The translations under genes and the position numbers were made by a program. Shown here piece by piece: positions 1 to 64,000 of a DNA stretch of 64,000 nucleotides. Origin of the DNA: Hymenobacter sp. GOD-10R (GTDB lineage Bacteria > Bacteroidota > Bacteroidia > Cytophagales > Hymenobacteraceae); the NCBI RefSeq assembly GCF_035609205.1, contig NZ_CP141184.1, forward strand, positions 1,116,001-1,180,000, given 5' to 3'. The notes under the pieces are model-generated. The model was given only the letters and a program-made list of their open reading frames with translations. It ran no database searches and was not told where the DNA came from. How positions within the stretch are numbered: position 1 is the first letter of the stretch; each line of letters starts with the position of its first letter.

Positions 1-541
1 GTGAGTTGGTAAGCCAATCGGTATTGAGCTTAGCTAGGCCTGCATAGAGGTATACTACACTGAGTTGGAAGAGCAAGACGAGGCGCGTCCAATTCGGTAA
101 ATGAGCTGAGTAGCTGACCCGACCCGTGCGTACATCGGCGGAAGCGGCCCGGTGCGCGGGGATGAAGAACAACCACCCTGCCACGAGACAATAGAGATAG
201 AAGTGGTTGATGTAGCGCGTCTGCTCCACCAAGAACAGCCACGTGTACGCCAGCCACAGCGCTGCCGCACTAGCACGGTAGCGCCACCCGGCCGCCACTC
301 CGATGCCGCCAAGAATAGCTAGCAGATGCAAGCCGTACATGCCCACTGGCGGTGGCACTGGCAGCCATTGCGTAAAAAGATACGAAAAGTGAAAGCGCGG
401 CTCCGTGTATTCCCGACTGTAACCTAGGGCTAGACTGCCCGCTTGCTCGAGCGCCAATAATGAGCCCGCACTAATACGGAACACCACGAGCCAGGCAATA
501 TCAATCGGACGAAATAGACAAGTAGTCAGACGGCGTAGCAC
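1..541 (-). CDS. HTTM-domain (vitamin K-dependent gamma-carboxylase-like) membrane protein, 3' end missing
   Basis: Reading the minus strand leftward gives one open frame of 180 codons that leaves the window at base 1. It contains several hydrophobic helices and the motifs VEQTRYINHFY, FIPAHRAASAD and FQLSVVYLYAGLAKLNTDW, which match the HTTM family (horizontally transferred transmembrane domain, related to vitamin K-dependent gamma-carboxylase). The last motif contains the conserved Y-x-x-A-G-L-A-K-L stretch. There is no ATG at the front. The frame is closed by TAA at 575-577, so the start is probably GTG at 541 (VLRRLTTC...) or TTG at 550. Bacterial members are integral membrane proteins of mostly unknown substrate; activity is not claimed. 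The family assignment is firm, the start is uncertain. Confidence 0.8.
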   Translation of the reverse strand, partial: MLRRLTTCLFRPIDIAWLVVFRISAGSLLALEQAGSLALGYSREYTEPRFHFSYLFTQWLPVPPPVGMYGLHLLAILGGIGVAAGWRYRASAAALWLAYTWLFLVEQTRYINHFYLYCLVAGWLFFIPAHRAASADVRTGRVSYSAHLPNWTRLVLLFQLSVVYLYAGLAKLNTDWLTNS

Positions 542-714
542 GGCAAGCAATAACGAGAAAAGTATAGAGCACTTTTAGCGTAAAAAGCAGCCTTGTGGTT
601 TGTGATGAGCTAAGCCATTCGCAATTCCGATGTGCCTAAGCTAGCGTGGTAACGCGAAAAAGCTTGTCAGGAGAATCTAATTACTACAGCAGGTATAGAG
701 TAAAAAACGCAAAA

Positions 715-742
715 CCCCTCTTCAGCAAATGCTAAAGAGGGG
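715..742 (-). terminator. Hairpin with minus-strand T tract
   Basis: CCCCTCTT pairs with AAGAGGGG, with an inner AGCA/TGCT pairing. On the minus strand the stem is followed by TTTTGCGTTTTTT, so it looks like an intrinsic terminator for leftward transcription. No gene ends just to its right; the nearest leftward gene stops at 1786 and has its own terminator. It could be a leader attenuator of the HTTM gene or the end of a small RNA. Confidence 0.55.
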
Positions 743-981
743 AGAAATAGGTGTGTAGATCATTAGCACAATGTTACATATTTTGTTAAAATATTAATAA
801 TAATTAAGTAAAAATTATATTTAATGCCTGGCTTTTCGGTAGGAGATTACGAAGTATAAGGTAGCAACCTAGGACAGCCTGGCACACCAAAAAAGGGGGG
901 AGTTGTGTAGCTTTGCAACTTCTTGGCTGCTGTGATGTTTAGCTACTAGTTGCGGCATCCTGAAACCAGGCTTATCGTACC

Positions 982-989
982 TAATTTTG
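982..989 (+). promoter_or_regulatory. Candidate -7 box for the Nfu gene
   Basis: TAATTTTG fits the Bacteroidota -7 consensus TAnnTTTG exactly and lies 20 bases before the chosen ATG at 1010. No TTTG-like -33 element was found at the usual 19-base spacing, so this rests on the -7 word alone. A second match, TAGCTTTG, lies at 908-915. Confidence 0.4.
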
Positions 990-1009
990 TCTCTTAAGTC
1001 TTTTTGACG

Positions 1010-1636
1010 ATGGCTGAACATACTATTTCCCCCGCCACACCGGTGTCTATTTACGCCGAGGCTAGCCCAAACCCCGAATCCATGAAGTTCGTGCTCAACA
1101 CCACGCTACTTAGCGATGGGGTAAGCGTGGATTATCCGAACGTAGAGGCGGCGGCCAATTCGCCCCTTGCGCAGGAGCTCTTCAACTTCGACTACGTTGG
1201 TCGGGTGTTTATTGCGGCCAACTTTGTAACCATCACCAAGACTACCGACTTGCAGTGGACGCACCTCATTCCAGAGTTGCGCACCTTCCTGAAGTCCTAT
1301 GTGGAGGCTGGCGGCCCCATCTTCACCGTTGACCCCGCTGCTGAGCAGAAAGCTGCCCAAGAAGCTGCTGCCGGCAACAGTTCGGAGCAGGATCAGCAGA
1401 CCAGCCAAAAAATTATCGACCTGCTCGATAACTACGTGCGTCCCGCTGTAGAGCAAGACGGTGGCAACATCACCTTCCGCAGCTACCAAGACGGCATCGT
1501 GACGGTGAACCTGCAAGGCTCGTGCTCGGGCTGCCCCTCGGCTACCGTAACGCTGAAGTCGGGCATCGAGAACCTGCTGAAGCGTATGGTGCCAGAGGTG
1601 AAAGAAGTGGTAGCCGAAGGCATAACCGCTTATTAA
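1010..1636 (+). CDS. NifU-family (Nfu) iron-sulfur cluster scaffold/carrier protein
   Basis: A 208-residue protein with the two-domain Nfu layout: an N-terminal Nfu-N-like domain (about residues 10-105, containing ASPNPESMKFV) and a C-terminal NifU domain (about 130-208). The latter carries CSGC (C172 and C175), the cluster-binding pair, inside LQGSCSGCPSATVTLK. Nfu proteins accept a [4Fe-4S] cluster and hand it to apo-enzymes in the cytoplasm. ATG at 1010 is preferred over an in-frame TTG two codons earlier. The gene stands alone, with a -7 box upstream and a bidirectional terminator downstream. An Ala/Gln-rich linker joins the domains. Confidence 0.92.
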   Translation: MAEHTISPATPVSIYAEASPNPESMKFVLNTTLLSDGVSVDYPNVEAAANSPLAQELFNFDYVGRVFIAANFVTITKTTDLQWTHLIPELRTFLKSYVEAGGPIFTVDPAAEQKAAQEAAAGNSSEQDQQTSQKIIDLLDNYVRPAVEQDGGNITFRSYQDGIVTVNLQGSCSGCPSATVTLKSGIENLLKRMVPEVKEVVAEGITAY

Positions 1637-1701
1637 ACTATTGTAACAAGCTTGAAACGCCGGGCATTGACTAGCGTGGCTCGACGTTCTTCTTACATAC
1701 A

Positions 1702-1734
1702 AAAAAGGCCTGACCGAAACAGTCAGGCTTTTTT
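1702..1734. terminator. Bidirectional intrinsic terminator
   Basis: GCCTGAC (1708-1714) and GTCAGGC (1722-1728) form a 7-base stem with a 7-base loop. Six A on the left and six T on the right let it serve both the rightward Nfu gene (stop 1636) and the leftward DUF5777 gene (stop 1786). Confidence 0.85.
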
Positions 1735-1785
1735 ATGGACAAACGGAGAAGATCATAGACCTCAGCAGCAAGCAAAAGCTAGGTG

Positions 1786-2691
1786 CTAGTCGTTCTTCGA
1801 TTTTAGGGTGAAGACGCGTGAGATGTTAAACCCGAAGTAGATGTCGCCGTCGAGCCAGCGGCCAGTCGTTTGGGGAATAAAGAACTTCTCGATCATGCCT
1901 TGGCTGTTGGTGAAGTGCAGCTGAAATACGTGGCCGCCCGTTTCGATGTCGAAGCCAACGGCGAGCGAGTTGCGGAAGCGGTCGGCCGTAGCGCCGGGCA
2001 GTAGATAGTAGTACTCGGCGGTGAGAGCCACTCGCTTCGTAAGCTTCTGCCGGCCGGCAATGCCTAGGGCGTACACATCATTTTGCTCGGCGCGGGTATC
2101 CACAAAGTTGCGGTGCACAAGCGTGGGCATCAGCTGCAAGGAAAGCGAAGGGCTGAACTTCCGCGCAATCAAGGCTTGGTACGTGTAAGCGAACCGCGAG
2201 TCAGTAGGACGCTCCTGGTCCGGAAATTTGAGGCTGGTAAGCGCCGAGCTGGCAAATAGCGTAACTGATACGGGCATGGCCCGCGAACCGGTGCTTTGGC
2301 GCAAGGCACGGTATTTTACGAAACCATCATACGTTTTTTCCAGCGAGCTACGCCCCACGCCAACCGTGAGTCGGTCATTGATGCCGTATTCCAGACCTAG
2401 CCGAATAGTGGCTTGGTCGAGGCCGAAGAAGTTGTAGGCGCCGCTGTTGAGCATACCAAAGCGGTGCGAAATCAGAAACACCATGGTGCCGGCACCTGGC
2501 GTTTCCACCGACTGGCCGTTGATGATACGGGTGCCCTTGAACGTGGCCTGCACGTACTCGGCGCGGGCACTATCTGTGACTTGCGCTTCCAGCGTTTTCA
2601 GAAGATCATCCTGCGCGTGGGCGCTAACAGAAAGGAAAAGCAGCGCTGCTGCTAGCCAGCCCCCCCGACTGCGAGAGAAAAGTAGTTTCAT
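1786..2691 (-). CDS. DUF5777-family outer-membrane beta-barrel protein
   Basis: A 301-residue protein beginning with a clear Sec signal peptide (MKLLFSRSRGG, hydrophobic core, cleavage near SAHAQ). The mature part has alternating hydrophobic/polar strands rich in aromatics, with ISHRFG, LGLEYGINDRLTVGVGRSS and YFGFNISRVF, as in the Bacteroidota DUF5777 barrel family. The role of that family is not established. It is the last gene of a leftward operon, 10 bases after the YceI gene. The association with YceI and a cytochrome suggests a shared envelope or redox function, which is inference. Confidence 0.8.
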   Translation of the reverse strand: MKLLFSRSRGGWLAAALLFLSVSAHAQDDLLKTLEAQVTDSARAEYVQATFKGTRIINGQSVETPGAGTMVFLISHRFGMLNSGAYNFFGLDQATIRLGLEYGINDRLTVGVGRSSLEKTYDGFVKYRALRQSTGSRAMPVSVTLFASSALTSLKFPDQERPTDSRFAYTYQALIARKFSPSLSLQLMPTLVHRNFVDTRAEQNDVYALGIAGRQKLTKRVALTAEYYYLLPGATADRFRNSLAVGFDIETGGHVFQLHFTNSQGMIEKFFIPQTTGRWLDGDIYFGFNISRVFTLKSKND

Positions 2692-2701
2692 AAGGCAGAA
2701 G

Positions 2702-3262
2702 CTAGGGTTGGGCCACCGTGGGCGGGTTGCACAATAAGGACACGCTCACTTCTACCGTCTTGGCAATGTGTTCCCGCACGAGGGCAGGAATCTCAATGTC
2801 GTAGTCGGCCGGCGCGATGGTGAACTTGGACTTGGCCAGCAGTTGGTTGTCCTTTAACTCTATCGTGCCAGGCACCCGGACATGGCGCTTCACGCCGTGA
2901 ATCGTGAGGTCACCTTCCACTTGCACCTGCTGCGTGCCCGGCTTGCTGAAGGCTACCGATTGAAAGTTGACTACTTGGCCGGCAAACGTTGCACGCGGAA
3001 ATTTCTCTGATTCCACATAGTTCTCGTTGAAGTGCTCCTGCATCAGGCTTCGCTTGAACTGGAAGCTCTTCATAGGTACCGTGAAGGCCAACTGTCCGCT
3101 ACTCATATCGAGCACGGCCCCCACTTGGCTGCTGCGAGCGTCGATATCTTCCATGGGCGTGCTCGAAAAGAAGCTGATCGTGCCCGTACGGGTTGAATAC
3201 TTGGTTTGAGCGCTGGCGAGGTTGCACCCCAGCAACGACAAGGCAACTAGCAAATACTTCAT
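2702..3262 (-). CDS. YceI-family periplasmic lipocalin-like protein
   Basis: A 186-residue protein with a signal peptide (MKYLLVALSLLGCNLASAQ) and a YceI domain over the rest: YSTRTGTISFFSSTP at the start, GQLAFTVPMKSFQF in the middle, and the conserved GDLTIHGVKR followed by VRVPGTIEL. YceI proteins form a beta-barrel that can hold an isoprenoid or quinone-like lipid in the periplasm. It is 16 bases downstream of the cytochrome gene and 10 bases upstream of the DUF5777 gene, so the cluster is co-transcribed. The cytochrome next door makes a quinone-related role attractive, but no ligand can be read from sequence. Confidence 0.9.
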   Translation of the reverse strand: MKYLLVALSLLGCNLASAQTKYSTRTGTISFFSSTPMEDIDARSSQVGAVLDMSSGQLAFTVPMKSFQFKRSLMQEHFNENYVESEKFPRATFAGQVVNFQSVAFSKPGTQQVQVEGDLTIHGVKRHVRVPGTIELKDNQLLAKSKFTIAPADYDIEIPALVREHIAKTVEVSVSLLCNPPTVAQP

Positions 3263-3278
3263 GATTTGTCAGGCTAGG

Positions 3279-3659
3279 TTAGTTGTTGGGAGCACCTGCA
3301 TCGATCCAAGCTTGAAAGCGAGCAATATCACAGTCACTCAGTTTCGCACCGTTCAGGGGCATCGCACGGAAGCCAGCAGCGTGCGAAATGGAGCCAATGA
3401 GACGCCCGTTATCCGCGTAGCGCTTTACCTGAGCATAATCTACCAGATTGATGCCGCCAGCGGGGGCGCCTGCATTGTGGCAGCCCCGGCAGCTTTGCGC
3501 CAGAATCGGGGAGATGGATGCCGTGTATGTCACGCTGCGCACGTCGCAGGTGGGAGTCGGCGTGGGTTCCTCCGCCGCAAGGTCTTCCGCGTTGTCGTAG
3601 GTGCAGCTACTGAGCCAAGCTAGGCTCAGCAGCCACAGAGTAGAAAGTAGAGGGCGCAT
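3279..3659 (-). CDS. Small c-type cytochrome lipoprotein
   Basis: A 126-residue protein starting at MRPLLS (ATG at 3659; an upstream in-frame start would only add a poorer N-terminus). It has a lipobox, LSSC, so the mature protein should be lipid-anchored. A single haem c site CRGCH lies inside ILAQSCRGCHNAGAPAGGI, and a Met in RAMPL is a likely distal ligand. This is the layout of small cytochromes that pass electrons in the periplasm. It is the second gene of the operon, 37 bases after the COG4315 lipoprotein. Partner enzyme unknown. Confidence 0.85.
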   Translation of the reverse strand: MRPLLSTLWLLSLAWLSSCTYDNAEDLAAEEPTPTPTCDVRSVTYTASISPILAQSCRGCHNAGAPAGGINLVDYAQVKRYADNGRLIGSISHAAGFRAMPLNGAKLSDCDIARFQAWIDAGAPNN

Positions 3660-3696
3660 AGCGTTCAAACTTTTGTATGACTCGGAATACAATGGT

Positions 3697-4563
3697 TTAT
3701 GGATTGGCGACGTACCAAGGATCTTGGCCGGTTTTCACGCCGTGGCCTTCCACCTTGCCACGCGTGGTACCATCGGGCGTGTAGTAGTAAATCGGGATGC
3801 CCTTATAAGTAGTATGCTGGCGCGTCGTGCCATTAGGGCCATCGGTGCGGGTGATAGCGCCGAAATCGGAGGCCTTGAGCGACGAAGGCAGCACGAGTTT
3901 ATCGGTGTAGAACACGGGCCACGCATTGATGCAGCCACCGGTGCAGTTGGTGGGCAAGGTGGTGGGCAGGCGGTTGTCGCGGTCGAAGATGTAGAGTGTG
4001 CGCGCCTGCGGATCAACCAAGAAGTTTTGCGTGGAGGTCTGGTTGGTGCTCTTGTCGAGTACCGATGCCGTGGCAATCATCACTGTGTAGTCGGGCTTCA
4101 CCACAAACCACGTTTTGTTGGCAACCTGGTCGCCAAGGGTTTCACCTGGCTTCTCGCGCACGTTCTGCCCGGCGCTATTGGCTGGCGCATAGTAGTAAAG
4201 CGGCCAGCCCCGGTAGGTGGTTTGAAGGCTGCCGTCGGCACGCGTGATGGTGGTAAAGTCCTCAGCCTTGAGGCCAGTACCTAGCTTTATATCCGTCGGG
4301 TTTGCGTAGAAGATGGGCCACACGGCCGCGCAGTTGCCATTGCACGCGCTGGTGCCGGCCACGTCGCGGGTGAAGTAGTAGAGCGTATTGCCCTGACCAT
4401 CCGTCAGAATATCACCGAAGGTGGCGTTGGAGGTAAGCTTTACGGAGAAGACCTCTTGCGGCTCCTGGTCATCATCGTTGTTGCAGGCAGCCAGCAGGAG
4501 TAGGAAGGCGCTCAGCAGGAACGAAAAGCGCCAAACGACGCGGGTATGGTACGACTTGAACAT
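3697..4563 (-). CDS. Lipoprotein with two COG4315-type repeats
   Basis: A 288-residue protein with a signal peptide and lipobox LLAAC. It contains two similar halves. Each has TLYYF/TLYIF, then a C-x-G-x-C-x-x-x-W-P motif (ACNGNCAAVWPIFY, NCTGGCINAWPVFY), then TTYRGWPLYYY/TTYKGIPIYYY. This is the secreted lipoprotein repeat of COG4315, whose function is unknown. The first gene of the operon, followed by the cytochrome, YceI and DUF5777 genes. The paired Cys in each repeat could form a disulfide or bind a metal; that is inference. Confidence 0.85.
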   Translation of the reverse strand: MFKSYHTRVVWRFSFLLSAFLLLLAACNNDDDQEPQEVFSVKLTSNATFGDILTDGQGNTLYYFTRDVAGTSACNGNCAAVWPIFYANPTDIKLGTGLKAEDFTTITRADGSLQTTYRGWPLYYYAPANSAGQNVREKPGETLGDQVANKTWFVVKPDYTVMIATASVLDKSTNQTSTQNFLVDPQARTLYIFDRDNRLPTTLPTNCTGGCINAWPVFYTDKLVLPSSLKASDFGAITRTDGPNGTTRQHTTYKGIPIYYYTPDGTTRGKVEGHGVKTGQDPWYVANP

Positions 4564-4669
4564 GGCTTTGCTGGTTTAGAATGCTGGTGGGAAGAAAAAA
4601 GGATGGATGTGGCTTACCTCAAAGCACACGCAGGGCCCAGCGGGTGCGAAAAGGGCAACCGGAAAGAAC

Positions 4670-4690
4670 GGTCTCGTCGCGAGCGAGACC
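4670..4690 (-). terminator. Hairpin downstream of the anti-sigma gene
   Basis: GGTCTCG (4670-4676) pairs with CGAGACC (4684-4690) around a 7-base loop, 33 bases past the stop of the leftward gene ending at 4723. The following minus-strand sequence has only short T runs, so it is a weak intrinsic terminator at best. Confidence 0.4.
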
Positions 4691-4722
4691 AGCAAAAGCA
4701 AGCAGGAAAGAGCCTAGATAGG

Positions 4723-6174
4723 CTAGGGGGCAACAGCCCGGTGAGACGGCAGAAAACCGTATTTAATCGAGAACAAAAGACCGGCGCTGCTCAGCCGTAC
4801 TTGGCCAGCGCCTACGTTGCCCAGAGGCAATTGCACGAAAGGTTCTGCCTGGAATGATAGATGATTGCTGAGCTGTCGCTCGATACCTGCAGACAGATTA
4901 ACAACGCTTAACACGAAGTTGGCACCGTTTTCCACACGAACTGCTGCGGTTCGAGGCGTGCCATTCACGTAGTAATCGTAGCTGTAGCGCTCATTGCGCA
5001 TCAGCAGCGAGTTCATTCCGGCGCTAAAGAAAATGCTGTGTGTGGGGTGACTAACTACATCGTAGCGGAAGTCAATGGGTATTTCGGTGATGCGGCAATT
5101 GCCGTTGACTTCGTAATTGCCGGCGCGCCAACCCCACTTAGGTGGGGCAGTGTAGTATTCACTGGCTGCTTTGTAGCGCTTCACACTCCTAATCAAGCTA
5201 GCTCGTACACGCAGTCGGTTTGTCAGGCGATATTCTAGGCTCAACCCTAGGTCGCCGCCCATACGCGCAGTTTGAATTGTCCGCACAGCACTCAAGGAAG
5301 GAGCACCCAAGGCGCCAATGAGCAGACGATAGGCAGGTTTTTCCTGCGTTTTTGTGGTCGTCGAATCAACAGATGGTGCTGGTTCAACTGGCTTCGGTGC
5401 TGCTGTGTCTTGGGCTAAAGCAGTTGGCGCAGCAGGAGGCGTGCTGGCGGCGGAAGCTGGAGTAGAAGGCATTTCTGCTGCAACTGTCACCGTTTGTGGC
5501 GTTGATAATTCAGCAGTCGAGCTAGCTTTATCTTCTTGCTCTACACTAGCGCTCGGTTTTTCTTTCCTCGCAGATCCTAAATAGGTTTTTGAATCAGTAG
5601 AGTGGGCTCCATTAACAACCTTTGATTGGTGCCGTTTGGGTGCTACCAGTCCCGTGAACCCAGCTCTGGTTGCCGCCGGAAGTTGTCGGTGGCTGACAGG
5701 AGAAGTGTTAGAAGGCGTAACGGTTTCGGCAGAGGCATCAGAGATATTTGAGGTGTTTGCTAGGTTTTCCGTTGTGGAAATATTCGGTGTCGTTGCCTTC
5801 GTGGATGCGGTAGCCGTGCTGGTTTCTGACCTAGGTGCTGGCGTAATCGTTTTTGCGGAGCGGGTCTCTGTTGTTGGCGTTAGCTGAGGTTGAGTTACCG
5901 TTGTTAGCACGGCTGGTTGCTCCTTGACAGCTGATTCATCATGCGACTTATGCCGCCAGCTAATCTGCCATACCAGTAAGGCTAGCCCAACCAATACCAG
6001 CTCGATGGCGAAGAAGCGAGCAATTTTCCGGCGCAACAACCGGCTCATGGTGTCTTCGTTCAGCTTATCTTCCATGCGTGACCAGGCGCCCAGATGGACG
6101 TCATCCGGGTAGGCTTCGGCGCCGCGCCGAAACAGCGCATCTAGCTCCTCATCCGACATTTCCGGCGTACGCAT
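4723..6174 (-). CDS. Dual membrane-spanning anti-sigma factor-like protein (cytoplasmic domain, TM, long linker, outer-membrane barrel)
   Basis: A 483-residue protein with an unusual order. Residues 1-50 are charged and cytoplasm-like (MSDEELDALFRRGAEAYP). One transmembrane helix follows at about 53-71. Residues 75-280 form a Ser/Thr/Ala/Pro-rich linker of about 200 residues. Residues 282-483 form a PorT-like outer-membrane barrel with aromatic strands (GGDLGLSLEYRL, FRYDVV, FQAEPFVQLPLG). The start codon lies inside the end of the sigma-factor gene (26-base overlap), so the two are translationally linked. This matches the Dma class of anti-sigma factors described in Bacteroides, where one polypeptide joins an outer-membrane barrel to a cytoplasmic sigma-binding segment. 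The sigma-binding role is inferred from position and architecture. Confidence 0.75.
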   Translation of the reverse strand: MRTPEMSDEELDALFRRGAEAYPDDVHLGAWSRMEDKLNEDTMSRLLRRKIARFFAIELVLVGLALLVWQISWRHKSHDESAVKEQPAVLTTVTQPQLTPTTETRSAKTITPAPRSETSTATASTKATTPNISTTENLANTSNISDASAETVTPSNTSPVSHRQLPAATRAGFTGLVAPKRHQSKVVNGAHSTDSKTYLGSARKEKPSASVEQEDKASSTAELSTPQTVTVAAEMPSTPASAASTPPAAPTALAQDTAAPKPVEPAPSVDSTTTKTQEKPAYRLLIGALGAPSLSAVRTIQTARMGGDLGLSLEYRLTNRLRVRASLIRSVKRYKAASEYYTAPPKWGWRAGNYEVNGNCRITEIPIDFRYDVVSHPTHSIFFSAGMNSLLMRNERYSYDYYVNGTPRTAAVRVENGANFVLSVVNLSAGIERQLSNHLSFQAEPFVQLPLGNVGAGQVRLSSAGLLFSIKYGFLPSHRAVAP

Positions 6175-6775
6175 GGTGTTTAGTTTTTTTTAACAGGTCC
6201 TTTAGATGGCCCCGGGCTTTAAACAAGTTTGATTTAGAGGTTCCAACCGAAATCTTAAGCTGCTCGGCAATTTCTTCATGGGTGAAACCATCCAGCACGT
6301 AGAGGTTGAAGACAGCTCGGTAGGCTGGTGGTAGCAAATAGATGAGCTGCAACAGTTCTTCGAATGCTAGGCTATCCAGCGGCGAACCACTTGCATCCGG
6401 GTGGCTTATTACCACTTCCTCCAGGCCTTGCTGAAACGCGTGCTTCTCCGTCGCGCGGAAGTGGTCAATGGCTGTGTGCACCATAATCCGCTTGAGCCAA
6501 CCGCGGAAGGAGCCTTCCACGTCTTGGTGCTGGCTTTCATCGAAGCGATGCAAGTCCCGGAAGATTTTCAAGAAACCATCGTTTACGGTTTCCATGGCTT
6601 GCTCTCGGTCGCGCACGTAGCGCAGGCAAATACTCAGCGCGTACCCATAGTAGAGTGAGTACAGTTGACGCTGGCTTTCGCGCTGCGCACGGCGGCACCC
6701 CGCCAGTAAGGCAATGCATCTTTCGCGAGTGTGGTCGAGTTGAGACACGGGCTTCGGAGGGGTTACATCTGACAA
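6149..6775 (-). CDS. ECF-type RNA polymerase sigma-70 factor
   Basis: A 208-residue sigma factor. Region 2 is at about 40-105 (LYSLYYGYALSICLRYVRDREQAMETVNDGFLKIF is its core, read as two adjoining helices, with FRGWLKRIMVHTAIDHFR after it). Region 4 is at about 140-195 (LPPAYRAVFNLYVLDGFTHEEIA plus the recognition helix ISVGTSKSNLFKAR). No ATG is available at the front. The frame is closed by a TGA upstream, so the start is TTG at 6775 or GTG at 6748. It overlaps the downstream membrane protein by 26 bases, the usual sigma/anti-sigma arrangement. The likely role is extracytoplasmic stress transcription; the regulon is unknown. Confidence 0.92.
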   Translation of the reverse strand: MSDVTPPKPVSQLDHTRERCIALLAGCRRAQRESQRQLYSLYYGYALSICLRYVRDREQAMETVNDGFLKIFRDLHRFDESQHQDVEGSFRGWLKRIMVHTAIDHFRATEKHAFQQGLEEVVISHPDASGSPLDSLAFEELLQLIYLLPPAYRAVFNLYVLDGFTHEEIAEQLKISVGTSKSNLFKARGHLKDLLKKTKHHAYAGNVG

Positions 6776-6876
6776 CTCGGGAGGTGCCGCGAATTGGTTG
6801 CCTCAGGAATAGAAAAAAGTTTTGAACAGCATGATAGGTGTTTTTAAAGTGCAGAAGCACAGTTCCGATAAACAAA

Positions 6877-6904
6877 AAAAGCCCGGTCATCTGACCGGGC
6901 TTTT
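6877..6904 (-). terminator. Intrinsic terminator of secDF
   Basis: AAAAGCCCGGTCA and TGACCGGGCTTTT form a 13-base stem with a 2-base loop. On the minus strand it is followed by a T run, 25 bases after the secDF stop at 6929. Confidence 0.85.
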
Positions 6905-6928
6905 CGTATACTAAAAAGAAGCTAGTGC

Positions 6929-9900
6929 TTACTTCACAGCCGTTGAAAGCTTGGGTGCTTCAGCGTCAGTGATGGTTGTGCTCGTGGTGGTGCCCCGCTC
7001 GCGAGCTTCCTTACGCCCATAGGTGTCAAGGATGATCGGCGTAGCGATGAACAGCGACGAGTACGTACCGAAGATGATACCGATAATCATCGAGAACGAG
7101 AACGAACGCAGCGTCTCACCTCCGAAGATATAGAGTACGAATACTACTAGGAACACAGTAGTGAACGTAATCATGGTGCGCGAGAAGGTGCTGTTCAGCG
7201 CTGGGTTTACCACCTGCGCAAACGTCAGGTTGGGGTTCTCACGCAAGTACTCCCGAATACGGTCGTAAATAACCACGGTATCGTTCATCGACAAACCAAT
7301 GACGGTCAGCACGGCAGCCACAAATACCTGGTCCATTTCGTAGTTCAGGCCGAACAGTCGTGCAATCGGGAAGGCCGCAATAACGAGCAATGCGTCGTGG
7401 AACAGAGCGATAACAGCGGCCATAGAGTACTGCCACTTTTCGAAGCGGAACAACACATACACGAAGATGCCTAGCAGAGTAAGACCTAGGCTCAACACCG
7501 ACGTTTTCTTGATGTCGTCGGCAATAGTAGCGCCCACTTTCGAGGTGCTACGGATCTGGGGGTTGTCAGCGCCGTATTGCTTCAAGCCAGCTAATAGTGC
7601 TTGCTCTACTTTTTTGTCGGCAGCCACGCTTTCATCTTCGGCCAAGTAGCCGGTAGTGATGCGCAAACGATTCTCTGCACCAAACGTCTTCACTTCGGTG
7701 CCAGCGCCTTTGAAGTCATCCGTCAGCGCTTCCCGTACGTCTGAGGCTACTTCTGCCTTGTTGAAGTCAACCACGTAGCTGCGGCCACCGCGGAAGTCAA
7801 CACCTAGGTTCGGGCCACCTTGTACGGCCATCAGCACGAAGCCAAGCACAATAACTACGGTTGAGAAGATGTAGGCAATCTTGCGCTTGCCTACGATGTC
7901 GAAGTTCAAGTTCTGGAACAGACCACGCGAAATGGGCGTGCTGAACGAGATGGTGGTAGTTTCCTTGCCTTTCGTGAGCCACTCAATAATGAGGCGCGAC
8001 ACGTACACGGCCGACAGGAACGAGGTCAGAACACCAATACCGAGGGTGATGGCAAAGCTCTGCACCGGGCCCGTACCGAAGAAACCTAGGATCACGGCGA
8101 TAAGCATCGTCGTCACGTTCGAGTCGAAGATAGCAGTGAACGCACGGGCATAGCCCTTGTTGATAGCATCATGCACGCTCAAGCCGTGGCTCAGTTCCTC
8201 GCGGATACGTTCGAAGATCAGTACGTTGGCGTCCACCGACATACCAATGGTGAGTACCATACCCGCAATACCGGGCAGGGTGAGGGCCGTACCAAACTGA
8301 GCGAGTACGCCCAAGATCAAGAACATGTTGAACAACAGCGCGACGTCGGCTACTAGACCTGCTTTGCCATAATACAAAGCCATGAAGATCATGATGATAA
8401 CCAAACCGGCTAGCGACGAATACAGACCCTGGTTGATAGCCTCCTGACCGAGCGATGGGCCAACTACTGCTTCTTCCACGATGCGCGTAGGAGCGGGTAG
8501 CTTACCAGCTTTCAGTACGTTAGCTAGGTCTTGCGCTTCTTCAATAGAGAAGTTGCCCGAGATGCTCGAGTTGCCACCTGCAATTTCAGACTGCACCACT
8601 GGTGCCGAGTACACGTTGTCGTCGAGCACGATGGCTACTTGGCGACCGATGTTAGCGCCGGTCAATTTCTGCCACTTGCGGCCACCGGTCGGGTTCATTT
8701 GCATCGATACCTCTGGGCGACCACCTTGGTCGTAATCCTGGCGAGCGTCGCTGACAACTTCACCGCCCATGGGGGCTACACCTTCGCGGCTCTTCCGAAT
8801 AGCATAAAGCTCCAAGTATTCTTGGCCATCAACTGCCTTCGGCTTCACATCCCACAGGAACGTCAAGTTAGGGGGAAGTACTGCGCGAGCTTCCTGGCTA
8901 GCCATCAAGGCATTCACACGGGCCGTGTCGCGCACGTTAGCACCTAGGGTGCCGGGCATGGTGAACAGACGAGCTAGTGGGCTGCCTTGCTTTGCAGCGG
9001 CGGCGGTTGCTTTGTTAGCTGTGTCTGCAACGCTCTTCTTCTTGGCAAGCTGGCTAGCTAGTGAAGTAGAATCGCCAGCAGTTGCAGTTGCTTTGGTGGT
9101 GTCAGCAGCCGTAGTAGCAGCGGCACCAGTCGTCGTAGTTTTTTCGGAGGCTTCCTTCGCCGTCAACGCTTGGTCGAGTTGAGCTAGGTAGGGGCCGAAT
9201 TCATCTTGGCGCCATACTTCCCAGAACTCTAGCTTGGCTTGGCCTTGGAGCAGTTTGCGTACGCGGTCAGGGTTGTCAACACCAGGCAGTTCGATCTGGA
9301 TACGACCGGTGCCTTTCACGCGCTGAATGTTGGGCTGGTTTACGCCGAACTTGTCGACACGCGTGCGAAGGATGTTGAAAGAGCGGTCGATGGCTTCTTC
9401 TACTTCCTTATCGATAGCGCCGATTACTTTTTCGTTCGACGAGTTGATGTCAATGCCACGGCTTTTGTTAGTGGTGTTAGCGAAGATGCGAGCAAGCTTG
9501 CCATCAGGCGAAGTCGAGCGGTACGCTTGCGCAAACAGAGCTGTGAAGGGCGTGGAAGGATTCGTTTTTTGTTGCTCCTGCGCCCGCGTCAACGCCGTGT
9601 TGAACGCCGGATCTTTGGAATTGCCCGCCATAGCGCGCACGATTTCCACTGGCGAAACTTCCAGCGTCACGTGCATGCCGCCTTTCAAGTCGAGGCCAAG
9701 ACCTAACTCACTCTGACGTACGTCGCGGTAAGTGTAAGATCCAAATACGGGAGCCCGCCATACCGAATCGAGATAGTGCTGGCGCAGCCGCTCGTCGAGC
9801 TTGCCATTGCGTGTGCCGTACACCACAGCCTTTTGCTGCACGCCCCGCGACACGAAGGTGAAGGTGAGAAAATAGATGCACAACACCGACACAATGAGGG

Positions 9901-9931
9901 TGAGGGCAATAATGAGTCCTTTATTACGCAT
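6929..9931 (-). CDS. secDF: Fused protein translocase SecDF
   Basis: A 1000-residue inner-membrane protein that joins SecD and SecF in one chain, as in many Bacteroidota. The SecD half has an N-terminal TM helix, GLDLKGGMHVTLEV near residue 77, a periplasmic P1 domain with an Ala/Thr-rich insertion (roughly residues 250-320), PGIAGMVLTIGMSVDANVLIFERIREE and further TM helices. The SecF half begins near residue 670, with LGVDFRGGRSYVVDF, VLTVIGLSMNDTVVIYDRIRE and FSRTMITF. SecDF uses the proton gradient to pull secreted proteins out of SecYEG. Monocistronic, with a clear terminator. The Ala/Thr insertion is low-complexity and probably a flexible loop. Confidence 0.97.
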   Translation of the reverse strand: MRNKGLIIALTLIVSVLCIYFLTFTFVSRGVQQKAVVYGTRNGKLDERLRQHYLDSVWRAPVFGSYTYRDVRQSELGLGLDLKGGMHVTLEVSPVEIVRAMAGNSKDPAFNTALTRAQEQQKTNPSTPFTALFAQAYRSTSPDGKLARIFANTTNKSRGIDINSSNEKVIGAIDKEVEEAIDRSFNILRTRVDKFGVNQPNIQRVKGTGRIQIELPGVDNPDRVRKLLQGQAKLEFWEVWRQDEFGPYLAQLDQALTAKEASEKTTTTGAAATTAADTTKATATAGDSTSLASQLAKKKSVADTANKATAAAAKQGSPLARLFTMPGTLGANVRDTARVNALMASQEARAVLPPNLTFLWDVKPKAVDGQEYLELYAIRKSREGVAPMGGEVVSDARQDYDQGGRPEVSMQMNPTGGRKWQKLTGANIGRQVAIVLDDNVYSAPVVQSEIAGGNSSISGNFSIEEAQDLANVLKAGKLPAPTRIVEEAVVGPSLGQEAINQGLYSSLAGLVIIMIFMALYYGKAGLVADVALLFNMFLILGVLAQFGTALTLPGIAGMVLTIGMSVDANVLIFERIREELSHGLSVHDAINKGYARAFTAIFDSNVTTMLIAVILGFFGTGPVQSFAITLGIGVLTSFLSAVYVSRLIIEWLTKGKETTTISFSTPISRGLFQNLNFDIVGKRKIAYIFSTVVIVLGFVLMAVQGGPNLGVDFRGGRSYVVDFNKAEVASDVREALTDDFKGAGTEVKTFGAENRLRITTGYLAEDESVAADKKVEQALLAGLKQYGADNPQIRSTSKVGATIADDIKKTSVLSLGLTLLGIFVYVLFRFEKWQYSMAAVIALFHDALLVIAAFPIARLFGLNYEMDQVFVAAVLTVIGLSMNDTVVIYDRIREYLRENPNLTFAQVVNPALNSTFSRTMITFTTVFLVVFVLYIFGGETLRSFSFSMIIGIIFGTYSSLFIATPIILDTYGRKEARERGTTTSTTITDAEAPKLSTAVK

Positions 9932-10095
9932 TTACTTGATAAGTTTTTTGATGTGCTGATCGGGTGATTTGCCGGTGTGTTGACTCAACAGGGGCTAGCT
10001 TTCAGCGTTCATAGAACCTGTTGTAATTCAGGAAGCACGTGAACAGCTAATCCATAAAGAATAGCTCATTGGCTCACAAAAAAGATGCAAATCAG

Positions 10096-10461
10096 CTACG
10101 GAGCGTGCGGCGACAAGGCCGCCAAGAGCAGGCGGGTGCGGAATAAATCCGGGACAGCACAGGGTCTAGGACGCGGTGCTGTGTACTGTTTAGAAAGCCG
10201 CAAACCTAGCAGCGGCTCAACGGCGGGCAACCACACATCGGCGGCTGGCGCGAGCCACGGACCTAGGGAGGCTGTGGCTTCAAAGGTTACTTTCTGCTTT
10301 ACAACCGTGGCCTTCGCCGTGGTACCAACGCGCGCTGTTTTGCCAACCGGCGCCCGCAACGTGGCAACCGCTTGATGGTTCAGCGACAGCACAAACAGCA
10401 ACGTGGCTGTGAGCAGCGCAAAACGCAAACGAGGCAAAACCGGAGTGATAAATAGCCGCAT
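10096..10461 (-). CDS. Hypothetical secreted or membrane-anchored protein
   Basis: A frame of 121 residues from ATG at 10461 (an earlier in-frame Met would add ten hydrophobic residues). The N-terminus has positive charge (MRLFITPVLPRLR) and a hydrophobic stretch ending near NHQAVA, consistent with a signal peptide. The remainder is basic and Pro/Ala-rich with no recognised domain. Codon use resembles its neighbours. It lies between secDF and the udk terminator. I do not recognise a family; it could be a real small envelope protein or a chance frame. Confidence 0.45.
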   Translation of the reverse strand: MRLFITPVLPRLRFALLTATLLFVLSLNHQAVATLRAPVGKTARVGTTAKATVVKQKVTFEATASLGPWLAPAADVWLPAVEPLLGLRLSKQYTAPRPRPCAVPDLFRTRLLLAALSPHAP

Positions 10462-10567
10462 TAGGATAGCAATGGCTACAAAGATAACCAATTACGTCGG
10501 GTCAGAAAACAATTCTGTTCTGTTCCGGTTAGTTCGTCCTTATCTACACAAGTGGTAGTGATAAATA

Positions 10568-10598
10568 AAAAGGGCTGCCCACGTAGAGCAGCCCTTTT
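10568..10598 (-). terminator. Intrinsic terminator of udk
   Basis: AAAAGGGCTGC (10568-10578) pairs with GCAGCCCTTTT (10588-10598). On the minus strand the stem runs into TTTTTATTTAT, 38 bases after the udk stop. Confidence 0.85.
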
Positions 10599-10635
10599 GT
10601 CGGGCACGTTGATCAAATGCCAGCTAGGTGGTCGG

Positions 10636-11274
10636 CTAGCCTGCGGCTTGCTTACTAGCCGTCACTTTGTTCTGTAAGAAAGAAACAAGCACATCCAAGC
10701 CCCGCTCGAAATGATGGTTGTTTGGAATGATGATGTCGGCGTCGTGCTTGAACGGCTTGATGTACTTCTCGTACGTTGGGGCCACGTGGTTGGTGTAGCG
10801 GTACAGCACGTCTTCTAGGTCGTAGCCGCGCTCGTCCCGGTCGCGCACAATGCGGCGTTGCAGCTTCACATGTTCCCGGGCGTCGATGTACACCTTTAAG
10901 TCAAGCAGCTTGGCTACCTCTTCGAAGTAGAAAACAAAGATGCCTTCTACCACCACGATAGGAGCCGGCAGAAACACAAGGTCTTTGGGCTGGATGGCGG
11001 GGTTATTATAGGTGTATTCCTTCCGGCGTACTTCCAAACCCTGGCTGATACGCTGCACGTCGGCCGCATAGCTAGCCGAGTCGATAGAGGAGGGCAGGTC
11101 GAAATTCGTCACCCCGTTTGAGTCGACTTGCTGCGTCTCGCGAGGGTGATAATAGTTGTCCTGCGAAATCAAGCAGATGTCTTCCGGAGGGAAAGAAGCT
11201 AGCAGCCGTCGCAAGAACGTAGTCTTGCCGGAGGCGCTACCGCCCGTGATACCGACGATGAAAGGATGTTGCAT
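10636..11274 (-). CDS. udk: Uridine kinase
   Basis: A 212-residue P-loop kinase starting at MQHPFIVGI (ATG 11274). Walker A is GGSASGKTT at residues about 9-17, followed by LISQDNYYH, the substrate-binding NFDLPSSID, PIVVVEGIF (Walker B-like) and RRIVRDRDERGYD, all diagnostic of uridine/cytidine kinase. It phosphorylates uridine or cytidine with ATP or GTP in pyrimidine salvage. An upstream in-frame extension begins before a plausible -7 box and is therefore rejected. The C-terminal tail is short, as expected. Confidence 0.95.
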   Translation of the reverse strand: MQHPFIVGITGGSASGKTTFLRRLLASFPPEDICLISQDNYYHPRETQQVDSNGVTNFDLPSSIDSASYAADVQRISQGLEVRRKEYTYNNPAIQPKDLVFLPAPIVVVEGIFVFYFEEVAKLLDLKVYIDAREHVKLQRRIVRDRDERGYDLEDVLYRYTNHVAPTYEKYIKPFKHDADIIIPNNHHFERGLDVLVSFLQNKVTASKQAAG

Positions 11275-11313
11275 GGAGTAAGAATGCAGCCCGTACCGGC
11301 GGGGCCAACCGTG

Positions 11314-11321
11314 CAAATTTA
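11314..11321 (-). promoter_or_regulatory. Candidate -7 box for udk
   Basis: On the minus strand TAAATTTG matches TAnnTTTG and lies about 40 bases before the udk ATG. The -33 position shows no good TTTG. Its place inside the longer possible reading frame supports the downstream start at 11274. Confidence 0.4.
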
Positions 11322-11387
11322 GCAATTTAGGCCTGTCGAAAGGCGAAGAAATTATCTTGACGTTTTCCTGACGTGCTGAAGCACCAA

Positions 11388-11972
11388 CTAGGATCCTAGC
11401 TTTTGCAGAAAAGCGACGAGTTGTTCGACAGCGCGCGAGCGGTGGCTCATGGTGTTTTTCTGCTCTAAACTCATCTCGGCAAATGTCTGCGTGTGGCCCG
11501 TTGGGCGGAAAATCGGGTCGTAGCCGAAGCCTTCGTGGCCGTGCACTTCTTCCGTAATGCTACCATCGACGGCGCCCGCAAACTCGTGGTACTCGCCAGT
11601 GGGTAGGAACAGCGCGATAACCGTTCTGAACTGCGCGCTACGGTCGGCAGCGCCTTGCAACTCGTGCAGCAGCTTCGCCACATTGTCGGCGGCACTGCGC
11701 TGCGGACCCGCATACCGGGCCGAGTAGACGCCAGGAGCACCATTAAGCGCAGTTACTTCTAACCCCGTATCGTCGGCGAAGCAAGGTATACCGTAATGCT
11801 CCCACACGTACTCTGCTTTTTGCCGGGCATTGCCAGCTAGGGTTTCCTGGGTTTCAGGTAGCTCTTCGTGGCAACCGATTTCTTGTAGACTCAAGAGTTC
11901 GACGGAAGCCGGCAGCAATAGCCGTACTTCGGCTAGCTTGTGCTCGTTATTCGTGGCGAAACAAAGACGCAT
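11388..11972 (-). CDS. rdgB: RdgB/HAM1-type non-canonical purine NTP pyrophosphatase
   Basis: A 194-residue protein beginning MRLCFATNNEHKLAEV, the N-terminal signature of the Ham1/RdgB family. Also present are FADDTGLEVTALNGAPGVYS, GFGYDPIF and a C-terminal MSHRSRA. It hydrolyses ITP, dITP and XTP to the monophosphate and keeps damaged purines out of nucleic acids. The ATG at 11972 is chosen over a TTG two codons upstream. It is followed after about 113 bases by udk on the same strand, which has its own candidate promoter. Confidence 0.95.
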   Translation of the reverse strand: MRLCFATNNEHKLAEVRLLLPASVELLSLQEIGCHEELPETQETLAGNARQKAEYVWEHYGIPCFADDTGLEVTALNGAPGVYSARYAGPQRSAADNVAKLLHELQGAADRSAQFRTVIALFLPTGEYHEFAGAVDGSITEEVHGHEGFGYDPIFRPTGHTQTFAEMSLEQKNTMSHRSRAVEQLVAFLQKLGS

Positions 11973-12230
11973 GATCAATTAATTGGTAGAGGTCAAATTG
12001 TTGAAGGCTAAAGTCTGCGGGTGCTCAGACCCTGTCGGTGGTTGGGGAAAGTATCTTCTTACCCTTTATACGAGCTAGGTACAACTGCTCGGTAAAGCTA
12101 GGTAGTCAAGGCTGATAGCAAGGAGTAACAGCCGCGGCGAAGGTACTAGCCACTACATTTATGATTTCTATAGAAGAGAAGCCCTTGTTGCTGAACGCAC
12201 GTAGTCAGCGAGAAAAGAAGGCGCGCTTAT
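11973..12230. other. Divergent intergenic region
   Basis: It lies between the leftward rdgB and the rightward ribosomal-protein gene. No coding frame or hairpin of note was seen. The right-hand promoter is listed separately at 12231-12261; no matching -7 word was found for rdgB. Confidence 0.5.
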
Positions 12231-12261
12231 TTTTAATTTTCGAAGCTAACATGTACTTTTG
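12231..12261 (+). promoter_or_regulatory. Promoter of the L31 gene
   Basis: The -33 element TTTT (12231-12234) and the -7 element TACTTTTG (12254-12261) are separated by 19 bases, the spacing typical of the Bacteroidota housekeeping sigma factor. The expected start of transcription is about 50 bases before the ATG at 12314. This is the best full promoter match in the window. Confidence 0.6.
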
Positions 12262-12313
12262 CAGTCCCTTCCGCAAAATCGGCAGGCACCGAAGGTAAAA
12301 ACGGCATTAGACC

Positions 12314-12559
12314 ATGAAAAAAGACATCCATCCCCAGTATCGCGAAGTCGTGTTTCAGGACACTTCGAGCGATTTTAAATTCGTAACCCGCTCGACGATG
12401 TCCTCTAACGAGACCATCACGATGGAGGACGGCAAGACGTATCCTGTTATCAAGCTTGAAGTTAGCAGCGCGTCGCACCCTTTCTACACCGGCAAAAACG
12501 TGTTCATCGACACCGCTGGCCGCGTAGAGAAGTTCATGAACCGTTACAAGAAGAAGTAA
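12314..12559 (+). CDS. rpmE2: 50S ribosomal protein L31, type B (zinc-free)
   Basis: An 81-residue protein starting [16 protein letters not shown], with [28 protein letters not shown] near the end, read as two adjoining conserved blocks. This is the L31 family. It lacks the CxxC zinc ligands of type A and has the longer linker of type B. It binds the central protuberance of the large ribosomal subunit. A strong promoter and a terminator make it a single-gene unit. Confidence 0.97.
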
Positions 12560-12607
12560 TTTCGAAACTACAAGCTGCTAGCCACAAGCTACAAGCTGGT
12601 TTCTCAA

Positions 12608-12639
12608 ACTCCCATCGGCATAGCCGGTGGGAGTTTTTT
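12608..12639 (+). terminator. Intrinsic terminator of the L31 gene
   Basis: ACTCCCATCGGC and GCCGGTGGGAGT form a 12-base stem (one G-T pair) with loop ATA, followed by TTTTTG and TTTTTATT. It starts 49 bases after the stop codon. Confidence 0.9.
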
Positions 12640-12686
12640 GTTTTTATTGTTATCGGCTCATACCATGTTTGCCTTGCTTATTGCCT

Positions 12687-12694
12687 TAGTTTTG
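12687..12694 (+). promoter_or_regulatory. Candidate -7 box for the GlmU-like gene
   Basis: TAGTTTTG matches TAnnTTTG and lies 59 bases before the ATG at 12753. A TTTG occurs at 12668-12671, but the 15-base spacer is shorter than usual. Confidence 0.4.
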
Positions 12695-12752
12695 TAAACT
12701 ACTTACTTCTTAAGCTTGCAGCCTGCAGCATATAGCTGGCTGCTCTTCTATC

Positions 12753-13964
12753 ATGCACGTTTTACTTTTCGACGATCCTGCTATCCGGCCGCACTTGCTG
12801 CCTTTTACTTTTACGCGCCCCGTGGCGGCGCTACGCTGCGGCATTCTCACCATCGCCGAAAAGTGGCAGCAGCGCCTTTCAACCACCGTAGGCTACCTCA
12901 CCGAGAGCTACCTGCAAGCTAAATTCCCGACTGGACCCATCGAAGGACCTGCTTTGGTGGTGAATGGGGCGGTCTGCCCCGATGATTTACTGATCCGGCA
13001 AGTGCAGGCACTCCAACCTGGCGAAGCACTGATGGATGAGGAGTTTCTCGTGGCCGCTTACCTGAGCGATGCTACCGCCGTGGCTGAACTGATCCAAAAT
13101 GGCTTCGCCGTTACCAAACAGGTAGCCGAGCCAGTACTCGCTATTCGGCAGGTGTGGCAGCTGTTCTTGCACAATGGCGCCGAGATTCGTCGAGATTTTG
13201 AGTTGATAACTCGCGGCCGTGAGTCGCAGCCGGTGAATGATGTACATACCATTGTGTACGCGCCGGAAAACATCTTTATAGAGGAGGGAGTCCGGGTTCG
13301 GGCAGCTATTCTGAACGCAGAAAACGGCCCGATCTACCTAGGCAAAAATAGTGAAGTGCACGAAGGAGCTATTTTGCGCGGGCCCATGGCACTCGGCGAA
13401 GGAGCGCACATCAACGCAGGCGCTAAAATGCGCGGGGATAATTCAGTGGGGCCGCACTGCAAAATCGGGGGGGAAGTAGCCAACACGATCTTTTTCGGCT
13501 TTTCTAACAAGGGCCACGAAGGCTACCTAGGCAATTCGGTCATTGGGGAGTGGTGCAACCTAGGTGCCGATACCAATTCGTCGAACCTGAAGAATAACTA
13601 CGCCCCGGTCAAGATTTGGAGCCACGCCGCCAAGCATTTCGTGAATACGGGTCTGCAATTCTGTGGCCTGATGATGGGCGACCACAGTAAGTGTGGTATC
13701 AACACGATGTTCAATACCGGTACCGTGGTAGGCGTAGCGGCGAATATTTTCGGAGCAGGCTTTCCGCGCACGTTTATTCCGTCGTTCAGTTGGGGTGGAG
13801 CGGCCGGCTTCGAAACGTTTAAGCTCCCAAAAGTAGGGGAGATGGTAGAGCGCGTGATGTCGCGCCGGCACCTCGCTTACGATGCCACTGAGCAGGCAAT
13901 TATGACGCATATCTTCGAGATAACAAAAGAAGAGCGCGTGTGGGAAAAGTCAACTAACAGTTAA
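12753..13964 (+). CDS. GlmU-family sugar nucleotidyltransferase/acetyltransferase
   Basis: A 403-residue protein. The N-terminal part (MHVLLFDDPAIRPHLLPFTFTRP) is the divergent nucleotidyltransferase-like domain of the Bacteroidota alternative GlmU family. From about residue 170 a left-handed beta-helix of hexapeptide repeats follows (IYLGKNSEVHEGAILRGPM, INAGAKMRGDNSVG, SVIGEWCNLGADTNSSNLKNNY), ending with GMNTMFNTG-like and GVAANIFG turns. Family members are thought to make UDP-GlcNAc from GlcN-1-P for peptidoglycan and lipid A. The GxGxxxK nucleotide-binding loop of classical GlmU is not obvious here, so activity is inferred from the family. The gene is followed by holB after 72 bases. Confidence 0.85.
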   Translation: MHVLLFDDPAIRPHLLPFTFTRPVAALRCGILTIAEKWQQRLSTTVGYLTESYLQAKFPTGPIEGPALVVNGAVCPDDLLIRQVQALQPGEALMDEEFLVAAYLSDATAVAELIQNGFAVTKQVAEPVLAIRQVWQLFLHNGAEIRRDFELITRGRESQPVNDVHTIVYAPENIFIEEGVRVRAAILNAENGPIYLGKNSEVHEGAILRGPMALGEGAHINAGAKMRGDNSVGPHCKIGGEVANTIFFGFSNKGHEGYLGNSVIGEWCNLGADTNSSNLKNNYAPVKIWSHAAKHFVNTGLQFCGLMMGDHSKCGINTMFNTGTVVGVAANIFGAGFPRTFIPSFSWGGAAGFETFKLPKVGEMVERVMSRRHLAYDATEQAIMTHIFEITKEERVWEKSTNS

Positions 13965-13978
13965 CAATGTGCAGGGAG

Positions 13979-14029
13979 CAATGAGCAAGCAGCGTGGCTT
14001 ACTCGTTGTTCCTTGTGCATTGCTCATTG
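13979..14029. repeat. Imperfect inverted repeat between the GlmU-like gene and holB
   Basis: CAATGAGCAA at 13979-13988 recurs as its exact complement TTGCTCATTG at 14020-14029, with a 31-base loop. No T tract follows. It resembles the short simple-sequence palindromes found between genes in related genomes; a role as terminator is doubtful. Confidence 0.45.
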
Positions 14030-14036
14030 AAGAATA

Positions 14037-15173
14037 ATGCGTTTTTCTGAGATACCAGGCCAAGCCAGCGTTAAAAAGCTCTTAGTACAATCGGTGCAGC
14101 GGCAGCACGTGGCGCACGCACAGCTGTTTCGTGGTGCAGAGGGCTCCGCGGCCCTAGCCTTGGCCTTAGCTTATGCTACTTTCCTGAACTGCGAAGCACG
14201 TGGGCCCGAGGCGACAGATTCGTGCGGTCAGTGTGCTAGCTGTCAGAAAATCGCCAAGCTGATTCACCCGGACCTGAACTTCATTCTGCCCGTCACGACG
14301 ACCAAGCAGGTGTCGAAGGATGCGGTGAGCAGCAAGTTTGCGGCGGATTGGCGCAGCTTCGTGCTGGAAAATCCTTATCAGGGGCTGAACGATTGGATGC
14401 AGCACATCGGCGCCGACAACAAGCAGGGCAGTATTTCCAAGGAAGAAAGCCTGCAGCTATTGCGCTTGGTGTCGTTGAAAGCATTTGAAGGACAATTTAA
14501 GATTGTCATTATTTGGCTGCCCGAACTGATGCACCCAGCGGCAGCCAATGCCGTGCTGAAGCTACTGGAGGAGCCACCCGCTGCCACTGTGTTTCTATTA
14601 GTGAGCTATGCGCCCGAGCAATTGCTGCCTACCATCGTAAGCCGCGTGCAGCCCGTTGTGGTGCGAGCCTTCGCGGAAAACGAAATCACCGAGTACTTGC
14701 GCGACCAATACCACGTGCCCGAAGTGAAGGCGCGTCAGCTGGCGCAGGTCGCCGATGGTAACCTAGGTGCCGCCTTAGCCGCCCGTGAAGCTACTTCCGA
14801 CAACGACTACTTCGCCTTCTTTGCAGAGTGGATGCGTCATTGCTACAGCTACAAAGTAGATAAGCTGCTTGCCCAAAGCGACGAGTTTCAGAAGATGGGT
14901 CGCGAAAACCAGAAGGAGTTTTTGCAATATGCCCTAGGCTTACTGCGCAAGGTGCTGCTCTTTGGCATCGACCCGCAGTTTGTGCCCCATTTGCCAGCGG
15001 CCGAACAGCAGTTTATCAACGGCTTCAGTCGTTTCGTGACGCTCCGTAATGCCGACCCGCTCACCCGCGAAATCAACGACGCGCACTACCATATCGAACG
15101 CAATGCCAATCCGCGCATGACGTTCGTGGATGCTTCCCTACGCGTGGCGAGCTACCTAAAAATGGCCTCCTAA
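14037..15173 (+). CDS. holB: DNA polymerase III subunit delta'
   Basis: A 378-residue clamp-loader subunit. Residues 1-60 hold a degenerate P-loop (GAEGSAALALALAYA, without GKT) and a four-cysteine zinc site: one Cys in FLNCEARG, then CGQCASC. After that come IKPD-like HPDLNFI, KIVIIWLPELMHPAAANAVLKLLEEPP (read as Walker B and sensor 1) and LLPTIVSRVQPV (SRC-like sensor with Val for Cys). Delta' is the stator of the DnaX complex that opens the sliding clamp. ATP binding is not expected, in line with the degenerate P-loop. Confidence 0.93.
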   Translation: MRFSEIPGQASVKKLLVQSVQRQHVAHAQLFRGAEGSAALALALAYATFLNCEARGPEATDSCGQCASCQKIAKLIHPDLNFILPVTTTKQVSKDAVSSKFAADWRSFVLENPYQGLNDWMQHIGADNKQGSISKEESLQLLRLVSLKAFEGQFKIVIIWLPELMHPAAANAVLKLLEEPPAATVFLLVSYAPEQLLPTIVSRVQPVVVRAFAENEITEYLRDQYHVPEVKARQLAQVADGNLGAALAAREATSDNDYFAFFAEWMRHCYSYKVDKLLAQSDEFQKMGRENQKEFLQYALGLLRKVLLFGIDPQFVPHLPAAEQQFINGFSRFVTLRNADPLTREINDAHYHIERNANPRMTFVDASLRVASYLKMAS

Positions 15174-15394
15174 GCGTCTAAACCCATAAAATACAATTTG
15201 CTAATCTGCTATAGCTAGTGCTAAACGAGCTATAGCTGCCATGATTCGCCGGACAACCCTAGCTTTGTGATGGCGCAAGAAACGAAGCTTTCGCACTTGT
15301 TGTATTTGCTAAAGCCTACCTGGTCTAAGTAGAAAAGCTAGCGGCGTCATTGGCTAGGATAGCCTGTTGTTAATTGGTAAAGGATAACTGGTAA

Positions 15395-16330
15395 ATGAAA
15401 AATATTCGCATAGGCACCCGTGGCAGTCGGTTGGCGCTGTGGCAGGCGCATCACGTAGCGGCTTGCCTGGAGCGTGCGCAATACACCACCGAAATCGTCA
15501 TCATCACCACTACCGGCGACGTCGTGCTCGATCGTTCGTTGGCTAAGATTGGCTCCAAAGGCGTCTTCACCATTGAGCTGGAGGAAAGCCTACGTTCAGG
15601 GCACATCGACATTGCCGTGCATAGCGCCAAAGATGTGCAAAGCTCCATTCCGGAAGACCTAGAGCTGCTAGCCTTTATGGAGCGCGAAATCGTGAACGAT
15701 GTAGTGGTAAGCTATAACCATGACTTCTCACTCGATAAACCGGGGATTGTGCTTGGCACGAGCAGCACCCGGCGGCGAGCTATGTTGCAGCGCTATTACC
15801 CTGCGGCTGCCACCGCCGAAGCGCGGGGCAACCTCCAAACGCGCTTGCGCAAGCTGGAAGAAGGCCAATACGATGCGCTAGTGCTGGCCTACGCGGGCGT
15901 ACACCGCATGGAATACGACGCGCTTATCCGCTACATGTTGCCCGAGACGAAGTTTGTGCCCGCTACGGGGCAAGGCAGCGTGGCTATCGAATGCGCCCGC
16001 AACATGGAGCCGGAGCTAAAAGCTAGCCTTCAGGATATCCTCGACCATCCGACTACGCACTTGTGCGTGCAAGCAGAACGGGCTTTCCTGCGTACCATGG
16101 AAGGAGGGTGCAGCATTCCTTCTTTCGCCCTCGCCACTTATACTGATGGTGTGCTTCAGCTCCACGGTGGGCTCATTAGCTTAGATGGGGAAGAATACGT
16201 GGAGGAAATTCAGACCACGACTGACCTTACGCAGGTAGAGGCCCTCGGCGTGCGAGTAGCGGAGGCTGTGCTAGGGCGTGGTGGCCGTCAGATTCTCGAC
16301 GAAATACGAAGCCACCGAGCTGAAGCCTAG
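15395..16330 (+). CDS. hemC: Hydroxymethylbilane synthase (porphobilinogen deaminase)
   Basis: A 311-residue enzyme beginning MKNIRIGTRGSRLALWQA. It has KIGSKGVFTIELEESL, IDIAVHSAKDVQ, LGTSSTRRRAML and RGNLQTRLRKL, which line the active site. In MEGGCSIPSFALATY, C239 is the attachment point of the dipyrromethane cofactor. It condenses four porphobilinogen units to hydroxymethylbilane in haem synthesis. It is preceded by a 221-base gap holding TAGCTTTG (15260-15267), and followed by a terminator. Monocistronic here. Confidence 0.97.
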   Translation: MKNIRIGTRGSRLALWQAHHVAACLERAQYTTEIVIITTTGDVVLDRSLAKIGSKGVFTIELEESLRSGHIDIAVHSAKDVQSSIPEDLELLAFMEREIVNDVVVSYNHDFSLDKPGIVLGTSSTRRRAMLQRYYPAAATAEARGNLQTRLRKLEEGQYDALVLAYAGVHRMEYDALIRYMLPETKFVPATGQGSVAIECARNMEPELKASLQDILDHPTTHLCVQAERAFLRTMEGGCSIPSFALATYTDGVLQLHGGLISLDGEEYVEEIQTTTDLTQVEALGVRVAEAVLGRGGRQILDEIRSHRAEA

Positions 16331-16355
16331 GTCTCCGTGTCGTAGCCACAAAACG

Positions 16356-16391
16356 AAGGGTCCGTAGCAGACAGCGCGGGCCCTTTGTTTT
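16356..16391 (+). terminator. Intrinsic terminator of hemC
   Basis: AAGGGTCCG (16356-16364) pairs with CGGGCCCTT (16377-16385), with one G-T pair and a 12-base loop, then TGTTTTAT. It begins 25 bases after the hemC stop. Confidence 0.75.
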
Positions 16392-16456
16392 ATAGCTCCC
16401 CAAATTCGTTTTGCCCGCTTACTTTCGTGCTTTCTTGTTCCAATCTATTCTACGCT

Positions 16457-17101
16457 ATGAAGTCTAGTTCTCGTATTTCCATGCTGCTGTTGGCTATTCT
16501 GTATTTGGTAGCTTTCAGCGGGCAAGCAGCTAAAAAACCGAAAAAGAGTAAAAAGGACGAAGTTGTAACTGTCAGCACTTCGTTCGGCGATATCAGACTG
16601 ATCCTGTTCGATCAAACGCCAAACCATAAAGCAAACTTCTTGAAGCTGGCGAAGAGCGGGTTCTACAACGGAACCACTTTCCACCGCATCATTCTAAACT
16701 TCATGATTCAGGGCGGCGACCCAAACTCCAAGGATGCCGACCCCGGCAACGACGGCATGGGCCCAGCCAATGAAAAGACAATTCCCGCCGAAATTCGCCC
16801 TGATCTGTACCACAAGTATGGCGCCGTAGCAGCGGCTCGCCAGGGTGACTTCGTGAACCCAACAAAAGCAAGCAGCGCGTCGCAGTTTTACATCGTCGAA
16901 AACCACAGCGGCACGCCCCACCTCGATGGTGCTTACACCGTGTTCGGGCAGGTTATCAATGGCCTAGACGTGGTAGATAAAATTGCTGCTCAGCCCAAGA
17001 ACATGATGGACCGGCCGCAAACAGACATCAAGGTGACGATGAAAGTAGAGAAGTTAAAAAAGAAAAAAATTACGGCGCTCTACGGCTACAAGTACGAGTA
17101 A
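16457..17101 (+). CDS. Cyclophilin-type peptidyl-prolyl cis-trans isomerase, exported
   Basis: A 214-residue protein with an N-terminal signal peptide (MKSSSRISMLLLAILYLVAFSGQA) and a cyclophilin domain. Motifs include FGDIRLILFDQTPNHKANFL, GFYNGTTFHRII, FMIQGGDPNSKD, SASQFYIV and YTVFGQVINGLDVVDKI. R, F, M and Q of the catalytic pocket are present (FHRII, FMIQGG). ATG at 16457 gives the signal peptide its charged N-terminus; an in-frame start 24 codons earlier overlaps the hemC terminator and is rejected. It is likely a periplasmic folding catalyst. Confidence 0.93.
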   Translation: MKSSSRISMLLLAILYLVAFSGQAAKKPKKSKKDEVVTVSTSFGDIRLILFDQTPNHKANFLKLAKSGFYNGTTFHRIILNFMIQGGDPNSKDADPGNDGMGPANEKTIPAEIRPDLYHKYGAVAAARQGDFVNPTKASSASQFYIVENHSGTPHLDGAYTVFGQVINGLDVVDKIAAQPKNMMDRPQTDIKVTMKVEKLKKKKITALYGYKYE

Positions 17102-17131
17102 TACTTTTTGCGTCAAACTGGCTCCTCTACC

Positions 17132-18040
17132 ATGCGCATTCTGATAACTGGCTCTAACGGTCTGCTAGGGCAGAAGCTAGTCGGGTTACTCCGCGAGCAG
17201 CCTAACGTTGAGCTAATCGCCACTTCCCGCGGCTCGAACAAGCTTGCAAGTATCTACCCAGACCTGCACTTTGTGCCGCTCGACGTCAGTGACCAAGCGC
17301 AGGTGCAAGCCCTTATTGCTGCTCATCAGCCAACTCACCTCATCCATACCGCGGCCATGACCAACGTAGATGAGTGCGAGCTAAATCAGGCGGAGTGTTG
17401 GCGGCAAAATGTGATAGCAGTTGAGTATTTGGTAGAAGCCTGCGCCACGCACCAGGTGCACCTCATCCACGTGAGCACTGACTTTATTTTTAGCGGTGCG
17501 GAAGGGCCACTGGCGGAGGAAGTCGAGCCAGGACCCGTCAACTTCTACGGACACAGTAAGCTAGCCGCTGAGCAACTGGTGCGAGAGAGCCAAGGCGCCT
17601 GGGCAATTATTCGGACGGTACTCGTGTATGGTACCGCCCACGACTACGGTCGCACCAATATCGTGCTGTGGGTACGCGATTCGCTACGAGCCGGTAAGGC
17701 CATCAAAGTGGTTAATGATCAGTTTCGCACCCCTACTTTGGCCGAGGACCTAGCTCAAGGCTGTTGGCTAGCGGCTAAGCACAATGCAACTGGCATCTAT
17801 CATATCAGCAGCGACGAGATGTTCACGCCCTATCAAATGGCGCTACGAGTGGCTGATTTCTTCGGGCTAGATCAGTCCCTGATCACCAAAGTAGACGCAA
17901 GTAGCTTCACTCAGCCAGCCAAGCGGCCACTGCGCACAGGGTTCATCATCAGCAAGGCCCAACGTGACCTAGGTTTCCAGCCACACTCTTTCGAGGAAGG
18001 TATTGCTTTACTCGACCAGCAGACGAAATCAGTGCAGTAG
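17132..18040 (+). CDS. RmlD-like SDR sugar-nucleotide reductase
   Basis: A 302-residue extended short-chain dehydrogenase. The Rossmann glycine motif is ITGSNGLLGQK at residues about 4-14. IHTAAMTNVDECE, the catalytic STDFIFSG region and YGHSKLAAE (Tyr-x-x-x-Lys) follow. The overall pattern fits the dTDP-4-dehydrorhamnose reductase (RmlD) superfamily. No rmlA, rmlB or rmlC genes are adjacent, so rhamnose synthesis is not demonstrated; a general NAD(P)-dependent sugar-nucleotide reductase is safer. The ATG at 17132 is chosen over a TTG eight codons upstream. Terminator downstream. Confidence 0.85.
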   Translation: MRILITGSNGLLGQKLVGLLREQPNVELIATSRGSNKLASIYPDLHFVPLDVSDQAQVQALIAAHQPTHLIHTAAMTNVDECELNQAECWRQNVIAVEYLVEACATHQVHLIHVSTDFIFSGAEGPLAEEVEPGPVNFYGHSKLAAEQLVRESQGAWAIIRTVLVYGTAHDYGRTNIVLWVRDSLRAGKAIKVVNDQFRTPTLAEDLAQGCWLAAKHNATGIYHISSDEMFTPYQMALRVADFFGLDQSLITKVDASSFTQPAKRPLRTGFIISKAQRDLGFQPHSFEEGIALLDQQTKSVQ

Positions 18041-18079
18041 GTGTTGCCAGAGGAAGCATTTGTGACATACTTAAAACGC

Positions 18080-18112
18080 AAAAAACCCGGAGGCAATGCC
18101 TGCGGGTTTTTT
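18080..18112. terminator. Bidirectional intrinsic terminator
   Basis: AAAAAACCCG (18080-18089) and CGGGTTTTTT (18103-18112) pair, with an inner GGC/GCC. It ends the rightward SDR gene (stop 18040) and can end the leftward small gene (stop 18191). Confidence 0.88.
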
Positions 18113-18190
18113 ACACACCTATTTGCAACAATCGTTGGGCTTTGAAAAGGCTGTTCTTGGTGACAGCACTTTGCGCCCTAATTTCTATAT

Positions 18191-18421
18191 TTATGCTTCT
18201 TCAACTTCGGATGTAAACGGTAGGACTCCAACGAGCAACCCACCTATTAACACCGCTGAACCATTTCTCAGGGCAGCTTCTCCAATTGAATACGCAACCA
18301 TTTCTCCACAAATCGTCTGATAATCAGCAGGTGTCATAGTTGCTTTGTGCCGAGATGCCATTTCTAACAACAAGTAGCGCAGTGCAATTCCCTGACGGCG
18401 TTTGAGTAAAAGACGAGACAT
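18191..18421 (-). CDS. Small hypothetical protein
   Basis: A 76-residue frame from ATG at 18421 (a TTG two codons upstream is also possible). The N-terminus is basic (MSRLLLKRRQG), the middle is helical (TMTPADYQTICGEMVAYSIGEAALR), and a hydrophobic Gly-rich segment follows (AVLIGGLLVGVLPF), possibly a membrane helix. I do not recognise a family. The minus-strand reading looks more protein-like than the overlapping plus-strand frame. It sits next to the peptide/transporter locus; whether it belongs to it is open. Confidence 0.45.
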   Translation of the reverse strand: MSRLLLKRRQGIALRYLLLEMASRHKATMTPADYQTICGEMVAYSIGEAALRNGSAVLIGGLLVGVLPFTSEVEEA

Positions 18422-18710
18422 AAGCAAGTAGCAGTTGGCAATCGAAGAGAAGTGTTAAGCTTTGCTGTTGTAGTGCCAACCGTTACTTTACATTACAATA
18501 TTACAGTACCCACGAAGGGAAGTAAAGGACATATACAGAGGGATTGTGACTCTGTTTAATAGCGAATGATTTAGCATTTTATAAATAGTAAATTGTTTCT
18601 ATAGTTGTCTGTTTAGTAAACAAATATTTGATTTACAGGATTTTATAATTTTATACTGTACAGAGTAAAGCTAGTGCAAGTAGGATAAAGTGCTTTACGC
18701 GTTGGTAAAA
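18422..18710. other. AT-rich intergenic region without a gene
   Basis: Markedly more AT-rich than its surroundings, with runs such as TTTATAATTTTATA. No frame or known motif could be supported. It separates the small hypothetical gene from the end of the transporter operon. Confidence 0.5.
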
Positions 18711-18732
18711 TACGTGTCATTTGTGACACGTA
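18711..18732 (-). terminator. Perfect 9-base palindrome after the transporter operon
   Basis: Arms TACGTGTCA and TGACACGTA flank a 4-base loop, and on the minus strand are followed by TTTT. It lies 10 bases past the stop of the last permease gene (18742), so a short intrinsic terminator is the simplest reading. The inner word TTTGTGACA also recurs elsewhere in this locus (see findings), so an operator is an alternative. Confidence 0.55.
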
Positions 18733-18741
18733 TAATATTCA

Positions 18742-19755
18742 TTATTTACTTGGATGATCTGTTGATAAGGCTAGCTGGCGTAGAGCTAGCATCGTGCACA
18801 GGAGTAGTAACCCTGGTTCGGCTATTAGCCACCATGCTGTTGGGTCTAAACGTGCAGTAGCCATGAGGCGTCCCCAACTCGCTGTTTCTGTTGGCAAACC
18901 GATGCCTAAGAAGGACAGCGTTGTCTCTAAGCCAATGAGGGCTGCTATGCTGAGCGGAAAGGCAGTACGAACACTCCTGCTAGCATTAGGCAGTACGTGA
19001 TAGGCTAGAATAGAAAGGTTGGTCAGGCCCGATGCACGTACTGCTTCTATGTAGGGCAGCACCCTTATCCGCATAACTTCTGCCCGAATCAACCGTGCGG
19101 GCCCCGTCCAGTAAGTGAGGCTTAGCACGATCAGCAGGGTGAAAACGGAAGATTCTTGCACCGAGGCAACCACTAATACCAGTATCAACCGTGGAATTGA
19201 CTCCAACAAAGCAATGACGCTCATCACAAGCCGATCGACGGGAAGTGCTATCGTCACTCGCCGTAAGAACCAGCCATACTTGGTGACAAAGAGAATAGTA
19301 ACTGCAAAACCTAGCAGCGTGAGCGGCCAAGCGAGCGTAGGTGCTGGCCAGAGGTGAAAGCCACTAAATAAGCCAACAAGAAGCAGGCAACTTATACCGA
19401 GTAAGTAGCCCAAGGGAATGCGTAGGTTCGTATCGCCCCAGAAGCCGGCTGCACTACCTAGCAACACGCCAACGCCGATGGCAAGAAGTGCGGCCGGTAC
19501 ACTGACCACCAACGTAGTACGGGCGCCAAAAATCAAACCTGCGAGTAGATCATGACCTTGAGGATCGGTGCCAAGCCAGTGCTGCGGGTCGGCTAAGCCA
19601 GCGAAGGGGGGCTCCGCTAAATGAGTTAGGTCGGAGGCGCCGGGTGCATAAGGAAGGGGTAGCCAGTCGGCTAGTGTCGCTACCACTAGCAGAAAGACCA
19701 ACCATCCAAGCGCAAGTAACTGCCGCCGATTGTTGAGGTAGCTCGGAAAACTCAT
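18742..19755 (-). CDS. Oligopeptide/dipeptide-type ABC transporter permease (OppC/DppC-like)
   Basis: A 337-residue inner-membrane protein with about six TM helices. LGTDPQGHDLLAGLIFGARTTL near the front is the OppC/DppC signature (GTDxxGRDxxSR type), and the cytoplasmic EAA-type loop IEAVRASGLTNLSILAYHVLPN is read near residue 240. The ATG at 19755 overlaps the stop of the preceding permease as ATGA, favouring it over the Met at 19788. Together with the OppB-like partner it should form the membrane channel of a peptide importer. No ATPase gene follows. Confidence 0.92.
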   Translation of the reverse strand: MSFPSYLNNRRQLLALGWLVFLLVVATLADWLPLPYAPGASDLTHLAEPPFAGLADPQHWLGTDPQGHDLLAGLIFGARTTLVVSVPAALLAIGVGVLLGSAAGFWGDTNLRIPLGYLLGISCLLLVGLFSGFHLWPAPTLAWPLTLLGFAVTILFVTKYGWFLRRVTIALPVDRLVMSVIALLESIPRLILVLVVASVQESSVFTLLIVLSLTYWTGPARLIRAEVMRIRVLPYIEAVRASGLTNLSILAYHVLPNASRSVRTAFPLSIAALIGLETTLSFLGIGLPTETASWGRLMATARLDPTAWWLIAEPGLLLLCTMLALRQLALSTDHPSK

Positions 19756-20816
19756 AGCTGCGAACGAAGACGCGGGTCGAGCTGCCAATAAAGTCCATCG
19801 GCCACAACATGGGAAACTAAGCGTACCGAAGCCACTAGCAATACCCCTCCCTGAAGGACCGGATAATCGCGCGTGGCAGCAGCGTCCGCTAAAAGACGCC
19901 CCATGCCGGGCAAAGCAAAAATTACTTCTACCACGACGGCACCCGCTACCATGGCTGGCAGAAGATCCGTAACGAGTGCAACAACCGGCAACAAGGCATT
20001 GCGCAGCGCATGTCGGCGTACTACCTGCTGGAAAGCTAGCCCTTTCGCCCGCGCTGTGACCGAGTAAGCCGTATGTAGTTCGTGCTGCAACGAAGCATCA
20101 AGTTGCGTAACCAACCCAGGCAGGGTAATCAATACCAAGCTAAGAACGGGCAAAGCTAGGTGGTGCAGGTAGCTTCCTGTTTTTGTGAGCCACGAGTCCG
20201 CAAGCTCTTGGTTGGTGACACCGTAGGCTGGAAATAGGGTTAACGTATCAGGGTTGGCTAATAAGTACAGTAGCAGCAGGGCCACTACAAACAAAGGCAA
20301 GGCATCAATGCTGTACAAAGTAGTCAGTAAGTAAGAGCGCCAACGAGGGTGCTGCGCCATCCACAACGATACCCACAAGGCTACCGCAATAGCAAGCAAA
20401 GCTGCCATGGCTGTAAAAGGTAACGTGAACCACAAAGTCTCGGTAAGTAAAGTCGCCACAGGTTGGCTGTCGCGGTACGAGCTGCCTAGCTCACCACGTA
20501 CCAAATGACGCCACCACTGATGGTATTGATTCCCCGCGCCATGCCAATACCAAGTGCTCTGTTCGCCTGAGGAGGAGCGCTGAACCGAAAAGTAGAAAAC
20601 AGGTTTATCTAAGCCAAGGCGCCGGCGTAGTTGCTGCTCAATAGCTTGGCGTTCGGATGGGGTTATGGGCCGACTGCCGGCATCCAGTTGGCTTTCGATT
20701 GCTCGAGATAGGAGTTGATCATCTGGCAGAGCTCGGCTCAGCAGAAAAAAGACGGAAATGATGCCCCAAGTAGCCGGAAGCAGTCGCAGCAAGCGAGTAA
20801 GCAGTAAACGTAGCAT
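19752..20816 (-). CDS. Oligopeptide/dipeptide-type ABC transporter permease (OppB/DppB-like)
   Basis: A 354-residue permease beginning MLRLLLTRLLRLLPATWGIISVFFLL, the typical OppB N-terminus. It has RLGLDKPVFY, GELGSSYRD, HHLALPVLSL, the EAA-type loop YSVTARAKGLAFQQVVRRHAL and VEVIFALPGMGRLLADAAATRDYPVLQG (two adjoining conserved stretches), so the family is clear. It overlaps the next permease by 4 bases and follows the substrate-binding gene by 8 bases, so the three are one operon. An insertion between residues about 60 and 105 (Ser/Trp-rich) is larger than in typical OppB. Confidence 0.92.
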   Translation of the reverse strand: MLRLLLTRLLRLLPATWGIISVFFLLSRALPDDQLLSRAIESQLDAGSRPITPSERQAIEQQLRRRLGLDKPVFYFSVQRSSSGEQSTWYWHGAGNQYHQWWRHLVRGELGSSYRDSQPVATLLTETLWFTLPFTAMAALLAIAVALWVSLWMAQHPRWRSYLLTTLYSIDALPLFVVALLLLYLLANPDTLTLFPAYGVTNQELADSWLTKTGSYLHHLALPVLSLVLITLPGLVTQLDASLQHELHTAYSVTARAKGLAFQQVVRRHALRNALLPVVALVTDLLPAMVAGAVVVEVIFALPGMGRLLADAAATRDYPVLQGGVLLVASVRLVSHVVADGLYWQLDPRLRSQL

Positions 20817-20824
20817 TAACCAAC

Positions 20825-22570
20825 CTATTGGCTTTTATGAGCTGGTTGGGTAATAATAGCTTTTACCTCGTAACCAGGTTTGATTCCTGAAGGCTGCAAG
20901 TTTGCAATTTGATTGGAAGCAACTAACCGGTAGGGAAGAAAAAAAAGTGGCACGAGCGGACTTTCCTGCTGAAGTAAAACCTGGAACTTATGCAGGAGCA
21001 AAACTTTGCGCTTTGGGTTTTCTTCCGCAGAAATAGCTTCGATGAGTTTGTCGCTATTCGGGGTGCCAAAACGAGTGTAGTTGAACACGCCAATACTAGC
21101 CGAGTGTAAAACTGGAGCAAAGTTGAAGATGAACGGATTGCCAGCAAGAGTTCGAATGTAAACATCATACCTACCCTCGCGTAAGCGCCCGCTAAGAAGG
21201 GAACTTTCCGTTGGTTTCAAAATGATAGGAACCCCTATGGTCATTGCTGCATTCTGGAACTGAAGGCCAATCTGCTCAAACAGCGGATCATTGGCGCGGT
21301 AGCTAACGGTTAAAGCTAGCTTTTGTGCGGCTCCGCTGACTGTCCGTCGAAGCCAACTGCCATTGGCCTGCCGGAGCCAACCCGCTTTTTGCAGGAGAGC
21401 CACGGTCTGCGATGCATCATAGGACAGTAACGGCAAACTATCGTTGTAGTAAGGCCGGCTTCGCATGCTGAGCAACCCGACAGTCCGCTCTGCTAGCCCC
21501 TGCTCCATTGCCTGAATTAGCCCGGGAATATTTAGCAGGTGACTAAGTGCCTGCCGCGTCAGATTATCCGTGAGTAAGGGCTGCTTTGTGTTGAAGCCGA
21601 GCGTGACAATCTCGTAAGAAGGGTGCGTGTAGAAATTCAATTTCTGCTGGGCACTTGCTGACGCACGCAAGTTGTTGAAGTCCTTAGCCGGGACTAGAGG
21701 ATAAATATCGATATCTCCTTGACGGAGAGCTAGCAGAGCAGTACCCTGATTAGGAATAATTTGATAGTCAATAGCTAAAGGACGAGCTTCTAATTGGCTA
21801 GGAAGAGGGCGTAGGCGATTTGCCCACCAATTGGATTTTCGCCGAAATCGGAGAAACTGCCCGGTTTGCCATTTTTCTAGTTGGTAAGGCCCACACCCTG
21901 GCAACTGTTCAGGATGATGAGCAAGGTCAGCGGCCTGATAACGGTTTGCAAAAGCCGTAAGCACGGAGTCCTGTTCGAGCGTGGTACTAGCGCTGTTCTG
22001 GAGGTAGGCCAAGCTAATGGATCGCAAACTTCCCGTCTTGTCTAAGGCGTACTCAGGTAGGATAAAGAAATTGCCAGACTCTCTGATATAATCAGGTGAT
22101 CTGCCCTTACAAACCAGCGTGAACGCTCGTGAATCACGTGGATCAAACTGTATGTCTTGAATGAAGTCAAACCTTGCCTTGGCGCCTTCATTAGGTAGCC
22201 CTGGGCAATTCATCACCTTAAGCGTGAAAGCAACATCGCGAGCTTGCACTGGCTGGCCATTATCCCAGGTTGCTGCCTTCCGCAAGTGGTAGGTTAGCAG
22301 CATCAGCGAGTCCTGGTAGCGTACGACAGGTGCTCGGCTGGCTAACCATGGCTCAATCCTTCCTTCCGCATTATCGAAGGTTAGGAGACAGGTATGTAGT
22401 AAATTTAAACCTTCGTTCGCATAAATGTTGGCCATTGCTAATGGATCCAACGTTTCTGGGTCCTGTGGCCAGCGGATACGTACCGTATCGGAATGCTTCT
22501 TCGGACCCGAGCAAGTCGTGAATCCAGCAATAACTAATACAATGAATAGAGACTTAGCTATTTGCAACAT
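20825..22570 (-). CDS. Peptide ABC transporter substrate-binding protein (SBP_bac_5 family)
   Basis: A 581-residue family 5 binding protein. The N-terminus has a hydrophobic stretch ending at FTTC (Cys about residue 20), a weak lipobox that would give a lipid anchor. RWPQDPETLDPLAMANIYANEG opens the mature domain as in OppA/DppA. AATWDNGQPVQARDVAFTLK is the conserved KFHDGxPxTAxDV-type motif, and GCGPYQLEKW and QALSHLLNI follow. It should capture peptides, or a related solute such as nickel chelates, for the two permeases encoded 8 bases downstream. A gap of 84 bases separates it from the repeat-peptide gene upstream on the same strand. Confidence 0.92.
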   Translation of the reverse strand: MLQIAKSLFIVLVIAGFTTCSGPKKHSDTVRIRWPQDPETLDPLAMANIYANEGLNLLHTCLLTFDNAEGRIEPWLASRAPVVRYQDSLMLLTYHLRKAATWDNGQPVQARDVAFTLKVMNCPGLPNEGAKARFDFIQDIQFDPRDSRAFTLVCKGRSPDYIRESGNFFILPEYALDKTGSLRSISLAYLQNSASTTLEQDSVLTAFANRYQAADLAHHPEQLPGCGPYQLEKWQTGQFLRFRRKSNWWANRLRPLPSQLEARPLAIDYQIIPNQGTALLALRQGDIDIYPLVPAKDFNNLRASASAQQKLNFYTHPSYEIVTLGFNTKQPLLTDNLTRQALSHLLNIPGLIQAMEQGLAERTVGLLSMRSRPYYNDSLPLLSYDASQTVALLQKAGWLRQANGSWLRRTVSGAAQKLALTVSYRANDPLFEQIGLQFQNAAMTIGVPIILKPTESSLLSGRLREGRYDVYIRTLAGNPFIFNFAPVLHSASIGVFNYTRFGTPNSDKLIEAISAEENPKRKVLLLHKFQVLLQQESPLVPLFFLPYRLVASNQIANLQPSGIKPGYEVKAIITQPAHKSQ

Positions 22571-22654
22571 TGCCTGGTAACCACACGAAACGGTGGCTAC
22601 CAGGCAAGTTAGGCAATAATTGAAATAGTCGTTAGATCAAGCAGGTACTATCGC

Positions 22655-22927
22655 TTAGTGACCGTCGCCCCAGCCGCCAGCACCACCACCTGTAACTAGG
22701 TGACCGTCGCCCCAGCCGCCAGCACCGCCGCCAGTTTCACTTGTCATGTGGCCATCACCCCAGCCACCGGCGCCACCGCCTGTTTCGCTGGTCATGTGGC
22801 CATCACCCCAGCCGCCAGCACCACCGCCGGTTTCCAACGAAGCTTGCTGAGCAGGCGTGATAGTTGTAGTAGGATTGCCAGTTAGGGTGGCAAATTGGAA
22901 AAGGGCGAGGGCGATGAGTTCGAACAT
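22655..22927 (-). CDS. Small Gly-rich repeat peptide, four TGGGAGGWGDGH units
   Basis: A 90-residue product. Residues 1-30 are hydrophobic then Thr/Pro-rich (MFELIALALFQFATLTGNP), perhaps an unusual leader without basic residues. The rest is four near-identical units of TGGGAGGWGDGH joined by MTSE or LV. There is no Lys, Arg or Cys anywhere. Each unit offers one Trp, one Asp and one His. I know no family with this repeat. Its place 84 bases upstream of a peptide-importer operon and opposite a helical-repeat protein suggests an exported peptide, a post-translationally modified peptide precursor with multiple cores, or a metal-binding repeat. Coding is supported by exact frame-keeping of the 48-base repeats. 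Confidence 0.7.
   Translation of the reverse strand: MFELIALALFQFATLTGNPTTTITPAQQASLETGGGAGGWGDGHMTSETGGGAGGWGDGHMTSETGGGAGGWGDGHLVTGGGAGGWGDGH
22658..22834. repeat. Four tandem copies of a 48-base coding repeat
   Basis: Units begin at 22658 (shortened to 42 bases), 22700, 22748 and 22796 (partial, 39 bases). They differ mainly at third codon positions (for example gtgacc/gtggcc and gccgcc/gccacc in the + strand reading), so the amino-acid repeat is better kept than the DNA. That argues for selection on the protein. Confidence 0.85.
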
Positions 22928-23312
22928 AATGTTGGGTTATATTATGAGAGTTTTGTTTGTGTTTCAGGCGTTTGAATGACACAAAGTTGGCTCATTGCGG
23001 CCCCCATGTAAAGGAAGGTTTGATTGCTTCTATGACTTGTATAATGCGAATAATTTATTAAACTTTATTACGATTCTAAGATTGCCAAATAGTTTTATGC
23101 ATGAGCAACAATAGTTTTTATCCGCTGAATAGTATGATTTTTATCTTAAATTGTGACATTACAATTTCTGTATGTGCTCAATTTCCCACAATACAAAGTA
23201 GAGCTAAGGCCAAGTGAGAAAAAAGGAAGAAATTTGATTTTTTGTGACATAGATTCAATATAAAAACAGCTCACTAAGAGGCGCTTTAAGCTGCCGAAAA
23301 GCCCTTCTTACT
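22928..23312. other. Divergent regulatory region between the repeat peptide and the helical-repeat protein
   Basis: 385 bases, AT-rich, no coding frame. It holds TTGTGACATT at 23151-23160 and TTTGTGACAT at 23241-23250 on the plus strand, and TTTGTGTCAT on the minus strand (22976-22985). Part of the last copy forms CAACTTTG, a near match to the -7 consensus, reading toward the peptide gene. Shared spacing and strand suggest binding sites for a common regulator. Confidence 0.5.
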
Positions 23313-24845
23313 ATGGATGAACTAGCCAATTTAGCTCGCATTGTGACTGATCGTCGCTTAAAAGCGACTCCGCTGCTGGATTTTGGAAGTAAGAATACTT
23401 CCAATAAGGAGGTCGAACTCGTACGACTTCTAGAAAAAGCGCCTGATAGTACCCAACTGCAGTTAACAAAAACGCTCTATGGATCGGTAAGTGCTACTAA
23501 CCAAGCCGCCTTACGCAAGCTGAAGTCGCGCGTACAGCAAAAACTGTTGCACCATTTGTACTTTCTAGATCAATCTGATCCGAGGCACTTAGTGTCCAGA
23601 CAGTACGAATTGCAGTGTATCGAACTCTTGCATCAAATCAGTGTACTTCAAAGTGAAGGAGAGTACAAGATGTCTGAACGCTTGCTGCGCAAGTGTTTAC
23701 GCCTAGCCACTGACGGGGAGTTTACGCAGTATACAGTGATGGCTGCGCGGCTCCTGCGCAATGTGTACGCCCAACAACGGCAGCCAGCCCTATATAAGGC
23801 CGCTTCAGTGCAGCTTACTCATTATCAAAAGCAATTAGAATTAGAGGAAGAAGCTGGACATCTGTATTGGGCAACGAAGATGACCCAAACCCACACCGTA
23901 CGAAGCAGCCGCAATCTTCTTAATAAACTTCCGGAGTATCTGCAGCGCCTACAAGCACTGCACAAGCAAGCAAAAAGCTATGCTACTTTTCATTATCTCT
24001 ATACTACACAGTTGATGTATGAGGGAATGATCGGGAATTATGCGGGAATCATTCGGCTAACTATGGATGCGGCCCGGCAAGCTGCTAAAGGCAAAATCAA
24101 TCGGAAGCGTTTTGACAAGCGCTTTAATCATTTTATGACGGTATACGCGCACTTGCGAAGCCGACAAGTAGAGGAAGGATTAAAGCTAGCCGAAGAGTAC
24201 TTCAAAGAATTTCATCCTTCTTCGGGTAACTGGTTCTATTTCTTAGAATATTATTTACTGCTCGCCATTCATGCTAAGAACTATACGCGTGCACAGGAAC
24301 TGCTGAAGCTAGCTCGGCAGAATCCGTATTATCGTAAGCAACGCGTAGCGGCTCAGCAGCGGTGGGAGCTGTTTGAAACATACCTGCACTTCGTGCAGCC
24401 TGAACAGTCGCCGTTGCGTAGGCTACACTTCTCGCAGTTCGTGCTGACCGTGCCCGATTACAGCCGCGATAAGCGTGGACACAACGTAGCGATTCTGATT
24501 CTACAGTTTCTATACTACTTGCGCAATCATGATGCTGAGGGGCTGCTAACCCGTATGGAAGGCTTGCGCAAATATCAGCAACGCCACTTGCGGGAAGCCG
24601 AAACGCTGCGCAGTCAGCTTTTTTTGCGCTTGCTCATGCTCACAATCAAAGAAAACTTTGATGTGCAGGCTTGTGAGAAGAAAGGACAGGCTCTACTCAC
24701 TCGTTTGCGCGAGACGCCACCACCCGGAGAAGCTTTTGCAGAGATAGAAATCATCCCCTACGAAGAACTTTGGGCCTTGACCTTAGAGATTCTGCGGGTG
24801 AACGCCAAGGAGCTAGCTGCTTCCGAACTGATGGCTTATAGGTAA
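23313..24845 (+). CDS. Helical-repeat (TPR-like) protein with a possible N-terminal winged helix
   Basis: A 510-residue cytoplasmic-looking protein with no signal peptide. Residues about 30-85 (EVELVRLLEKAPDS, LTKTLYGSVS, AALRKLKSRVQQKLLHHL) have the helix, helix and L-x-x-L-x-x-R-L-like pattern of winged-helix/SARP DNA-binding domains. That is a visual judgement. Residues about 100-500 are amphipathic helices in TPR-like pairs (for example EGLKLAEEYFKEFHPSSGNW and YTRAQELLKLARQNPYY). It is transcribed away from the repeat peptide across a 385-base region. By analogy with RRNPP and SARP proteins it could be a peptide-binding regulator; no recognised family confirms this. Confidence 0.7.
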   Translation: MDELANLARIVTDRRLKATPLLDFGSKNTSNKEVELVRLLEKAPDSTQLQLTKTLYGSVSATNQAALRKLKSRVQQKLLHHLYFLDQSDPRHLVSRQYELQCIELLHQISVLQSEGEYKMSERLLRKCLRLATDGEFTQYTVMAARLLRNVYAQQRQPALYKAASVQLTHYQKQLELEEEAGHLYWATKMTQTHTVRSSRNLLNKLPEYLQRLQALHKQAKSYATFHYLYTTQLMYEGMIGNYAGIIRLTMDAARQAAKGKINRKRFDKRFNHFMTVYAHLRSRQVEEGLKLAEEYFKEFHPSSGNWFYFLEYYLLLAIHAKNYTRAQELLKLARQNPYYRKQRVAAQQRWELFETYLHFVQPEQSPLRRLHFSQFVLTVPDYSRDKRGHNVAILILQFLYYLRNHDAEGLLTRMEGLRKYQQRHLREAETLRSQLFLRLLMLTIKENFDVQACEKKGQALLTRLRETPPPGEAFAEIEIIPYEELWALTLEILRVNAKELAASELMAYR

Positions 24846-25014
24846 ACAAAGAGGCTGGCTTTGCTGGCGCCGCTTGGCTTGCTGCGGTGTGTGCCGGCGG
24901 CAGTGAGGCGCTGAGTGAAGCTAGCCGACGAAAGGGTGTGGGCAACGTCACACAGAAGGAACGCATACTGCTTGCAGGTGGCGGAACACCTTAAAGCCAT
25001 TCAGGACGGAATGA

Positions 25015-25635
25015 TCAGGGTTGGACAACAACGATTGGCCTGCTAACGCAATGACTTTCTGGGCATGGGTCAGGGCCATTGCCACGTAAGCTCATGCGGA
25101 TAGCATATTGGCCTGGCCGGCGGAAGGCGTGCTGCACGCGGCGGCCATTCGTTACATAGCCGTCCCGAAAATCCCAGAGCACCACTACATTCTCGCAGAG
25201 TGGCATCTGGGAATCAGCAGCGTCGCAGGTAATAACCTGACCGACCCGAACGGTGTCGGGCGCCGAGAAGTTGAGAACAGTTTCTTGCGTGAAATCTACC
25301 GGCAAGATTTTCTCGGCGGGGCGCACTTCGCCTGTTCGGTCGTCGACTACATCAAGCTGCACGGTGTATCGCTTGCGTTCTTGGTAGCAATGAGAAACCA
25401 CAAGCCCGGTAAGCATGGTACCATCGCCCATGTTCCAGCGGTACGTAAGCGGACCACTGAGTGAATCAGCAGAGCGGGAGGCATCTAGCTCAACGCATAA
25501 GTCAACCACGCGGGGCAGCGGACAAGCAGCACTGATGGTGTCGCCGGCTTGCTGAGCCCGAGCTGCTACTGCCATCGTTATAAAATAGCTGAGCAAGAGT
25601 ACGCGAAGAACTGTAAATAACGCTCTGAAAGACAC
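25015..25635 (-). CDS. Secreted protein with two PKD domains
   Basis: A 206-residue protein with a signal peptide (hydrophobic residues 5-22, cleavage near ARAQQ). Two PKD-type beta-sandwich domains follow, marked by LTYRWNMGDGTMLTG and VVLWDFRDGYVTNGRRVQHAFRRPGQYAI (read around the WxFxDG and H-x-F-x-x-P-G-x-Y cores). Five or more Cys suggest disulfides. PKD domains usually mediate surface or polysaccharide contacts. The start is GTG at 25635, because an in-frame TAG lies three codons upstream and no ATG is available before the signal peptide. It is the last gene of a four-gene leftward operon, 18 bases after the LytTR regulator. Confidence 0.8.
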   Translation of the reverse strand: MSFRALFTVLRVLLLSYFITMAVAARAQQAGDTISAACPLPRVVDLCVELDASRSADSLSGPLTYRWNMGDGTMLTGLVVSHCYQERKRYTVQLDVVDDRTGEVRPAEKILPVDFTQETVLNFSAPDTVRVGQVITCDAADSQMPLCENVVVLWDFRDGYVTNGRRVQHAFRRPGQYAIRMSLRGNGPDPCPESHCVSRPIVVVQP

Positions 25636-25653
25636 GATAAGCTAGGGTGGGTA

Positions 25654-26379
25654 CTAGAACTTGTTAAGACGTTGCAGCACGTCGCGTAAATACGTCTGTC
25701 CGATGGGGATATGCTTGTTGTCAATCACAATCATATTATCCTCGATAGAATGTACAGAGCGAATGTTAACGATAAATGAGCGATGTACGCGCACGAAAAG
25801 CGAGGACGGAAATTTCTCTTCTACTGCTTTCATGGTGCTGTACACAATTAGTTTGTGTTGGGCCAGCACAATGTGTACATAGTCGCCGAGTGCTTCGACG
25901 TAGCGTACTTCCTGAAAAGGCACCTTCACCAGTTTCGTGTCGACCTTTACAAAGGTATAATCGACCTCTGAGGCGTGAACAGGTTGTTCTACTTCTGGTC
26001 GTTGATTTTGCATCTCAAGCGCTTTCTGGGCTGCTTTCAAGAAACGCGCGTAGCTAACTGGTTTGATTAGGTAATCTACTACGTCGTATTCAAACGCTTC
26101 AACAGCGTATTCCTTGCTGCTCGTAATGAGCACTACCATAGGCGGATTTTGCAAGGTCTTCAGTAGATCTATACCCGACATGAGCGGCATTTCTACGTCC
26201 AGGAACAAGAGGTCGACAGATTGATGCCGCAGTACTTCGGCCGCTTTGACGGCACTGTCGCAACTACCGGTAGCTTGTAGAAAAGCCGTATTGACAATAC
26301 AGTTATTGACAACTTGGATAGATAGTGGGTCGTCATCGACCACCAAACAGCGCAGAGAGGAGGTAGAAGTAGTAGGCAT
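25654..26379 (-). CDS. LytTR-family response regulator
   Basis: A 241-residue regulator. The receiver domain is at about 8-125, with the acidic pair in LVVDDDP, phospho-acceptor D61 in LLFLDVEMP, T/S in LITSS and K106 in YLIKP. The LytTR DNA-binding domain is at about 145-241 (TFVKVDTKLVKVPFQEVRYVEALGDYVHI, FVRVHRSFIVNI, IPIGQTY). The regulator lies 46 bases after the hybrid kinase on the same strand, so the kinase is its probable partner. The target genes cannot be read from sequence. Confidence 0.95.
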   Translation of the reverse strand: MPTTSTSSLRCLVVDDDPLSIQVVNNCIVNTAFLQATGSCDSAVKAAEVLRHQSVDLLFLDVEMPLMSGIDLLKTLQNPPMVVLITSSKEYAVEAFEYDVVDYLIKPVSYARFLKAAQKALEMQNQRPEVEQPVHASEVDYTFVKVDTKLVKVPFQEVRYVEALGDYVHIVLAQHKLIVYSTMKAVEEKFPSSLFVRVHRSFIVNIRSVHSIEDNMIVIDNKHIPIGQTYLRDVLQRLNKF

Positions 26380-26425
26380 AGGGCTTGTAGAGATAAAGGG
26401 ATAGATGGCTAGTTTCTACGCAGAA

Positions 26426-29968
<3,543 letters not shown>

Positions 29969-29989
29969 ACCTAGCACAAAGACAATCGC

Positions 29990-32032
29990 TTACTTGCCCG
30001 TGACCTTGAACTCGGTACGGCGGTTAAGCTGCCGACCGGCTTTGGTCTGGTTCGTCGAAACGGGCTGTGTATCGCCGTAGCCAGCGGAAGTTAGCCGCCC
30101 TTTGTCGACACCTTTGGTTATCAAGTAATCAACAACGGCTTTCGCACGGCGCTGGCTGAGGTCTTTATTGTACTCCGCTTTCCCCACGTTGTCAGTGTGG
30201 CCCGAAATCTCAAGGCGCAAGTCGGGCATGTCGGTGAGTAGCTTCTGCAAACGCTCCAGTTCGTTGGTACTTTCCTTCCGCAGCGTTGCTTTGCCCGTAT
30301 CGAAGAAGATGTTGTTCAGCACCACCTTCACGCCCACGTCAAGCTTTTTCAGCGCAATATCCTTTACTACTTCCGAATAGGCCGCGCCAGCTGGCAGGTC
30401 AAAGTTTTCGGAGTGGAATAGATAGCCATCTTGCTGCACCACAATACCGTAGTTCACCCCTGAAGGCAATGACACTAAGTAACGACCCGACTGTGCGTTG
30501 GCCCGGAAGGACGCAATGGTTTGGTTGCGGGTGTTATCAATCACGTCGATGGTGGCTTCCAGTGGCTGCTTGGTCACATCGTCCGTAACGGTGCCTTTCA
30601 TGATCGTCACCTGCGCCGTGGCAATGGGTACAGGCGGGGCCAAGGAAGTTTCCTTCACGGGCTGAGCCCGCGAAGCTAACAACTGGTCTTCCTGCGATAA
30701 TACCGGCGGCTTTTCCGGGCCCAAGAAGGTGATGAGGTAAATGTCTTTGGAACCCAAACCATCTTCGCGAACGGAAGAATAATAGCCGTGACGACCAGAG
30801 GCTGAAATCACGAAGAATACGTCGTCGTCGGGCGTGTTAATAGGCCACCCTAGGTTCTCGGGCGTGCTCCACTTACCATTCTCAAACACCGACTTGAAGA
30901 TGTCGTAGCCTCCCATCGAGTTGTGCCCTTCCGAGGAGAAGTACATCGTTTTGCCATCGGGGTGCAGGAACACTCCCTCCTCGCCGTAAGGCGTATTGAT
31001 AACCGAACCTAGGTTCTGTGCTTGGGTCCGGCCTTCCAGCTCGATTTTATAAATATCGCGCGAACCTAGGCCACCTTCTTTGTCGCTCACAAAGTACAAG
31101 CTGCGGCCATCCGGCGTGTAGGCCGCTGACGATTCATGGTACTTGGTATTGATGCGTGACCCTAGCTTTTGCGGTTTGCGCCATACGGTGCCGCGTAAGT
31201 CAGCTTCATGCAAGTCGCCCCCGTTATCTTCCGCGTACACCATCATGCGCTGTCCGTCGGGGGAGAGGCCCACCGTGGCATCGTGCCCATCGGTGTTTAC
31301 GGGCTGACCTAGGTCACGGGCGGCGCTCCATTTGTCTTTGGCGCTATTGCGGGTGCTCTGGTAAACATCTTCGAAGAAGCCACCGGTTTCGGGGTCTTTC
31401 TGCCCGCCCGTCGAATTGTCGCGCCGCGAGGTGAAAAGAATAACAGATTCGTCCGCTGAAATAACGGGGCCGTAGTCGGCGTAGGGCGAGTTGATGCTAG
31501 GGCCAGCGTTGTCGATAAACACCCGACTCGGACGCTGTTGTAGTTTTTGCCCGTTTTCGCACTCTGTAATCTTCTTGCGAATATCAGTAAGCGATACAGG
31601 CGGGTTCTTGCCGGTAGTAGCCGCTTGGGCGGTTTTGTATTCCGCAATGGCTTCTGCCCACTTAGCGTTTAGGTGCAGCCCACGCCCCAGCAGATAGTGA
31701 ATGCGCCGATCTACATCAGGGTTGAGCTTGTAGGCTTTCTGCAAATACGGCAACGCCTGCGGCTTGGCACCCGAATGCAGATAGGCATCCCCGATCTTTA
31801 GATTGAGCTGCGCGTTATCAGGGTTGAATTTCTGGGCTGCTAAGTAGTGCGGCAGCGCTTGCTCGTAGCGAGCCGGGTCGCTGAGGTACCATTCGTCGCC
31901 TTCTTTGATCTCGCGCAAGGCAGCCTTTAGGCCATCCTTGTCACTGCCGAAGCGGTCTTTGCTGAATTCTACGTTCTGGGCGTGGAGCGTGAAGGATAAC
32001 GGTAAAAAAGCTAGCAGCAGGTACTTACGCAT
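29990..32032 (-). CDS. PorE-like protein: TPR, PD40 propeller, carboxypeptidase-regulatory-like and OmpA domains
   Basis: A 680-residue exported protein with signal peptide MRKYLLLAFLPLSFTLHAQ. In order: TPR helices at about 30-145, a WD40/PD40 beta-propeller at about 185-440 (SADESVILFTSRRDN, SPDGQRMMVYAEDNGG, TPDGRSLYFVSDKEGG, HPDGKTMYFSSEG), a carboxypeptidase-regulatory-like fold at about 475-560, and a C-terminal OmpA peptidoglycan-binding domain at about 575-680 (IFFDTGKATLR, ISGHTDNVG, LSQRRAKAVVDYL). This is the layout of T9SS component PorE, but paralogues are common in Bacteroidota, so the symbol is withheld. It leads the operon with the hybrid sensor, 21 bases upstream of it. Confidence 0.9.
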   Translation of the reverse strand: MRKYLLLAFLPLSFTLHAQNVEFSKDRFGSDKDGLKAALREIKEGDEWYLSDPARYEQALPHYLAAQKFNPDNAQLNLKIGDAYLHSGAKPQALPYLQKAYKLNPDVDRRIHYLLGRGLHLNAKWAEAIAEYKTAQAATTGKNPPVSLTDIRKKITECENGQKLQQRPSRVFIDNAGPSINSPYADYGPVISADESVILFTSRRDNSTGGQKDPETGGFFEDVYQSTRNSAKDKWSAARDLGQPVNTDGHDATVGLSPDGQRMMVYAEDNGGDLHEADLRGTVWRKPQKLGSRINTKYHESSAAYTPDGRSLYFVSDKEGGLGSRDIYKIELEGRTQAQNLGSVINTPYGEEGVFLHPDGKTMYFSSEGHNSMGGYDIFKSVFENGKWSTPENLGWPINTPDDDVFFVISASGRHGYYSSVREDGLGSKDIYLITFLGPEKPPVLSQEDQLLASRAQPVKETSLAPPVPIATAQVTIMKGTVTDDVTKQPLEATIDVIDNTRNQTIASFRANAQSGRYLVSLPSGVNYGIVVQQDGYLFHSENFDLPAGAAYSEVVKDIALKKLDVGVKVVLNNIFFDTGKATLRKESTNELERLQKLLTDMPDLRLEISGHTDNVGKAEYNKDLSQRRAKAVVDYLITKGVDKGRLTSAGYGDTQPVSTNQTKAGRQLNRRTEFKVTGK

Positions 32033-32134
32033 TGTCTACATAGGATTACGCAGGGCTACTCAGGCGCTTTGGGGAAAAATTACGCGCTGAGGCCCGCAGG
32101 AATTATTTCAATAAACTCTCTTTACTCGATTGCG

Positions 32135-33214
32135 CTACTCGCCACTACACCCCGAGTTAGCGGCGTAGGTAGAGCCAGCTTCCAGGCCTAGCTCGGCGGC
32201 TTTGTGCCAATCTTGGCAGGCGCCATCAGCGTCGCGGAGCATTTCGCGGGCATGGCCCCGGTTGAGGTACGCTTCGGCATATTGGGGGCTCAGCGTCAAG
32301 GCTTTGCTGGCATCATCGGCAGCCTTTTGGTATTCCTTGAGCTTGAGGTAAGTCGCGGCGCGATTGTTCAGGGCAAAAGCGTAGGAGGTATTTAGCTCAA
32401 TGGCCTTGGTGAAGTCGGCCAAGGCGCCTTGGTAATCACCTAGCTCGTAGCGCGTTCCACCACGGTTAGTATAGGCCGTAGCGTTGTCGGTTTTCTTGCT
32501 GATATAGCTATTGTAGTCACCTAGGGCACCTTTCAAGTCATTGGCACGACGCCGAGTAGCGGCGCGGTTCAGCAGCGCCGGTAGGAATTCGGGCTGTAGA
32601 TTAAGGGCCTTGGTGTAATCCTGAATAGCGGCTGTGAAGTTGCCAAGCTGACGTTCGGCGCTGGCACGGTCGTGGTACGCGTAGGCATAGTTGGGGTCAG
32701 CTTTTAGCGCTTGGTCGAAGTCAGCTTGCGCGGCTTTGTAGTCCGCTTTCTCGAAGCGCAGCGCTCCTCGGTAGTACCAGGCTGGGGCATAAGTAGCTCG
32801 TACTTCAGTAGCCTTGGTGTAGTCCTGCTCGGCCTCATCGCGCTGCCCTAGTGCCTCGCGCGCTTGGCCACGGCCGAAGTACGAGGTGTAGCTGCCCGGA
32901 TCGAGGCGGAGCGCCTGATCGTAGTCTTGCACTGCGGGAGCATAGTCTTTTAGTTCGTAGCGTGTCGTAGCACGGTTGTAAAAAGCTCTGCCAAAATCGG
33001 GTTTGGCGGCCAATGCTTTGTCAAAATCTAGCAACGCCGCTTGGTAGCTTTTCTCGTTGTACTTGGCCACGCCACTGTTATAGTACTTCTCCGCCAGTTG
33101 GGCCGGTGGCAGCGTACTGGCGCGCACCGTATCAACTTGCGCCTGTCCGGCAAAGCTTCCCAGTAGAAGTGCAGGGAGAAAAAATTGTATTCTAGATAAT
33201 AAAAATGGTTTCAT
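32135..33214 (-). CDS. Exported TPR-repeat protein
   Basis: A 359-residue protein from ATG 33214, which opens a signal peptide (MKPFLLSRIQFFLPALLLGSFAGQAQ). An in-frame start 33 codons upstream would lie inside the preceding terminator and is rejected. The mature part is about nine consecutive tetratricopeptide repeats of 34 residues, each with the N-x-G/A pattern and an A-x-x-D-F/Y-x-K-A-L core (ALLDFDKALAAKPDFGRAFY, AVQDYDQALRLDPGSYTSYF). It ends with TYAANSGCSGE. TPRs bind other proteins; partners are unknown. Confidence 0.9.
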   Translation of the reverse strand: MKPFLLSRIQFFLPALLLGSFAGQAQVDTVRASTLPPAQLAEKYYNSGVAKYNEKSYQAALLDFDKALAAKPDFGRAFYNRATTRYELKDYAPAVQDYDQALRLDPGSYTSYFGRGQAREALGQRDEAEQDYTKATEVRATYAPAWYYRGALRFEKADYKAAQADFDQALKADPNYAYAYHDRASAERQLGNFTAAIQDYTKALNLQPEFLPALLNRAATRRRANDLKGALGDYNSYISKKTDNATAYTNRGGTRYELGDYQGALADFTKAIELNTSYAFALNNRAATYLKLKEYQKAADDASKALTLSPQYAEAYLNRGHAREMLRDADGACQDWHKAAELGLEAGSTYAANSGCSGE

Positions 33215-33258
33215 AGCTAATGAATAGGAGCAAAACAGATTCCGAAATATAAAAAGAT

Positions 33259-33286
33259 GGGGCTGAGTATCGAAATACCCAGCCCC
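33259..33286 (-). terminator. Intrinsic terminator of the subtilase gene
   Basis: GGGGCTGAGTAT pairs with ATACCCAGCCCC, with one A-C mismatch and a 4-base loop. On the minus strand it runs into ATCTTTTTATATTT. It begins 31 bases past the subtilase stop and 45 bases before the TPR gene, so the two are separate units. Confidence 0.85.
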
Positions 33287-33317
33287 TTTACTCGAAAGAT
33301 GAAAGTTAAACAACGGA

Positions 33318-36017
33318 TTATTCTACCAAGATACGCCGTGCGGCGCTCGTGCCATTATTGGCTTGGTAGAGAAGCGTATACAGGCCCCTGTTGATCGAGG
33401 TAGGTATCGTGTGGAACCTAGGCATTCCAGGCAGGGAGACGCTTTCCCGCCATACTATCCGACCTAGCCCATCGACCAGCGTCAGCGTTGCAGGTCCTAC
33501 TTGAGTGGGCATAGCTAACTGGAGCGATGTCCCTTGGCGTACAGGGTTAGGCCAAGCCTGCAAACCAATAGCATCGGCGTTGCTCTTTAATCCTAACACA
33601 ACCGCAACCGATACGTCATCGAAGGCAATGCCACCTTGCTGGGCCGCTACCGGTGCCTCCGGGCGGCCACTGCCGTATTGCTGAAATTTTATGCGCACAT
33701 CGCTACCAAGCGTTAGGCCTCGCGTTTGGGCGAACTGCGTTAGGTTGAGAGCAAAATCATGGTAGGTCGTCGTGGAGTTAGCTCCTGTCAGGTCGGCCAA
33801 GCGGTACCAGTTCTTGCCACCATCTACGCTCAAAGCGACCCCGTCACCGTTGTGGGAACCTGTGAAGTGCGCTGGCAATACATCGTCCGTTTCGTTTTCA
33901 AATTCCTTTTCGCGGAACGTCAGCAAAATAGTACCTGTAGTGCTAGCCGCGTTGATGTAAAAGATGGCTTCGCTGGAGCTAGAAAACAGCCGAGAAAAAT
34001 ACTGATTGGTGCCAGCACTTAAGACCAAATATGTTTTGCTAGTAGGCAGACCTTCGTCCAAGCGAATCTGCGCACGGCCTGCTAAATCATTATTTGTTGC
34101 CCAGAATGGGCTTAATGCTCCACTTTCGAAATTCTGGGTAATCGGTACCGGAGTGCTAACCACGTTACCGTAGAGTGCAGCATATGCATTGAGCAACCCA
34201 GCACCCGAACGATCATCAGTACCCGCGGAGCCTAGGTCGCGGGCCGTGTTGCGGAAGCGCTCATACACCTGAGCAGGGGTAAGGTCAGGCTCGGCTTGGC
34301 GAAGCAAGGCCCCTGCCGCTGCTGCGTGTGGTGCTGCCGCCGAGGTACCGAAAAAGTTCGGAAATCCGTCCTCTTCTAAATCGTTGGCGGATGAGCCGAA
34401 AAAGGTGTTATTCACGCCATCTATGGCCGCAATATCGGGCTTGGTTCGCACTTCTGGGGCAGGAAGCAGCGTGCCTGTAGGTCCAAATAAGATGGTGGGT
34501 GAGCCTTTGGAAGAGTACGATTGAACGGTGCGCTGATCGTAATAGCCTACTGCTGCTACGGCTTGTGCCTGCGCAGCAGCGGCGTGGCCTACCACGGTGC
34601 CGCTAGCCGTGAGCCATTCTGTGGCTGATGCCGAGCCTGCGTTGATATACTTCAGGCGGGTTGGGTTGGCAGTGCCCCTGAAGCGCACAATACTGAGATT
34701 GAAGCTAGTAGTGTGCGTGCGAGCTGTGTCGTTGGTGAAGGAAAGAAGCTCGGAAGGCGTTTGCAAACCGATGTTGTTGTCGTTTGCCAGTGTTACGGTG
34801 TCGCCTTTCGAAGATACTAGGTACACATCTAGGTCGGTTTTGACGCCTGCTACCGTGTAAAAAGGATCGGCCCATTGTAACGTTAGCAGTACGTCCTCCC
34901 CGTGCGAGATAGTAAAGGCTTGGGTGAGGTCGGTACCACTAGGGTTAAAATTGAGCTGGGCGCTGCCTTGCGTGCCTACCGGTACAAAGACTGGTTCCGT
35001 ATTCTCATAACTCTGGCTGCCGTAGTTGCCGGCGGAGGAGAAGTAGGCGACGCCCCGTTGGGTGACTACTTCATTGATAGCCTGCGCAATGACTCCATCC
35101 TGAAAAAAGGGTTCTTCATAGTAGCGGATGTCGTCGGTAAGAATTTTACAGTTTCCTTGGCTTGGGCTAGCTAGGCGTCGAATTTGAGTTGCGAAATCTC
35201 CCTCACCTAGAAAAACGCTGCTAAATACTGGTTGCGCTCCTGGTGCTAAGTCATAAATGAGCTGGCACATGGCCCGTCCTTCATCGGAAGCGCCAGGCGT
35301 AGTAGGTAGCAAGTCCTGAAGTACCTGTACTCCCGCCGCTGGTAAGTCGCCGGAGGCAATGTCAGCAGCAGCTCCACCTAGGGCATTAAAAGAATCACTC
35401 ATTACCCCGACCCGAATACCACGGCCGGTGTAACGGCCCGGTTGAGTAGCGCGTACGCGTTCCGTTTCAAGTACGTGGTCGGCTTCGCTGGTTACTCGAC
35501 CAGTGTTGTTGAAGGGCCGGTAAGAGGCTCGTACTCCCAGAAGACCTAGCTTCGTAAGATGTGCCAAGCCACCCGAAGAGGCATCTAGCTCGGCAATAGG
35601 GAGGAAGCCATCTACAAAATGCAGCGCCGGCCAAGCAGACTGCACAACAAACCCGCGTGCTTGTAAGGCCGGTAATAAGCCCTCGATGTCGCGCGCCGTG
35701 ATACGTACTAGTACTGTAGAAGCATCCGTGTTGAGTTGGAGCAGCGGGTAAGCAGCCGGCAACTGTTGGGTAGCAGTGTGCGCTGTTAGGCTTGCTGTCC
35801 TCGCGGCGTACAAGCGTTGCAGGTCACCTGCTATTGGGGAACTACGATCAATACGCAGACTAGCAAGAAGGGAAGAAGCCGTACGCTGCTGATGAGGAGT
35901 AGCTCGCTGAGTGCTGTTTAGCAAAGCAACAACGTGAGAAGATTGCGCCTGTGCTGACCACTGTGTGCTAACCCATAAAAGAAGAATGAGCAGTTTTAAT
36001 CTGAGAAAAGGTAGCAT
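33318..36017 (-). CDS. Large S8-fold (subtilase) serine peptidase with T9SS C-terminal sorting domain
   Basis: An 899-residue exported protein. The signal peptide is at 1-25. The subtilase core is at about 200-590, with Asp208 in VGVMSDSF, oxyanion Asn331 in SSAGNYG and nucleophile Ser559 in FGTSAAAPH. At the place of the catalytic His motif (HGT) the sequence reads DEGRAM, so Glu246 takes that place. A jelly-roll or PPC-like region follows. The end is a type A T9SS sorting domain (LQAWPNPV ... GRIVWRES ... INRGLYTLLY ... RRILVE). It should be secreted and surface-attached by T9SS. Whether the altered triad is active is unknown. Confidence 0.9.
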   Translation of the reverse strand: MLPFLRLKLLILLLWVSTQWSAQAQSSHVVALLNSTQRATPHQQRTASSLLASLRIDRSSPIAGDLQRLYAARTASLTAHTATQQLPAAYPLLQLNTDASTVLVRITARDIEGLLPALQARGFVVQSAWPALHFVDGFLPIAELDASSGGLAHLTKLGLLGVRASYRPFNNTGRVTSEADHVLETERVRATQPGRYTGRGIRVGVMSDSFNALGGAAADIASGDLPAAGVQVLQDLLPTTPGASDEGRAMCQLIYDLAPGAQPVFSSVFLGEGDFATQIRRLASPSQGNCKILTDDIRYYEEPFFQDGVIAQAINEVVTQRGVAYFSSAGNYGSQSYENTEPVFVPVGTQGSAQLNFNPSGTDLTQAFTISHGEDVLLTLQWADPFYTVAGVKTDLDVYLVSSKGDTVTLANDNNIGLQTPSELLSFTNDTARTHTTSFNLSIVRFRGTANPTRLKYINAGSASATEWLTASGTVVGHAAAAQAQAVAAVGYYDQRTVQSYSSKGSPTILFGPTGTLLPAPEVRTKPDIAAIDGVNNTFFGSSANDLEEDGFPNFFGTSAAAPHAAAAGALLRQAEPDLTPAQVYERFRNTARDLGSAGTDDRSGAGLLNAYAALYGNVVSTPVPITQNFESGALSPFWATNNDLAGRAQIRLDEGLPTSKTYLVLSAGTNQYFSRLFSSSSEAIFYINAASTTGTILLTFREKEFENETDDVLPAHFTGSHNGDGVALSVDGGKNWYRLADLTGANSTTTYHDFALNLTQFAQTRGLTLGSDVRIKFQQYGSGRPEAPVAAQQGGIAFDDVSVAVVLGLKSNADAIGLQAWPNPVRQGTSLQLAMPTQVGPATLTLVDGLGRIVWRESVSLPGMPRFHTIPTSINRGLYTLLYQANNGTSAARRILVE

Positions 36018-36196
36018 GAAAAGTCACAAAAGCTGAGAAGCGCCAATCGTCAGCTGAACGAGCACTTCTTAGAATAACTACTTAATGTTTAAGTATATTA
36101 ATTATATAATTATTAAATAGTATTTGTCTTATAAATATTTTAACACATGAATGTTTTCGGAACCGTATGCTAGGGTCACCGGTTTAGTAGGATGAA

Positions 36197-36218
36197 TGCA
36201 GTATCTTTGTGTACTGCA
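36197..36218 (+). promoter_or_regulatory. Candidate promoter with overlapping dyad, upstream of bacilliredoxin
   Basis: TATCTTTG at 36202-36209 is an exact -7 match, 39 bases before the ATG. It is enclosed by a dyad, TGCAGTA (36197-36203) and TACTGCA (36212-36218), with an 8-base spacer. A protein bound there would cover the -7 element. No -33 word was found at 19 bases. Confidence 0.45.
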
Positions 36219-36248
36219 CTTTTCTCACTTTAAAGTTTGCACCTCATT

Positions 36249-36671
36249 ATGGCCACCTATCCTGAATATATGGTAGCGCCCATCCGGCAAGACTTGGTTG
36301 AAGCCGGTTTCGAGCAACTCATGACTCCTGAAGAAGTCGACAACGCCCTAAATGAGCAAAGCGGCACCGTTCTCGTTGCTGTTAACTCTGTATGCGGTTG
36401 TGCGGCGGGCAAAGCACGCCCCGCGTTAAAGCTAGCCCTAGCTAGTTCCGAGAAGAAGCCAGCGAAGCTCGTAACGGTTTTTGCTGGCATGGAAACGGAA
36501 GCTGTGGCGAAGGCTCGCGAGCATATGCTACCTTATCCTCCCTCGTCACCTAGCATTGCGCTATTCAAAGATGGCGAGCTAGTGCACATGATTGAGCGTT
36601 ACCACATTGAAGGCAACGACATGATGCGCATCGCCAACAACTTGCAGGGTGCTTTCGACGAGTATTGCTAG
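36249..36671 (+). CDS. Bacilliredoxin (BrxA/BrxB family)
   Basis: A 140-residue protein, MATYPEYMVAPIRQDLVEAGF, with the family active-site motif VNSVCGCAAGKARPA (a CGC triad) and PYPPSSPSIALFKDGELVHMIERY at the C-terminal half, read as two adjoining blocks. In Firmicutes these proteins remove bacillithiol from oxidised thiols. The Bacteroidota low-molecular-weight thiol partner is inferred, not shown. ATG at 36249 is chosen over a TTG four codons upstream. Single-gene unit, with a palindrome over its promoter and a strong terminator downstream. Confidence 0.93.
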   Translation: MATYPEYMVAPIRQDLVEAGFEQLMTPEEVDNALNEQSGTVLVAVNSVCGCAAGKARPALKLALASSEKKPAKLVTVFAGMETEAVAKAREHMLPYPPSSPSIALFKDGELVHMIERYHIEGNDMMRIANNLQGAFDEYC

Positions 36672-36724
36672 GCATATTGCAATTCTGAGTAGCACCTAGC
36701 TTCCAAGCTAAGTCACGATCATTC

Positions 36725-36753
36725 AAAACCCGCGGCAGCAAACCGCGGGTTTT
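36725..36753. terminator. Intrinsic terminator after bacilliredoxin
   Basis: AAAACCCGCGG and CCGCGGGTTTT form an 11-base perfect stem with a 7-base loop, followed by GTTTTATT. It begins 54 bases after the stop codon. Confidence 0.9.
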
Positions 36754-36827
36754 GTTTTATTAATCAGCTAGCTTTTGTCGTTTACTTTGAGGACTTACCA
36801 AGGTGCCTTTCGTCACGCTGCTCGTCA

Positions 36828-37562
36828 ATGCCTGCTTTGCCCACCAAGAAAGTTGCCATTCTACAATCGAACTACATTCCGTGGAAGGGATATTTTGATA
36901 TCATTGGCAGCGTCGATGAATTCATCTTCTACGACGAAGTGCAGTATACTAGGCGGGATTGGCGCAATCGGAACTACATCAAAACGGCGCAGGGCTTAGC
37001 TTGGCTTACGATTCCGGTGGTGCAGCAGGAGCGAGAAACCCAACGGATAGACGAAACAATAGTATCTGACCGGAAGTGGGCGATGAAACACTGGCGCACG
37101 TTGGCGCAGACTTATGCCCGCGCCGCAAACTTTCACGTGCATAAAGAGCAGTTCGAAGAACTATACGCGGGTTTGACAACTGTTTACTTGTCGGAAATAA
37201 ATGCTGCCTTTGTTCGGATGATTTGCCAAGTGTTAGGAATTCAGACGAAGCTTTCCTGGTCGACCGACTATAGTCTACCGACTGGGCTGGACAAAACAGA
37301 ACGCCTCGTGCGCTTGGTGCAAGCTGCCAGTGGTACGGAGTACCTTACCGGTCCGGCTGCCAGGAACTACCTCGATGAAGCGCAATTTGCCGAGGCAAAC
37401 ATCACGTTGAGCTGGATGAATTACGAAGGTTATCCTGTCTACCGGCAGCTACATAGTCCTCCTTTCGCGCACGGTGTGTCCATTGTTGATTTACTTTTCA
37501 ACGAAGGAGAGGAAGCCTCTACGTTTTTAAAGAACCGTCCTAACCTGCACAACCATGCCTGA
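36828..37562 (+). CDS. WbqC-family protein
   Basis: A 244-residue protein beginning with KKVAILQSNYIPWKGYFD, followed by FIFYDEVQYTRRDWRNRNYIK and the C-terminal LSWMNYEGYPVYRQ, the hallmarks of the WbqC (PF08889) family found in O-antigen and capsule clusters. The biochemical role is not settled; some members are linked to amino-sugar modification. The last 8 bases overlap the start of the glycosyltransferase gene in another frame, so the two are coupled. This supports a cell-surface polysaccharide role. Confidence 0.93.
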   Translation: MPALPTKKVAILQSNYIPWKGYFDIIGSVDEFIFYDEVQYTRRDWRNRNYIKTAQGLAWLTIPVVQQERETQRIDETIVSDRKWAMKHWRTLAQTYARAANFHVHKEQFEELYAGLTTVYLSEINAAFVRMICQVLGIQTKLSWSTDYSLPTGLDKTERLVRLVQAASGTEYLTGPAARNYLDEAQFAEANITLSWMNYEGYPVYRQLHSPPFAHGVSIVDLLFNEGEEASTFLKNRPNLHNHA

Positions 37563-38481
37563 ATACTCGGTGGTGGTTCCAGTGTACCAAGGAGAAGCAA
37601 CATTACGTTCGCTCACTCTACAAATACAGGCGTTCTTTCAGGAGCTAGGTCGTTCCTTTGAAATCATCTTCGTGTGCGACGGTGGCCCCGATAATTCGTG
37701 GCAAGTGATTCAGACTTTGCGTGCTGAGCTAGGTGCCGACGTGATTAAGGCAGTGCAACTGTCGCGCAATTTTGGGCAGCACAATGCTTTGCTTTGTGGT
37801 TTTAGGCACGTATGTGGCCGCTTCATCATCACCATGGATGAGGACTTGCAACACCGCCCTACTGATATAGCGCGCCTGCTGGAACGCCAAGCAGAGGCCG
37901 ACTACGACGTAGTATATGGTAAATACGAGACGTTGCAACACTCTGCCTTTCGCAACAGTACATCGCGGACGATGCGGCGCTTGCTACGCTTAGGCATTCC
38001 GGATTTGCATCCTGATTATTCGGCTTTTCGCCTGATAAAAATGGAGGTGGCGCAGCATTGCCTGATGATGCGCAATTCCTACACCTTCCTCGACGGCTAC
38101 CTGACCTGGGTAACCAACCACGTAGCCAGCGTGCCGGTGGAGCACCAAGAGCGAGCGGTCGGAAAGAGCGCTTATACCGTTGGAAAACTGGTTGCTCACT
38201 CCATCAACATATTTGCTACGTTCTCCGACTTACCCATTCGATTGCTGTCTATCACGTCGGTGGTCGTGTTTCTACTCACTAGCGCTTATTCCATCTACGT
38301 GCTGGTGCGTAAATTCCTGTACAATGATTTTTTGTCGGGCTTTCCATCGCTGATCATTTCGATCGGCTTTGGCGTGGGGCTGCTGCTGCTCGGCATGGGC
38401 ATTTTGGGCGAGTATATTCACCGCATCAATCTGAAGACGACGCGCCGCCCCAACTTCGTTGAGCGTCAGGTGCTCGACTGA
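37555..38481 (+). CDS. Family 2 glycosyltransferase, membrane-anchored (DPM1/GtrB-like)
   Basis: A 308-residue protein. The GT-A domain is at residues 1-220, with YSVVVPVYQGEATL, FVCDGGPDNSW, LSRNFGQHNALLCGF, the metal-binding DED in ITMDEDLQHRP and a Q-x-x-R-W-like region replaced by HQERAVGKSAYTVGKL. Two TM helices at about 225-250 and 265-290 anchor it. This is the pattern of polyprenyl-phosphate glycosyltransferases (GtrB/ArnC type). Sugar and acceptor are unknown. It is translationally coupled to the WbqC gene. Confidence 0.93.
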   Translation: MPEYSVVVPVYQGEATLRSLTLQIQAFFQELGRSFEIIFVCDGGPDNSWQVIQTLRAELGADVIKAVQLSRNFGQHNALLCGFRHVCGRFIITMDEDLQHRPTDIARLLERQAEADYDVVYGKYETLQHSAFRNSTSRTMRRLLRLGIPDLHPDYSAFRLIKMEVAQHCLMMRNSYTFLDGYLTWVTNHVASVPVEHQERAVGKSAYTVGKLVAHSINIFATFSDLPIRLLSITSVVVFLLTSAYSIYVLVRKFLYNDFLSGFPSLIISIGFGVGLLLLGMGILGEYIHRINLKTTRRPNFVERQVLD

Positions 38482-38490
38482 ACGATGAGG

Positions 38491-39120
38491 CTAGAGTTTG
38501 CGGGCTGGCGCGCCAACGTATATCCCGGCTTCTAGCAAGTCACGCGTAACGACCGTGCCGCCGCCCGTACGCACGTCAGGGCCTAGGGTGCAGTTGTCGA
38601 TAATGGTCGTACCGATACCTAAGAAACAGCGCGAGGCTATCTGCACGCGGCCAGCCAAGCGCACGCCCGGCGCTAAGAAAGAATGGGCCCCAATCAGCGA
38701 ATCGTGGCTAATAAGGCAGTTTGCATACAGAAACGTGTTAGCCTCCAACGTCACGTTCAAATCGAGCACGCAACCTGGTGAAATAAATACGCCGGCACCT
38801 AGGGTAGCGCTTGGATCGACATAGGTCGAAGGGTGAACAAAGCGCCCAAAAACAATATGTGCCGCTAGCTCTTCATACAGGCGTTGCCGGGCTGCTATGT
38901 GCTTGTAGCCGATGCCTAGCAGTAACTCGTCAAAAACACCTTGTTCAAAGGCTGTCCGTGCGGAATGTATAGGACCTAGCACGAGGCCATGCTGTGTTAC
39001 TCTGCCAACGGCTATGCTGTCGTCAAAGAAACCTGCTACTTGGTAAGCGCCAATTTGCGTTACGTGTTGCGCTATTTGCTGACCTAGCTCACCCGCGCCG
39101 ATAATTGCCAAGCGTTTCAT
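38491..39120 (-). CDS. PglD/NeuD-like sugar O- or N-acyltransferase (LbH)
   Basis: A 209-residue protein from ATG 39120, MKRLAIIGAGELGQQIAQHV. The N-terminal Rossmann-type PglD domain (about 1-85) carries GAGELG. From about 95 a left-handed beta-helix follows (VHPSTYVDPSATLGAGVFISPG, ISHDSLIGAHSFLAPGVRLAG, IGTTIIDNCTLGPDVRTGGGTVV) and ends with GAPARKL, as in NeuD/PglD acetyltransferases that act on nucleotide sugars. A longer in-frame N-terminus is less likely. It converges with the GT2 gene (9 bases apart), in a polysaccharide neighbourhood. Confidence 0.9.
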   Translation of the reverse strand: MKRLAIIGAGELGQQIAQHVTQIGAYQVAGFFDDSIAVGRVTQHGLVLGPIHSARTAFEQGVFDELLLGIGYKHIAARQRLYEELAAHIVFGRFVHPSTYVDPSATLGAGVFISPGCVLDLNVTLEANTFLYANCLISHDSLIGAHSFLAPGVRLAGRVQIASRCFLGIGTTIIDNCTLGPDVRTGGGTVVTRDLLEAGIYVGAPARKL

Positions 39121-39151
39121 GCAGATCAACATCGTTAAAAAGACTAAAATA

Positions 39152-39187
39152 AAACCGCCATGCCGGCTCAATGCAGCATGGCGGTTT
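39152..39187 (-). terminator. Intrinsic terminator of recQ
   Basis: AAACCGCCATGC and GCATGGCGGTTT form a 12-base perfect stem with a 12-base loop. On the minus strand TATTTTAGTCTTTTT follows. It lies 25 bases past the recQ stop. Confidence 0.85.
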
Positions 39188-39211
39188 CACTAGCAAAGCT
39201 AGGGTAACTTC

Positions 39212-41416
39212 TTAGTTGGCTACTTCACTCAAGAACTTGATGCGCATCAAACGAATATCTTCCTCCGTGAAGTCATCTGGACCTAGCTCCTTCAGGGCTA
39301 CCGCAATGTTGTCGGTTGTCGCCTGCATGAAGTAGTCGTAGATTTCCTCTTGACGCTCTTCGTCCAGTACGCCGTCGATGTAATAATCGAGGTTAAGCTT
39401 GGTGCCGGAGTAGCAGATGTGCTCAATTTCTTCGATCAGCTCGCGCATGTCGATGCCCTTGGAAGAAGCAATTTCCTCTAAGTCCATCTTCTTATCGATC
39501 TGCTGAATGATGTAGATCTTGATTTTCGACTTGTTGACGGCCGACTTTACCACCACATCGGCGGCCGTGACAATGTCGTTTTCCTCCACGTACTTCTGAA
39601 TCAGGGCGAGGAAGGGGACGCCAAATTTCTGCGCTTTGCCTTGCCCCACGCCTCCGATGTGAGAAAGGTCGTCCATCTTCGTGGGGAAGGTGGTGGCCAT
39701 TTCCTTTAGTGAGGGGTCCTGGAACAGCACGTAGGGGGGCAGGCTTTTTTGCTGGGCAATCTTCTTGCGCAGCGCCTTCAACATCTCAAATAGCGTCTCG
39801 TCGTGGCCGGCGGCTTGTTGCACCTCTTCTTGCTCTTGCTCCTGCTGCACCTCTTCGTCGAAGTTGTGGTCTTTGGTGAGCTTGATAGAGTGGGGCGCCT
39901 CAATGAAGTCGAGACCCTTCTGCGAGATTTTTACTACGCCGAAGTTCTCGATGTCTTTCTCTAAGAAGCCATTGAGTAGTGCTTGGCGCAGGAGCGAGTG
40001 CCAAAATTGCGCGTCGTGGTCTTTGCCTTTGCCGTATACGGGCAAGCTGTTGTGGCCGTAGCTTTCCACGTGGGCGTTGTTCATGCCCATCAGCACCGTA
40101 CCGATATGATCGAGGCCGAAGCGCTCCTCCGTCTGCACGACGGCTTTCAAGGCTAGCAGTACTTCTTCTTTGCCTTCAAAACGCTCTTTAGGGTGCCGGC
40201 AGTTGTCGCAGAAGCCACAATCTTTTTCGAATATCTCTCCGAAGTAGTGAAGCAACTGTTTGCGGCGGCACACGGCTGAATCGGCGTAATTAGCCATTTC
40301 CTGCAGCAGCAGCTTGCCATTGTCGCGCTCAGTTACGGGCTTGTCCTTGTTGAACTTCTCCAGCTTCACGATGTCGTCGTAGCTGTAGAACATTAGGCAG
40401 TTGCCTTCTAGGCCGTCGCGGCCGCCGCGGCCGGTTTCCTGGTAGTAGCCTTCAATGCTTTTGGGGGTGTCGTAGTGTACCACAAAGCGTACATCGGGTT
40501 TATCGATGCCCATGCCAAAAGCAATGGTGGCCACAATCACGTCGGCTTCTTCGTTCAGGAAGGCGTCTTGGTTGGCCATGCGCACGTGCGGGTCGAGGCC
40601 AGCGTGGTAGGGCAGGGCCTTCACATCATTGACCCGCAGCAGCTCCGCAATTTCCTCAACCTTCTTACGGCTCAAGCAATACACAATACCAGCCTTGTTC
40701 TTGTGCTGCTTCACGTACTGAATCAGCTGCTTTTTGGTGTTGTGCTTAGGGCGAACTTCGTAGTAGAGGTTGGTTCGATTGAAAGAAGTTTTAAAAACCG
40801 AAGCATCGTCCATTTGCAGGTTCTTCTGGATATCCAGCTGCACTTTGGGCGTGGCCGTGGCGGTAAGCGCAATAATAGGCACGTTGGGCCCGATGTTGTC
40901 GATGATGCCGCGGATCTTGCGGTACTCGGGGCGGAAGTCATGGCCCCATTCCGAAATGCAGTGCGCCTCGTCGATGGCAACGAACGAGATGCTAGCTTTT
41001 TGCAGGAAGTCGATGGTTTCATCCTTAGTCAAGGATTCAGGCGCCACATAAAGCAGCTTTACCTCGCCGCTAATCACGTCCTTCTTTACCTTGTTTGTTT
41101 CCGATTTCGACAAGGTCGAGTTCAAAAACTGAGCATTCACTCCAAACGCATTGAGCTGGTCGACCTGGTTTTTCATCAGGGCAATCAGGGGCGAAATCAC
41201 GATGGCCGTGCCGGGCAATACGAGCGCTGGTAGCTGGTAGCACAGCGACTTACCCGCGCCAGTGGGCATGATGACGAAGGTGTTGTTGCCCTCGATAACA
41301 TTCTGAATCACGGCCTCCTGGGTGCCCCGGAACTGGCCGTACCCAAAAACTTCCTTTAACTTGCCTTTCAGATCAGCCGTTGGCATAACGGCATTTTTTA
41401 CGGCTGGCGTAGACAT
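39212..41416 (-). CDS. recQ: ATP-dependent DNA helicase RecQ
   Basis: A 734-residue helicase. Motif I is MPTGAGKS (about 50-57), DEAH is at 149-152 in AIDEAHCISEWGHDFRPEY, and motif VI is QETGRGGRDG. A zinc-binding cluster has four Cys (CRRKQLLHYFGE, then CGFCDNC), and an RQC winged helix and an HRDC-like C-terminal helical region follow. RecQ unwinds duplex DNA 3' to 5' and acts at stalled forks and in recombination. Full length. Divergent to kdsD, with a 176-base gap. Confidence 0.97.
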   Translation of the reverse strand: MSTPAVKNAVMPTADLKGKLKEVFGYGQFRGTQEAVIQNVIEGNNTFVIMPTGAGKSLCYQLPALVLPGTAIVISPLIALMKNQVDQLNAFGVNAQFLNSTLSKSETNKVKKDVISGEVKLLYVAPESLTKDETIDFLQKASISFVAIDEAHCISEWGHDFRPEYRKIRGIIDNIGPNVPIIALTATATPKVQLDIQKNLQMDDASVFKTSFNRTNLYYEVRPKHNTKKQLIQYVKQHKNKAGIVYCLSRKKVEEIAELLRVNDVKALPYHAGLDPHVRMANQDAFLNEEADVIVATIAFGMGIDKPDVRFVVHYDTPKSIEGYYQETGRGGRDGLEGNCLMFYSYDDIVKLEKFNKDKPVTERDNGKLLLQEMANYADSAVCRRKQLLHYFGEIFEKDCGFCDNCRHPKERFEGKEEVLLALKAVVQTEERFGLDHIGTVLMGMNNAHVESYGHNSLPVYGKGKDHDAQFWHSLLRQALLNGFLEKDIENFGVVKISQKGLDFIEAPHSIKLTKDHNFDEEVQQEQEQEEVQQAAGHDETLFEMLKALRKKIAQQKSLPPYVLFQDPSLKEMATTFPTKMDDLSHIGGVGQGKAQKFGVPFLALIQKYVEENDIVTAADVVVKSAVNKSKIKIYIIQQIDKKMDLEEIASSKGIDMRELIEEIEHICYSGTKLNLDYYIDGVLDEERQEEIYDYFMQATTDNIAVALKELGPDDFTEEDIRLMRIKFLSEVAN

Positions 41417-41592
41417 CCTCGCTTACTCAATTGGGTTGTAGAAGAGAGTCGCAACCATATATGGTTGAATTCTCAATCTAGGAATTTTAACGGTAGTGAA
41501 TACTGATGAGCAGGTAAAAAGGCAGAAGGCTGTATTGAAATTTATACCACCTTTTTGGGTCTTCTTACCCGCTAATCGATATCAAATTTAGA

Positions 41593-42570
41593 TTGAAACA
41601 GCAGAACGATATCAACTCCGTTGCAAAAAAAGTGCTTCTGCAAGAGGCCGAAGCAATTCGCAATGTGGCTACCGCTATAGAGCAGACCCAAGATTTTGCA
41701 CAATGTGTAGAGGCTATTCTGGCTTTGCGGGGCCGCGTGGTAGTAACGGGCGTGGGCAAAAGCGCCCATATTGCTGGTAAGATGGTGGCCACGCTGAACT
41801 CCACGGGCACACCTGCTCTGTTTATGCACGCTGCCGACGCCATTCACGGTGACCTAGGCATGATTCAGCCGGAGGACTTCGTCATTGCGATTAGCAAAAG
41901 CGGCGATACGGCCGAAATAAAAGTGCTGGTGCCTCTGCTGCGTCGCAAAGGCGTGCTGCTGGCGGCATTGGTTTCCAACGCAGGCTCCTACCTAGCTACG
42001 CAAGCCGATTATGTGCTGCACGCGCCCATAGAGCGCGAAGCCTGCCCACACGACCTAGCTCCGACCACAAGCACCACGGCCGCGCTTGCTCTCGGGGATG
42101 CCTTGGCCGTGTGCTTGCTGGAAGCCCGGCAGTTCAGCAGCGCCGATTTTGCGCACTTACATCCAGGGGGGACCCTAGGCAAGAAACTTTACTTGAAAGT
42201 AGGTGACTTGAGCCGGCAGAACGAAAAGCCGCGAGTGTCAGTGGAGGCTCCCTTGAAGGAGGTTATTCTCGAGATATCGGGTAAGCGCCTAGGGGCAACT
42301 GCCGTGCTCGACCCCGATGACGATGCGCTCCTAGGCATCATCACCGATGGCGATTTACGACGGATGCTCACCAACTTTGCCCGCCTCGATGATGTACGTG
42401 CCAGCGATATCATGACGTCTACTCCTGCCACAATTGACCTAGACGATTTTGCGGTTGAAGCTCTCACCCGCATGCAACACCGCAATATTACGCAGCTCAT
42501 TGTAACTGAGAATGGGCACTTTAGCGGCTTTATTCACCTACACGATCTGTTGCGGGAGGGGCTGGTATAA
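41593..42570 (+). CDS. kdsD: Arabinose-5-phosphate isomerase (KdsD/KpsF type)
   Basis: A 325-residue enzyme. The SIS domain is at about 35-170 (VVVTGVGKSAHIAGKMVATLNSTGTP, read as GVGKS and STGTP; ISKSGDTAEI; LAPTTSTTAALALGDALA). Two CBS domains are at about 205-325 (LGIITDGDLRRML; HRNITQLIVTENGHFSGFIHLHDLL). It converts ribulose-5-P to arabinose-5-P, the first step to KDO for lipopolysaccharide. The start appears to be TTG at 41593: no ATG occurs in frame before the conserved N-terminus, and the next Met is deep in the SIS domain. Confidence 0.95.
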   Translation: MKQQNDINSVAKKVLLQEAEAIRNVATAIEQTQDFAQCVEAILALRGRVVVTGVGKSAHIAGKMVATLNSTGTPALFMHAADAIHGDLGMIQPEDFVIAISKSGDTAEIKVLVPLLRRKGVLLAALVSNAGSYLATQADYVLHAPIEREACPHDLAPTTSTTAALALGDALAVCLLEARQFSSADFAHLHPGGTLGKKLYLKVGDLSRQNEKPRVSVEAPLKEVILEISGKRLGATAVLDPDDDALLGIITDGDLRRMLTNFARLDDVRASDIMTSTPATIDLDDFAVEALTRMQHRNITQLIVTENGHFSGFIHLHDLLREGLV

Positions 42571-42744
42571 CTTGGATTGCCCGCAAAAACCTCCTAGTTT
42601 GCCTGCTTGCAATCCAATGTGTTGTTGTCAAAACACAAAAGATAATGTAGGGATAACTGCATTATCAATGGGAAATATAGCATATTTGCTTTCTTTAAGA
42701 CATAAGGCTTTGCATGACTGTTGGTCATTGACCTCTTTAGAACT

Positions 42745-43833
42745 ATGGAACAGAACACCTACCTCGTCGTAATGGCGGGCGGCATTGGTAGCCGCTTTTG
42801 GCCCTTCAGCCGTACCAATCATCCCAAGCAATTTCACGATGTGATGGGCGTGGGACGCTCAATGTTGCAGCTCACCGTTGACCGTTTTCAAGGCGTGTGT
42901 CCGCCCGAAAATGTATTTGTAGTGACAAACCGTGACTACACGGACTTGGTACACCAGCATCTCCCTGAGTTACCGCTCGATCAAATTCTAGGCGAGCCTA
43001 TTGGCCGTAATACAGCTCCTTGCATTGCGTACGCGAGCTACCGCATCATGCAGCGCGACCCCAAAGCGGTTATCATAGTGACGCCTGCCGACCACGCCGT
43101 ACTACGCGAAGAGGAATTCCGCAGCATGATTAACCGAGCTGTAGACGCCGCGCGTACCCACGAAGTGCTGATTACCCTCGGGATCAAACCCGCCCGTCCT
43201 GACACGGGATACGGCTACATTCAGTACCTCGACCAAGATGACAGCGGCATGCCCGGTGGGCTGAAAAAGGTGAAAACCTTTACCGAAAAGCCTAATCTCG
43301 AGCTAGCAAAGATGTTCGTAGAAAGCGGCGACTTCCTCTGGAACTCGGGCTTGTTCGTGTGGCGTGCCGATGTGATTGTACAGGCTTTCCATAACTACCT
43401 GAGCGACATTTCTGAGGTGTTCGATGATGGCTTGTCGCAGCTGGGCACGCCGCAGGAGGAAGAGTTTATCACGCAGGCTTACACGCGCTGCCGCAACATC
43501 AGCATTGATTACGGCATCATGGAGAAAGCCGATAACGTGTTTGTGCTGCCTGCCGACTTCGGGTGGAGCGACCTAGGTACCTGGGACTCGCTACACCGCA
43601 TTGGTCGCCCAGACGAGTGCAACAACGTCGTGGATGGCGATGTAATCCTCTACGACACGTGCGAGTGCGTGATCAAAACACCTGCTGAACGCCTCGTAGT
43701 AGTGCAGGGGCTCGATGGCTACATCATTGCGGAGTACGACAATGTGTTGCTCATCTGCAAGCGTACCGAAGAGCAACGCGTGAAGGAATTTGTAGCTGAT
43801 GTGAAAGCTAAAAAAGGCCACGGCTACAACTAA
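42745..43833 (+). CDS. manC: Mannose-1-phosphate guanylyltransferase
   Basis: A 362-residue nucleotidyltransferase: VVMAGGIGSRFWPFSRTNHPKQF (the GxGxRxWPxSR pyrophosphorylase loop), EPIGRNTAPCIAYA, VTPADHAV, TFTEKPNLELA, FLWNSGLFVWRA and FGWSDLGTWDSL. It makes GDP-mannose, the donor for mannose- and fucose-containing surface glycans. It lacks the C-terminal isomerase domain of bifunctional ManC/AlgA. ATG at 42745 is taken over a TTG eight codons upstream. A strong terminator follows. Confidence 0.95.
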   Translation: MEQNTYLVVMAGGIGSRFWPFSRTNHPKQFHDVMGVGRSMLQLTVDRFQGVCPPENVFVVTNRDYTDLVHQHLPELPLDQILGEPIGRNTAPCIAYASYRIMQRDPKAVIIVTPADHAVLREEEFRSMINRAVDAARTHEVLITLGIKPARPDTGYGYIQYLDQDDSGMPGGLKKVKTFTEKPNLELAKMFVESGDFLWNSGLFVWRADVIVQAFHNYLSDISEVFDDGLSQLGTPQEEEFITQAYTRCRNISIDYGIMEKADNVFVLPADFGWSDLGTWDSLHRIGRPDECNNVVDGDVILYDTCECVIKTPAERLVVVQGLDGYIIAEYDNVLLICKRTEEQRVKEFVADVKAKKGHGYN

Positions 43834-43879
43834 TAGTAAGTAGCCACTGCGAGGCAGTAAGCCAAAGTAGCTAATATCG

Positions 43880-43923
43880 ATTCCCCGGAATATCTTTTAG
43901 AATATTCCGGGGAATTGTTTTTT
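43880..43923 (+). terminator. Intrinsic terminator of manC
   Basis: TTCCCCGGAATAT (43881-43893) pairs perfectly with ATATTCCGGGGAA (43902-43914) around an 8-base loop, followed by TTGTTTTTTA. It begins 47 bases after the stop. Confidence 0.92.
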
Positions 43924-44464
43924 AGGCGGAGCGATGTTTCTGCTAAGAGATGGTAGTACTTGAGTTATCAGGTGGTTTTTTTCTAGAATTTAATCTGTTA
44001 TTAATTGATTTTTAACGTTTTGCTAAGCAATGTGCCGTATTATTGCTGATAGCTATGGAATGTTAAATGCTTCCTCGCGGCTCTTGCGCTATTGTAGAGG
44101 AAGTGTTACTACTTCATGGGATTTTCTAGTTTCAGATCAAGCGTGATTTGAACAGCAAACTTGTAAGCGTTTATCCTTTCCTGTTGAGCTGATTAAACTA
44201 GTTCTTCAGCAACGAGCTAATCTAACGCACACCTATTCGCAGAGCATTTCTGGAAGCTAGCCTTGTAGAAGCTCCGTTCGCACACCTGCCGGTTCGCATT
44301 TACATCTTTTTTACTGGCGTTCTCAGCGTGGCGAGAACTGTTGTTGCGGCATTTGTCGGCAAAGGCAAGCATTGCGCGAGCTACTACTTACGTCCGAGTT
44401 CTAGGCTTGCGGCTGCGCTAGCTGCAAGCACGTACCTGATCCTACTACCATACCAGCAGAGCCC
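43924..44464. other. Long intergenic region without a recognised gene
   Basis: About 540 bases between the manC terminator and the methyltransferase gene. The left part is AT-rich (around 43975-44030), the right part is more balanced. Only very short frames occur on either strand and no exact TAnnTTTG word was found. It may hold the methyltransferase promoter and a long leader, or an unrecognised small RNA. Confidence 0.4.
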
Positions 44465-45205
44465 ATGAATTTCAAAGACAGATTGTACGAAGTTTACGTG
44501 AGCAGTGAGCAAGCAGGTGGCGCTGTCGTCAATCAACTAAAAAGCGGCAAGCAGCCCTTCGACGGCAGTGGCCCTTACATCACGCAACTCATCAAGGAGT
44601 ATATCCCAACTGACCGAAACCTACGCATTATCGACCTAGGTTGCGGACACGGCGCACACCTCTATTTCTTAAAGAAGCAGGGCTATCATAACCTGATCGG
44701 GGTAGATACTTCGGCGGAGCAGGTGGAGCTAGCCCATCAGCTAGGGGTGGAGGAAGTGCAGTGCGGTGACATGGAGGAGTTCTTATCCCGTGACCGGGAA
44801 GCGGCAGACGTTGTGTTGCTGATTGACATTCTGGAGCACCTGCCGCTAAAAATTGCATTCGAATTATTGGATAGCATTTTCGCCAAGCTGAACAAAGGTG
44901 GGCGGCTGATTATCCACGTGCCGAACGCAGAAGGCCTCTACGGCATGCGCATCCGCTACGGCGACCTAACGCACGAGCAAGCTTTCACGCCGACCTCTAT
45001 CCGGCAGCTACTCAAAACGGTTGGCTTCTCCAAGGTCACGTACTCGGAAGATAAGCCTGTCGTGCATGGAATGCTGTCGTTTATCCGGCGGGTGCTGTGG
45101 GGAATACTAACAGCGCCGCACCGGTTGCTCCTAATGGCAGAAACGGGGCATAAGCGCTTTATCTTGTCTCAAAACATGCTGGTGGTAGCGCAGAAAGGCG
45201 GCTAG
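44465..45205 (+). CDS. Class I SAM-dependent methyltransferase
   Basis: A 246-residue protein with the SAM-binding Rossmann fold: motif I IIDLGCGHGAHLYFL (about 60-75), motif II acidic residue in LIGVDTS, VQCGDMEEFL, and the motif IV-like VLLIDILEHLP. Post-motif IHVPNAEGLYGMRIRYGDLTHE matches the Methyltransf_23 group common in surface-polysaccharide clusters. The substrate is unknown. It lies between the manC and GH39 genes in the same direction, but with wide gaps, so it is probably a separate unit. Confidence 0.88.
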   Translation: MNFKDRLYEVYVSSEQAGGAVVNQLKSGKQPFDGSGPYITQLIKEYIPTDRNLRIIDLGCGHGAHLYFLKKQGYHNLIGVDTSAEQVELAHQLGVEEVQCGDMEEFLSRDREAADVVLLIDILEHLPLKIAFELLDSIFAKLNKGGRLIIHVPNAEGLYGMRIRYGDLTHEQAFTPTSIRQLLKTVGFSKVTYSEDKPVVHGMLSFIRRVLWGILTAPHRLLLMAETGHKRFILSQNMLVVAQKGG

Positions 45206-45368
45206 GCAAAGGCAGCAGCTCGATACTCGGTAACAACCGACCTAGGAAACGTTTGCCTTTGTGCCCAAGGTGGTTGCCGGAACGAAAGAATACGCTAGCT
45301 TTAAATGCTTGCTATTCGGCGCCCTTTTCTCCCATCCACCCGAGATATAGAGCAAGCGTTCTGCTACC

Positions 45369-47072
45369 ATGATGCTGAACACCAGCTACTTTCTGCGGCA
45401 GCCACTCGTGCTGTTGTATCTCGTTCTTTTTGTTTCTTTTCAAGGCCAAGCTCAATCCGCAACCCGCTCTGCGCCTACTCGCATTGAGGTGAACTTACAA
45501 CAGCCCCTAGGGCCGATGAAGCCAATTTGGGCGTGGTTTGGCTATGATGAGCCGAACTACACCTACATGAAGGACGGGCGCAAGCTGCTCACTGAAATCA
45601 GCCAGCTCAGCCCCGTGCCGGTATATGTGCGGGCGCACAACCTGCTGACGACCGGTAACGGCGAGGCCGCCATGAAATGGGGCTCTACCAACGTGTACAC
45701 CGAAGATGCGCAAGGCCGGCCGGTCTACAGTTGGGCGCTGGTTGACAGCATCTTCGATACGTACGTGAAGCGCGGCATGAAGCCGCTAGCGCAGATCGGG
45801 TTTATGCCCGAAGCCATGTCGACACACCCGGAGCCTTACCGACACTACTGGCAGCCCGGCCAACCTTACCAGAACATCATCACGGGGTGGGCTTATCCGC
45901 CGAAAGACTACCAGAAATGGGGCGAGCTAGCCTACCAGTGGGTGCGCCACTGTGTGCAGCGCTACGGCCAGAAGGAAGTGGAAAGCTGGTACTGGGAAGT
46001 ATGGAACGAGCCTGATGGTTTTTATTGGAAAGGCTCGCAAGCCGACTTCTTCAAGCTCTTCGATTACGCCGCTGATGGTGTAAAAAGGGCACTGCCCACT
46101 GCTCGCATCGGCGGACCCAACGTAACCGGTGGCGCCCAGAAATACCTAGATGCCTTCCTCAAACACTGCACCGAGGAAACCAACTACGCGACCGGTAAAG
46201 TAGGGACGCCCCTGGATGCCATCCTGTTTCACGCTAAAGGTGCACCAAAGCTCGTCAATGGCGTAGTCGTGATGGATGTGCGCCAGCAGTTGCGCAACAT
46301 CGATGGGCACTTGAAGATTATTGCCAAATATCCGCAGTTGAAGAACTTACCCATCATCCTAGGCGAGTCGGACCCGGAAGGCTGCGCAGCATGCGGCATG
46401 AAGACCAACCCGGAAAATGCGTACCGCAACGGCACGATGTACTCGAGCTACACGGCTGCTTCGTTGGCTCGCGAATATGCCCTGATGGATGCGTACCAAG
46501 CTAACCTGATTGGCTCGACGAACTGGTCTTTTGAGTTTGAGAATCAGCCCTGGTTTGCGGGCTTTCGGGACCTAGCTACCAATGGCGTCGATAAACCAGT
46601 GCTAAATGTGTTTCGCATGTTTGGCATGATGAAAGGCAACCGCGTAGCCGTGCAAAGCCCGCGCATGTATCCCTTACAAACCGTGCTCGACTCTAGCGTG
46701 CGTGCTCGCCCCGACCTAGGTGCCCTCGCAGCGAAAGATCAGCGCACCGCCACCGTGATGGTGTGGAACTATCACGATGCCAACCAAACCAGCCCCGCCG
46801 AACCGGTGCAAATCTATTTGCAGGGCCTGCCTACTGGCGCCGTCACGGTGACGCATTACCGGATTGATGATGAGCACAGCAATTCATACGAAGCCTGGAA
46901 GAAGATGGGCTCACCGGCCCAGCCCACTGCCGCGCAGATTGCGACACTCGAAAAAGCAGGTCAGCTTCAGCTATTGGCTAAGCCTACCAAGCAGCAAGTA
47001 AAAGCTGGTTCTTTAGCGCTAAGCATGACGCTGCCGCGGCAAGGCGTATCGCTGCTGAAAGTAGACTGGTAA
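45369..47072 (+). CDS. Glycoside hydrolase family 39-like enzyme (beta-xylosidase/glycosidase)
   Basis: A 567-residue protein with a signal peptide (MMLNTSYFLRQPLVLLYLVLF, cleavage near GQAQ). The (beta/alpha)8 catalytic domain carries the acid/base Glu in WYWEVWNEPDGFYW and the probable nucleophile Glu in LPIILGESDPEG, as in clan GH-A family 39. A C-terminal beta-sandwich (TVMVWNYHD, VTVTHYRIDDEHSNSY, LSMTLPRQGVSLLKVDW) also fits GH39. Two Met codons in tandem begin the gene. The substrate is uncertain, xylan or a uronate-containing glycan. The kdu genes and SusCD nearby suggest a shared polysaccharide. Confidence 0.85.
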   Translation: MMLNTSYFLRQPLVLLYLVLFVSFQGQAQSATRSAPTRIEVNLQQPLGPMKPIWAWFGYDEPNYTYMKDGRKLLTEISQLSPVPVYVRAHNLLTTGNGEAAMKWGSTNVYTEDAQGRPVYSWALVDSIFDTYVKRGMKPLAQIGFMPEAMSTHPEPYRHYWQPGQPYQNIITGWAYPPKDYQKWGELAYQWVRHCVQRYGQKEVESWYWEVWNEPDGFYWKGSQADFFKLFDYAADGVKRALPTARIGGPNVTGGAQKYLDAFLKHCTEETNYATGKVGTPLDAILFHAKGAPKLVNGVVVMDVRQQLRNIDGHLKIIAKYPQLKNLPIILGESDPEGCAACGMKTNPENAYRNGTMYSSYTAASLAREYALMDAYQANLIGSTNWSFEFENQPWFAGFRDLATNGVDKPVLNVFRMFGMMKGNRVAVQSPRMYPLQTVLDSSVRARPDLGALAAKDQRTATVMVWNYHDANQTSPAEPVQIYLQGLPTGAVTVTHYRIDDEHSNSYEAWKKMGSPAQPTAAQIATLEKAGQLQLLAKPTKQQVKAGSLALSMTLPRQGVSLLKVDW

Positions 47073-47073
47073 A

Positions 47074-47188
47074 AACGACTGTAGCGCGAAGCTCCTGCTT
47101 CGCGCCTCGTTGAACGACTCGCCTAGTGCTGTGCCAGGAGTATATCGTTCGACGAGGCGTGAAACGGGAGTTTCGCGCTACAGTCGTT
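47074..47188. repeat. REPIN-like element: two GTAG-headed REP palindromes in inverted orientation
   Basis: Left arm 47074-47117 and right arm 47145-47188 are inverted copies, identical at 39 of 44 positions, and four of the five differences would still pair as G-U in RNA. Each arm holds its own hairpin (GCGCGAAGC/GCTTCGCGC on the left; GCGTGAAAC/GTTTCGCGC on the right) directly after a GTAG tetranucleotide. That is the form of a REP doublet. It lies between the converging GH39 and kduI genes, where it may also end transcription. Confidence 0.75.
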
Positions 47189-47200
47189 CTTGCAAAAGAC

Positions 47201-48031
47201 CTAGCTTAGGTCGTAGATACCTACAGGGTCCATGTCGGTGTACTCCAGGTTTTCGCCGGCCATGCCCCAGATGAAAGCATAGTTACTTGTGCCGCAACCC
47301 GTATGAATTGACCACGGCGGCGACAGAATAGCCTGCTCGTTGCTGATCCACAGTGGGCGCGTCTCTTGTGGCTGGCCCATCATGTGTAGCACGCGCTGAT
47401 TTTCGGGCAGGTTGAAGTACAGATATGCCTCCATGCGGCGGTCGTGCACGTGGCTCGGCATGGTGTTCCACACGCTGCCAGGCTTCAACTGGGTGAGGCC
47501 CATCACAAGCTGGCAGCTTGGGATGCCCTCGTTGTAGATGTACTTGTAGATGGTGCGCTGGTTGGCAGTTTCCAACGTGCCCATCTCCACGGGTGTTGCC
47601 TCAGCTTGCGTACGGCGGGTGGTTGGGTATTCCTTATGCGCCGGGGCTGATAACAGGTAGTATTTCGCCGGATTAGCTGCATCAACGCTGCTGAATTGCA
47701 CCTCGCGGCTGCCTTTGCCGATGTAAAGACAGTCTTGGGTACCTAGGTCGTAGGTCTGGCCATCAACGGTTATTTGCCCGGCGCCGCCAATGTTCAAGGC
47801 ACCTAGCTCCCGGCGCTCCAGAAAGAAGTTAGCCCGCAGCTCGGCAGGGCAAGGGAGCGTTACTGGCTCCGCAAGGGGAGCCGCTCCACCTACCATCATG
47901 CGGTCGTAGTGTGTATAAACGAAGTGAATGTCACCAGGTACAAACATCGTTTCAATCAGAAAGTGGCTGCGTAGCTCAGCTGTGTTCATGGCCGCGGTTT
48001 CGCGCGGGCTACAGGCATAGTATTGAATCAT
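47201..48031 (-). CDS. kduI: 5-dehydro-4-deoxy-D-glucuronate isomerase
   Basis: A 276-residue cupin: FLIETMFVPGDIHFVYTHYDRMMVGG, CLYIGKGSREVQF, the metal site TMPSHVHDRRMEAYLYFNLP (two His and a Glu) and a further His in WSIHTGCGT. All mark KduI. It isomerises 5-dehydro-4-deoxyglucuronate, made from unsaturated uronates by pectin or glycosaminoglycan lyases, to the substrate of KduD. kduD lies 99 bases upstream on the same strand, so the pair is an operon. No promoter match was seen. Confidence 0.95.
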   Translation of the reverse strand: MIQYYACSPRETAAMNTAELRSHFLIETMFVPGDIHFVYTHYDRMMVGGAAPLAEPVTLPCPAELRANFFLERRELGALNIGGAGQITVDGQTYDLGTQDCLYIGKGSREVQFSSVDAANPAKYYLLSAPAHKEYPTTRRTQAEATPVEMGTLETANQRTIYKYIYNEGIPSCQLVMGLTQLKPGSVWNTMPSHVHDRRMEAYLYFNLPENQRVLHMMGQPQETRPLWISNEQAILSPPWSIHTGCGTSNYAFIWGMAGENLEYTDMDPVGIYDLS

Positions 48032-48130
48032 AAAGCGAAGTGTTGATTGTTAAGTGTTGACGGTTGAGCGTTGAATGGCTTTGCTTATGTCTGAACGGTT
48101 TAGCCTTCAATACCTACTTCTCAGCCTTTC

Positions 48131-48901
48131 TTAGCGACCCATCCAGCCGCCGTCGACAGTCAGGATGGTACCGTGTACGTAGTCGCCGGCTTTAGAAGCT
48201 AGGAAAACCGTGGGTCCTTTGAAGTCGTCGGGGGTGCCCCAGCGTCCGGCGGGAATGCGACCTAGGATGCTCTGGCTGCGGTCGGGGTCGTTGCGCAGGG
48301 CTGTGGTATTGTCGGTGGCTATGTAGCCGGGAGCAATACCATTTACATTCACCCCCTTGCCAGCCCACTCGTTGGCCAACGCTTTCACCAAGCTACCAAT
48401 AGCGCCTTTGCTGGCGGCATAGCCCGGCACCGTGATACCACCCTGGAAGGTGAGCAGTGAGGCTGTAAAGATGATTTTGCCCGAGCCTTGCGCGAGCATC
48501 TGCCCACCAATGGCGCGGGCTAAGCGGAAAGGCGCGTCGAGGTTGATGGTGAGCACCTCATCCCAGTCGGCGTCGGAGTGCTCGGCAGCGGGTGCTCGAC
48601 GGATGGTGCCGGCGTTATTGATAAGAATATCGATGCGCGGGAAATCCTGCTGTACCTTCTGAATAAACGCGTCGACTTGGTCGCGCTTGCTGAAGTCGGC
48701 TTGGTACGCGGTGAAGGAACGACCTAGGGCTTGCACGGCCTGCTCGGTTTCGCTGCCCTCGAGGGCAAGAGAAGCTGACACCCCAATGATGTCGGCGCCG
48801 GCTTCGGCGAGGCCCAGGGCCATGCCTTGCCCAATGCCTTTGTTGCAGCCTGTGACTAGCGCAATTTTACCGGTCAGGTCGAAAAGGGAAGATGTATCCA
48901 T
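48131..48901 (-). CDS. kduD: 2-dehydro-3-deoxy-D-gluconate 5-dehydrogenase
   Basis: A 256-residue classical SDR: TGCNKGIGQGMALGL (nucleotide loop), ILINNAGTIRR, catalytic Ser and Tyr-Lys in SLLTFQ and YAASKGAIG, and NGIAPGYIATDNT. The N-terminal LFDLTGKIALVTGC and the C-terminal HGTILTVDGGWMGR are as in KduD. It reduces the 2,5-diketo product of KduI to 2-keto-3-deoxygluconate, which then enters the Entner-Doudoroff route. Adjacent kduI confirms the assignment. It is divergent from susC. Confidence 0.93.
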   Translation of the reverse strand: MDTSSLFDLTGKIALVTGCNKGIGQGMALGLAEAGADIIGVSASLALEGSETEQAVQALGRSFTAYQADFSKRDQVDAFIQKVQQDFPRIDILINNAGTIRRAPAAEHSDADWDEVLTINLDAPFRLARAIGGQMLAQGSGKIIFTASLLTFQGGITVPGYAASKGAIGSLVKALANEWAGKGVNVNGIAPGYIATDNTTALRNDPDRSQSILGRIPAGRWGTPDDFKGPTVFLASKAGDYVHGTILTVDGGWMGR

Positions 48902-49324
48902 AAGGTCCGTTTGGTTTAACGGGCGTTAAGGTAAGAAGCGCAGGCTTTTCTTGCTTGTTAGACCGGTATTTTACGCCTAGCTCGTTTTCGTAATAAAAAG
49001 TGTCTCGGCTGTCCGCATAGGTTTGCGCTGCTAGATAAACTAACTGTGATTTATCTGTAAGTTGCTAGTAGTCAAAAAATGGTTGATTTTAACCTTAGAT
49101 TAATTTACCCCGCCTTTTGACTAAAAGTACCCTGTTCTTTCTAATAAGCTCCCTATACTTTTGATCCACTCAAACGATTGCAGGCGCATTAGCGAAATGC
49201 TTATCGAGATATTGCCAGTTGATAAGTGAGGTCGCTGAGTGGAGTTTGCTACGGAGGAAGAGTACACACCTGTTTCCCTATTTCCCACCTGTCCGGTGAA
49301 ATGCCGGCGTTAATTTCTCTACCT
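48902..49324. other. Divergent promoter region between kduD and susC
   Basis: No gene is supported. TACTTTTG at 49156-49163 is an exact -7 word facing susC. TGTT at 49133-49136 stands at the right distance for a -33 element but matches poorly. If the box is used, the transcript has a leader of about 150 bases before susC, which is common for susC-like genes in this phylum. No operator could be recognised. Confidence 0.5.
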
Positions 49325-52300
49325 ATGAGGGTAAAAACCTTACTCTTGTGCGGGGCACTTGTGCCTCTGCAAGCCTCCTTCTCTGTGGCCGCCTATGCGG
49401 CGAGAGTAGAAGGCGATAACAAAGTTGTCGCTGGCTCCGACACGTTCGTAAACCTAGCCGCTGGCACGATTACCGGCACTGTGCTCGATGAAAAAGGGGA
49501 CGGCATGCCTGGCGCCACGGTTGTGCTGAAAGGAAGTACTCAAGGTACCACGACCGACGCCAACGGGCGCTTCACCCTAACCATTCCGGCGGATATGCCC
49601 ACGCCCACACTGGTCATTTCCTCTATCGGCTATGTGAAGCAGGAAATCCCCGTTGGCACCCAGACCACTTTCTCCATCAAGCTAGCCCAGAACACGCAAG
49701 ACCTGAACGAAGTCGTGGTGGTGGGCTATGGCACCCAAAAGCGTTCCGACGTAACGGGCTCGGTAGCCTCGGTGCCGCAAGACCGCTTGGAACGCATTCC
49801 GGTTTCGAACATAGCCCAAGCCTTGCAAGGAGCCGTTGCGGGCGTTAACATCACGGCTGCGTCGAGTGTGCCGGGTAGCCAGCCTAGCATCCAGGTGCGG
49901 GGCGTGCGCTCCATCACGGCCGGTACCAATCCTTACTTGGTGGTAGATGGCGTGCCATTTCCGGGCAACTTGAACGACATCAACCCCAACGACATTGCCT
50001 CCATCGACATTCTGAAGGATGCCTCTTCGACAGCCATCTACGGTACGCGAGGCTCCAACGGAGTAATCCTGGTGACTACCAAACGCGGCAAAACTGGCAA
50101 GCCCCAGATTCGCTACAACGGCTACGCAGGCCCCGAAACCATGGTGTACAAGCTGCACCCGCTCGACGGACCGGCTTTCTCAGCCAAATGGCAGGAGTTT
50201 ACCCGGCAGCGCGGCATCAACCTCACGCCCGTGCCTAACATCGGGGAAACGGAAAATTACAATGCAGGTCGTACCACGGACTGGATGGATCTGATCAAGC
50301 AGCAGGGCTCTATTCAAGATCACAATGCTTCTATTTCGGGCGGTACGGAAAACGTGAAGTACTTCGTATCGGGCGACTACTTCAAGCAGAAAGGCATCAT
50401 CAAGGGCTACCAGTTCCAACGGATTAGCCTGCGCTCGAACATCGACGCCACGCTCACAGACTGGCTGCGCGTTGGTACTTCGGCGTTCTACTCAACTTCC
50501 AACGACGACGGGGGCCGCGCCGACTTGAGCCTAGCTCAGGTGCTGAGCCCTTACGGTAACGTGTATAACCCCGACGGCACTTACACGATTTATCCTCAGC
50601 CCCCGGAGCAGCTGGTGAAGAACGCCATGCTAGGGCTGACCACCCAGCGCCAGGACCGCGTAAACCAGCTTACTGGCACGGGGTACGCCGAAGTGGAGCC
50701 GACCTTCCTGGAGGGGCTGAAGTACCGGGTGAATGCTACATACTCGTACCGGCCCGGCCGCTTCGCCAACTACAATGGCCGCCAATTCGGTGACCTGCGT
50801 GGCACGGCCCAGCTCATCAACGATGAGCGCCAGAACTACACGGTGGAGAACCTGCTGTTCTACAACAAGAGTTTCGATAAGCACCACTTCGACCTAACGG
50901 CGCTCTACAGTGCCCAGGAGAACCGGTATTTCACGACCACCGAAACGGCCACCGGGTTTATCAACGACCAAATCGGCTTCAACAGCATCGGCTCGGGCTC
51001 AAACACGCCGACGATCAGCTCCTACAGCGAGCGGCGGACCTTGGTGTCGCAGATGGCGCGCCTCAACTACAATTACGATAGCCGCTACCTGTTCACGGTT
51101 ACGGCCCGGCGCGACGGCTCGTCGGTGTTTGGCGTCGATGCTGACAAGTACGCCATCTTCCCCTCAGTGGCCCTAGGGTGGAACATTGCCAACGAAAATT
51201 TCCTGAAAGACCAGGATCGGGTGAGCGTGCTCAAGCTGCGCTTTTCGTACGGCACGACCGGTAATGAGGGCATCAACCCCTACCAGACCATCACGGGCGA
51301 CGCGCTGCTGCAATACGCTTACGGTGGGGTAGCCTCCACAGGCTTGCGGGCCGACCGCATCGGTAACACGCGGCTGAAGTGGGAACAAACCACTAGCACC
51401 AACTACGCTGTCGACTTCGGCTTCCTGAAAAACCGCATTACGGGTACGGTGGAGTACTACAATGCGAAGACCAAAGATCTGCTGCTGAACCGTCAGATTC
51501 CGATCATTTCGGGCTATAGCACCATTCTGGACAACGTAGGGTCGGTGCAAAACCGAGGCTTGGAACTGAGCTTGACCACGGCTAACGTGCAGGGCTCCAA
51601 CTTCACCTGGGAAACTACGCTGAATGCCTCGGGCAACCGCAACAAGCTGCTAAGCCTAGGCTACACCAGCGCCGACGACATTGGCAACCGTCTCTTCATC
51701 GGCCGTTCGTTGGGCGCTGTGTACGACTACGTGCGGACCGGCGTGTGGCAGCAAGGGGAAGACCCCAGCACCCAGGACCCCGGCTCCAAGCCCGGCGACC
51801 TGAAATTCGCTGACCTCAACGGCGACGGCAAAATCACGACCCTCGACCGCAAATACCTAGGTACTAATTACGCCAAATGGCAGGGTGGTATCACCAACAC
51901 CTTTACCTACAAAGGCTTAAGTCTGCGGGTGTTCATCCAGACGGTGCAAGGTGCGCTGAAGAACAACCCTAACCTGAACTTCCTAGACCTAGGTGGGCGC
52001 CTCAACAGCCCACGGGAAGTAGGCTATTGGACGGCCGATAACAAGAGCCAAGACCGCCCCAGCCTGAGCTACATCAACCCTCGTGGCTATAGCTACCCGA
52101 GCAATAGCAGCTTCACCCGCCTCAAGGACGTAACGCTCAATTACAGCTTCCCCGCCGCCCTGGTTGACAAGCTAAAGCTAGGTACCCTGTCGGTATACGT
52201 GAGCGGACGCAACCTCTACACTTGGACCAAGTGGATTGGCTGGGACCCCGAGCAGACGTACACCATTGGCAACGGCACCGGCAACATCGATAACCCAACG

Positions 52301-52405
52301 AGCCTGCTTAACGCGCCCACCTCGTTTAGTCCAGGCAATGGAGTTAACCCGAACTTTCCCACCGTGCGGTCTTTCGTGTTTGGCCTCAACATCGGCTTGC
52401 GCTAA
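49325..52405 (+). CDS. SusC/RagA-family TonB-linked outer-membrane transporter
   Basis: A 1026-residue protein with signal peptide MRVKTLLLCGALVPLQASFS. A carboxypeptidase-regulatory-like domain at about 45-120 (GTVLDEKGDGMPGATVVLKG) is followed by the TonB box region NEVVVVGYGTQKRSDVTGSV, a plug domain (VRGVRS, PYLVVDGVPF, SIDILKDASSTAIYGTRGSN) and a 22-strand barrel. With SusD it imports oligosaccharides across the outer membrane. The start is uncertain: ATG 49325 gives the best signal peptide; ATG 49301 and GTG 49226 are in frame. It is followed by susD after 29 bases. Confidence 0.95.
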   Translation: MRVKTLLLCGALVPLQASFSVAAYAARVEGDNKVVAGSDTFVNLAAGTITGTVLDEKGDGMPGATVVLKGSTQGTTTDANGRFTLTIPADMPTPTLVISSIGYVKQEIPVGTQTTFSIKLAQNTQDLNEVVVVGYGTQKRSDVTGSVASVPQDRLERIPVSNIAQALQGAVAGVNITAASSVPGSQPSIQVRGVRSITAGTNPYLVVDGVPFPGNLNDINPNDIASIDILKDASSTAIYGTRGSNGVILVTTKRGKTGKPQIRYNGYAGPETMVYKLHPLDGPAFSAKWQEFTRQRGINLTPVPNIGETENYNAGRTTDWMDLIKQQGSIQDHNASISGGTENVKYFVSGDYFKQKGIIKGYQFQRISLRSNIDATLTDWLRVGTSAFYSTSNDDGGRADLSLAQVLSPYGNVYNPDGTYTIYPQPPEQLVKNAMLGLTTQRQDRVNQLTGTGYAEVEPTFLEGLKYRVNATYSYRPGRFANYNGRQFGDLRGTAQLINDERQNYTVENLLFYNKSFDKHHFDLTALYSAQENRYFTTTETATGFINDQIGFNSIGSGSNTPTISSYSERRTLVSQMARLNYNYDSRYLFTVTARRDGSSVFGVDADKYAIFPSVALGWNIANENFLKDQDRVSVLKLRFSYGTTGNEGINPYQTITGDALLQYAYGGVASTGLRADRIGNTRLKWEQTTSTNYAVDFGFLKNRITGTVEYYNAKTKDLLLNRQIPIISGYSTILDNVGSVQNRGLELSLTTANVQGSNFTWETTLNASGNRNKLLSLGYTSADDIGNRLFIGRSLGAVYDYVRTGVWQQGEDPSTQDPGSKPGDLKFADLNGDGKITTLDRKYLGTNYAKWQGGITNTFTYKGLSLRVFIQTVQGALKNNPNLNFLDLGGRLNSPREVGYWTADNKSQDRPSLSYINPRGYSYPSNSSFTRLKDVTLNYSFPAALVDKLKLGTLSVYVSGRNLYTWTKWIGWDPEQTYTIGNGTGNIDNPTSLLNAPTSFSPGNGVNPNFPTVRSFVFGLNIGLR

Positions 52406-52434
52406 TCTTCCCACCCGATTTATCACCTTTACAT

Positions 52435-54012
52435 ATGAAACGTTTTGCGTTAGCATTCACGGCTTTGCTGGGAGCATCCCAGCTGATGAGCTCGTGTAAG
52501 AAAGATTACCTGGAAGAAAATCCCGCCTCGCTCTACACGCCTCAAACAGTACTCGTTGACTCGCTAGGGTTTGAATCCGCCATGGCTGGTTTGCAGTCAG
52601 TGGTACGGGAGCAGTACACGCGTTCCGATGAGCAAGGCCTTCTCGGCATGATGCAGGAGGGCACCGACGTGGCCATTCCGGGCCAGGTGCAGGGCGCCGA
52701 GATACCTTATTATAACTACACATTGCTGAATGCCCAGGACCAAGCGGCCTCGGTGATGTGGAGCTGGGCTTATCGCACCATCAACAACTGCAACCAGATT
52801 ATTGCGGGCGCGGCTACGGCACCTGCTACCCTGCGCCAGGGCTACAAAAACCGCATCAGCGCAGAGGCTAGGTTCTTCCGAGCCTACGCTTATAATTTCT
52901 TGGTTACGCTCTGGGGGGATGTGCCGCTGGTAGATGCGCCCGTGACTTCGCCGCGCACTGACTTCACCCGTACGCCTGTTGCGGATGTCAACGCCTTTAT
53001 CATCAATGACCTGACCACCGCTATTCCAAGCATGTTCAATGCGAGCAAAGCTGTGTCGGGCCGCATCACACAGGGCGCGGCGCAGCAGTTGCTCGGCGAA
53101 GTGTACTTGCGGACCAAGCAGAATGCGCTGGCCGAGCAGGTGCTACAGTCCCTTATCAACAGCAACCAGTACAAGCTGATCACGGCTCGCTATGGCGTGC
53201 GTGCTTCGCTGCCGGGCGACTACTTCTCCGATATGTTTATTATCGGCAACCAGCGCCGCAACCAAGGGAATACGGAGCTTATCTGGGGAGTTGAGCAGCA
53301 ACTTTTGGTGCCTGGTGCTACCACCAATGCGCAGCAGCGTCGCATGTGGGTGCCTGCTTACTATAACATCAAGGGGATGGCGCTAGCCGATTCCCTCGGA
53401 GGACGAGGCCTAGGTCGCTTACGCCTGAGCAACTGGGTCGACTACCGCCTGTATACAGCCCAAGACATGCGCAATTCGAAGTACAACCTGAAGCGGCGCT
53501 TTTACTACAATGACCCAACCCAAACCGCTACGTACGGCAAGCGCGTAACGGGCCTAGCGGGCTCGGATACCATCTACAACATCACGCCCTACACCACCAA
53601 GTGGAACCAGTTTGATCCGAGTGACACCTTTGGTTTTGGCACCATCAAGGACATCACAATGATGCGCCTGGGCGAAACGTACCTGCTGCTGGCCGAAGCT
53701 CAGTTCAACCAGGGTAAGCTAGCTGAAGCCGCCGCGAGCATCAACGTGCTGCGTACCCGCGCCCAAGCACCCCAAGTGACGGCTAGCCAGATAACGCTCA
53801 ATTTTATTCTAGATGAGCGAGCCCGCGAGTTGATTGGGGAGGAGCAGCGCCGCATTACGCTGGTGCGCACCGGTACGCTGGTCGAGCGGACGCTACGATT
53901 GAATGGAGCCTCCGTAACCGGTTTGACCGACAAGAACCTGCTGCTGCCCATTCCGCAGACGTCGATTGACCTGAATAGCAGCGGTGGTTTGACCCAAAAT
54001 CCAGGGTACTAA
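52435..54012 (+). CDS. SusD/RagB-family outer-membrane lipoprotein
   Basis: A 525-residue protein with lipobox LMSSC (Cys about 21), so it is lipid-anchored. SusD/RagB features: DYLEENPASLYTPQTV, YRTINNCNQIIAGA, ISAEARFFRAYAYNFLVTLWGDVPLV, TPVADVNAFIINDL, MMRLGETYLLLAEAQFNQG (TPR helices) and the C-terminal RARELIGEEQRRITLVRTG, LLPIPQTSIDLN. It caps the SusC barrel and binds glycan. The pair forms the importer of a small polysaccharide-utilisation locus with the kdu genes and perhaps the GH39 enzyme. Confidence 0.95.
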   Translation: MKRFALAFTALLGASQLMSSCKKDYLEENPASLYTPQTVLVDSLGFESAMAGLQSVVREQYTRSDEQGLLGMMQEGTDVAIPGQVQGAEIPYYNYTLLNAQDQAASVMWSWAYRTINNCNQIIAGAATAPATLRQGYKNRISAEARFFRAYAYNFLVTLWGDVPLVDAPVTSPRTDFTRTPVADVNAFIINDLTTAIPSMFNASKAVSGRITQGAAQQLLGEVYLRTKQNALAEQVLQSLINSNQYKLITARYGVRASLPGDYFSDMFIIGNQRRNQGNTELIWGVEQQLLVPGATTNAQQRRMWVPAYYNIKGMALADSLGGRGLGRLRLSNWVDYRLYTAQDMRNSKYNLKRRFYYNDPTQTATYGKRVTGLAGSDTIYNITPYTTKWNQFDPSDTFGFGTIKDITMMRLGETYLLLAEAQFNQGKLAEAAASINVLRTRAQAPQVTASQITLNFILDERARELIGEEQRRITLVRTGTLVERTLRLNGASVTGLTDKNLLLPIPQTSIDLNSSGGLTQNPGY

Positions 54013-54060
54013 CCTTGTTTCGCAAAGCTCCTAACTAGCAGCATGCTGGTAGCCTAGGCA

Positions 54061-54104
54061 CAAAACAAAGCCCCGAACCTAGCTAGGTCCGGGGCTTTGT
54101 TTTG
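54061..54104. terminator. Bidirectional terminator of susCD
   Basis: CAAAACAAAGCCCCG (54061-54075) pairs with CGGGGCTTTGTTTTG (54090-54104). The inner ACCTAGCTAGGT is itself palindromic, leaving one A-C mismatch. Both strands end in T-rich tracts, so it serves susD (stop 54012) and the leftward gene stopping at 54121. Confidence 0.9.
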
Positions 54105-54120
54105 TATGAAATCACTTTAG

Positions 54121-54525
54121 CTAGTTGGCGGTGAGCCATACAGTGGCCTCGTCAACGGAAGTGAAATAAGCATACGTAAGGGGCTGCATTAAACTGCCGC
54201 CTACTGTGCGCGCCGCCAAACGGCTCAGCGGCTTTTCTGCTTCGACGATGGCGCAGCGAGCGTAATTCACCTCTGCAATAGCCTGTGGTACCCAAGTTTC
54301 TACCAACCATTGCTGCACGTCCTGCGGCATGGGCGGGCGTTGGTTGTGGGTTGTCATCAGGCTAGATGCTTCGAAGTATTTCATGGCTCGAAGCAAGTGC
54401 TCATAAATGGCTCGTAGCTCTTGACTAGAGACAACAGTAGGTTGCCAATCGAGCTGCACATATCCCGCCGGATGGTAAGAAATGCTGGCGGCTGCATTGT
54501 GAAAGTAACGAGTAGGAGCTAGCAT
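54121..54525 (-). CDS. SpoIIAA-like (STAS-fold) hypothetical protein
   Basis: A 134-residue cytoplasmic protein with no signal peptide. GYVQLDWQPTVVSSQELRAIYEHLL near the front, MPQDVQQWLVETWVPQAIAEVNYARCAIVEAE in the middle (read in two parts) and YAYFTSVDEATVWL at the end fit the short SpoIIAA-like/STAS fold seen widely in Hymenobacter-type genomes. The role is unknown. It lies 11 bases downstream of the acetyltransferase gene, so the two probably share a transcript. Confidence 0.6.
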   Translation of the reverse strand: MLAPTRYFHNAAASISYHPAGYVQLDWQPTVVSSQELRAIYEHLLRAMKYFEASSLMTTHNQRPPMPQDVQQWLVETWVPQAIAEVNYARCAIVEAEKPLSRLAARTVGGSLMQPLTYAYFTSVDEATVWLTAN

Positions 54526-54536
54526 ACCACAAGTAG

Positions 54537-55061
54537 TTAAGACAGCTGTTTCTCCATCACTACAAAAGTCAGTACCTGGTTAGGGATGCCAAATTTCGGC
54601 GAAGTTGGAAATGGCTCCGTAGCACCCGTCAGCCGGTAGCCGCGCCGCTCGTACCAGGTTATCAGCTCGTGCCGCACCGAAATGACGGTCATCGTGACTG
54701 TACGGCAATGCTGTTGCTGCGCATAGGTTTCCCCAGCTTGCAACAGCTGCTTGCCAATACCTTTGGCCTGTAAGCCTGGCTTGACTGATAGCATACCTAG
54801 GTAAAGGGTATCCGCTTTTTTCTCCAGGTACACGCATCCAATCAGCTGCCCTTCGGCATCAGTGCCCTTCAGGATGGTGACAGCTGGCGTAGCTAGCATC
54901 TCTTGCAAAGAGTCAGCATCCGTGCGAATACCTTCCAACAAATCCGCTTCGGTAGTCCAACCTTTTCGCGACTCGTCGCCGCGGTAAGCATTATTAACCA
55001 GCGTAACCAACGCTGGAATGTCGGCTGCAGTAGCCGGGGTAATAAGCAGGGAGTCAATCAT
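54537..55061 (-). CDS. GNAT-family N-acetyltransferase
   Basis: A 174-residue protein from ATG 55061 (an alternative in-frame start lies four codons upstream). The acetyl-CoA loop is LSVKPGLQAKGIGKQLLQ (V-x-P-x-x-Q-x-x-G-x-G), with IGCVYLEKKADTLYLGML before it and ITWYERRGYRLTG after it, as in GNAT enzymes of the PhnO/RimI type. The substrate cannot be told. It is 62 bases downstream of rlmB on the same strand. Confidence 0.9.
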   Translation of the reverse strand: MIDSLLITPATAADIPALVTLVNNAYRGDESRKGWTTEADLLEGIRTDADSLQEMLATPAVTILKGTDAEGQLIGCVYLEKKADTLYLGMLSVKPGLQAKGIGKQLLQAGETYAQQQHCRTVTMTVISVRHELITWYERRGYRLTGATEPFPTSPKFGIPNQVLTFVVMEKQLS

Positions 55062-55123
55062 ACAAAAACACAATGACGCTTAATCGCTTACTAAGCAAAA
55101 GCATTGCCTGTCTTTGTGAATGG

Positions 55124-56047
55124 CTACTGTACCGCCGCGCGTAGTCGCTGACGCTGCACTTCAAACAGCATGATGCCACTGGCCACCGACACGTTGAGCG
55201 AGCTGATTTGACCAACCATCGGAATACGAATCTTGTGGTCCGCGAGCTTCAGATACTCGGGCGAAATGCCATCTTCCTCGCTGCCCATTAGCACCGCTAC
55301 CGGGCCTGTTAGGTCAACTGCGCCCGTCTCTAAGCTAGCTTCGGCCTTCTCCGTGCAGGCCACTATCTGCACGCCCGATTGTTGCAAGAAGGCAATAGTA
55401 TCTTTTAGGTTGGGCTCGCGGCACACCGGAATCAGGTTTAGCGCGCCGGCCGACGTTTTGAGGGCGTCGCCGTTGATTTGGGCCGCGCCCCGGCTCGGCA
55501 CCACAATGGCGTTGACCCCTAGGCATTCCGCATTGCGGGCGATGGAGCCGAAGTTGCGCACATCCGTGATGCGGTCGAGAAGGAGCAATAGCGGCGTTTT
55601 GCCTTCCTCATACAAGCCCGCCAAAATGCTGTCTAGCGGCTGGTAGTCGATTGGCGACACGAACGCCACCGCACCTTGGTGGTTCTTGCGGGTAAGGTCG
55701 TTCAGTTTTTCGAGCGGTACCAACGCCACCGGAATATTCGCGGCCTTAGCTAGCTCATTTATTTCCTGTGTGATGCTGTTCTTGGTACTGCGCAGCAAAT
55801 AGATTTTCTCCAGCGTACGGCCTGCGTTCAGTGCTTCTAGAATGGGTCGCAAACCAAATAGCATCTCGATGCTACGGTCGGCGGCTGGGCGGTGTGGGTA
55901 GCGCGGCTTGTCGCCACGCGGCGCACGGTCGCCTCCCGCGCCACGGTCGGCGCGGTCACTCGGCCGATTGACGGGGCGGTTTTCGGAATCGTAAAAGCGG
56001 CGGCGCTCATTCAGCGGGCCGTCGGGGCGGTCAGTCCTTTTCTCCAT
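55124..56047 (-). CDS. rlmB: 23S rRNA (guanosine-2'-O-)-methyltransferase RlmB (TrmH/SPOUT family)
   Basis: A 307-residue protein. Residues 1-60 are Arg/Asp/Pro-rich and probably disordered. The substrate-binding domain begins at MLFGLRPILEALNAGRTLEKIYLLRS. The SPOUT domain follows, with LDRITDVRNFGSIARNAECLG, VLMGSEEDGIS and IPMVGQISSLNVSVASGI, the three TrmH motifs that form the knot and bind SAM. It methylates G2251 of 23S rRNA in E. coli. The start codon overlaps the preceding GWxTD gene by 37 bases, so the basic extension is encoded within it. Confidence 0.92.
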   Translation of the reverse strand: MEKRTDRPDGPLNERRRFYDSENRPVNRPSDRADRGAGGDRAPRGDKPRYPHRPAADRSIEMLFGLRPILEALNAGRTLEKIYLLRSTKNSITQEINELAKAANIPVALVPLEKLNDLTRKNHQGAVAFVSPIDYQPLDSILAGLYEEGKTPLLLLLDRITDVRNFGSIARNAECLGVNAIVVPSRGAAQINGDALKTSAGALNLIPVCREPNLKDTIAFLQQSGVQIVACTEKAEASLETGAVDLTGPVAVLMGSEEDGISPEYLKLADHKIRIPMVGQISSLNVSVASGIMLFEVQRQRLRAAVQ

Positions 56048-57246
56048 TGATCGACGGCGGCATACCAGAGGCGTTCATACTCAGGGCGGCGCACCAATTC
56101 ATAGTGTTCGGGGGCAAAGGTACTGGGTTTAGGGCGGAACGTGTATGTGCCTTCGCCCATCATACCGGGCCGGTAAAGCCAACGCTCCTCAGTAGCCGTG
56201 CGGTAAACCGTTTCGGGCGGGCCATACACGATGTAAAGCATGCCGCGGTCGGTCATCCAACCTGCTTTGTAGCTCGAAAATAAACGGTTAGCGGCCGCCA
56301 CTCGCTCGTAGTACGTGCGAATTAATTGGCGCGCAACGACCTGCTGCCCGCCAGCTACATCCAGCCAAAACCGGTCGACGGCGCGCTTAGGGTCTGGCGA
56401 GTCATAAAGCCGCTGGCGTTCGGCCGTGGACGTCAAGTAAATGAGCGGTTGGATCAATTCAACGGCCTGCGTCAGTTCCGGGAAACTATTACGCTCCGCC
56501 AACAGCCCAAATGACTTTTCACTGCCACTCACCCGCATGGCGTACAAGCCAGGCCCCGCGAGCTTGATACGCCGACCAGCCTGGATGCTTGACGAGTCTT
56601 GTACGGCCATGCTGCGGGGTGGCGGCGGGAGAGTAGCGGGATTGGTCATGGGCGGCAGGGCCGTCATGAAGTTGGGCGCATATTGCTTAATGGTGAGGGG
56701 CTGCTGGGTGCCGTAGCTACTCACCTGAAAAACTTCGCCAACGCGCACGTAGCGCCGTAGCAAAGGCGCTCCAACGGAGTCAGCCAGCAGGAACGTGCGG
56801 CTGAGGCGCTCGGGTGTAATTTCCAGCCACACGCCTTCGCTACTATCCTCGCTTTTGGCCGCGCCACTGTGCACATTCACAATTTGCCCGGCGGCCAAGG
56901 AGGCAATTGGCAAACTGAAATCGACGAGCTTCGCCGAGCCAATCTGCCGTGTACGGTGAGCTAGGTGCCGTACACTATCCTGTAAAACGGGTTTTCGGCT
57001 TTCATAATCCTGCCAGAGGATTACCTGCAACGGCTGATTTAGCGGCAAGGATTTGGCGTCAGCAAAGCGAAGAAAGATGTGTAAACTATCGTTCTCGCGG
57101 CGGGTGTCAACCTGAACCTGGCGGTCGATGCGGTACTGGCTCGAGAAGTCGCGGCGTGGACCGGGAGGCACCGCGCTCGGCAAGCTCAGCAAACCTAGGA
57201 CGAGTAAACAAGGCGCCCCTAGGGTAAGGAGAACAGGTTTTTTCAT
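56011..57246 (-). CDS. GWxTD-domain exported protein
   Basis: A 411-residue protein with a signal peptide (MKKPVLLTLGAPCLLVLGLL). It has a beta-rich front half and the C-terminal GWxTD domain, marked by YKAGWMTDRGMLYIVYGPPE and YRTATEERWLYRP. GWxTD proteins are widespread in Bacteroidota and their function is unknown. The domain ends about 70 residues before the stop with YERLWYAAVDQWRKG. The 3' end overlaps rlmB by 37 bases in another frame. Confidence 0.85.
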   Translation of the reverse strand: MKKPVLLTLGAPCLLVLGLLSLPSAVPPGPRRDFSSQYRIDRQVQVDTRRENDSLHIFLRFADAKSLPLNQPLQVILWQDYESRKPVLQDSVRHLAHRTRQIGSAKLVDFSLPIASLAAGQIVNVHSGAAKSEDSSEGVWLEITPERLSRTFLLADSVGAPLLRRYVRVGEVFQVSSYGTQQPLTIKQYAPNFMTALPPMTNPATLPPPPRSMAVQDSSSIQAGRRIKLAGPGLYAMRVSGSEKSFGLLAERNSFPELTQAVELIQPLIYLTSTAERQRLYDSPDPKRAVDRFWLDVAGGQQVVARQLIRTYYERVAAANRLFSSYKAGWMTDRGMLYIVYGPPETVYRTATEERWLYRPGMMGEGTYTFRPKPSTFAPEHYELVRRPEYERLWYAAVDQWRKGLTAPTAR

Positions 57247-57322
57247 TTCAACAATCGACTAGCGCAACAGACCGGTATAGGGTAATGCCGCCTGCTAGAA
57301 AAGCTTACGTATTACAACAAAA

Positions 57323-57353
57323 AAAGCCGATTCCTGTAGAAGGAATCGGCTTT
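57323..57353 (-). terminator. Intrinsic terminator of the DUF2723 gene
   Basis: AAAGCCGATTCC and GGAATCGGCTTT form a 12-base perfect stem with a 7-base loop. On the minus strand it continues into TTTTGTTGT. It lies 19 bases past the stop at 57372. Confidence 0.88.
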
Positions 57354-57371
57354 CGGAGCTAGCACCTAGCG

Positions 57372-60300
57372 TTATTGCTGCGGATAATACTGATTGAGCA
57401 GCGATACAGCTTTAGAAGCACGTTGCTGGTCGCCTATCTGCTCGGCGGCCCGGTACACATTGCTCAGGCTAATCAGGTGCGTCTGAATCTCGCGGTCGAA
57501 CAGGGCGCTGTTATGCGTCGAGTAATACGCCAAAGCTTGCTGGGCCCGATTGGTCACCGTGTCCATAATCTCGTTGGCGCGTTTCTTCTCGCCCACAGCT
57601 ACCAGCGGCACAATGGCTTGCGGCGTGTAGAAGTCATACGGAATCGACTTATCCGGCATTACTTCAAACGACTTATCCAGTACTTGCTTGGCTTTGGCCG
57701 TGTCGCCGGAAGCTAGGTAGGCTTCGGCAAGCTGGTTGAACTTATCACGGTAGTTAGCCGGGAAGCGCAGACTATTTTCGTCGTAGAAAATCTTCGGGTT
57801 GTTGAGGTTCCGGAAGGCAAAATTCTGCATCATGTTCTTCTGCATAATGTCCTTCGCGATGTACCCTTCCCGGTCCGATTTAGGGTCATAGCTTGGGTCG
57901 CGCGCTGGCAGAATGCGGTTAGCCATGCCTTCCAGCTGGAAGTAAGGCTGCAAATTCATGAAGTCGGAATTGTCAACCGTCGTCGAGAAGTACACCGGCC
58001 GCTTCCAGTTGTTGGTGGCCAGAATATCTAGAATAACCAGGTTCTTCTTCTCGATAGCACCCTTGCCTAGGTCCCAGCTCATGCGGGATACCAGCTGCTT
58101 GCGACGCTCGGCCGGAATGATACCTAGCTTTTCAACGGCCGCCGTATCGACGTCGAGGTAAAACTTACGTGTTGGGAAGGAAAGCATGGTGCTGCCACTC
58201 TGCGTTTCCACTTTGAGCAAGTCGCTGTTCTGCTCCACCAACTGGATGAACTGCTTCAAGTCGACTTCCTTCACTGACGGGTTTTCCACGTAAGGCAGAT
58301 AGTCGTTGGTGCCCTGCGAGTAGTCCTTGTTCTGCATCGAGATGGGAAGCGGCTGCGAGTTGTAAGAGCGGCGCTTCATCTGGTCGATGTACCAGTCGGT
58401 GTTCAGGTAGCTCAACACGGCTACGCGCACGTCGGTCCGGATGCCTTCTACCTCCTGAGCATACCAGAGTGGGAAAGTGTCATTGTCACCGTTGGTGAAT
58501 AGGATGGCATTCGGTGCGCAGGAGTTCAGTAGGTTTTTGGCCGAGTCTACCGACGAATAGCGGTCCGAGCGGTCGTGGTCGTCCCAGCCTTGGGCCACCA
58601 TAATGCCTGGCGCAATGAGGCCGATAAGTAGAGCTACCGCGCCACGAGCCGTATCGGCCTTCAATACGGTGCGCAGCAACTCGGCTAGCCCGAGTACCCC
58701 TAAGCCGATCCAGATGGCAAAAGCATAGGTAGAACCAGCGAAGGTGTAGTCCCGCTCACGCGGTTCAATTGGAGGCTGGTTCAAGTACAGGACAATAGCT
58801 AGGCCGGTAAATACAAACAGCAGCCCGACAATGAACGACGTACGGCTGTCGCGGCGCACGTGGAAGAACAAGCCAACGAGCCCCAGAATCAGCGGAATTG
58901 CAAAGAAGTTGTTGTGCGCTTTGCTTTCAGCCACACGCTCCGGCAAGCCTTGCTTCGACGACGTTGGCCATACTACGCCCGCCTGCTGCACGTCGCTTTC
59001 CCGGCCCACGAAGTTCCAGAGGAAATAGCGCATGTACATGTGACCCATCTGATAGCGGAACAGATAGCTCAGGTTCTGCCCCATGGTCGGCTTCGCATAC
59101 GAGGGGCGGCCTGTGTTCGGGTCAGTGTACTGCTGAATGTCGATCCACTTCTTGTAGTTGTAGATGTGCTCAGGCTGAGAGCTGTAGAGGCGGGGCAGCA
59201 GCATCTTGTCCTCGTCACGATAAATCGTTTCGAGGCGTTTTTCGGCTACCACGTACTTGTCACCTTTCCGAACGTAGCGCGGTGCTCCTTCTTCCTGATC
59301 GACAGGCTCAGCGTTGAACTGCGGGCCATAAAGCAAGGGCCGGTCACCGTACTGCTCGCGCTTCAGGTAGCTCACGAAGGACAATACATCTTCCGGATCG
59401 TTCTCGTTGATGGTCGGGTGATAGCTGCTGCGAATCGGTACAATCAGGTAAGTTGAGTAGCCAATCAGGATGAACACGAAGCTCAGCATGGCGGTGTTCA
59501 CCAAGCGGTTACGCGTCCGGAAAGAATAGCGGAAACCTAGCCAGATGAGCGCAACGAAGACAATCAGGAAGAAGATCAAACCCGAATCGAACGGCAGACC
59601 TAGGCTGTTCACGAAAAACACTTCCACGGCACCAGCCAGCGAAGGCAGCCCCGGGATGATACCCACGAGAATGGCGCCCACAATCACCATACTAACTACC
59701 AGCGTGAGTACCCCACCCCACCAGGTTGGGTTAGCCGTGCGGCGGTAGTAGTAAATGAAACCCAATGCGGGCAAGGCCAGCAGGTTCAGCAAGTGAACCC
59801 CGATGCTCAGGCCTACTACATAGCCAATAAGGATGAGCCACTTATCGGAATCGGCTTCGTGGGCGCGGTTCTCCCACTTCAGCATGATCCAAACAACGGC
59901 GGCTGTGAACAGCGACGACATAGCGTACACCTCGCCTTCCACCGCGTTGAACCAAAACGAATCGGAGAAGGCAAAAGATAGCGCCCCTACCACGCCCGAA
60001 CCCAGAATGAGGAGCGTTTGGCCGCTGGTAGGCTCTAGCTGCTCATCATTCGGCACGTTGATGCCGAGTACCAGCTTCTTCGCTAGTATCGTGATGGTCC
60101 AGAAGAGGAAGAGTACTGTAAAGGAGCTGCTAAGCGCTGACAGAGCGTTAATTAGCACCGACACTTTGGTGACGTCGCCGAAAGAGAACAGCGACATAAT
60201 GCGGCCTAACAGTAGAAAGGTAGGCGCCCCCGGAGGGTGGGGAACAAGTAGCTTGTAGGAACAAGCAATGAACTCGCCGCAGTCCCAGAAACTGGCGGTA

Positions 60301-60386
60301 GGCTCTAGGGTAACTAGGTAAGTGAGCGTGGCAATGGCAAAGACTAGCCAACCCACCAAATTATTCAGGCTTTGATAACGACGCAT
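57372..60386 (-). CDS. DUF2723 multi-spanning membrane protein (TMEM260-like)
   Basis: A 1004-residue protein. It begins MRRYQSLNNLVGWLVFAIATLTYLVTLEPT, then FWDCGEFIACSYKLLVPHPPGAPTFLLLGR, the conserved DUF2723 front (W-D-x-G-E-x-I/L) read in two parts. About 12 TM helices lie to residue 600. A soluble region follows with GDNDTFPLWYAQEVEGIR and C-terminal TPR-like helices (ASGDTAKAKQVLDKSF). The family is related to eukaryotic TMEM260, an O-mannosyltransferase, and to GT-C enzymes; Asp41-Glu44 would be the catalytic acidic site by analogy. A glycosyltransferase role is inference. Confidence 0.9.
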   Translation of the reverse strand: MRRYQSLNNLVGWLVFAIATLTYLVTLEPTASFWDCGEFIACSYKLLVPHPPGAPTFLLLGRIMSLFSFGDVTKVSVLINALSALSSSFTVLFLFWTITILAKKLVLGINVPNDEQLEPTSGQTLLILGSGVVGALSFAFSDSFWFNAVEGEVYAMSSLFTAAVVWIMLKWENRAHEADSDKWLILIGYVVGLSIGVHLLNLLALPALGFIYYYRRTANPTWWGGVLTLVVSMVIVGAILVGIIPGLPSLAGAVEVFFVNSLGLPFDSGLIFFLIVFVALIWLGFRYSFRTRNRLVNTAMLSFVFILIGYSTYLIVPIRSSYHPTINENDPEDVLSFVSYLKREQYGDRPLLYGPQFNAEPVDQEEGAPRYVRKGDKYVVAEKRLETIYRDEDKMLLPRLYSSQPEHIYNYKKWIDIQQYTDPNTGRPSYAKPTMGQNLSYLFRYQMGHMYMRYFLWNFVGRESDVQQAGVVWPTSSKQGLPERVAESKAHNNFFAIPLILGLVGLFFHVRRDSRTSFIVGLLFVFTGLAIVLYLNQPPIEPRERDYTFAGSTYAFAIWIGLGVLGLAELLRTVLKADTARGAVALLIGLIAPGIMVAQGWDDHDRSDRYSSVDSAKNLLNSCAPNAILFTNGDNDTFPLWYAQEVEGIRTDVRVAVLSYLNTDWYIDQMKRRSYNSQPLPISMQNKDYSQGTNDYLPYVENPSVKEVDLKQFIQLVEQNSDLLKVETQSGSTMLSFPTRKFYLDVDTAAVEKLGIIPAERRKQLVSRMSWDLGKGAIEKKNLVILDILATNNWKRPVYFSTTVDNSDFMNLQPYFQLEGMANRILPARDPSYDPKSDREGYIAKDIMQKNMMQNFAFRNLNNPKIFYDENSLRFPANYRDKFNQLAEAYLASGDTAKAKQVLDKSFEVMPDKSIPYDFYTPQAIVPLVAVGEKKRANEIMDTVTNRAQQALAYYSTHNSALFDREIQTHLISLSNVYRAAEQIGDQQRASKAVSLLNQYYPQQ

Positions 60387-60407
60387 ACTACTTAATCAGA
60401 GAAGAGC

Positions 60408-60415
60408 CAAAAGTA
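60408..60415 (-). promoter_or_regulatory. Candidate -7 box for the DUF2723 gene
   Basis: On the minus strand TACTTTTG is an exact match, 22 bases before the ATG at 60386. No clear -33 TTTG lies 19 bases upstream. The leader would be short. Confidence 0.4.
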
Positions 60416-60486
60416 GGTAATAAATCCGGCCGTGCCACACCTAGGTTTGGGTCACAAGAGTCGCCTTGCCAGCGTGAAGCACAAAA

Positions 60487-60512
60487 AAAGCAGTCGATAA
60501 ATCGACTGCTTT
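60487..60512 (-). terminator. Intrinsic terminator of the small T9SS-substrate gene
   Basis: AAAGCAGTCGAT (60487-60498) pairs with ATCGACTGCTTT (60501-60512), with a 2-base loop. On the minus strand TTTTGT follows. It starts 30 bases past the stop at 60542. Confidence 0.85.
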
Positions 60513-60541
60513 CTCTAGGAAAACGATGGCAAGTTAAACAA

Positions 60542-60940
60542 TTAGTTTTGTAATACGAGACGTTTCGTACTTACAATTTTATCGTTTACTAATAAGCTGT
60601 AAAAGTACATGCCCGCTGGCAGATCCGACAGATTCACGGCAATAGAGCTATTATCCTCGGGGCGGAGCAAGGTAGTCCGCACCTCCCGGCCAATGATGTT
60701 GCTCAAGCGCAACTTATAATCTTGGCCTAGCCCAATACGCTGGCTTAGCGAAACCGTTACCATGCCCTTGGCTGGGTTCGGGTAAACGCTCAAGCTAGGA
60801 GTAGAAGTAGTGGTCTTTACTTCTTGGACTTTAATAGCATGCACGAGTTGGGCGGTCTTGGGCGTAACTGAAGCGGCAAGAACCGTTAGGCGCACGGCTA
60901 CAAAGGCAAAAACTAAAAAGTAGCGTGTAAAAATCTTCAT
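60542..60940 (-). CDS. Small exported protein consisting almost only of a T9SS sorting domain
   Basis: A 132-residue product. The signal peptide is MKIFTRYFLVFAFVAVRLTVLAA. About 22 residues of linker follow (TPKTAQLVHAIKVQEVKTTTST). The rest is a complete type A sorting domain: LSVYPNPAKGMVTVSL, YKLRLSNIIGREV, VNLSDLPAGMYFYSLLV and KRLVLQN. Normally such a domain closes a large enzyme or adhesin; here no passenger is present. It could be a competitor or a surface scaffold, or a remnant of a larger gene. A clean terminator and an intact signal peptide argue against decay. Confidence 0.85.
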   Translation of the reverse strand: MKIFTRYFLVFAFVAVRLTVLAASVTPKTAQLVHAIKVQEVKTTTSTPSLSVYPNPAKGMVTVSLSQRIGLGQDYKLRLSNIIGREVRTTLLRPEDNSSIAVNLSDLPAGMYFYSLLVNDKIVSTKRLVLQN

Positions 60941-61270
60941 GAGCAGATGGTGGGAAAGGAGGTGCGAGCGAAAAGTGAAAGGAAGATCTGAAGGTTTTCC
61001 GGGAAAAGTGTCCTGTGCTTACCCGTACTGCTGTTAAGTTACAAGCACCGTGCCCTAAGCAAGGGAGCTAGCAAGATGTCAGGGTACAGATACTGCGTTA
61101 GAGTGAAAGGTTGCAAGAAGGTTTACTTTAGCTGAACACGAAATGAAAAATTTAGGCTAATTCCTAAAATATTCATCAGCTTCTGACGTCATAAGGAGTA
61201 AACAATAACATTCGCATGACAAAGATGCTCTATTGCTCACCTGGATAGCCGGCTTTTCTACCATTTGGGC
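60941..61270. other. Intergenic region without a gene
   Basis: 330 bases between the small T9SS-substrate gene and the end of birA. No coding frame, hairpin with T tract or exact -7 word could be supported. It should contain the promoter of the leftward gene at 60940 and the end of the birA transcript. Confidence 0.45.
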
Positions 61271-62065
61271 TTAATCATAGACGAACTTGATTTCCTGCAG
61301 GCCGAAGCGTTGCACCTTGCCATCCATCTCCACTATCAAGCGACCTGCCTCATCTATATCGACGATACGGCCTAGCACTCTTTTGCCAGCTACTTCATAT
61401 GGGTGCCACTCTTCGTAGCGATAGAGGGCACGGAGGTAGTCGGAGCGCAATAGGGCACGCTGGTCGGCGCGCAGTTGCAGGTAACGCCGTTCTAGACTTT
61501 CGAGCAAACCTACGGCCAGTGGTGGCAGTAGATAATGTCGGCTGGTAAGCCGGCCGAAAGACGTGGCAGTAGGGATGCCAAAATTTTGTTGGTTGATATT
61601 TAAGCCAATTCCAACGATACTAGATTGAATTTTAGCGCCGCTCACGGTGTTTTCAATGAGTATTCCACCTAGCTTCTGGTCACCAAAAAACAAGTCGTTG
61701 GGCCATTTGAGACGCAACGCCGGGTCGGGACCTAGCAAACTACCAGCCCAATCGTGCACGGCCAGCGCCACGGCTTGGCTGAGTTGAAACTGATCGTTGA
61801 TTGCCAGAAACGAAGGAAACCATACCACCGAAAGTGTCAGGTTTTCGCCGGCAACAGCTTCCCAACGATTGCCACGTTGACCGCGGCCGGCGGTCTGTTT
61901 GTCGGTAATGACGGTGCAACCTTCGGTGGCGCTGTTTTTGACGACCAAGGTCTGGGCTTCCGTGTTTGTGGATTCACATTCGGGCAACCAGATTAGTTGC
62001 TGGCCCGTGAAGAGGGTTTTGGGGGTTAGTGCCTCCACCTGATTTTCGTACTTTGTGACGTTCAA
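61271..62065 (-). CDS. birA: Biotin--[acetyl-CoA-carboxylase] ligase
   Basis: A 264-residue ligase without the N-terminal DNA-binding domain of E. coli BirA. The catalytic core has STNTEA, TAGRGQRGNRWEAVAGENL (biotin/ATP loop), RLKWPNDLFFGDQKLGGILIE (conserved KWPND) and VGIGLNIN. The C-terminal SH3-like domain (KRVLGRIVDIDEAGRLIVEM) is present. It attaches biotin to BCCP. The start is probably TTG at 62065 or GTG at 62038. A minus-strand -7 word TAGGTTTG at 62063-62070 covers the TTG, which would favour the later start. It is divergent from rsfS by 15 bases. Confidence 0.93.
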   Translation of the reverse strand: MNVTKYENQVEALTPKTLFTGQQLIWLPECESTNTEAQTLVVKNSATEGCTVITDKQTAGRGQRGNRWEAVAGENLTLSVVWFPSFLAINDQFQLSQAVALAVHDWAGSLLGPDPALRLKWPNDLFFGDQKLGGILIENTVSGAKIQSSIVGIGLNINQQNFGIPTATSFGRLTSRHYLLPPLAVGLLESLERRYLQLRADQRALLRSDYLRALYRYEEWHPYEVAGKRVLGRIVDIDEAGRLIVEMDGKVQRFGLQEIKFVYD

Positions 62066-62080
62066 ACCTAATAGTATCCT

Positions 62081-62467
62081 ATGAAAAGTACCCTAGTCCG
62101 GCAGGATTCGGACAGATTGGCAGATGTAGTAGTGCGCGGTATGCAAGAAAAAAAGGCTGCCGATATCGTGGTACTCAATCTTAAAGAACTTAAGAATGCT
62201 GTAGCAGACTATTTTGTTATCTGTTCGGCATCTTCCGATACCCAACTCGACGCTATTGCCCGTTCAGTAGAAGAAGAGGTGGAGAAGCTTACCGGCCAGC
62301 ATCCTTGGCAAACTGAGGGCCGCACCAATCGCGAGTGGGTGCTGCTTGATTATGTAGACGTCGTGGTGCATGTTTTTCTCCGCGACCGGCGCCAGTTCTA
62401 TGCTCTGGAAGAGCTGTGGGGTGATGCCGAAATTTCCTACATCGAAGAAGAAGCCGAAGCACGTTAA
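62081..62467 (+). CDS. rsfS: Ribosomal silencing factor RsfS
   Basis: A 128-residue protein: KKAADIVVLNLKELKNAVADYFVICSASSDTQLDAIA and EGRTNREWVLLDYVDVVVHVFL (each read as two neighbouring stretches), YALEELWGDAE at the end. All are typical of RsfS/Iojap. It binds L14 on the 50S subunit and blocks subunit joining in starvation. It is followed by ftsH after 73 bases on the same strand; the birA-rsfS-ftsH order is common in this phylum. Confidence 0.95.
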   Translation: MKSTLVRQDSDRLADVVVRGMQEKKAADIVVLNLKELKNAVADYFVICSASSDTQLDAIARSVEEEVEKLTGQHPWQTEGRTNREWVLLDYVDVVVHVFLRDRRQFYALEELWGDAEISYIEEEAEAR

Positions 62468-62540
62468 ACTCGCGTAGCGGCTCCGAACAAATCCTTCAAG
62501 CGGAGTGTTCCGCTTATGTTTTGCTCTGAAATCCCAATTC

Positions 62541-64000
62541 ATGCCTGATACAACCCCCAAAAAGAAAAAACCCATGCTACCCGCGCCCACGCCGCGGCCG
62601 AGTATGCAGATGTGGGTGCTGGCTGGGTTAGTGGTGTTCATCTTCGGGATGTTCTACTTCAACCGCAGTACCTCGACCATCGAGACCACGCAGCAACGCT
62701 TCGAGCAGATGCTGCTAGCTGGCGATGTGCGCGACGTGACCTTGGTTAACGACCGGATGGTAGAAGTAACGCTCAAGCCTGAAGCCGTTAAGAATGCCAA
62801 ATACAATCCTGAGCTAGCCCGTCGTGGCCCGCTTGCTATGGAGCAAGGGCCGCAGTACAGCTTCCGTGTCGTAGACGGTAAGACCTTTAAAGAAGACCTT
62901 GATAAAGTGCAGGCTGACCTGCCGCGTGAGCAGCGTGTGGGCCTCGACGTAAAAGACCGCCAAGGTTACGGCGACCTGATTACGAGCTGGGGTTTTATTC
63001 TGTTGCTCTTCGTGGGCTTCTGGTTCCTGATGCGTCGCATGAGCGGCGCTGGTGGCCCTGGTGGTCAGATCTTCAACATTGGTAAGTCGCGTGCTGCCTT
63101 GTTTGAAGGTGGAGACAAAGTAAAGATTACGTTCAAGGACGTTGCTGGCCTGGAAGAAGCTAAGGAAGAAGTACAAGAGATTGTAGAGTTTCTGAAGCAT
63201 CCTTCCAAGTTCACCATCCTAGGTGGTAAGATTCCAAAAGGCGCATTGCTAGTAGGCCCTCCCGGTACGGGTAAGACCCTATTGGCGAAAGCTGTAGCTG
63301 GTGAGGCCGATGTTCCGTTCTTCTCGCTGTCGGGTTCCGACTTCGTAGAAATGTTCGTCGGTGTAGGTGCTGCCCGTGTTCGTGACTTGTTCAAGCAGGC
63401 CAAAGCAAAGGCGCCTTGTATCATCTTTATCGACGAGATTGACGCTATCGGTCGGAGCCGTTCGCGCGGCAACGTACCCGGTGGTAACGACGAGCGTGAG
63501 AACACGCTGAACTCGCTGCTGGTAGAGATGGACGGTTTCGGTACCGACTCGGGTGTTATCATCCTAGCTGCGACCAACCGCCCTGATACGCTCGACTCAG
63601 CGTTGCTGCGTCCCGGTCGTTTCGACCGTCAGATCAGCATCGACAAGCCAGATATCAACGGCCGCACGCAGATCTTCAATGTGCACTTGAAGCCGCTGAC
63701 CCTAGCTCCTGATGTGGAAGCTAAGAAGCTAGCTGCTCAAACTCCTGGTTTTGCGGGTGCTGAAATCGCTAACGTCTGCAACGAAGCAGCCCTGATTGCT
63801 GCCCGTCGCGATAAGAAGATGGTAACGATGCAGGACTTTACCGACGCCGTTGACCGTGTTATCGGTGGTTTGGAGAAGAAGAACAAAATCATTTCTCCCG
63901 GTGAGAAGAAAATCGTGGCTTACCACGAAGCAGGCCACGCTATTGCTGGCTGGTTCTTGGAGCACGCCGATCCGTTGGTGAAGGTGAGCATTGTGCCGCG
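62541..64000 (+). CDS. ftsH: ATP-dependent zinc metalloprotease FtsH, 3' end missing
   Basis: An open frame of 486 codons from ATG 62541 that runs off the window. A Pro/Lys-rich N-terminus precedes TM1 (about 23-40). The periplasmic domain lies between TM1 and TM2 (about 145-165, [14 protein letters not shown]). The AAA domain has GPPGTGKT (about 239-246), Walker B IIFIDEID and the second region of homology ATNRPDTLD...RPGRFDR. The zinc site HEAGH is at 462-466. It is a membrane protease for quality control, SecY and lipid-A enzymes. The zinc-site Asp and the C-terminal tail lie beyond the edge. Confidence 0.98.

Follow-up and report, generated by a model that had tools for sequence, protein, structure and literature searches.

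A conserved repeat-peptide, importer and TPR-like protein block in Hymenobacter as a candidate RRNPP-like signalling cassette

Organization of the locus

The window analysed here is a 64-kb stretch of the genome of Hymenobacter sp. GOD-10R with a G+C content of 53.3%. It holds a block of five genes, four of which are read from the minus strand: a small repeat-peptide (propeptide) gene (22655..22927, 90 aa), followed by genes for an SBP_bac_5 (OppA/NikA-type) binding protein of 581 aa (20825..22570; PF00496, 1.8e-45), an OppB/DppB-type permease of 354 aa (19752..20816; PF00528, 3.1e-28) and an OppC/DppC-type permease of 348 aa (18742..19788; PF00528, 4.4e-19). The last of these is read from a TTG codon, and its true start may be an internal ATG that lies 11 codons further in. 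The fifth gene, divergent on the plus strand (23313..24845), encodes a 510-aa protein that is a candidate peptide receptor and regulator. All these parts lie where a preliminary description had placed them, in the orientations it had given.

With an SBP_bac_5 protein and two BPD_transp_1 permeases, the block encodes an importer of the Opp/Dpp type. Unlike known Opp/Dpp/Nik importers, it has no OppD/OppF ATPase gene within the block, and none of the three proteins reaches the cut-off of any NCBIfam model that it matches. The best of these matches for the binding protein and the OppC-type permease include NikA and NikC/Opp types, and the permeases also match microcin C transporter models (PRK15133 YejB and PRK15021), far below cut-off. 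Elsewhere in the genome, a single ORF of 677 aa contains two ATPase halves (fused OppDF-like). The N-terminus of the binding protein, read by eye, resembles a lipoprotein signal.

The divergent control region between the peptide and 510-residue protein genes spans 385 bp (22928..23312) and, at 33.8% G+C, is as AT-rich as had been reported. The short motifs said to be shared within it are real, and their positions are kept genus-wide: TTGTGACAT occurs twice on the plus strand, as element A (23151..23159) and element B (23242..23250), at genus positions of about -161 and -71 relative to the start of the 510 gene, with AAAGG ahead of element B at 23222, and TTTGTGTCA (element C; 22977..22985, minus strand) lies upstream of the peptide gene. 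When the organism's own genome was searched, pattern A, whose spacing does not fit this locus, found one unrelated site, and pattern B found this locus plus one site; the reversed-pattern controls of A and B gave one match each. No regulon is claimed from elements A and B.

An inverted repeat in the gap between the peptide and binding-protein genes (22571..22606, minus strand) may form an mRNA stem-loop. The stem-loop is strong in a near twin of the window (L035, z -4.2); it is not claimed as a general feature, the median z over 89 loci being -1.35 with 26 below -2. The motif AACTTGCC is found in 51 of 89 such gaps; over the window as a whole it shows no enrichment.

The repeat peptide and its units

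The propeptide consists of the hydrophobic leader MFELIALALFQFATLT (22880..22927), a linker rich in Thr, Ala, Ser and Pro, and four pheromone-like units, each GGGAGGWGDGH, at 22796..22828, 22748..22780, 22700..22732 and 22658..22690, the fourth being C-terminal (all on the minus strand). The assignment draws on the sequence, on the family alignment and on TRF, which detects a 48-bp tandem array at 22710-22834 within the gene. The claim that the peptide carries no Cys or Lys is true of all 90 residues. A search for further copies in the same genome gave three weak matches (E 0.16-0.57), which were taken as chance.

Relatives were compared at 96 primary loci, representing 96 of the 111 other Hymenobacter genomes with a match to the 510-residue protein (the fifteen left out are G092, G033, G011, G093, G094, G090, G096, G018, G074, G108, G100, G091, G107, G098 and G097). 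The shortest propeptide has 46 aa, and multi-copy ones reach 297 aa; the number of units per precursor ranges from 1 to 20, with multi-copy precursors in 75 of the 96; unit counts are too low in five primary loci that are cut by contig ends. Position 3 of the leader is E or N in 77 of the 96 relatives, position 11 is Q in 95, and residues 1-12 are free of K/R in 93, three relatives having such a residue. No classical signal peptide was recognized in the leader by eye. A hydrophobic region is present, as in RRNPP(A) propeptides, but not the basic N-terminus of the latter (Sec, or PptAB for SHP/PrgQ). That the leader has no basic Sec-type N-terminus, yet an outer membrane stands in the way, is an observation that speaks against a signalling cassette.

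When the copies are compared with one another, silent-site divergence is equal in core and spacer, and replacements per codon amount to 0.021 in the core versus 0.440 in the spacer. The unit under selection is Trp-centred and comprises about 8-10 residues. Core sequences differ from species to species, with 63 different ten-residue cores among 89 relatives; Trp is the fixed residue, and conserved Cys, Ser and Thr are absent. Constancy within a genome combined with change between species fits the signature of a pheromone, and 8-12-mers of the TGGGAGGWGDGH type are putative released peptides.

The 510-residue protein

Relatives of the 510-residue protein are of similar size (490-530 aa in 99 of 100 fetched, the exception being L131 with 472 aa). 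Its modelled fold comprises HTH-like helices at residues 32-85 (23406..23567) and, over residues 96-509 (23598..24839), 18 TPR-like helices. The helix at residues 61-85 has a net charge of +5, and its R73 and K77 are conserved in at least 98% of sequences. Of the winged-helix-like start proposed earlier, the prediction retains a helix-turn-helix-like arrangement but shows no wing.

As to a DNA-binding fold, the N-terminus is predicted to be HTH-like with modest confidence. Among solved structures, VIA-align places the model closest to Rap and NprR, which are receptors of quorum sensing, at 8-9% identity in the eight best alignments. The Foldseek ranking does not agree: generic TPR superhelices (LGN) come first, RapH is at rank 48 and no match reaches E <= 0.001, so that Foldseek alone does not favour RRNPP. 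Domain-model and PDB sequence searches revealed no sequence similarity of the family to RRNPP proteins; the single match of the family profile among PDB sequences (E 3.6) is chance, and all Pfam matches fall below cut-off except in one relative. That relative, from a metagenome database (P0084), carries a precomputed match to PF17874, the TPR_MalT model.

Conservation and linkage across genomes

The five genes behave as one module. The 510-residue protein and the binding protein are present in the identical 112 of 120 Hymenobacter genomes, and in all eight genomes lacking them the block is absent as a whole, with the same genes on either side of the gap; at least two separate losses have occurred in the genus. 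At each of the 96 primary loci a peptide ORF starts 340-384 bp from the start of the 510 gene, compared with 587 of 12197 control windows of those loci that pass equally loose peptide criteria, and its position beside the 510 gene is therefore not due to chance. Whole-genome matches of the peptide profile adjoin a 510 gene in all 114 testable cases. The profile is insensitive, with no match in 63 of 204 genomes, several of which have a known peptide (such as G002, G010 and G028), and its silence elsewhere is thus weak evidence. A loose peptide pattern picked out a single ORF in the block-less loci, rich in Ala, Val and Gly and located in L320, which was regarded as spurious.

Because the genes flanking the block are also conserved in Hymenobacter, part of the linkage within the genus is plain synteny. 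The block also occurs in five other genera. Of 20 loci there, 17 are free of all six Hymenobacter flank proteins over the 13.5 kb fetched. Comparison of gene order mostly bears out the expectation that the peptide occurs beside the transporter and the 510 gene, in other genera as well. The opposite possibility, that the three parts occur independently in relatives, mostly fails; the exceptions are three of the four second-copy 510 genes in Hymenobacter and L170, all without a peptide, a rearranged locus (L115) and distant relatives. The distant relatives of the 510 gene, from other families, were viewed at 20 loci, of which only L207 has a binding protein and permeases beside that gene; in L219 the permeases alone adjoin it. 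The existence of 510 paralogues lacking a peptide is a further observation against a cassette. In other families of Cytophagales, some of the distant 510 relatives (L212, L219 and L223) lie beside unrelated small ORFs with hydrophobic leaders. The tree was built from 91 of 104 loci, 13 having been dropped for fewer than 500 aligned residues.

None of the representatives of nine recurring neighbour clusters is an exporter, immunity protein or modifying enzyme by Pfam; six matched (histidine kinase, PKD, DnaX-like, PD40/OmpA, TPR and DUF2279) and three had no match. A tenth unplaced recurring cluster consists of the long propeptides themselves.

A probable signalling cassette and its alternatives

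The locus is probably a self-contained peptide-signalling cassette, an autoregulated quorum-type circuit working like RRNPP systems. The propeptide, with its conserved leader, linker and, here, four Trp-centred units, would be exported and cut by proteolysis, so that each precursor yields several identical short peptides. The binding protein and permeases would return the peptide to the cytoplasm, with an OppDF-type ATPase from elsewhere in the genome presumably supplying the power, and the 510-residue protein may bind it there. This protein may also bind DNA and regulate the divergent promoters, and with them its own expression. The preliminary description's idea of an RRNPP analogue in Bacteroidota that signals through a multi-copy peptide is supported and is still the best reading; export, peptide binding and function are inferred, and homology to RRNPP is unproven.

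A peptide so small and repetitive, encoded next to an Opp-type importer, could instead be a multi-copy, microcin-like antimicrobial or interference peptide, with the importer serving uptake or scavenging and the 510-residue protein controlling expression. The microcin C transporter matches point this way, but the neighbour clusters, an inventory that is not exhaustive, offer no exporter, immunity or modifying enzyme, and identical copies per genome with species-specific change fit a self-recognised ligand better, which leaves this explanation unlikely. Uptake of peptides or of a metal chelate, with the peptide as carrier or decoy and the 510-residue protein sensing the substrate, would suit the NikA and NikC/Opp matches and the many cores with His or Asp. 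His-free cores are common, however (e.g., QGGGGWGGD, GGTGGWAGDI and IGGSGWENDA), the fixed Trp is no metal ligand, and 1-20 identical, species-specific copies would have no reason, so we consider nutrient or metal uptake quite improbable.

It is very doubtful that the product is a micro-protein that is not exported but anchored in the membrane, with repeats that bind, inside the cell, to either the transporter or the 510-residue protein. The short, hydrophobic, mostly non-basic leader, in which positions 3 and 11 are conserved as polar and no classical signal peptide is recognizable by eye, would agree with it, but free spacers, locked units and 1 to 20 copies are what is expected of excised units, and the linked importer would be left unexplained. 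Least probable is a RiPP, with enzymes altering the Trp unit, for instance by cyclisation, to give a modified natural product that may or may not be a signal. Multi-copy precursors are known in RiPPs, and Gly-rich, Trp-centred units are compatible with such a product; against this, no modifying enzyme is among the six Pfam-matched neighbour clusters of the nine, and no Cys, Ser or Thr is conserved in the core.

In partial Mantel comparisons at 89 of the 96 loci, with relatedness uncontrolled, core distances correlate with those of the 510-residue protein given the binding protein (0.28 versus 0.057 for the converse). The leader control has the same trend (0.175 versus 0.039), and receptor-specific coevolution of core and 510-residue protein was dropped as evidence.

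Relation to known peptide-signalling systems

The cassette resembles the RRNPP(A) systems Rap-Phr and NprR-NprX (Bacillota, phages and plasmids), in which a small propeptide gene likewise lies beside that of a TPR-like receptor of about 500 aa and an Opp-type importer is used. Propeptides of these systems are given as 10-100 aa in the relevant passages of PMC10075063; receptors are usually bounded at 250-500 aa, the 510-residue protein being around or just over this, and direct adjacency of the two genes holds here as well (96 of 96 loci; 114 of 114 profile matches). NprR has an N-terminal HTH, as predicted with modest confidence for the 510-residue protein, and the nine-TPR RRNPPA receptors described in part of PMC12700828 have a helix count equal to its 18 TPR-like helices. 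In contrast to RRNPP(A), the Hymenobacter cassette belongs to Bacteroidota with an outer membrane, includes importer genes, has a propeptide gene that diverges from that of the candidate receptor and precedes those of the binding protein and permeases, and uses a mostly non-basic leader with Q11 and a Gly/Trp unit.

Tandem pheromone copies cleaved by extracellular protease, up to eight of them identical, appear in what PMC11343458 says of Phr from phages phi3T and phi105. Several copies of one pheromone per precursor are thus common to both, but in Hymenobacter multi-copy precursors are the rule, with up to 20 copies. The yeast alpha-factor precursor, which is eukaryotic and acts through a surface receptor, also has tandem identical units with variable spacers, and this likeness is analogy only.

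Implications

Passages of three papers (PMC12998947, PMC9765709 and PMC10075063) describe RRNPPA signalling as a Gram-positive or Firmicutes trait, and no paper on this Hymenobacter system was found in the open-access literature. We think it rather likely, if less so than the cassette itself, that the locus is a complete, vertically inherited import-and-bind pheromone system of the Gram-negative Bacteroidota with its importer in the locus, 1-20 species-specific Trp-centred copies and a receptor that is an RRNPP outgroup or convergent. If so, intracellular peptide quorum sensing would extend across the outer-membrane divide. The 510-residue protein could also serve as a remote structural outgroup of the kind that, according to part of PMC12700828, would help to root the tree of RRNPPA receptors. 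Testable pheromone candidates would be available for the 97 Hymenobacter loci read here, and since the core is locked within a gene and changes between species, signal specificity and pherotype evolution can be tested with synthetic peptides some ten residues long. If the signalling cassette is real, distant relatives of the 510-residue protein in other families of Cytophagales would hold a broader pool of signalling pairs yet to be discovered.

Gene Organization and Linkage in Hymenobacter

All five gene positions proposed in the preliminary description were confirmed in the window. The minus strand carries an OppC-like permease (18742-19788) and an OppB-like permease (19752-20816), both matching PF00528 above cut-off, an OppA/NikA-type substrate-binding protein (SBP; 20825-22570, PF00496 above cut-off) and a repeat peptide of 90 residues (22655-22927), and the gene for the 510-residue protein, a predicted HTH- and TPR-like candidate receptor (23313-24845, plus strand), diverges from these four. 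Neither the peptide nor the 510-residue ORF matched any family above cut-off. The divergent intergenic space (385 bp) has 33.8% G+C, compared to 53.3% for the window. A 78-aa ORF without family match lies beyond the permeases (18191-18427, minus strand).

Homologues of the 510 gene were present in 112 of 120 Hymenobacter genomes, and the SBP (E <= 1e-60) occurred in exactly the same 112, both being absent from the same eight. We fetched 100 loci of relatives (L-numbers; their genomes have G-numbers), including 96 primary loci (out of 111 that exist apart from the one in the window) and four second copies. The question raised in the preliminary description, whether the peptide always accompanies the transporter and the 510 gene, can be answered largely positively for primary loci: the peptide was found in 96/96, with a start-to-start distance between its ORF and the 510 gene of 340-384 bp (mean 366, sd 7.6), and the order SBP, permease B, permease C is kept in 90/96, the other six being truncated by contig ends (five) or rearranged (L115). 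It does not extend to second copies, where the peptide was found in one of four (L130) and missing from three. Under the same loose peptide criteria, 587 of 12197 control windows yielded a candidate.

Several variant arrangements were observed. The second 510 paralogues at L099 (G054), L128 (G020), L132 (G084) and L170 (G198) have no detected adjoining peptide and may be orphan receptors or eavesdroppers. At L115 (G046, contig C15, 164660-171374), two 510 genes point away from a common stretch that holds a single inverted SBP gene and a single peptide gene; contig C289 of G100 bears a comparable 510 pair, and four genomes of genus g5 (G173, G181, G180 and G160) have 510 genes doubled in direct tandem.

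A Module beyond Synteny

In the genus, hemC, PPIase and rmlD flank the block on one side, PKD and LytTR genes on the other. Because these flanks are also widely syntenic (62-92 of 104 loci, depending on the gene), linkage within the genus alone would prove little. Nevertheless, three lines of evidence show that the block behaves as a module beyond plain synteny: loss of the whole block, its organization in other genera, and a genome-wide peptide search.

In all eight block-less genomes, the PKD and LytTR genes follow rmlD after 45-807 bp, compared to 7 kb in the window, and no 510, SBP or permease match was found between them, one of these genomes (G095) being 82% complete with the locus on a 4.4-kb contig. 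Seven of the eight block-less loci fall into a single clade (support 1.0) in a flanking-protein tree covering 91 of the 104 loci, and the remaining one pairs with L126 (0.805) within a twelve-member clade (0.96); these two separate places indicate that the whole block was lost at least twice. The single, Cys-containing core at L075 (HGLGGWCDEG), the sister locus of the block-less clade, is unusual; this locus may be decaying before loss.

Among 20 loci from five other Hymenobacteraceae genera, the SBP adjoins the 510 gene in 20, both permeases do so in 19 and the peptide in 19, the locus without a peptide being the second copy L170; in 17 of the 20, none of six Hymenobacter flank proteins lay within the fetched 13.5 kb. 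Searching 204 whole genomes with a peptide profile (alignment A2) yielded 145 matches, spread over 141 genomes. All 114 with a known 510 position are divergent neighbours of a 510 gene, 271-878 bp apart; among the other 31, one, inside a 609-aa frame, is probably a chance match. The eight block-less genomes gave no matches to this profile, which is insensitive and also missed peptide-bearing genomes such as G002, G010 and G028.

The 510 family occurs in 196 of 204 genomes and all six genera of Hymenobacteraceae; at the order level, 510-like matches occur in 75 of 291 genomes (Hymenobacteraceae included). Among the 20 loci retrieved from other families, only L207 has SBP and permeases next to the 510 gene; L206, from the same genus, has the peptide, with SBP and permeases not found beside it, L219 has differently arranged permeases, and neither peptide nor transporter was seen beside the 510 gene in the remainder. 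The receptor family is thus older or wider than the cassette. Peptides of the L206/L207 genus end in NGGWVDKDVKK or AIGWDDND. Beside the distant 510 relatives at L212, L219 and L223, also from other families, lie short ORFs in divergent orientation that begin with a hydrophobic stretch but have unrelated C-termini; these may be other signalling pairs, or chance.

Propeptide Structure and Selection on the Repeat Unit

The propeptide consists of a leader, a Thr/Ala/Ser/Pro-rich linker and 1-20 Trp-centred units. The majority residues of the leader are M-[LF]-[EN]-L-[LI]-[AT]-[IL]-A-L-[LF]-Q, with Q11 in 95/96 relatives and Lys or Arg among the first 12 residues in only 3/96. Three loci (L064, L066 and L074) combine a Lys-containing leader (MIKS/MLKS/MLKV) with a Val-Cys precursor C-terminus, and 16 of the 96 primary loci (such as L088 and L104) use a GTG start. 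Single-unit precursors account for 21/96. Since other genera mostly have one C-terminal unit (GGTGNWDTKD, GGTGSWDDNN, IGTSGWDDRN), multiplication is mainly a Hymenobacter-side elaboration. At L172 (G128), the single multi-unit gene is replaced by three tandem propeptide genes, which start upstream of the 510 gene at distances of approximately 376, 635 and 877 bp and may represent an alternative route to signal multiplication.

In 65 genes with at least three units, copy-to-copy identity is 98.5-100% at offsets -5 to +2 from Trp, 90-93% at +3 and +4, and only 69-78% at -7, -6 and +6. Recent DNA copying as the cause of core identity is ruled out, because silent sites have diverged equally in core and spacer: in 75 genes, fourfold sites differ by 0.399 (core) and 0.406 (spacer), whereas replacements per codon amount to 0.021 and 0.440, within-gene pairs being non-independent and many-copy genes weighing more. 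Adjacent copies in the 65 genes with three or more units show 969 silent and 43 replacement changes in the core, the latter confined to eight genes. L057, L058 and L061 have a single deviant unit (HGKSGWGESD) amid near-identical ones.

Across species, two core positions (G-4 and W0) are invariant and G-1 is almost so; the remaining ones vary. There are 63 distinct ten-residue and 50 distinct eight-residue cores in 89 loci. Sameness within a genome and difference across species would be expected of a species-specific ligand of one receptor. The same pattern suggests a mature peptide of approximately 8-10 residues, GGAGGWGDGH being the candidate in the window.

Control Region and Transport

Recurrent TTGTGACAT-like elements lie approximately 161 and 71 bp ahead of the start of the 510 gene, and the start of the peptide gene is preceded at approximately 42 bp by TTTGTGTCA. 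TTGTGAC occurs in 82/96 intergenic spacers, compared to approximately 4 in shuffles, and the pattern AAAGG-N10-16-TTTGTGAC has two matches in its own 7.5-Mb genome, one at this locus. These elements may serve as operators for the 510 protein or as special promoters. An inverted repeat (22571-22606) lies immediately upstream of the SBP start, and AACTTGCC was found in 51/89 peptide-SBP gaps.

The block lacks an ATPase. Since one 677-aa ORF elsewhere in the genome holds two OppD/F-type ATPase halves and the genome has two SBP_bac_5 genes in total, ATPase sharing is plausible.

Proposed Mechanism and Relation to RRNPP Systems

Alongside the observed anatomy, conservation, co-loss and selection, we infer every dynamic step of the most likely chain: the propeptide would be exported and cleaved by proteolysis into identical units, which the SBP would capture for import, and the 510 protein, on taking up the peptide in its TPR superhelix, would bind DNA differently at the control region shared by the divergent genes.

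PMC10075063 defines the RRNPP signature and states that its analysis covered complete Firmicutes genomes only (with viruses), PMC9765709 deals with RRNPPA of Firmicutes, PMC12998947 assigns the superfamily to Gram-positive bacteria, PMC12700828 treats Gram-positive systems and suggests looking for remote structural homologues that could serve as an outgroup, and PMC11343458 documents duplicated Phr precursors, citing as many as 8 identical copies. No description of this cassette turned up in searches of an open-access library. It would work like RRNPP systems if the steps above hold; because its leader mostly lacks the basic N-terminus of RRNPP propeptides and homology is unproven, we do not file the cassette as RRNPP.

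The mechanism is weakest at export, the leader being unlike a standard Sec signal. A small peptide might cross the outer membrane through porins. If the peptide instead stays in the envelope, the circuit would report on what the cell itself produces or on envelope proteolysis, and the term quorum sensing would be misplaced.
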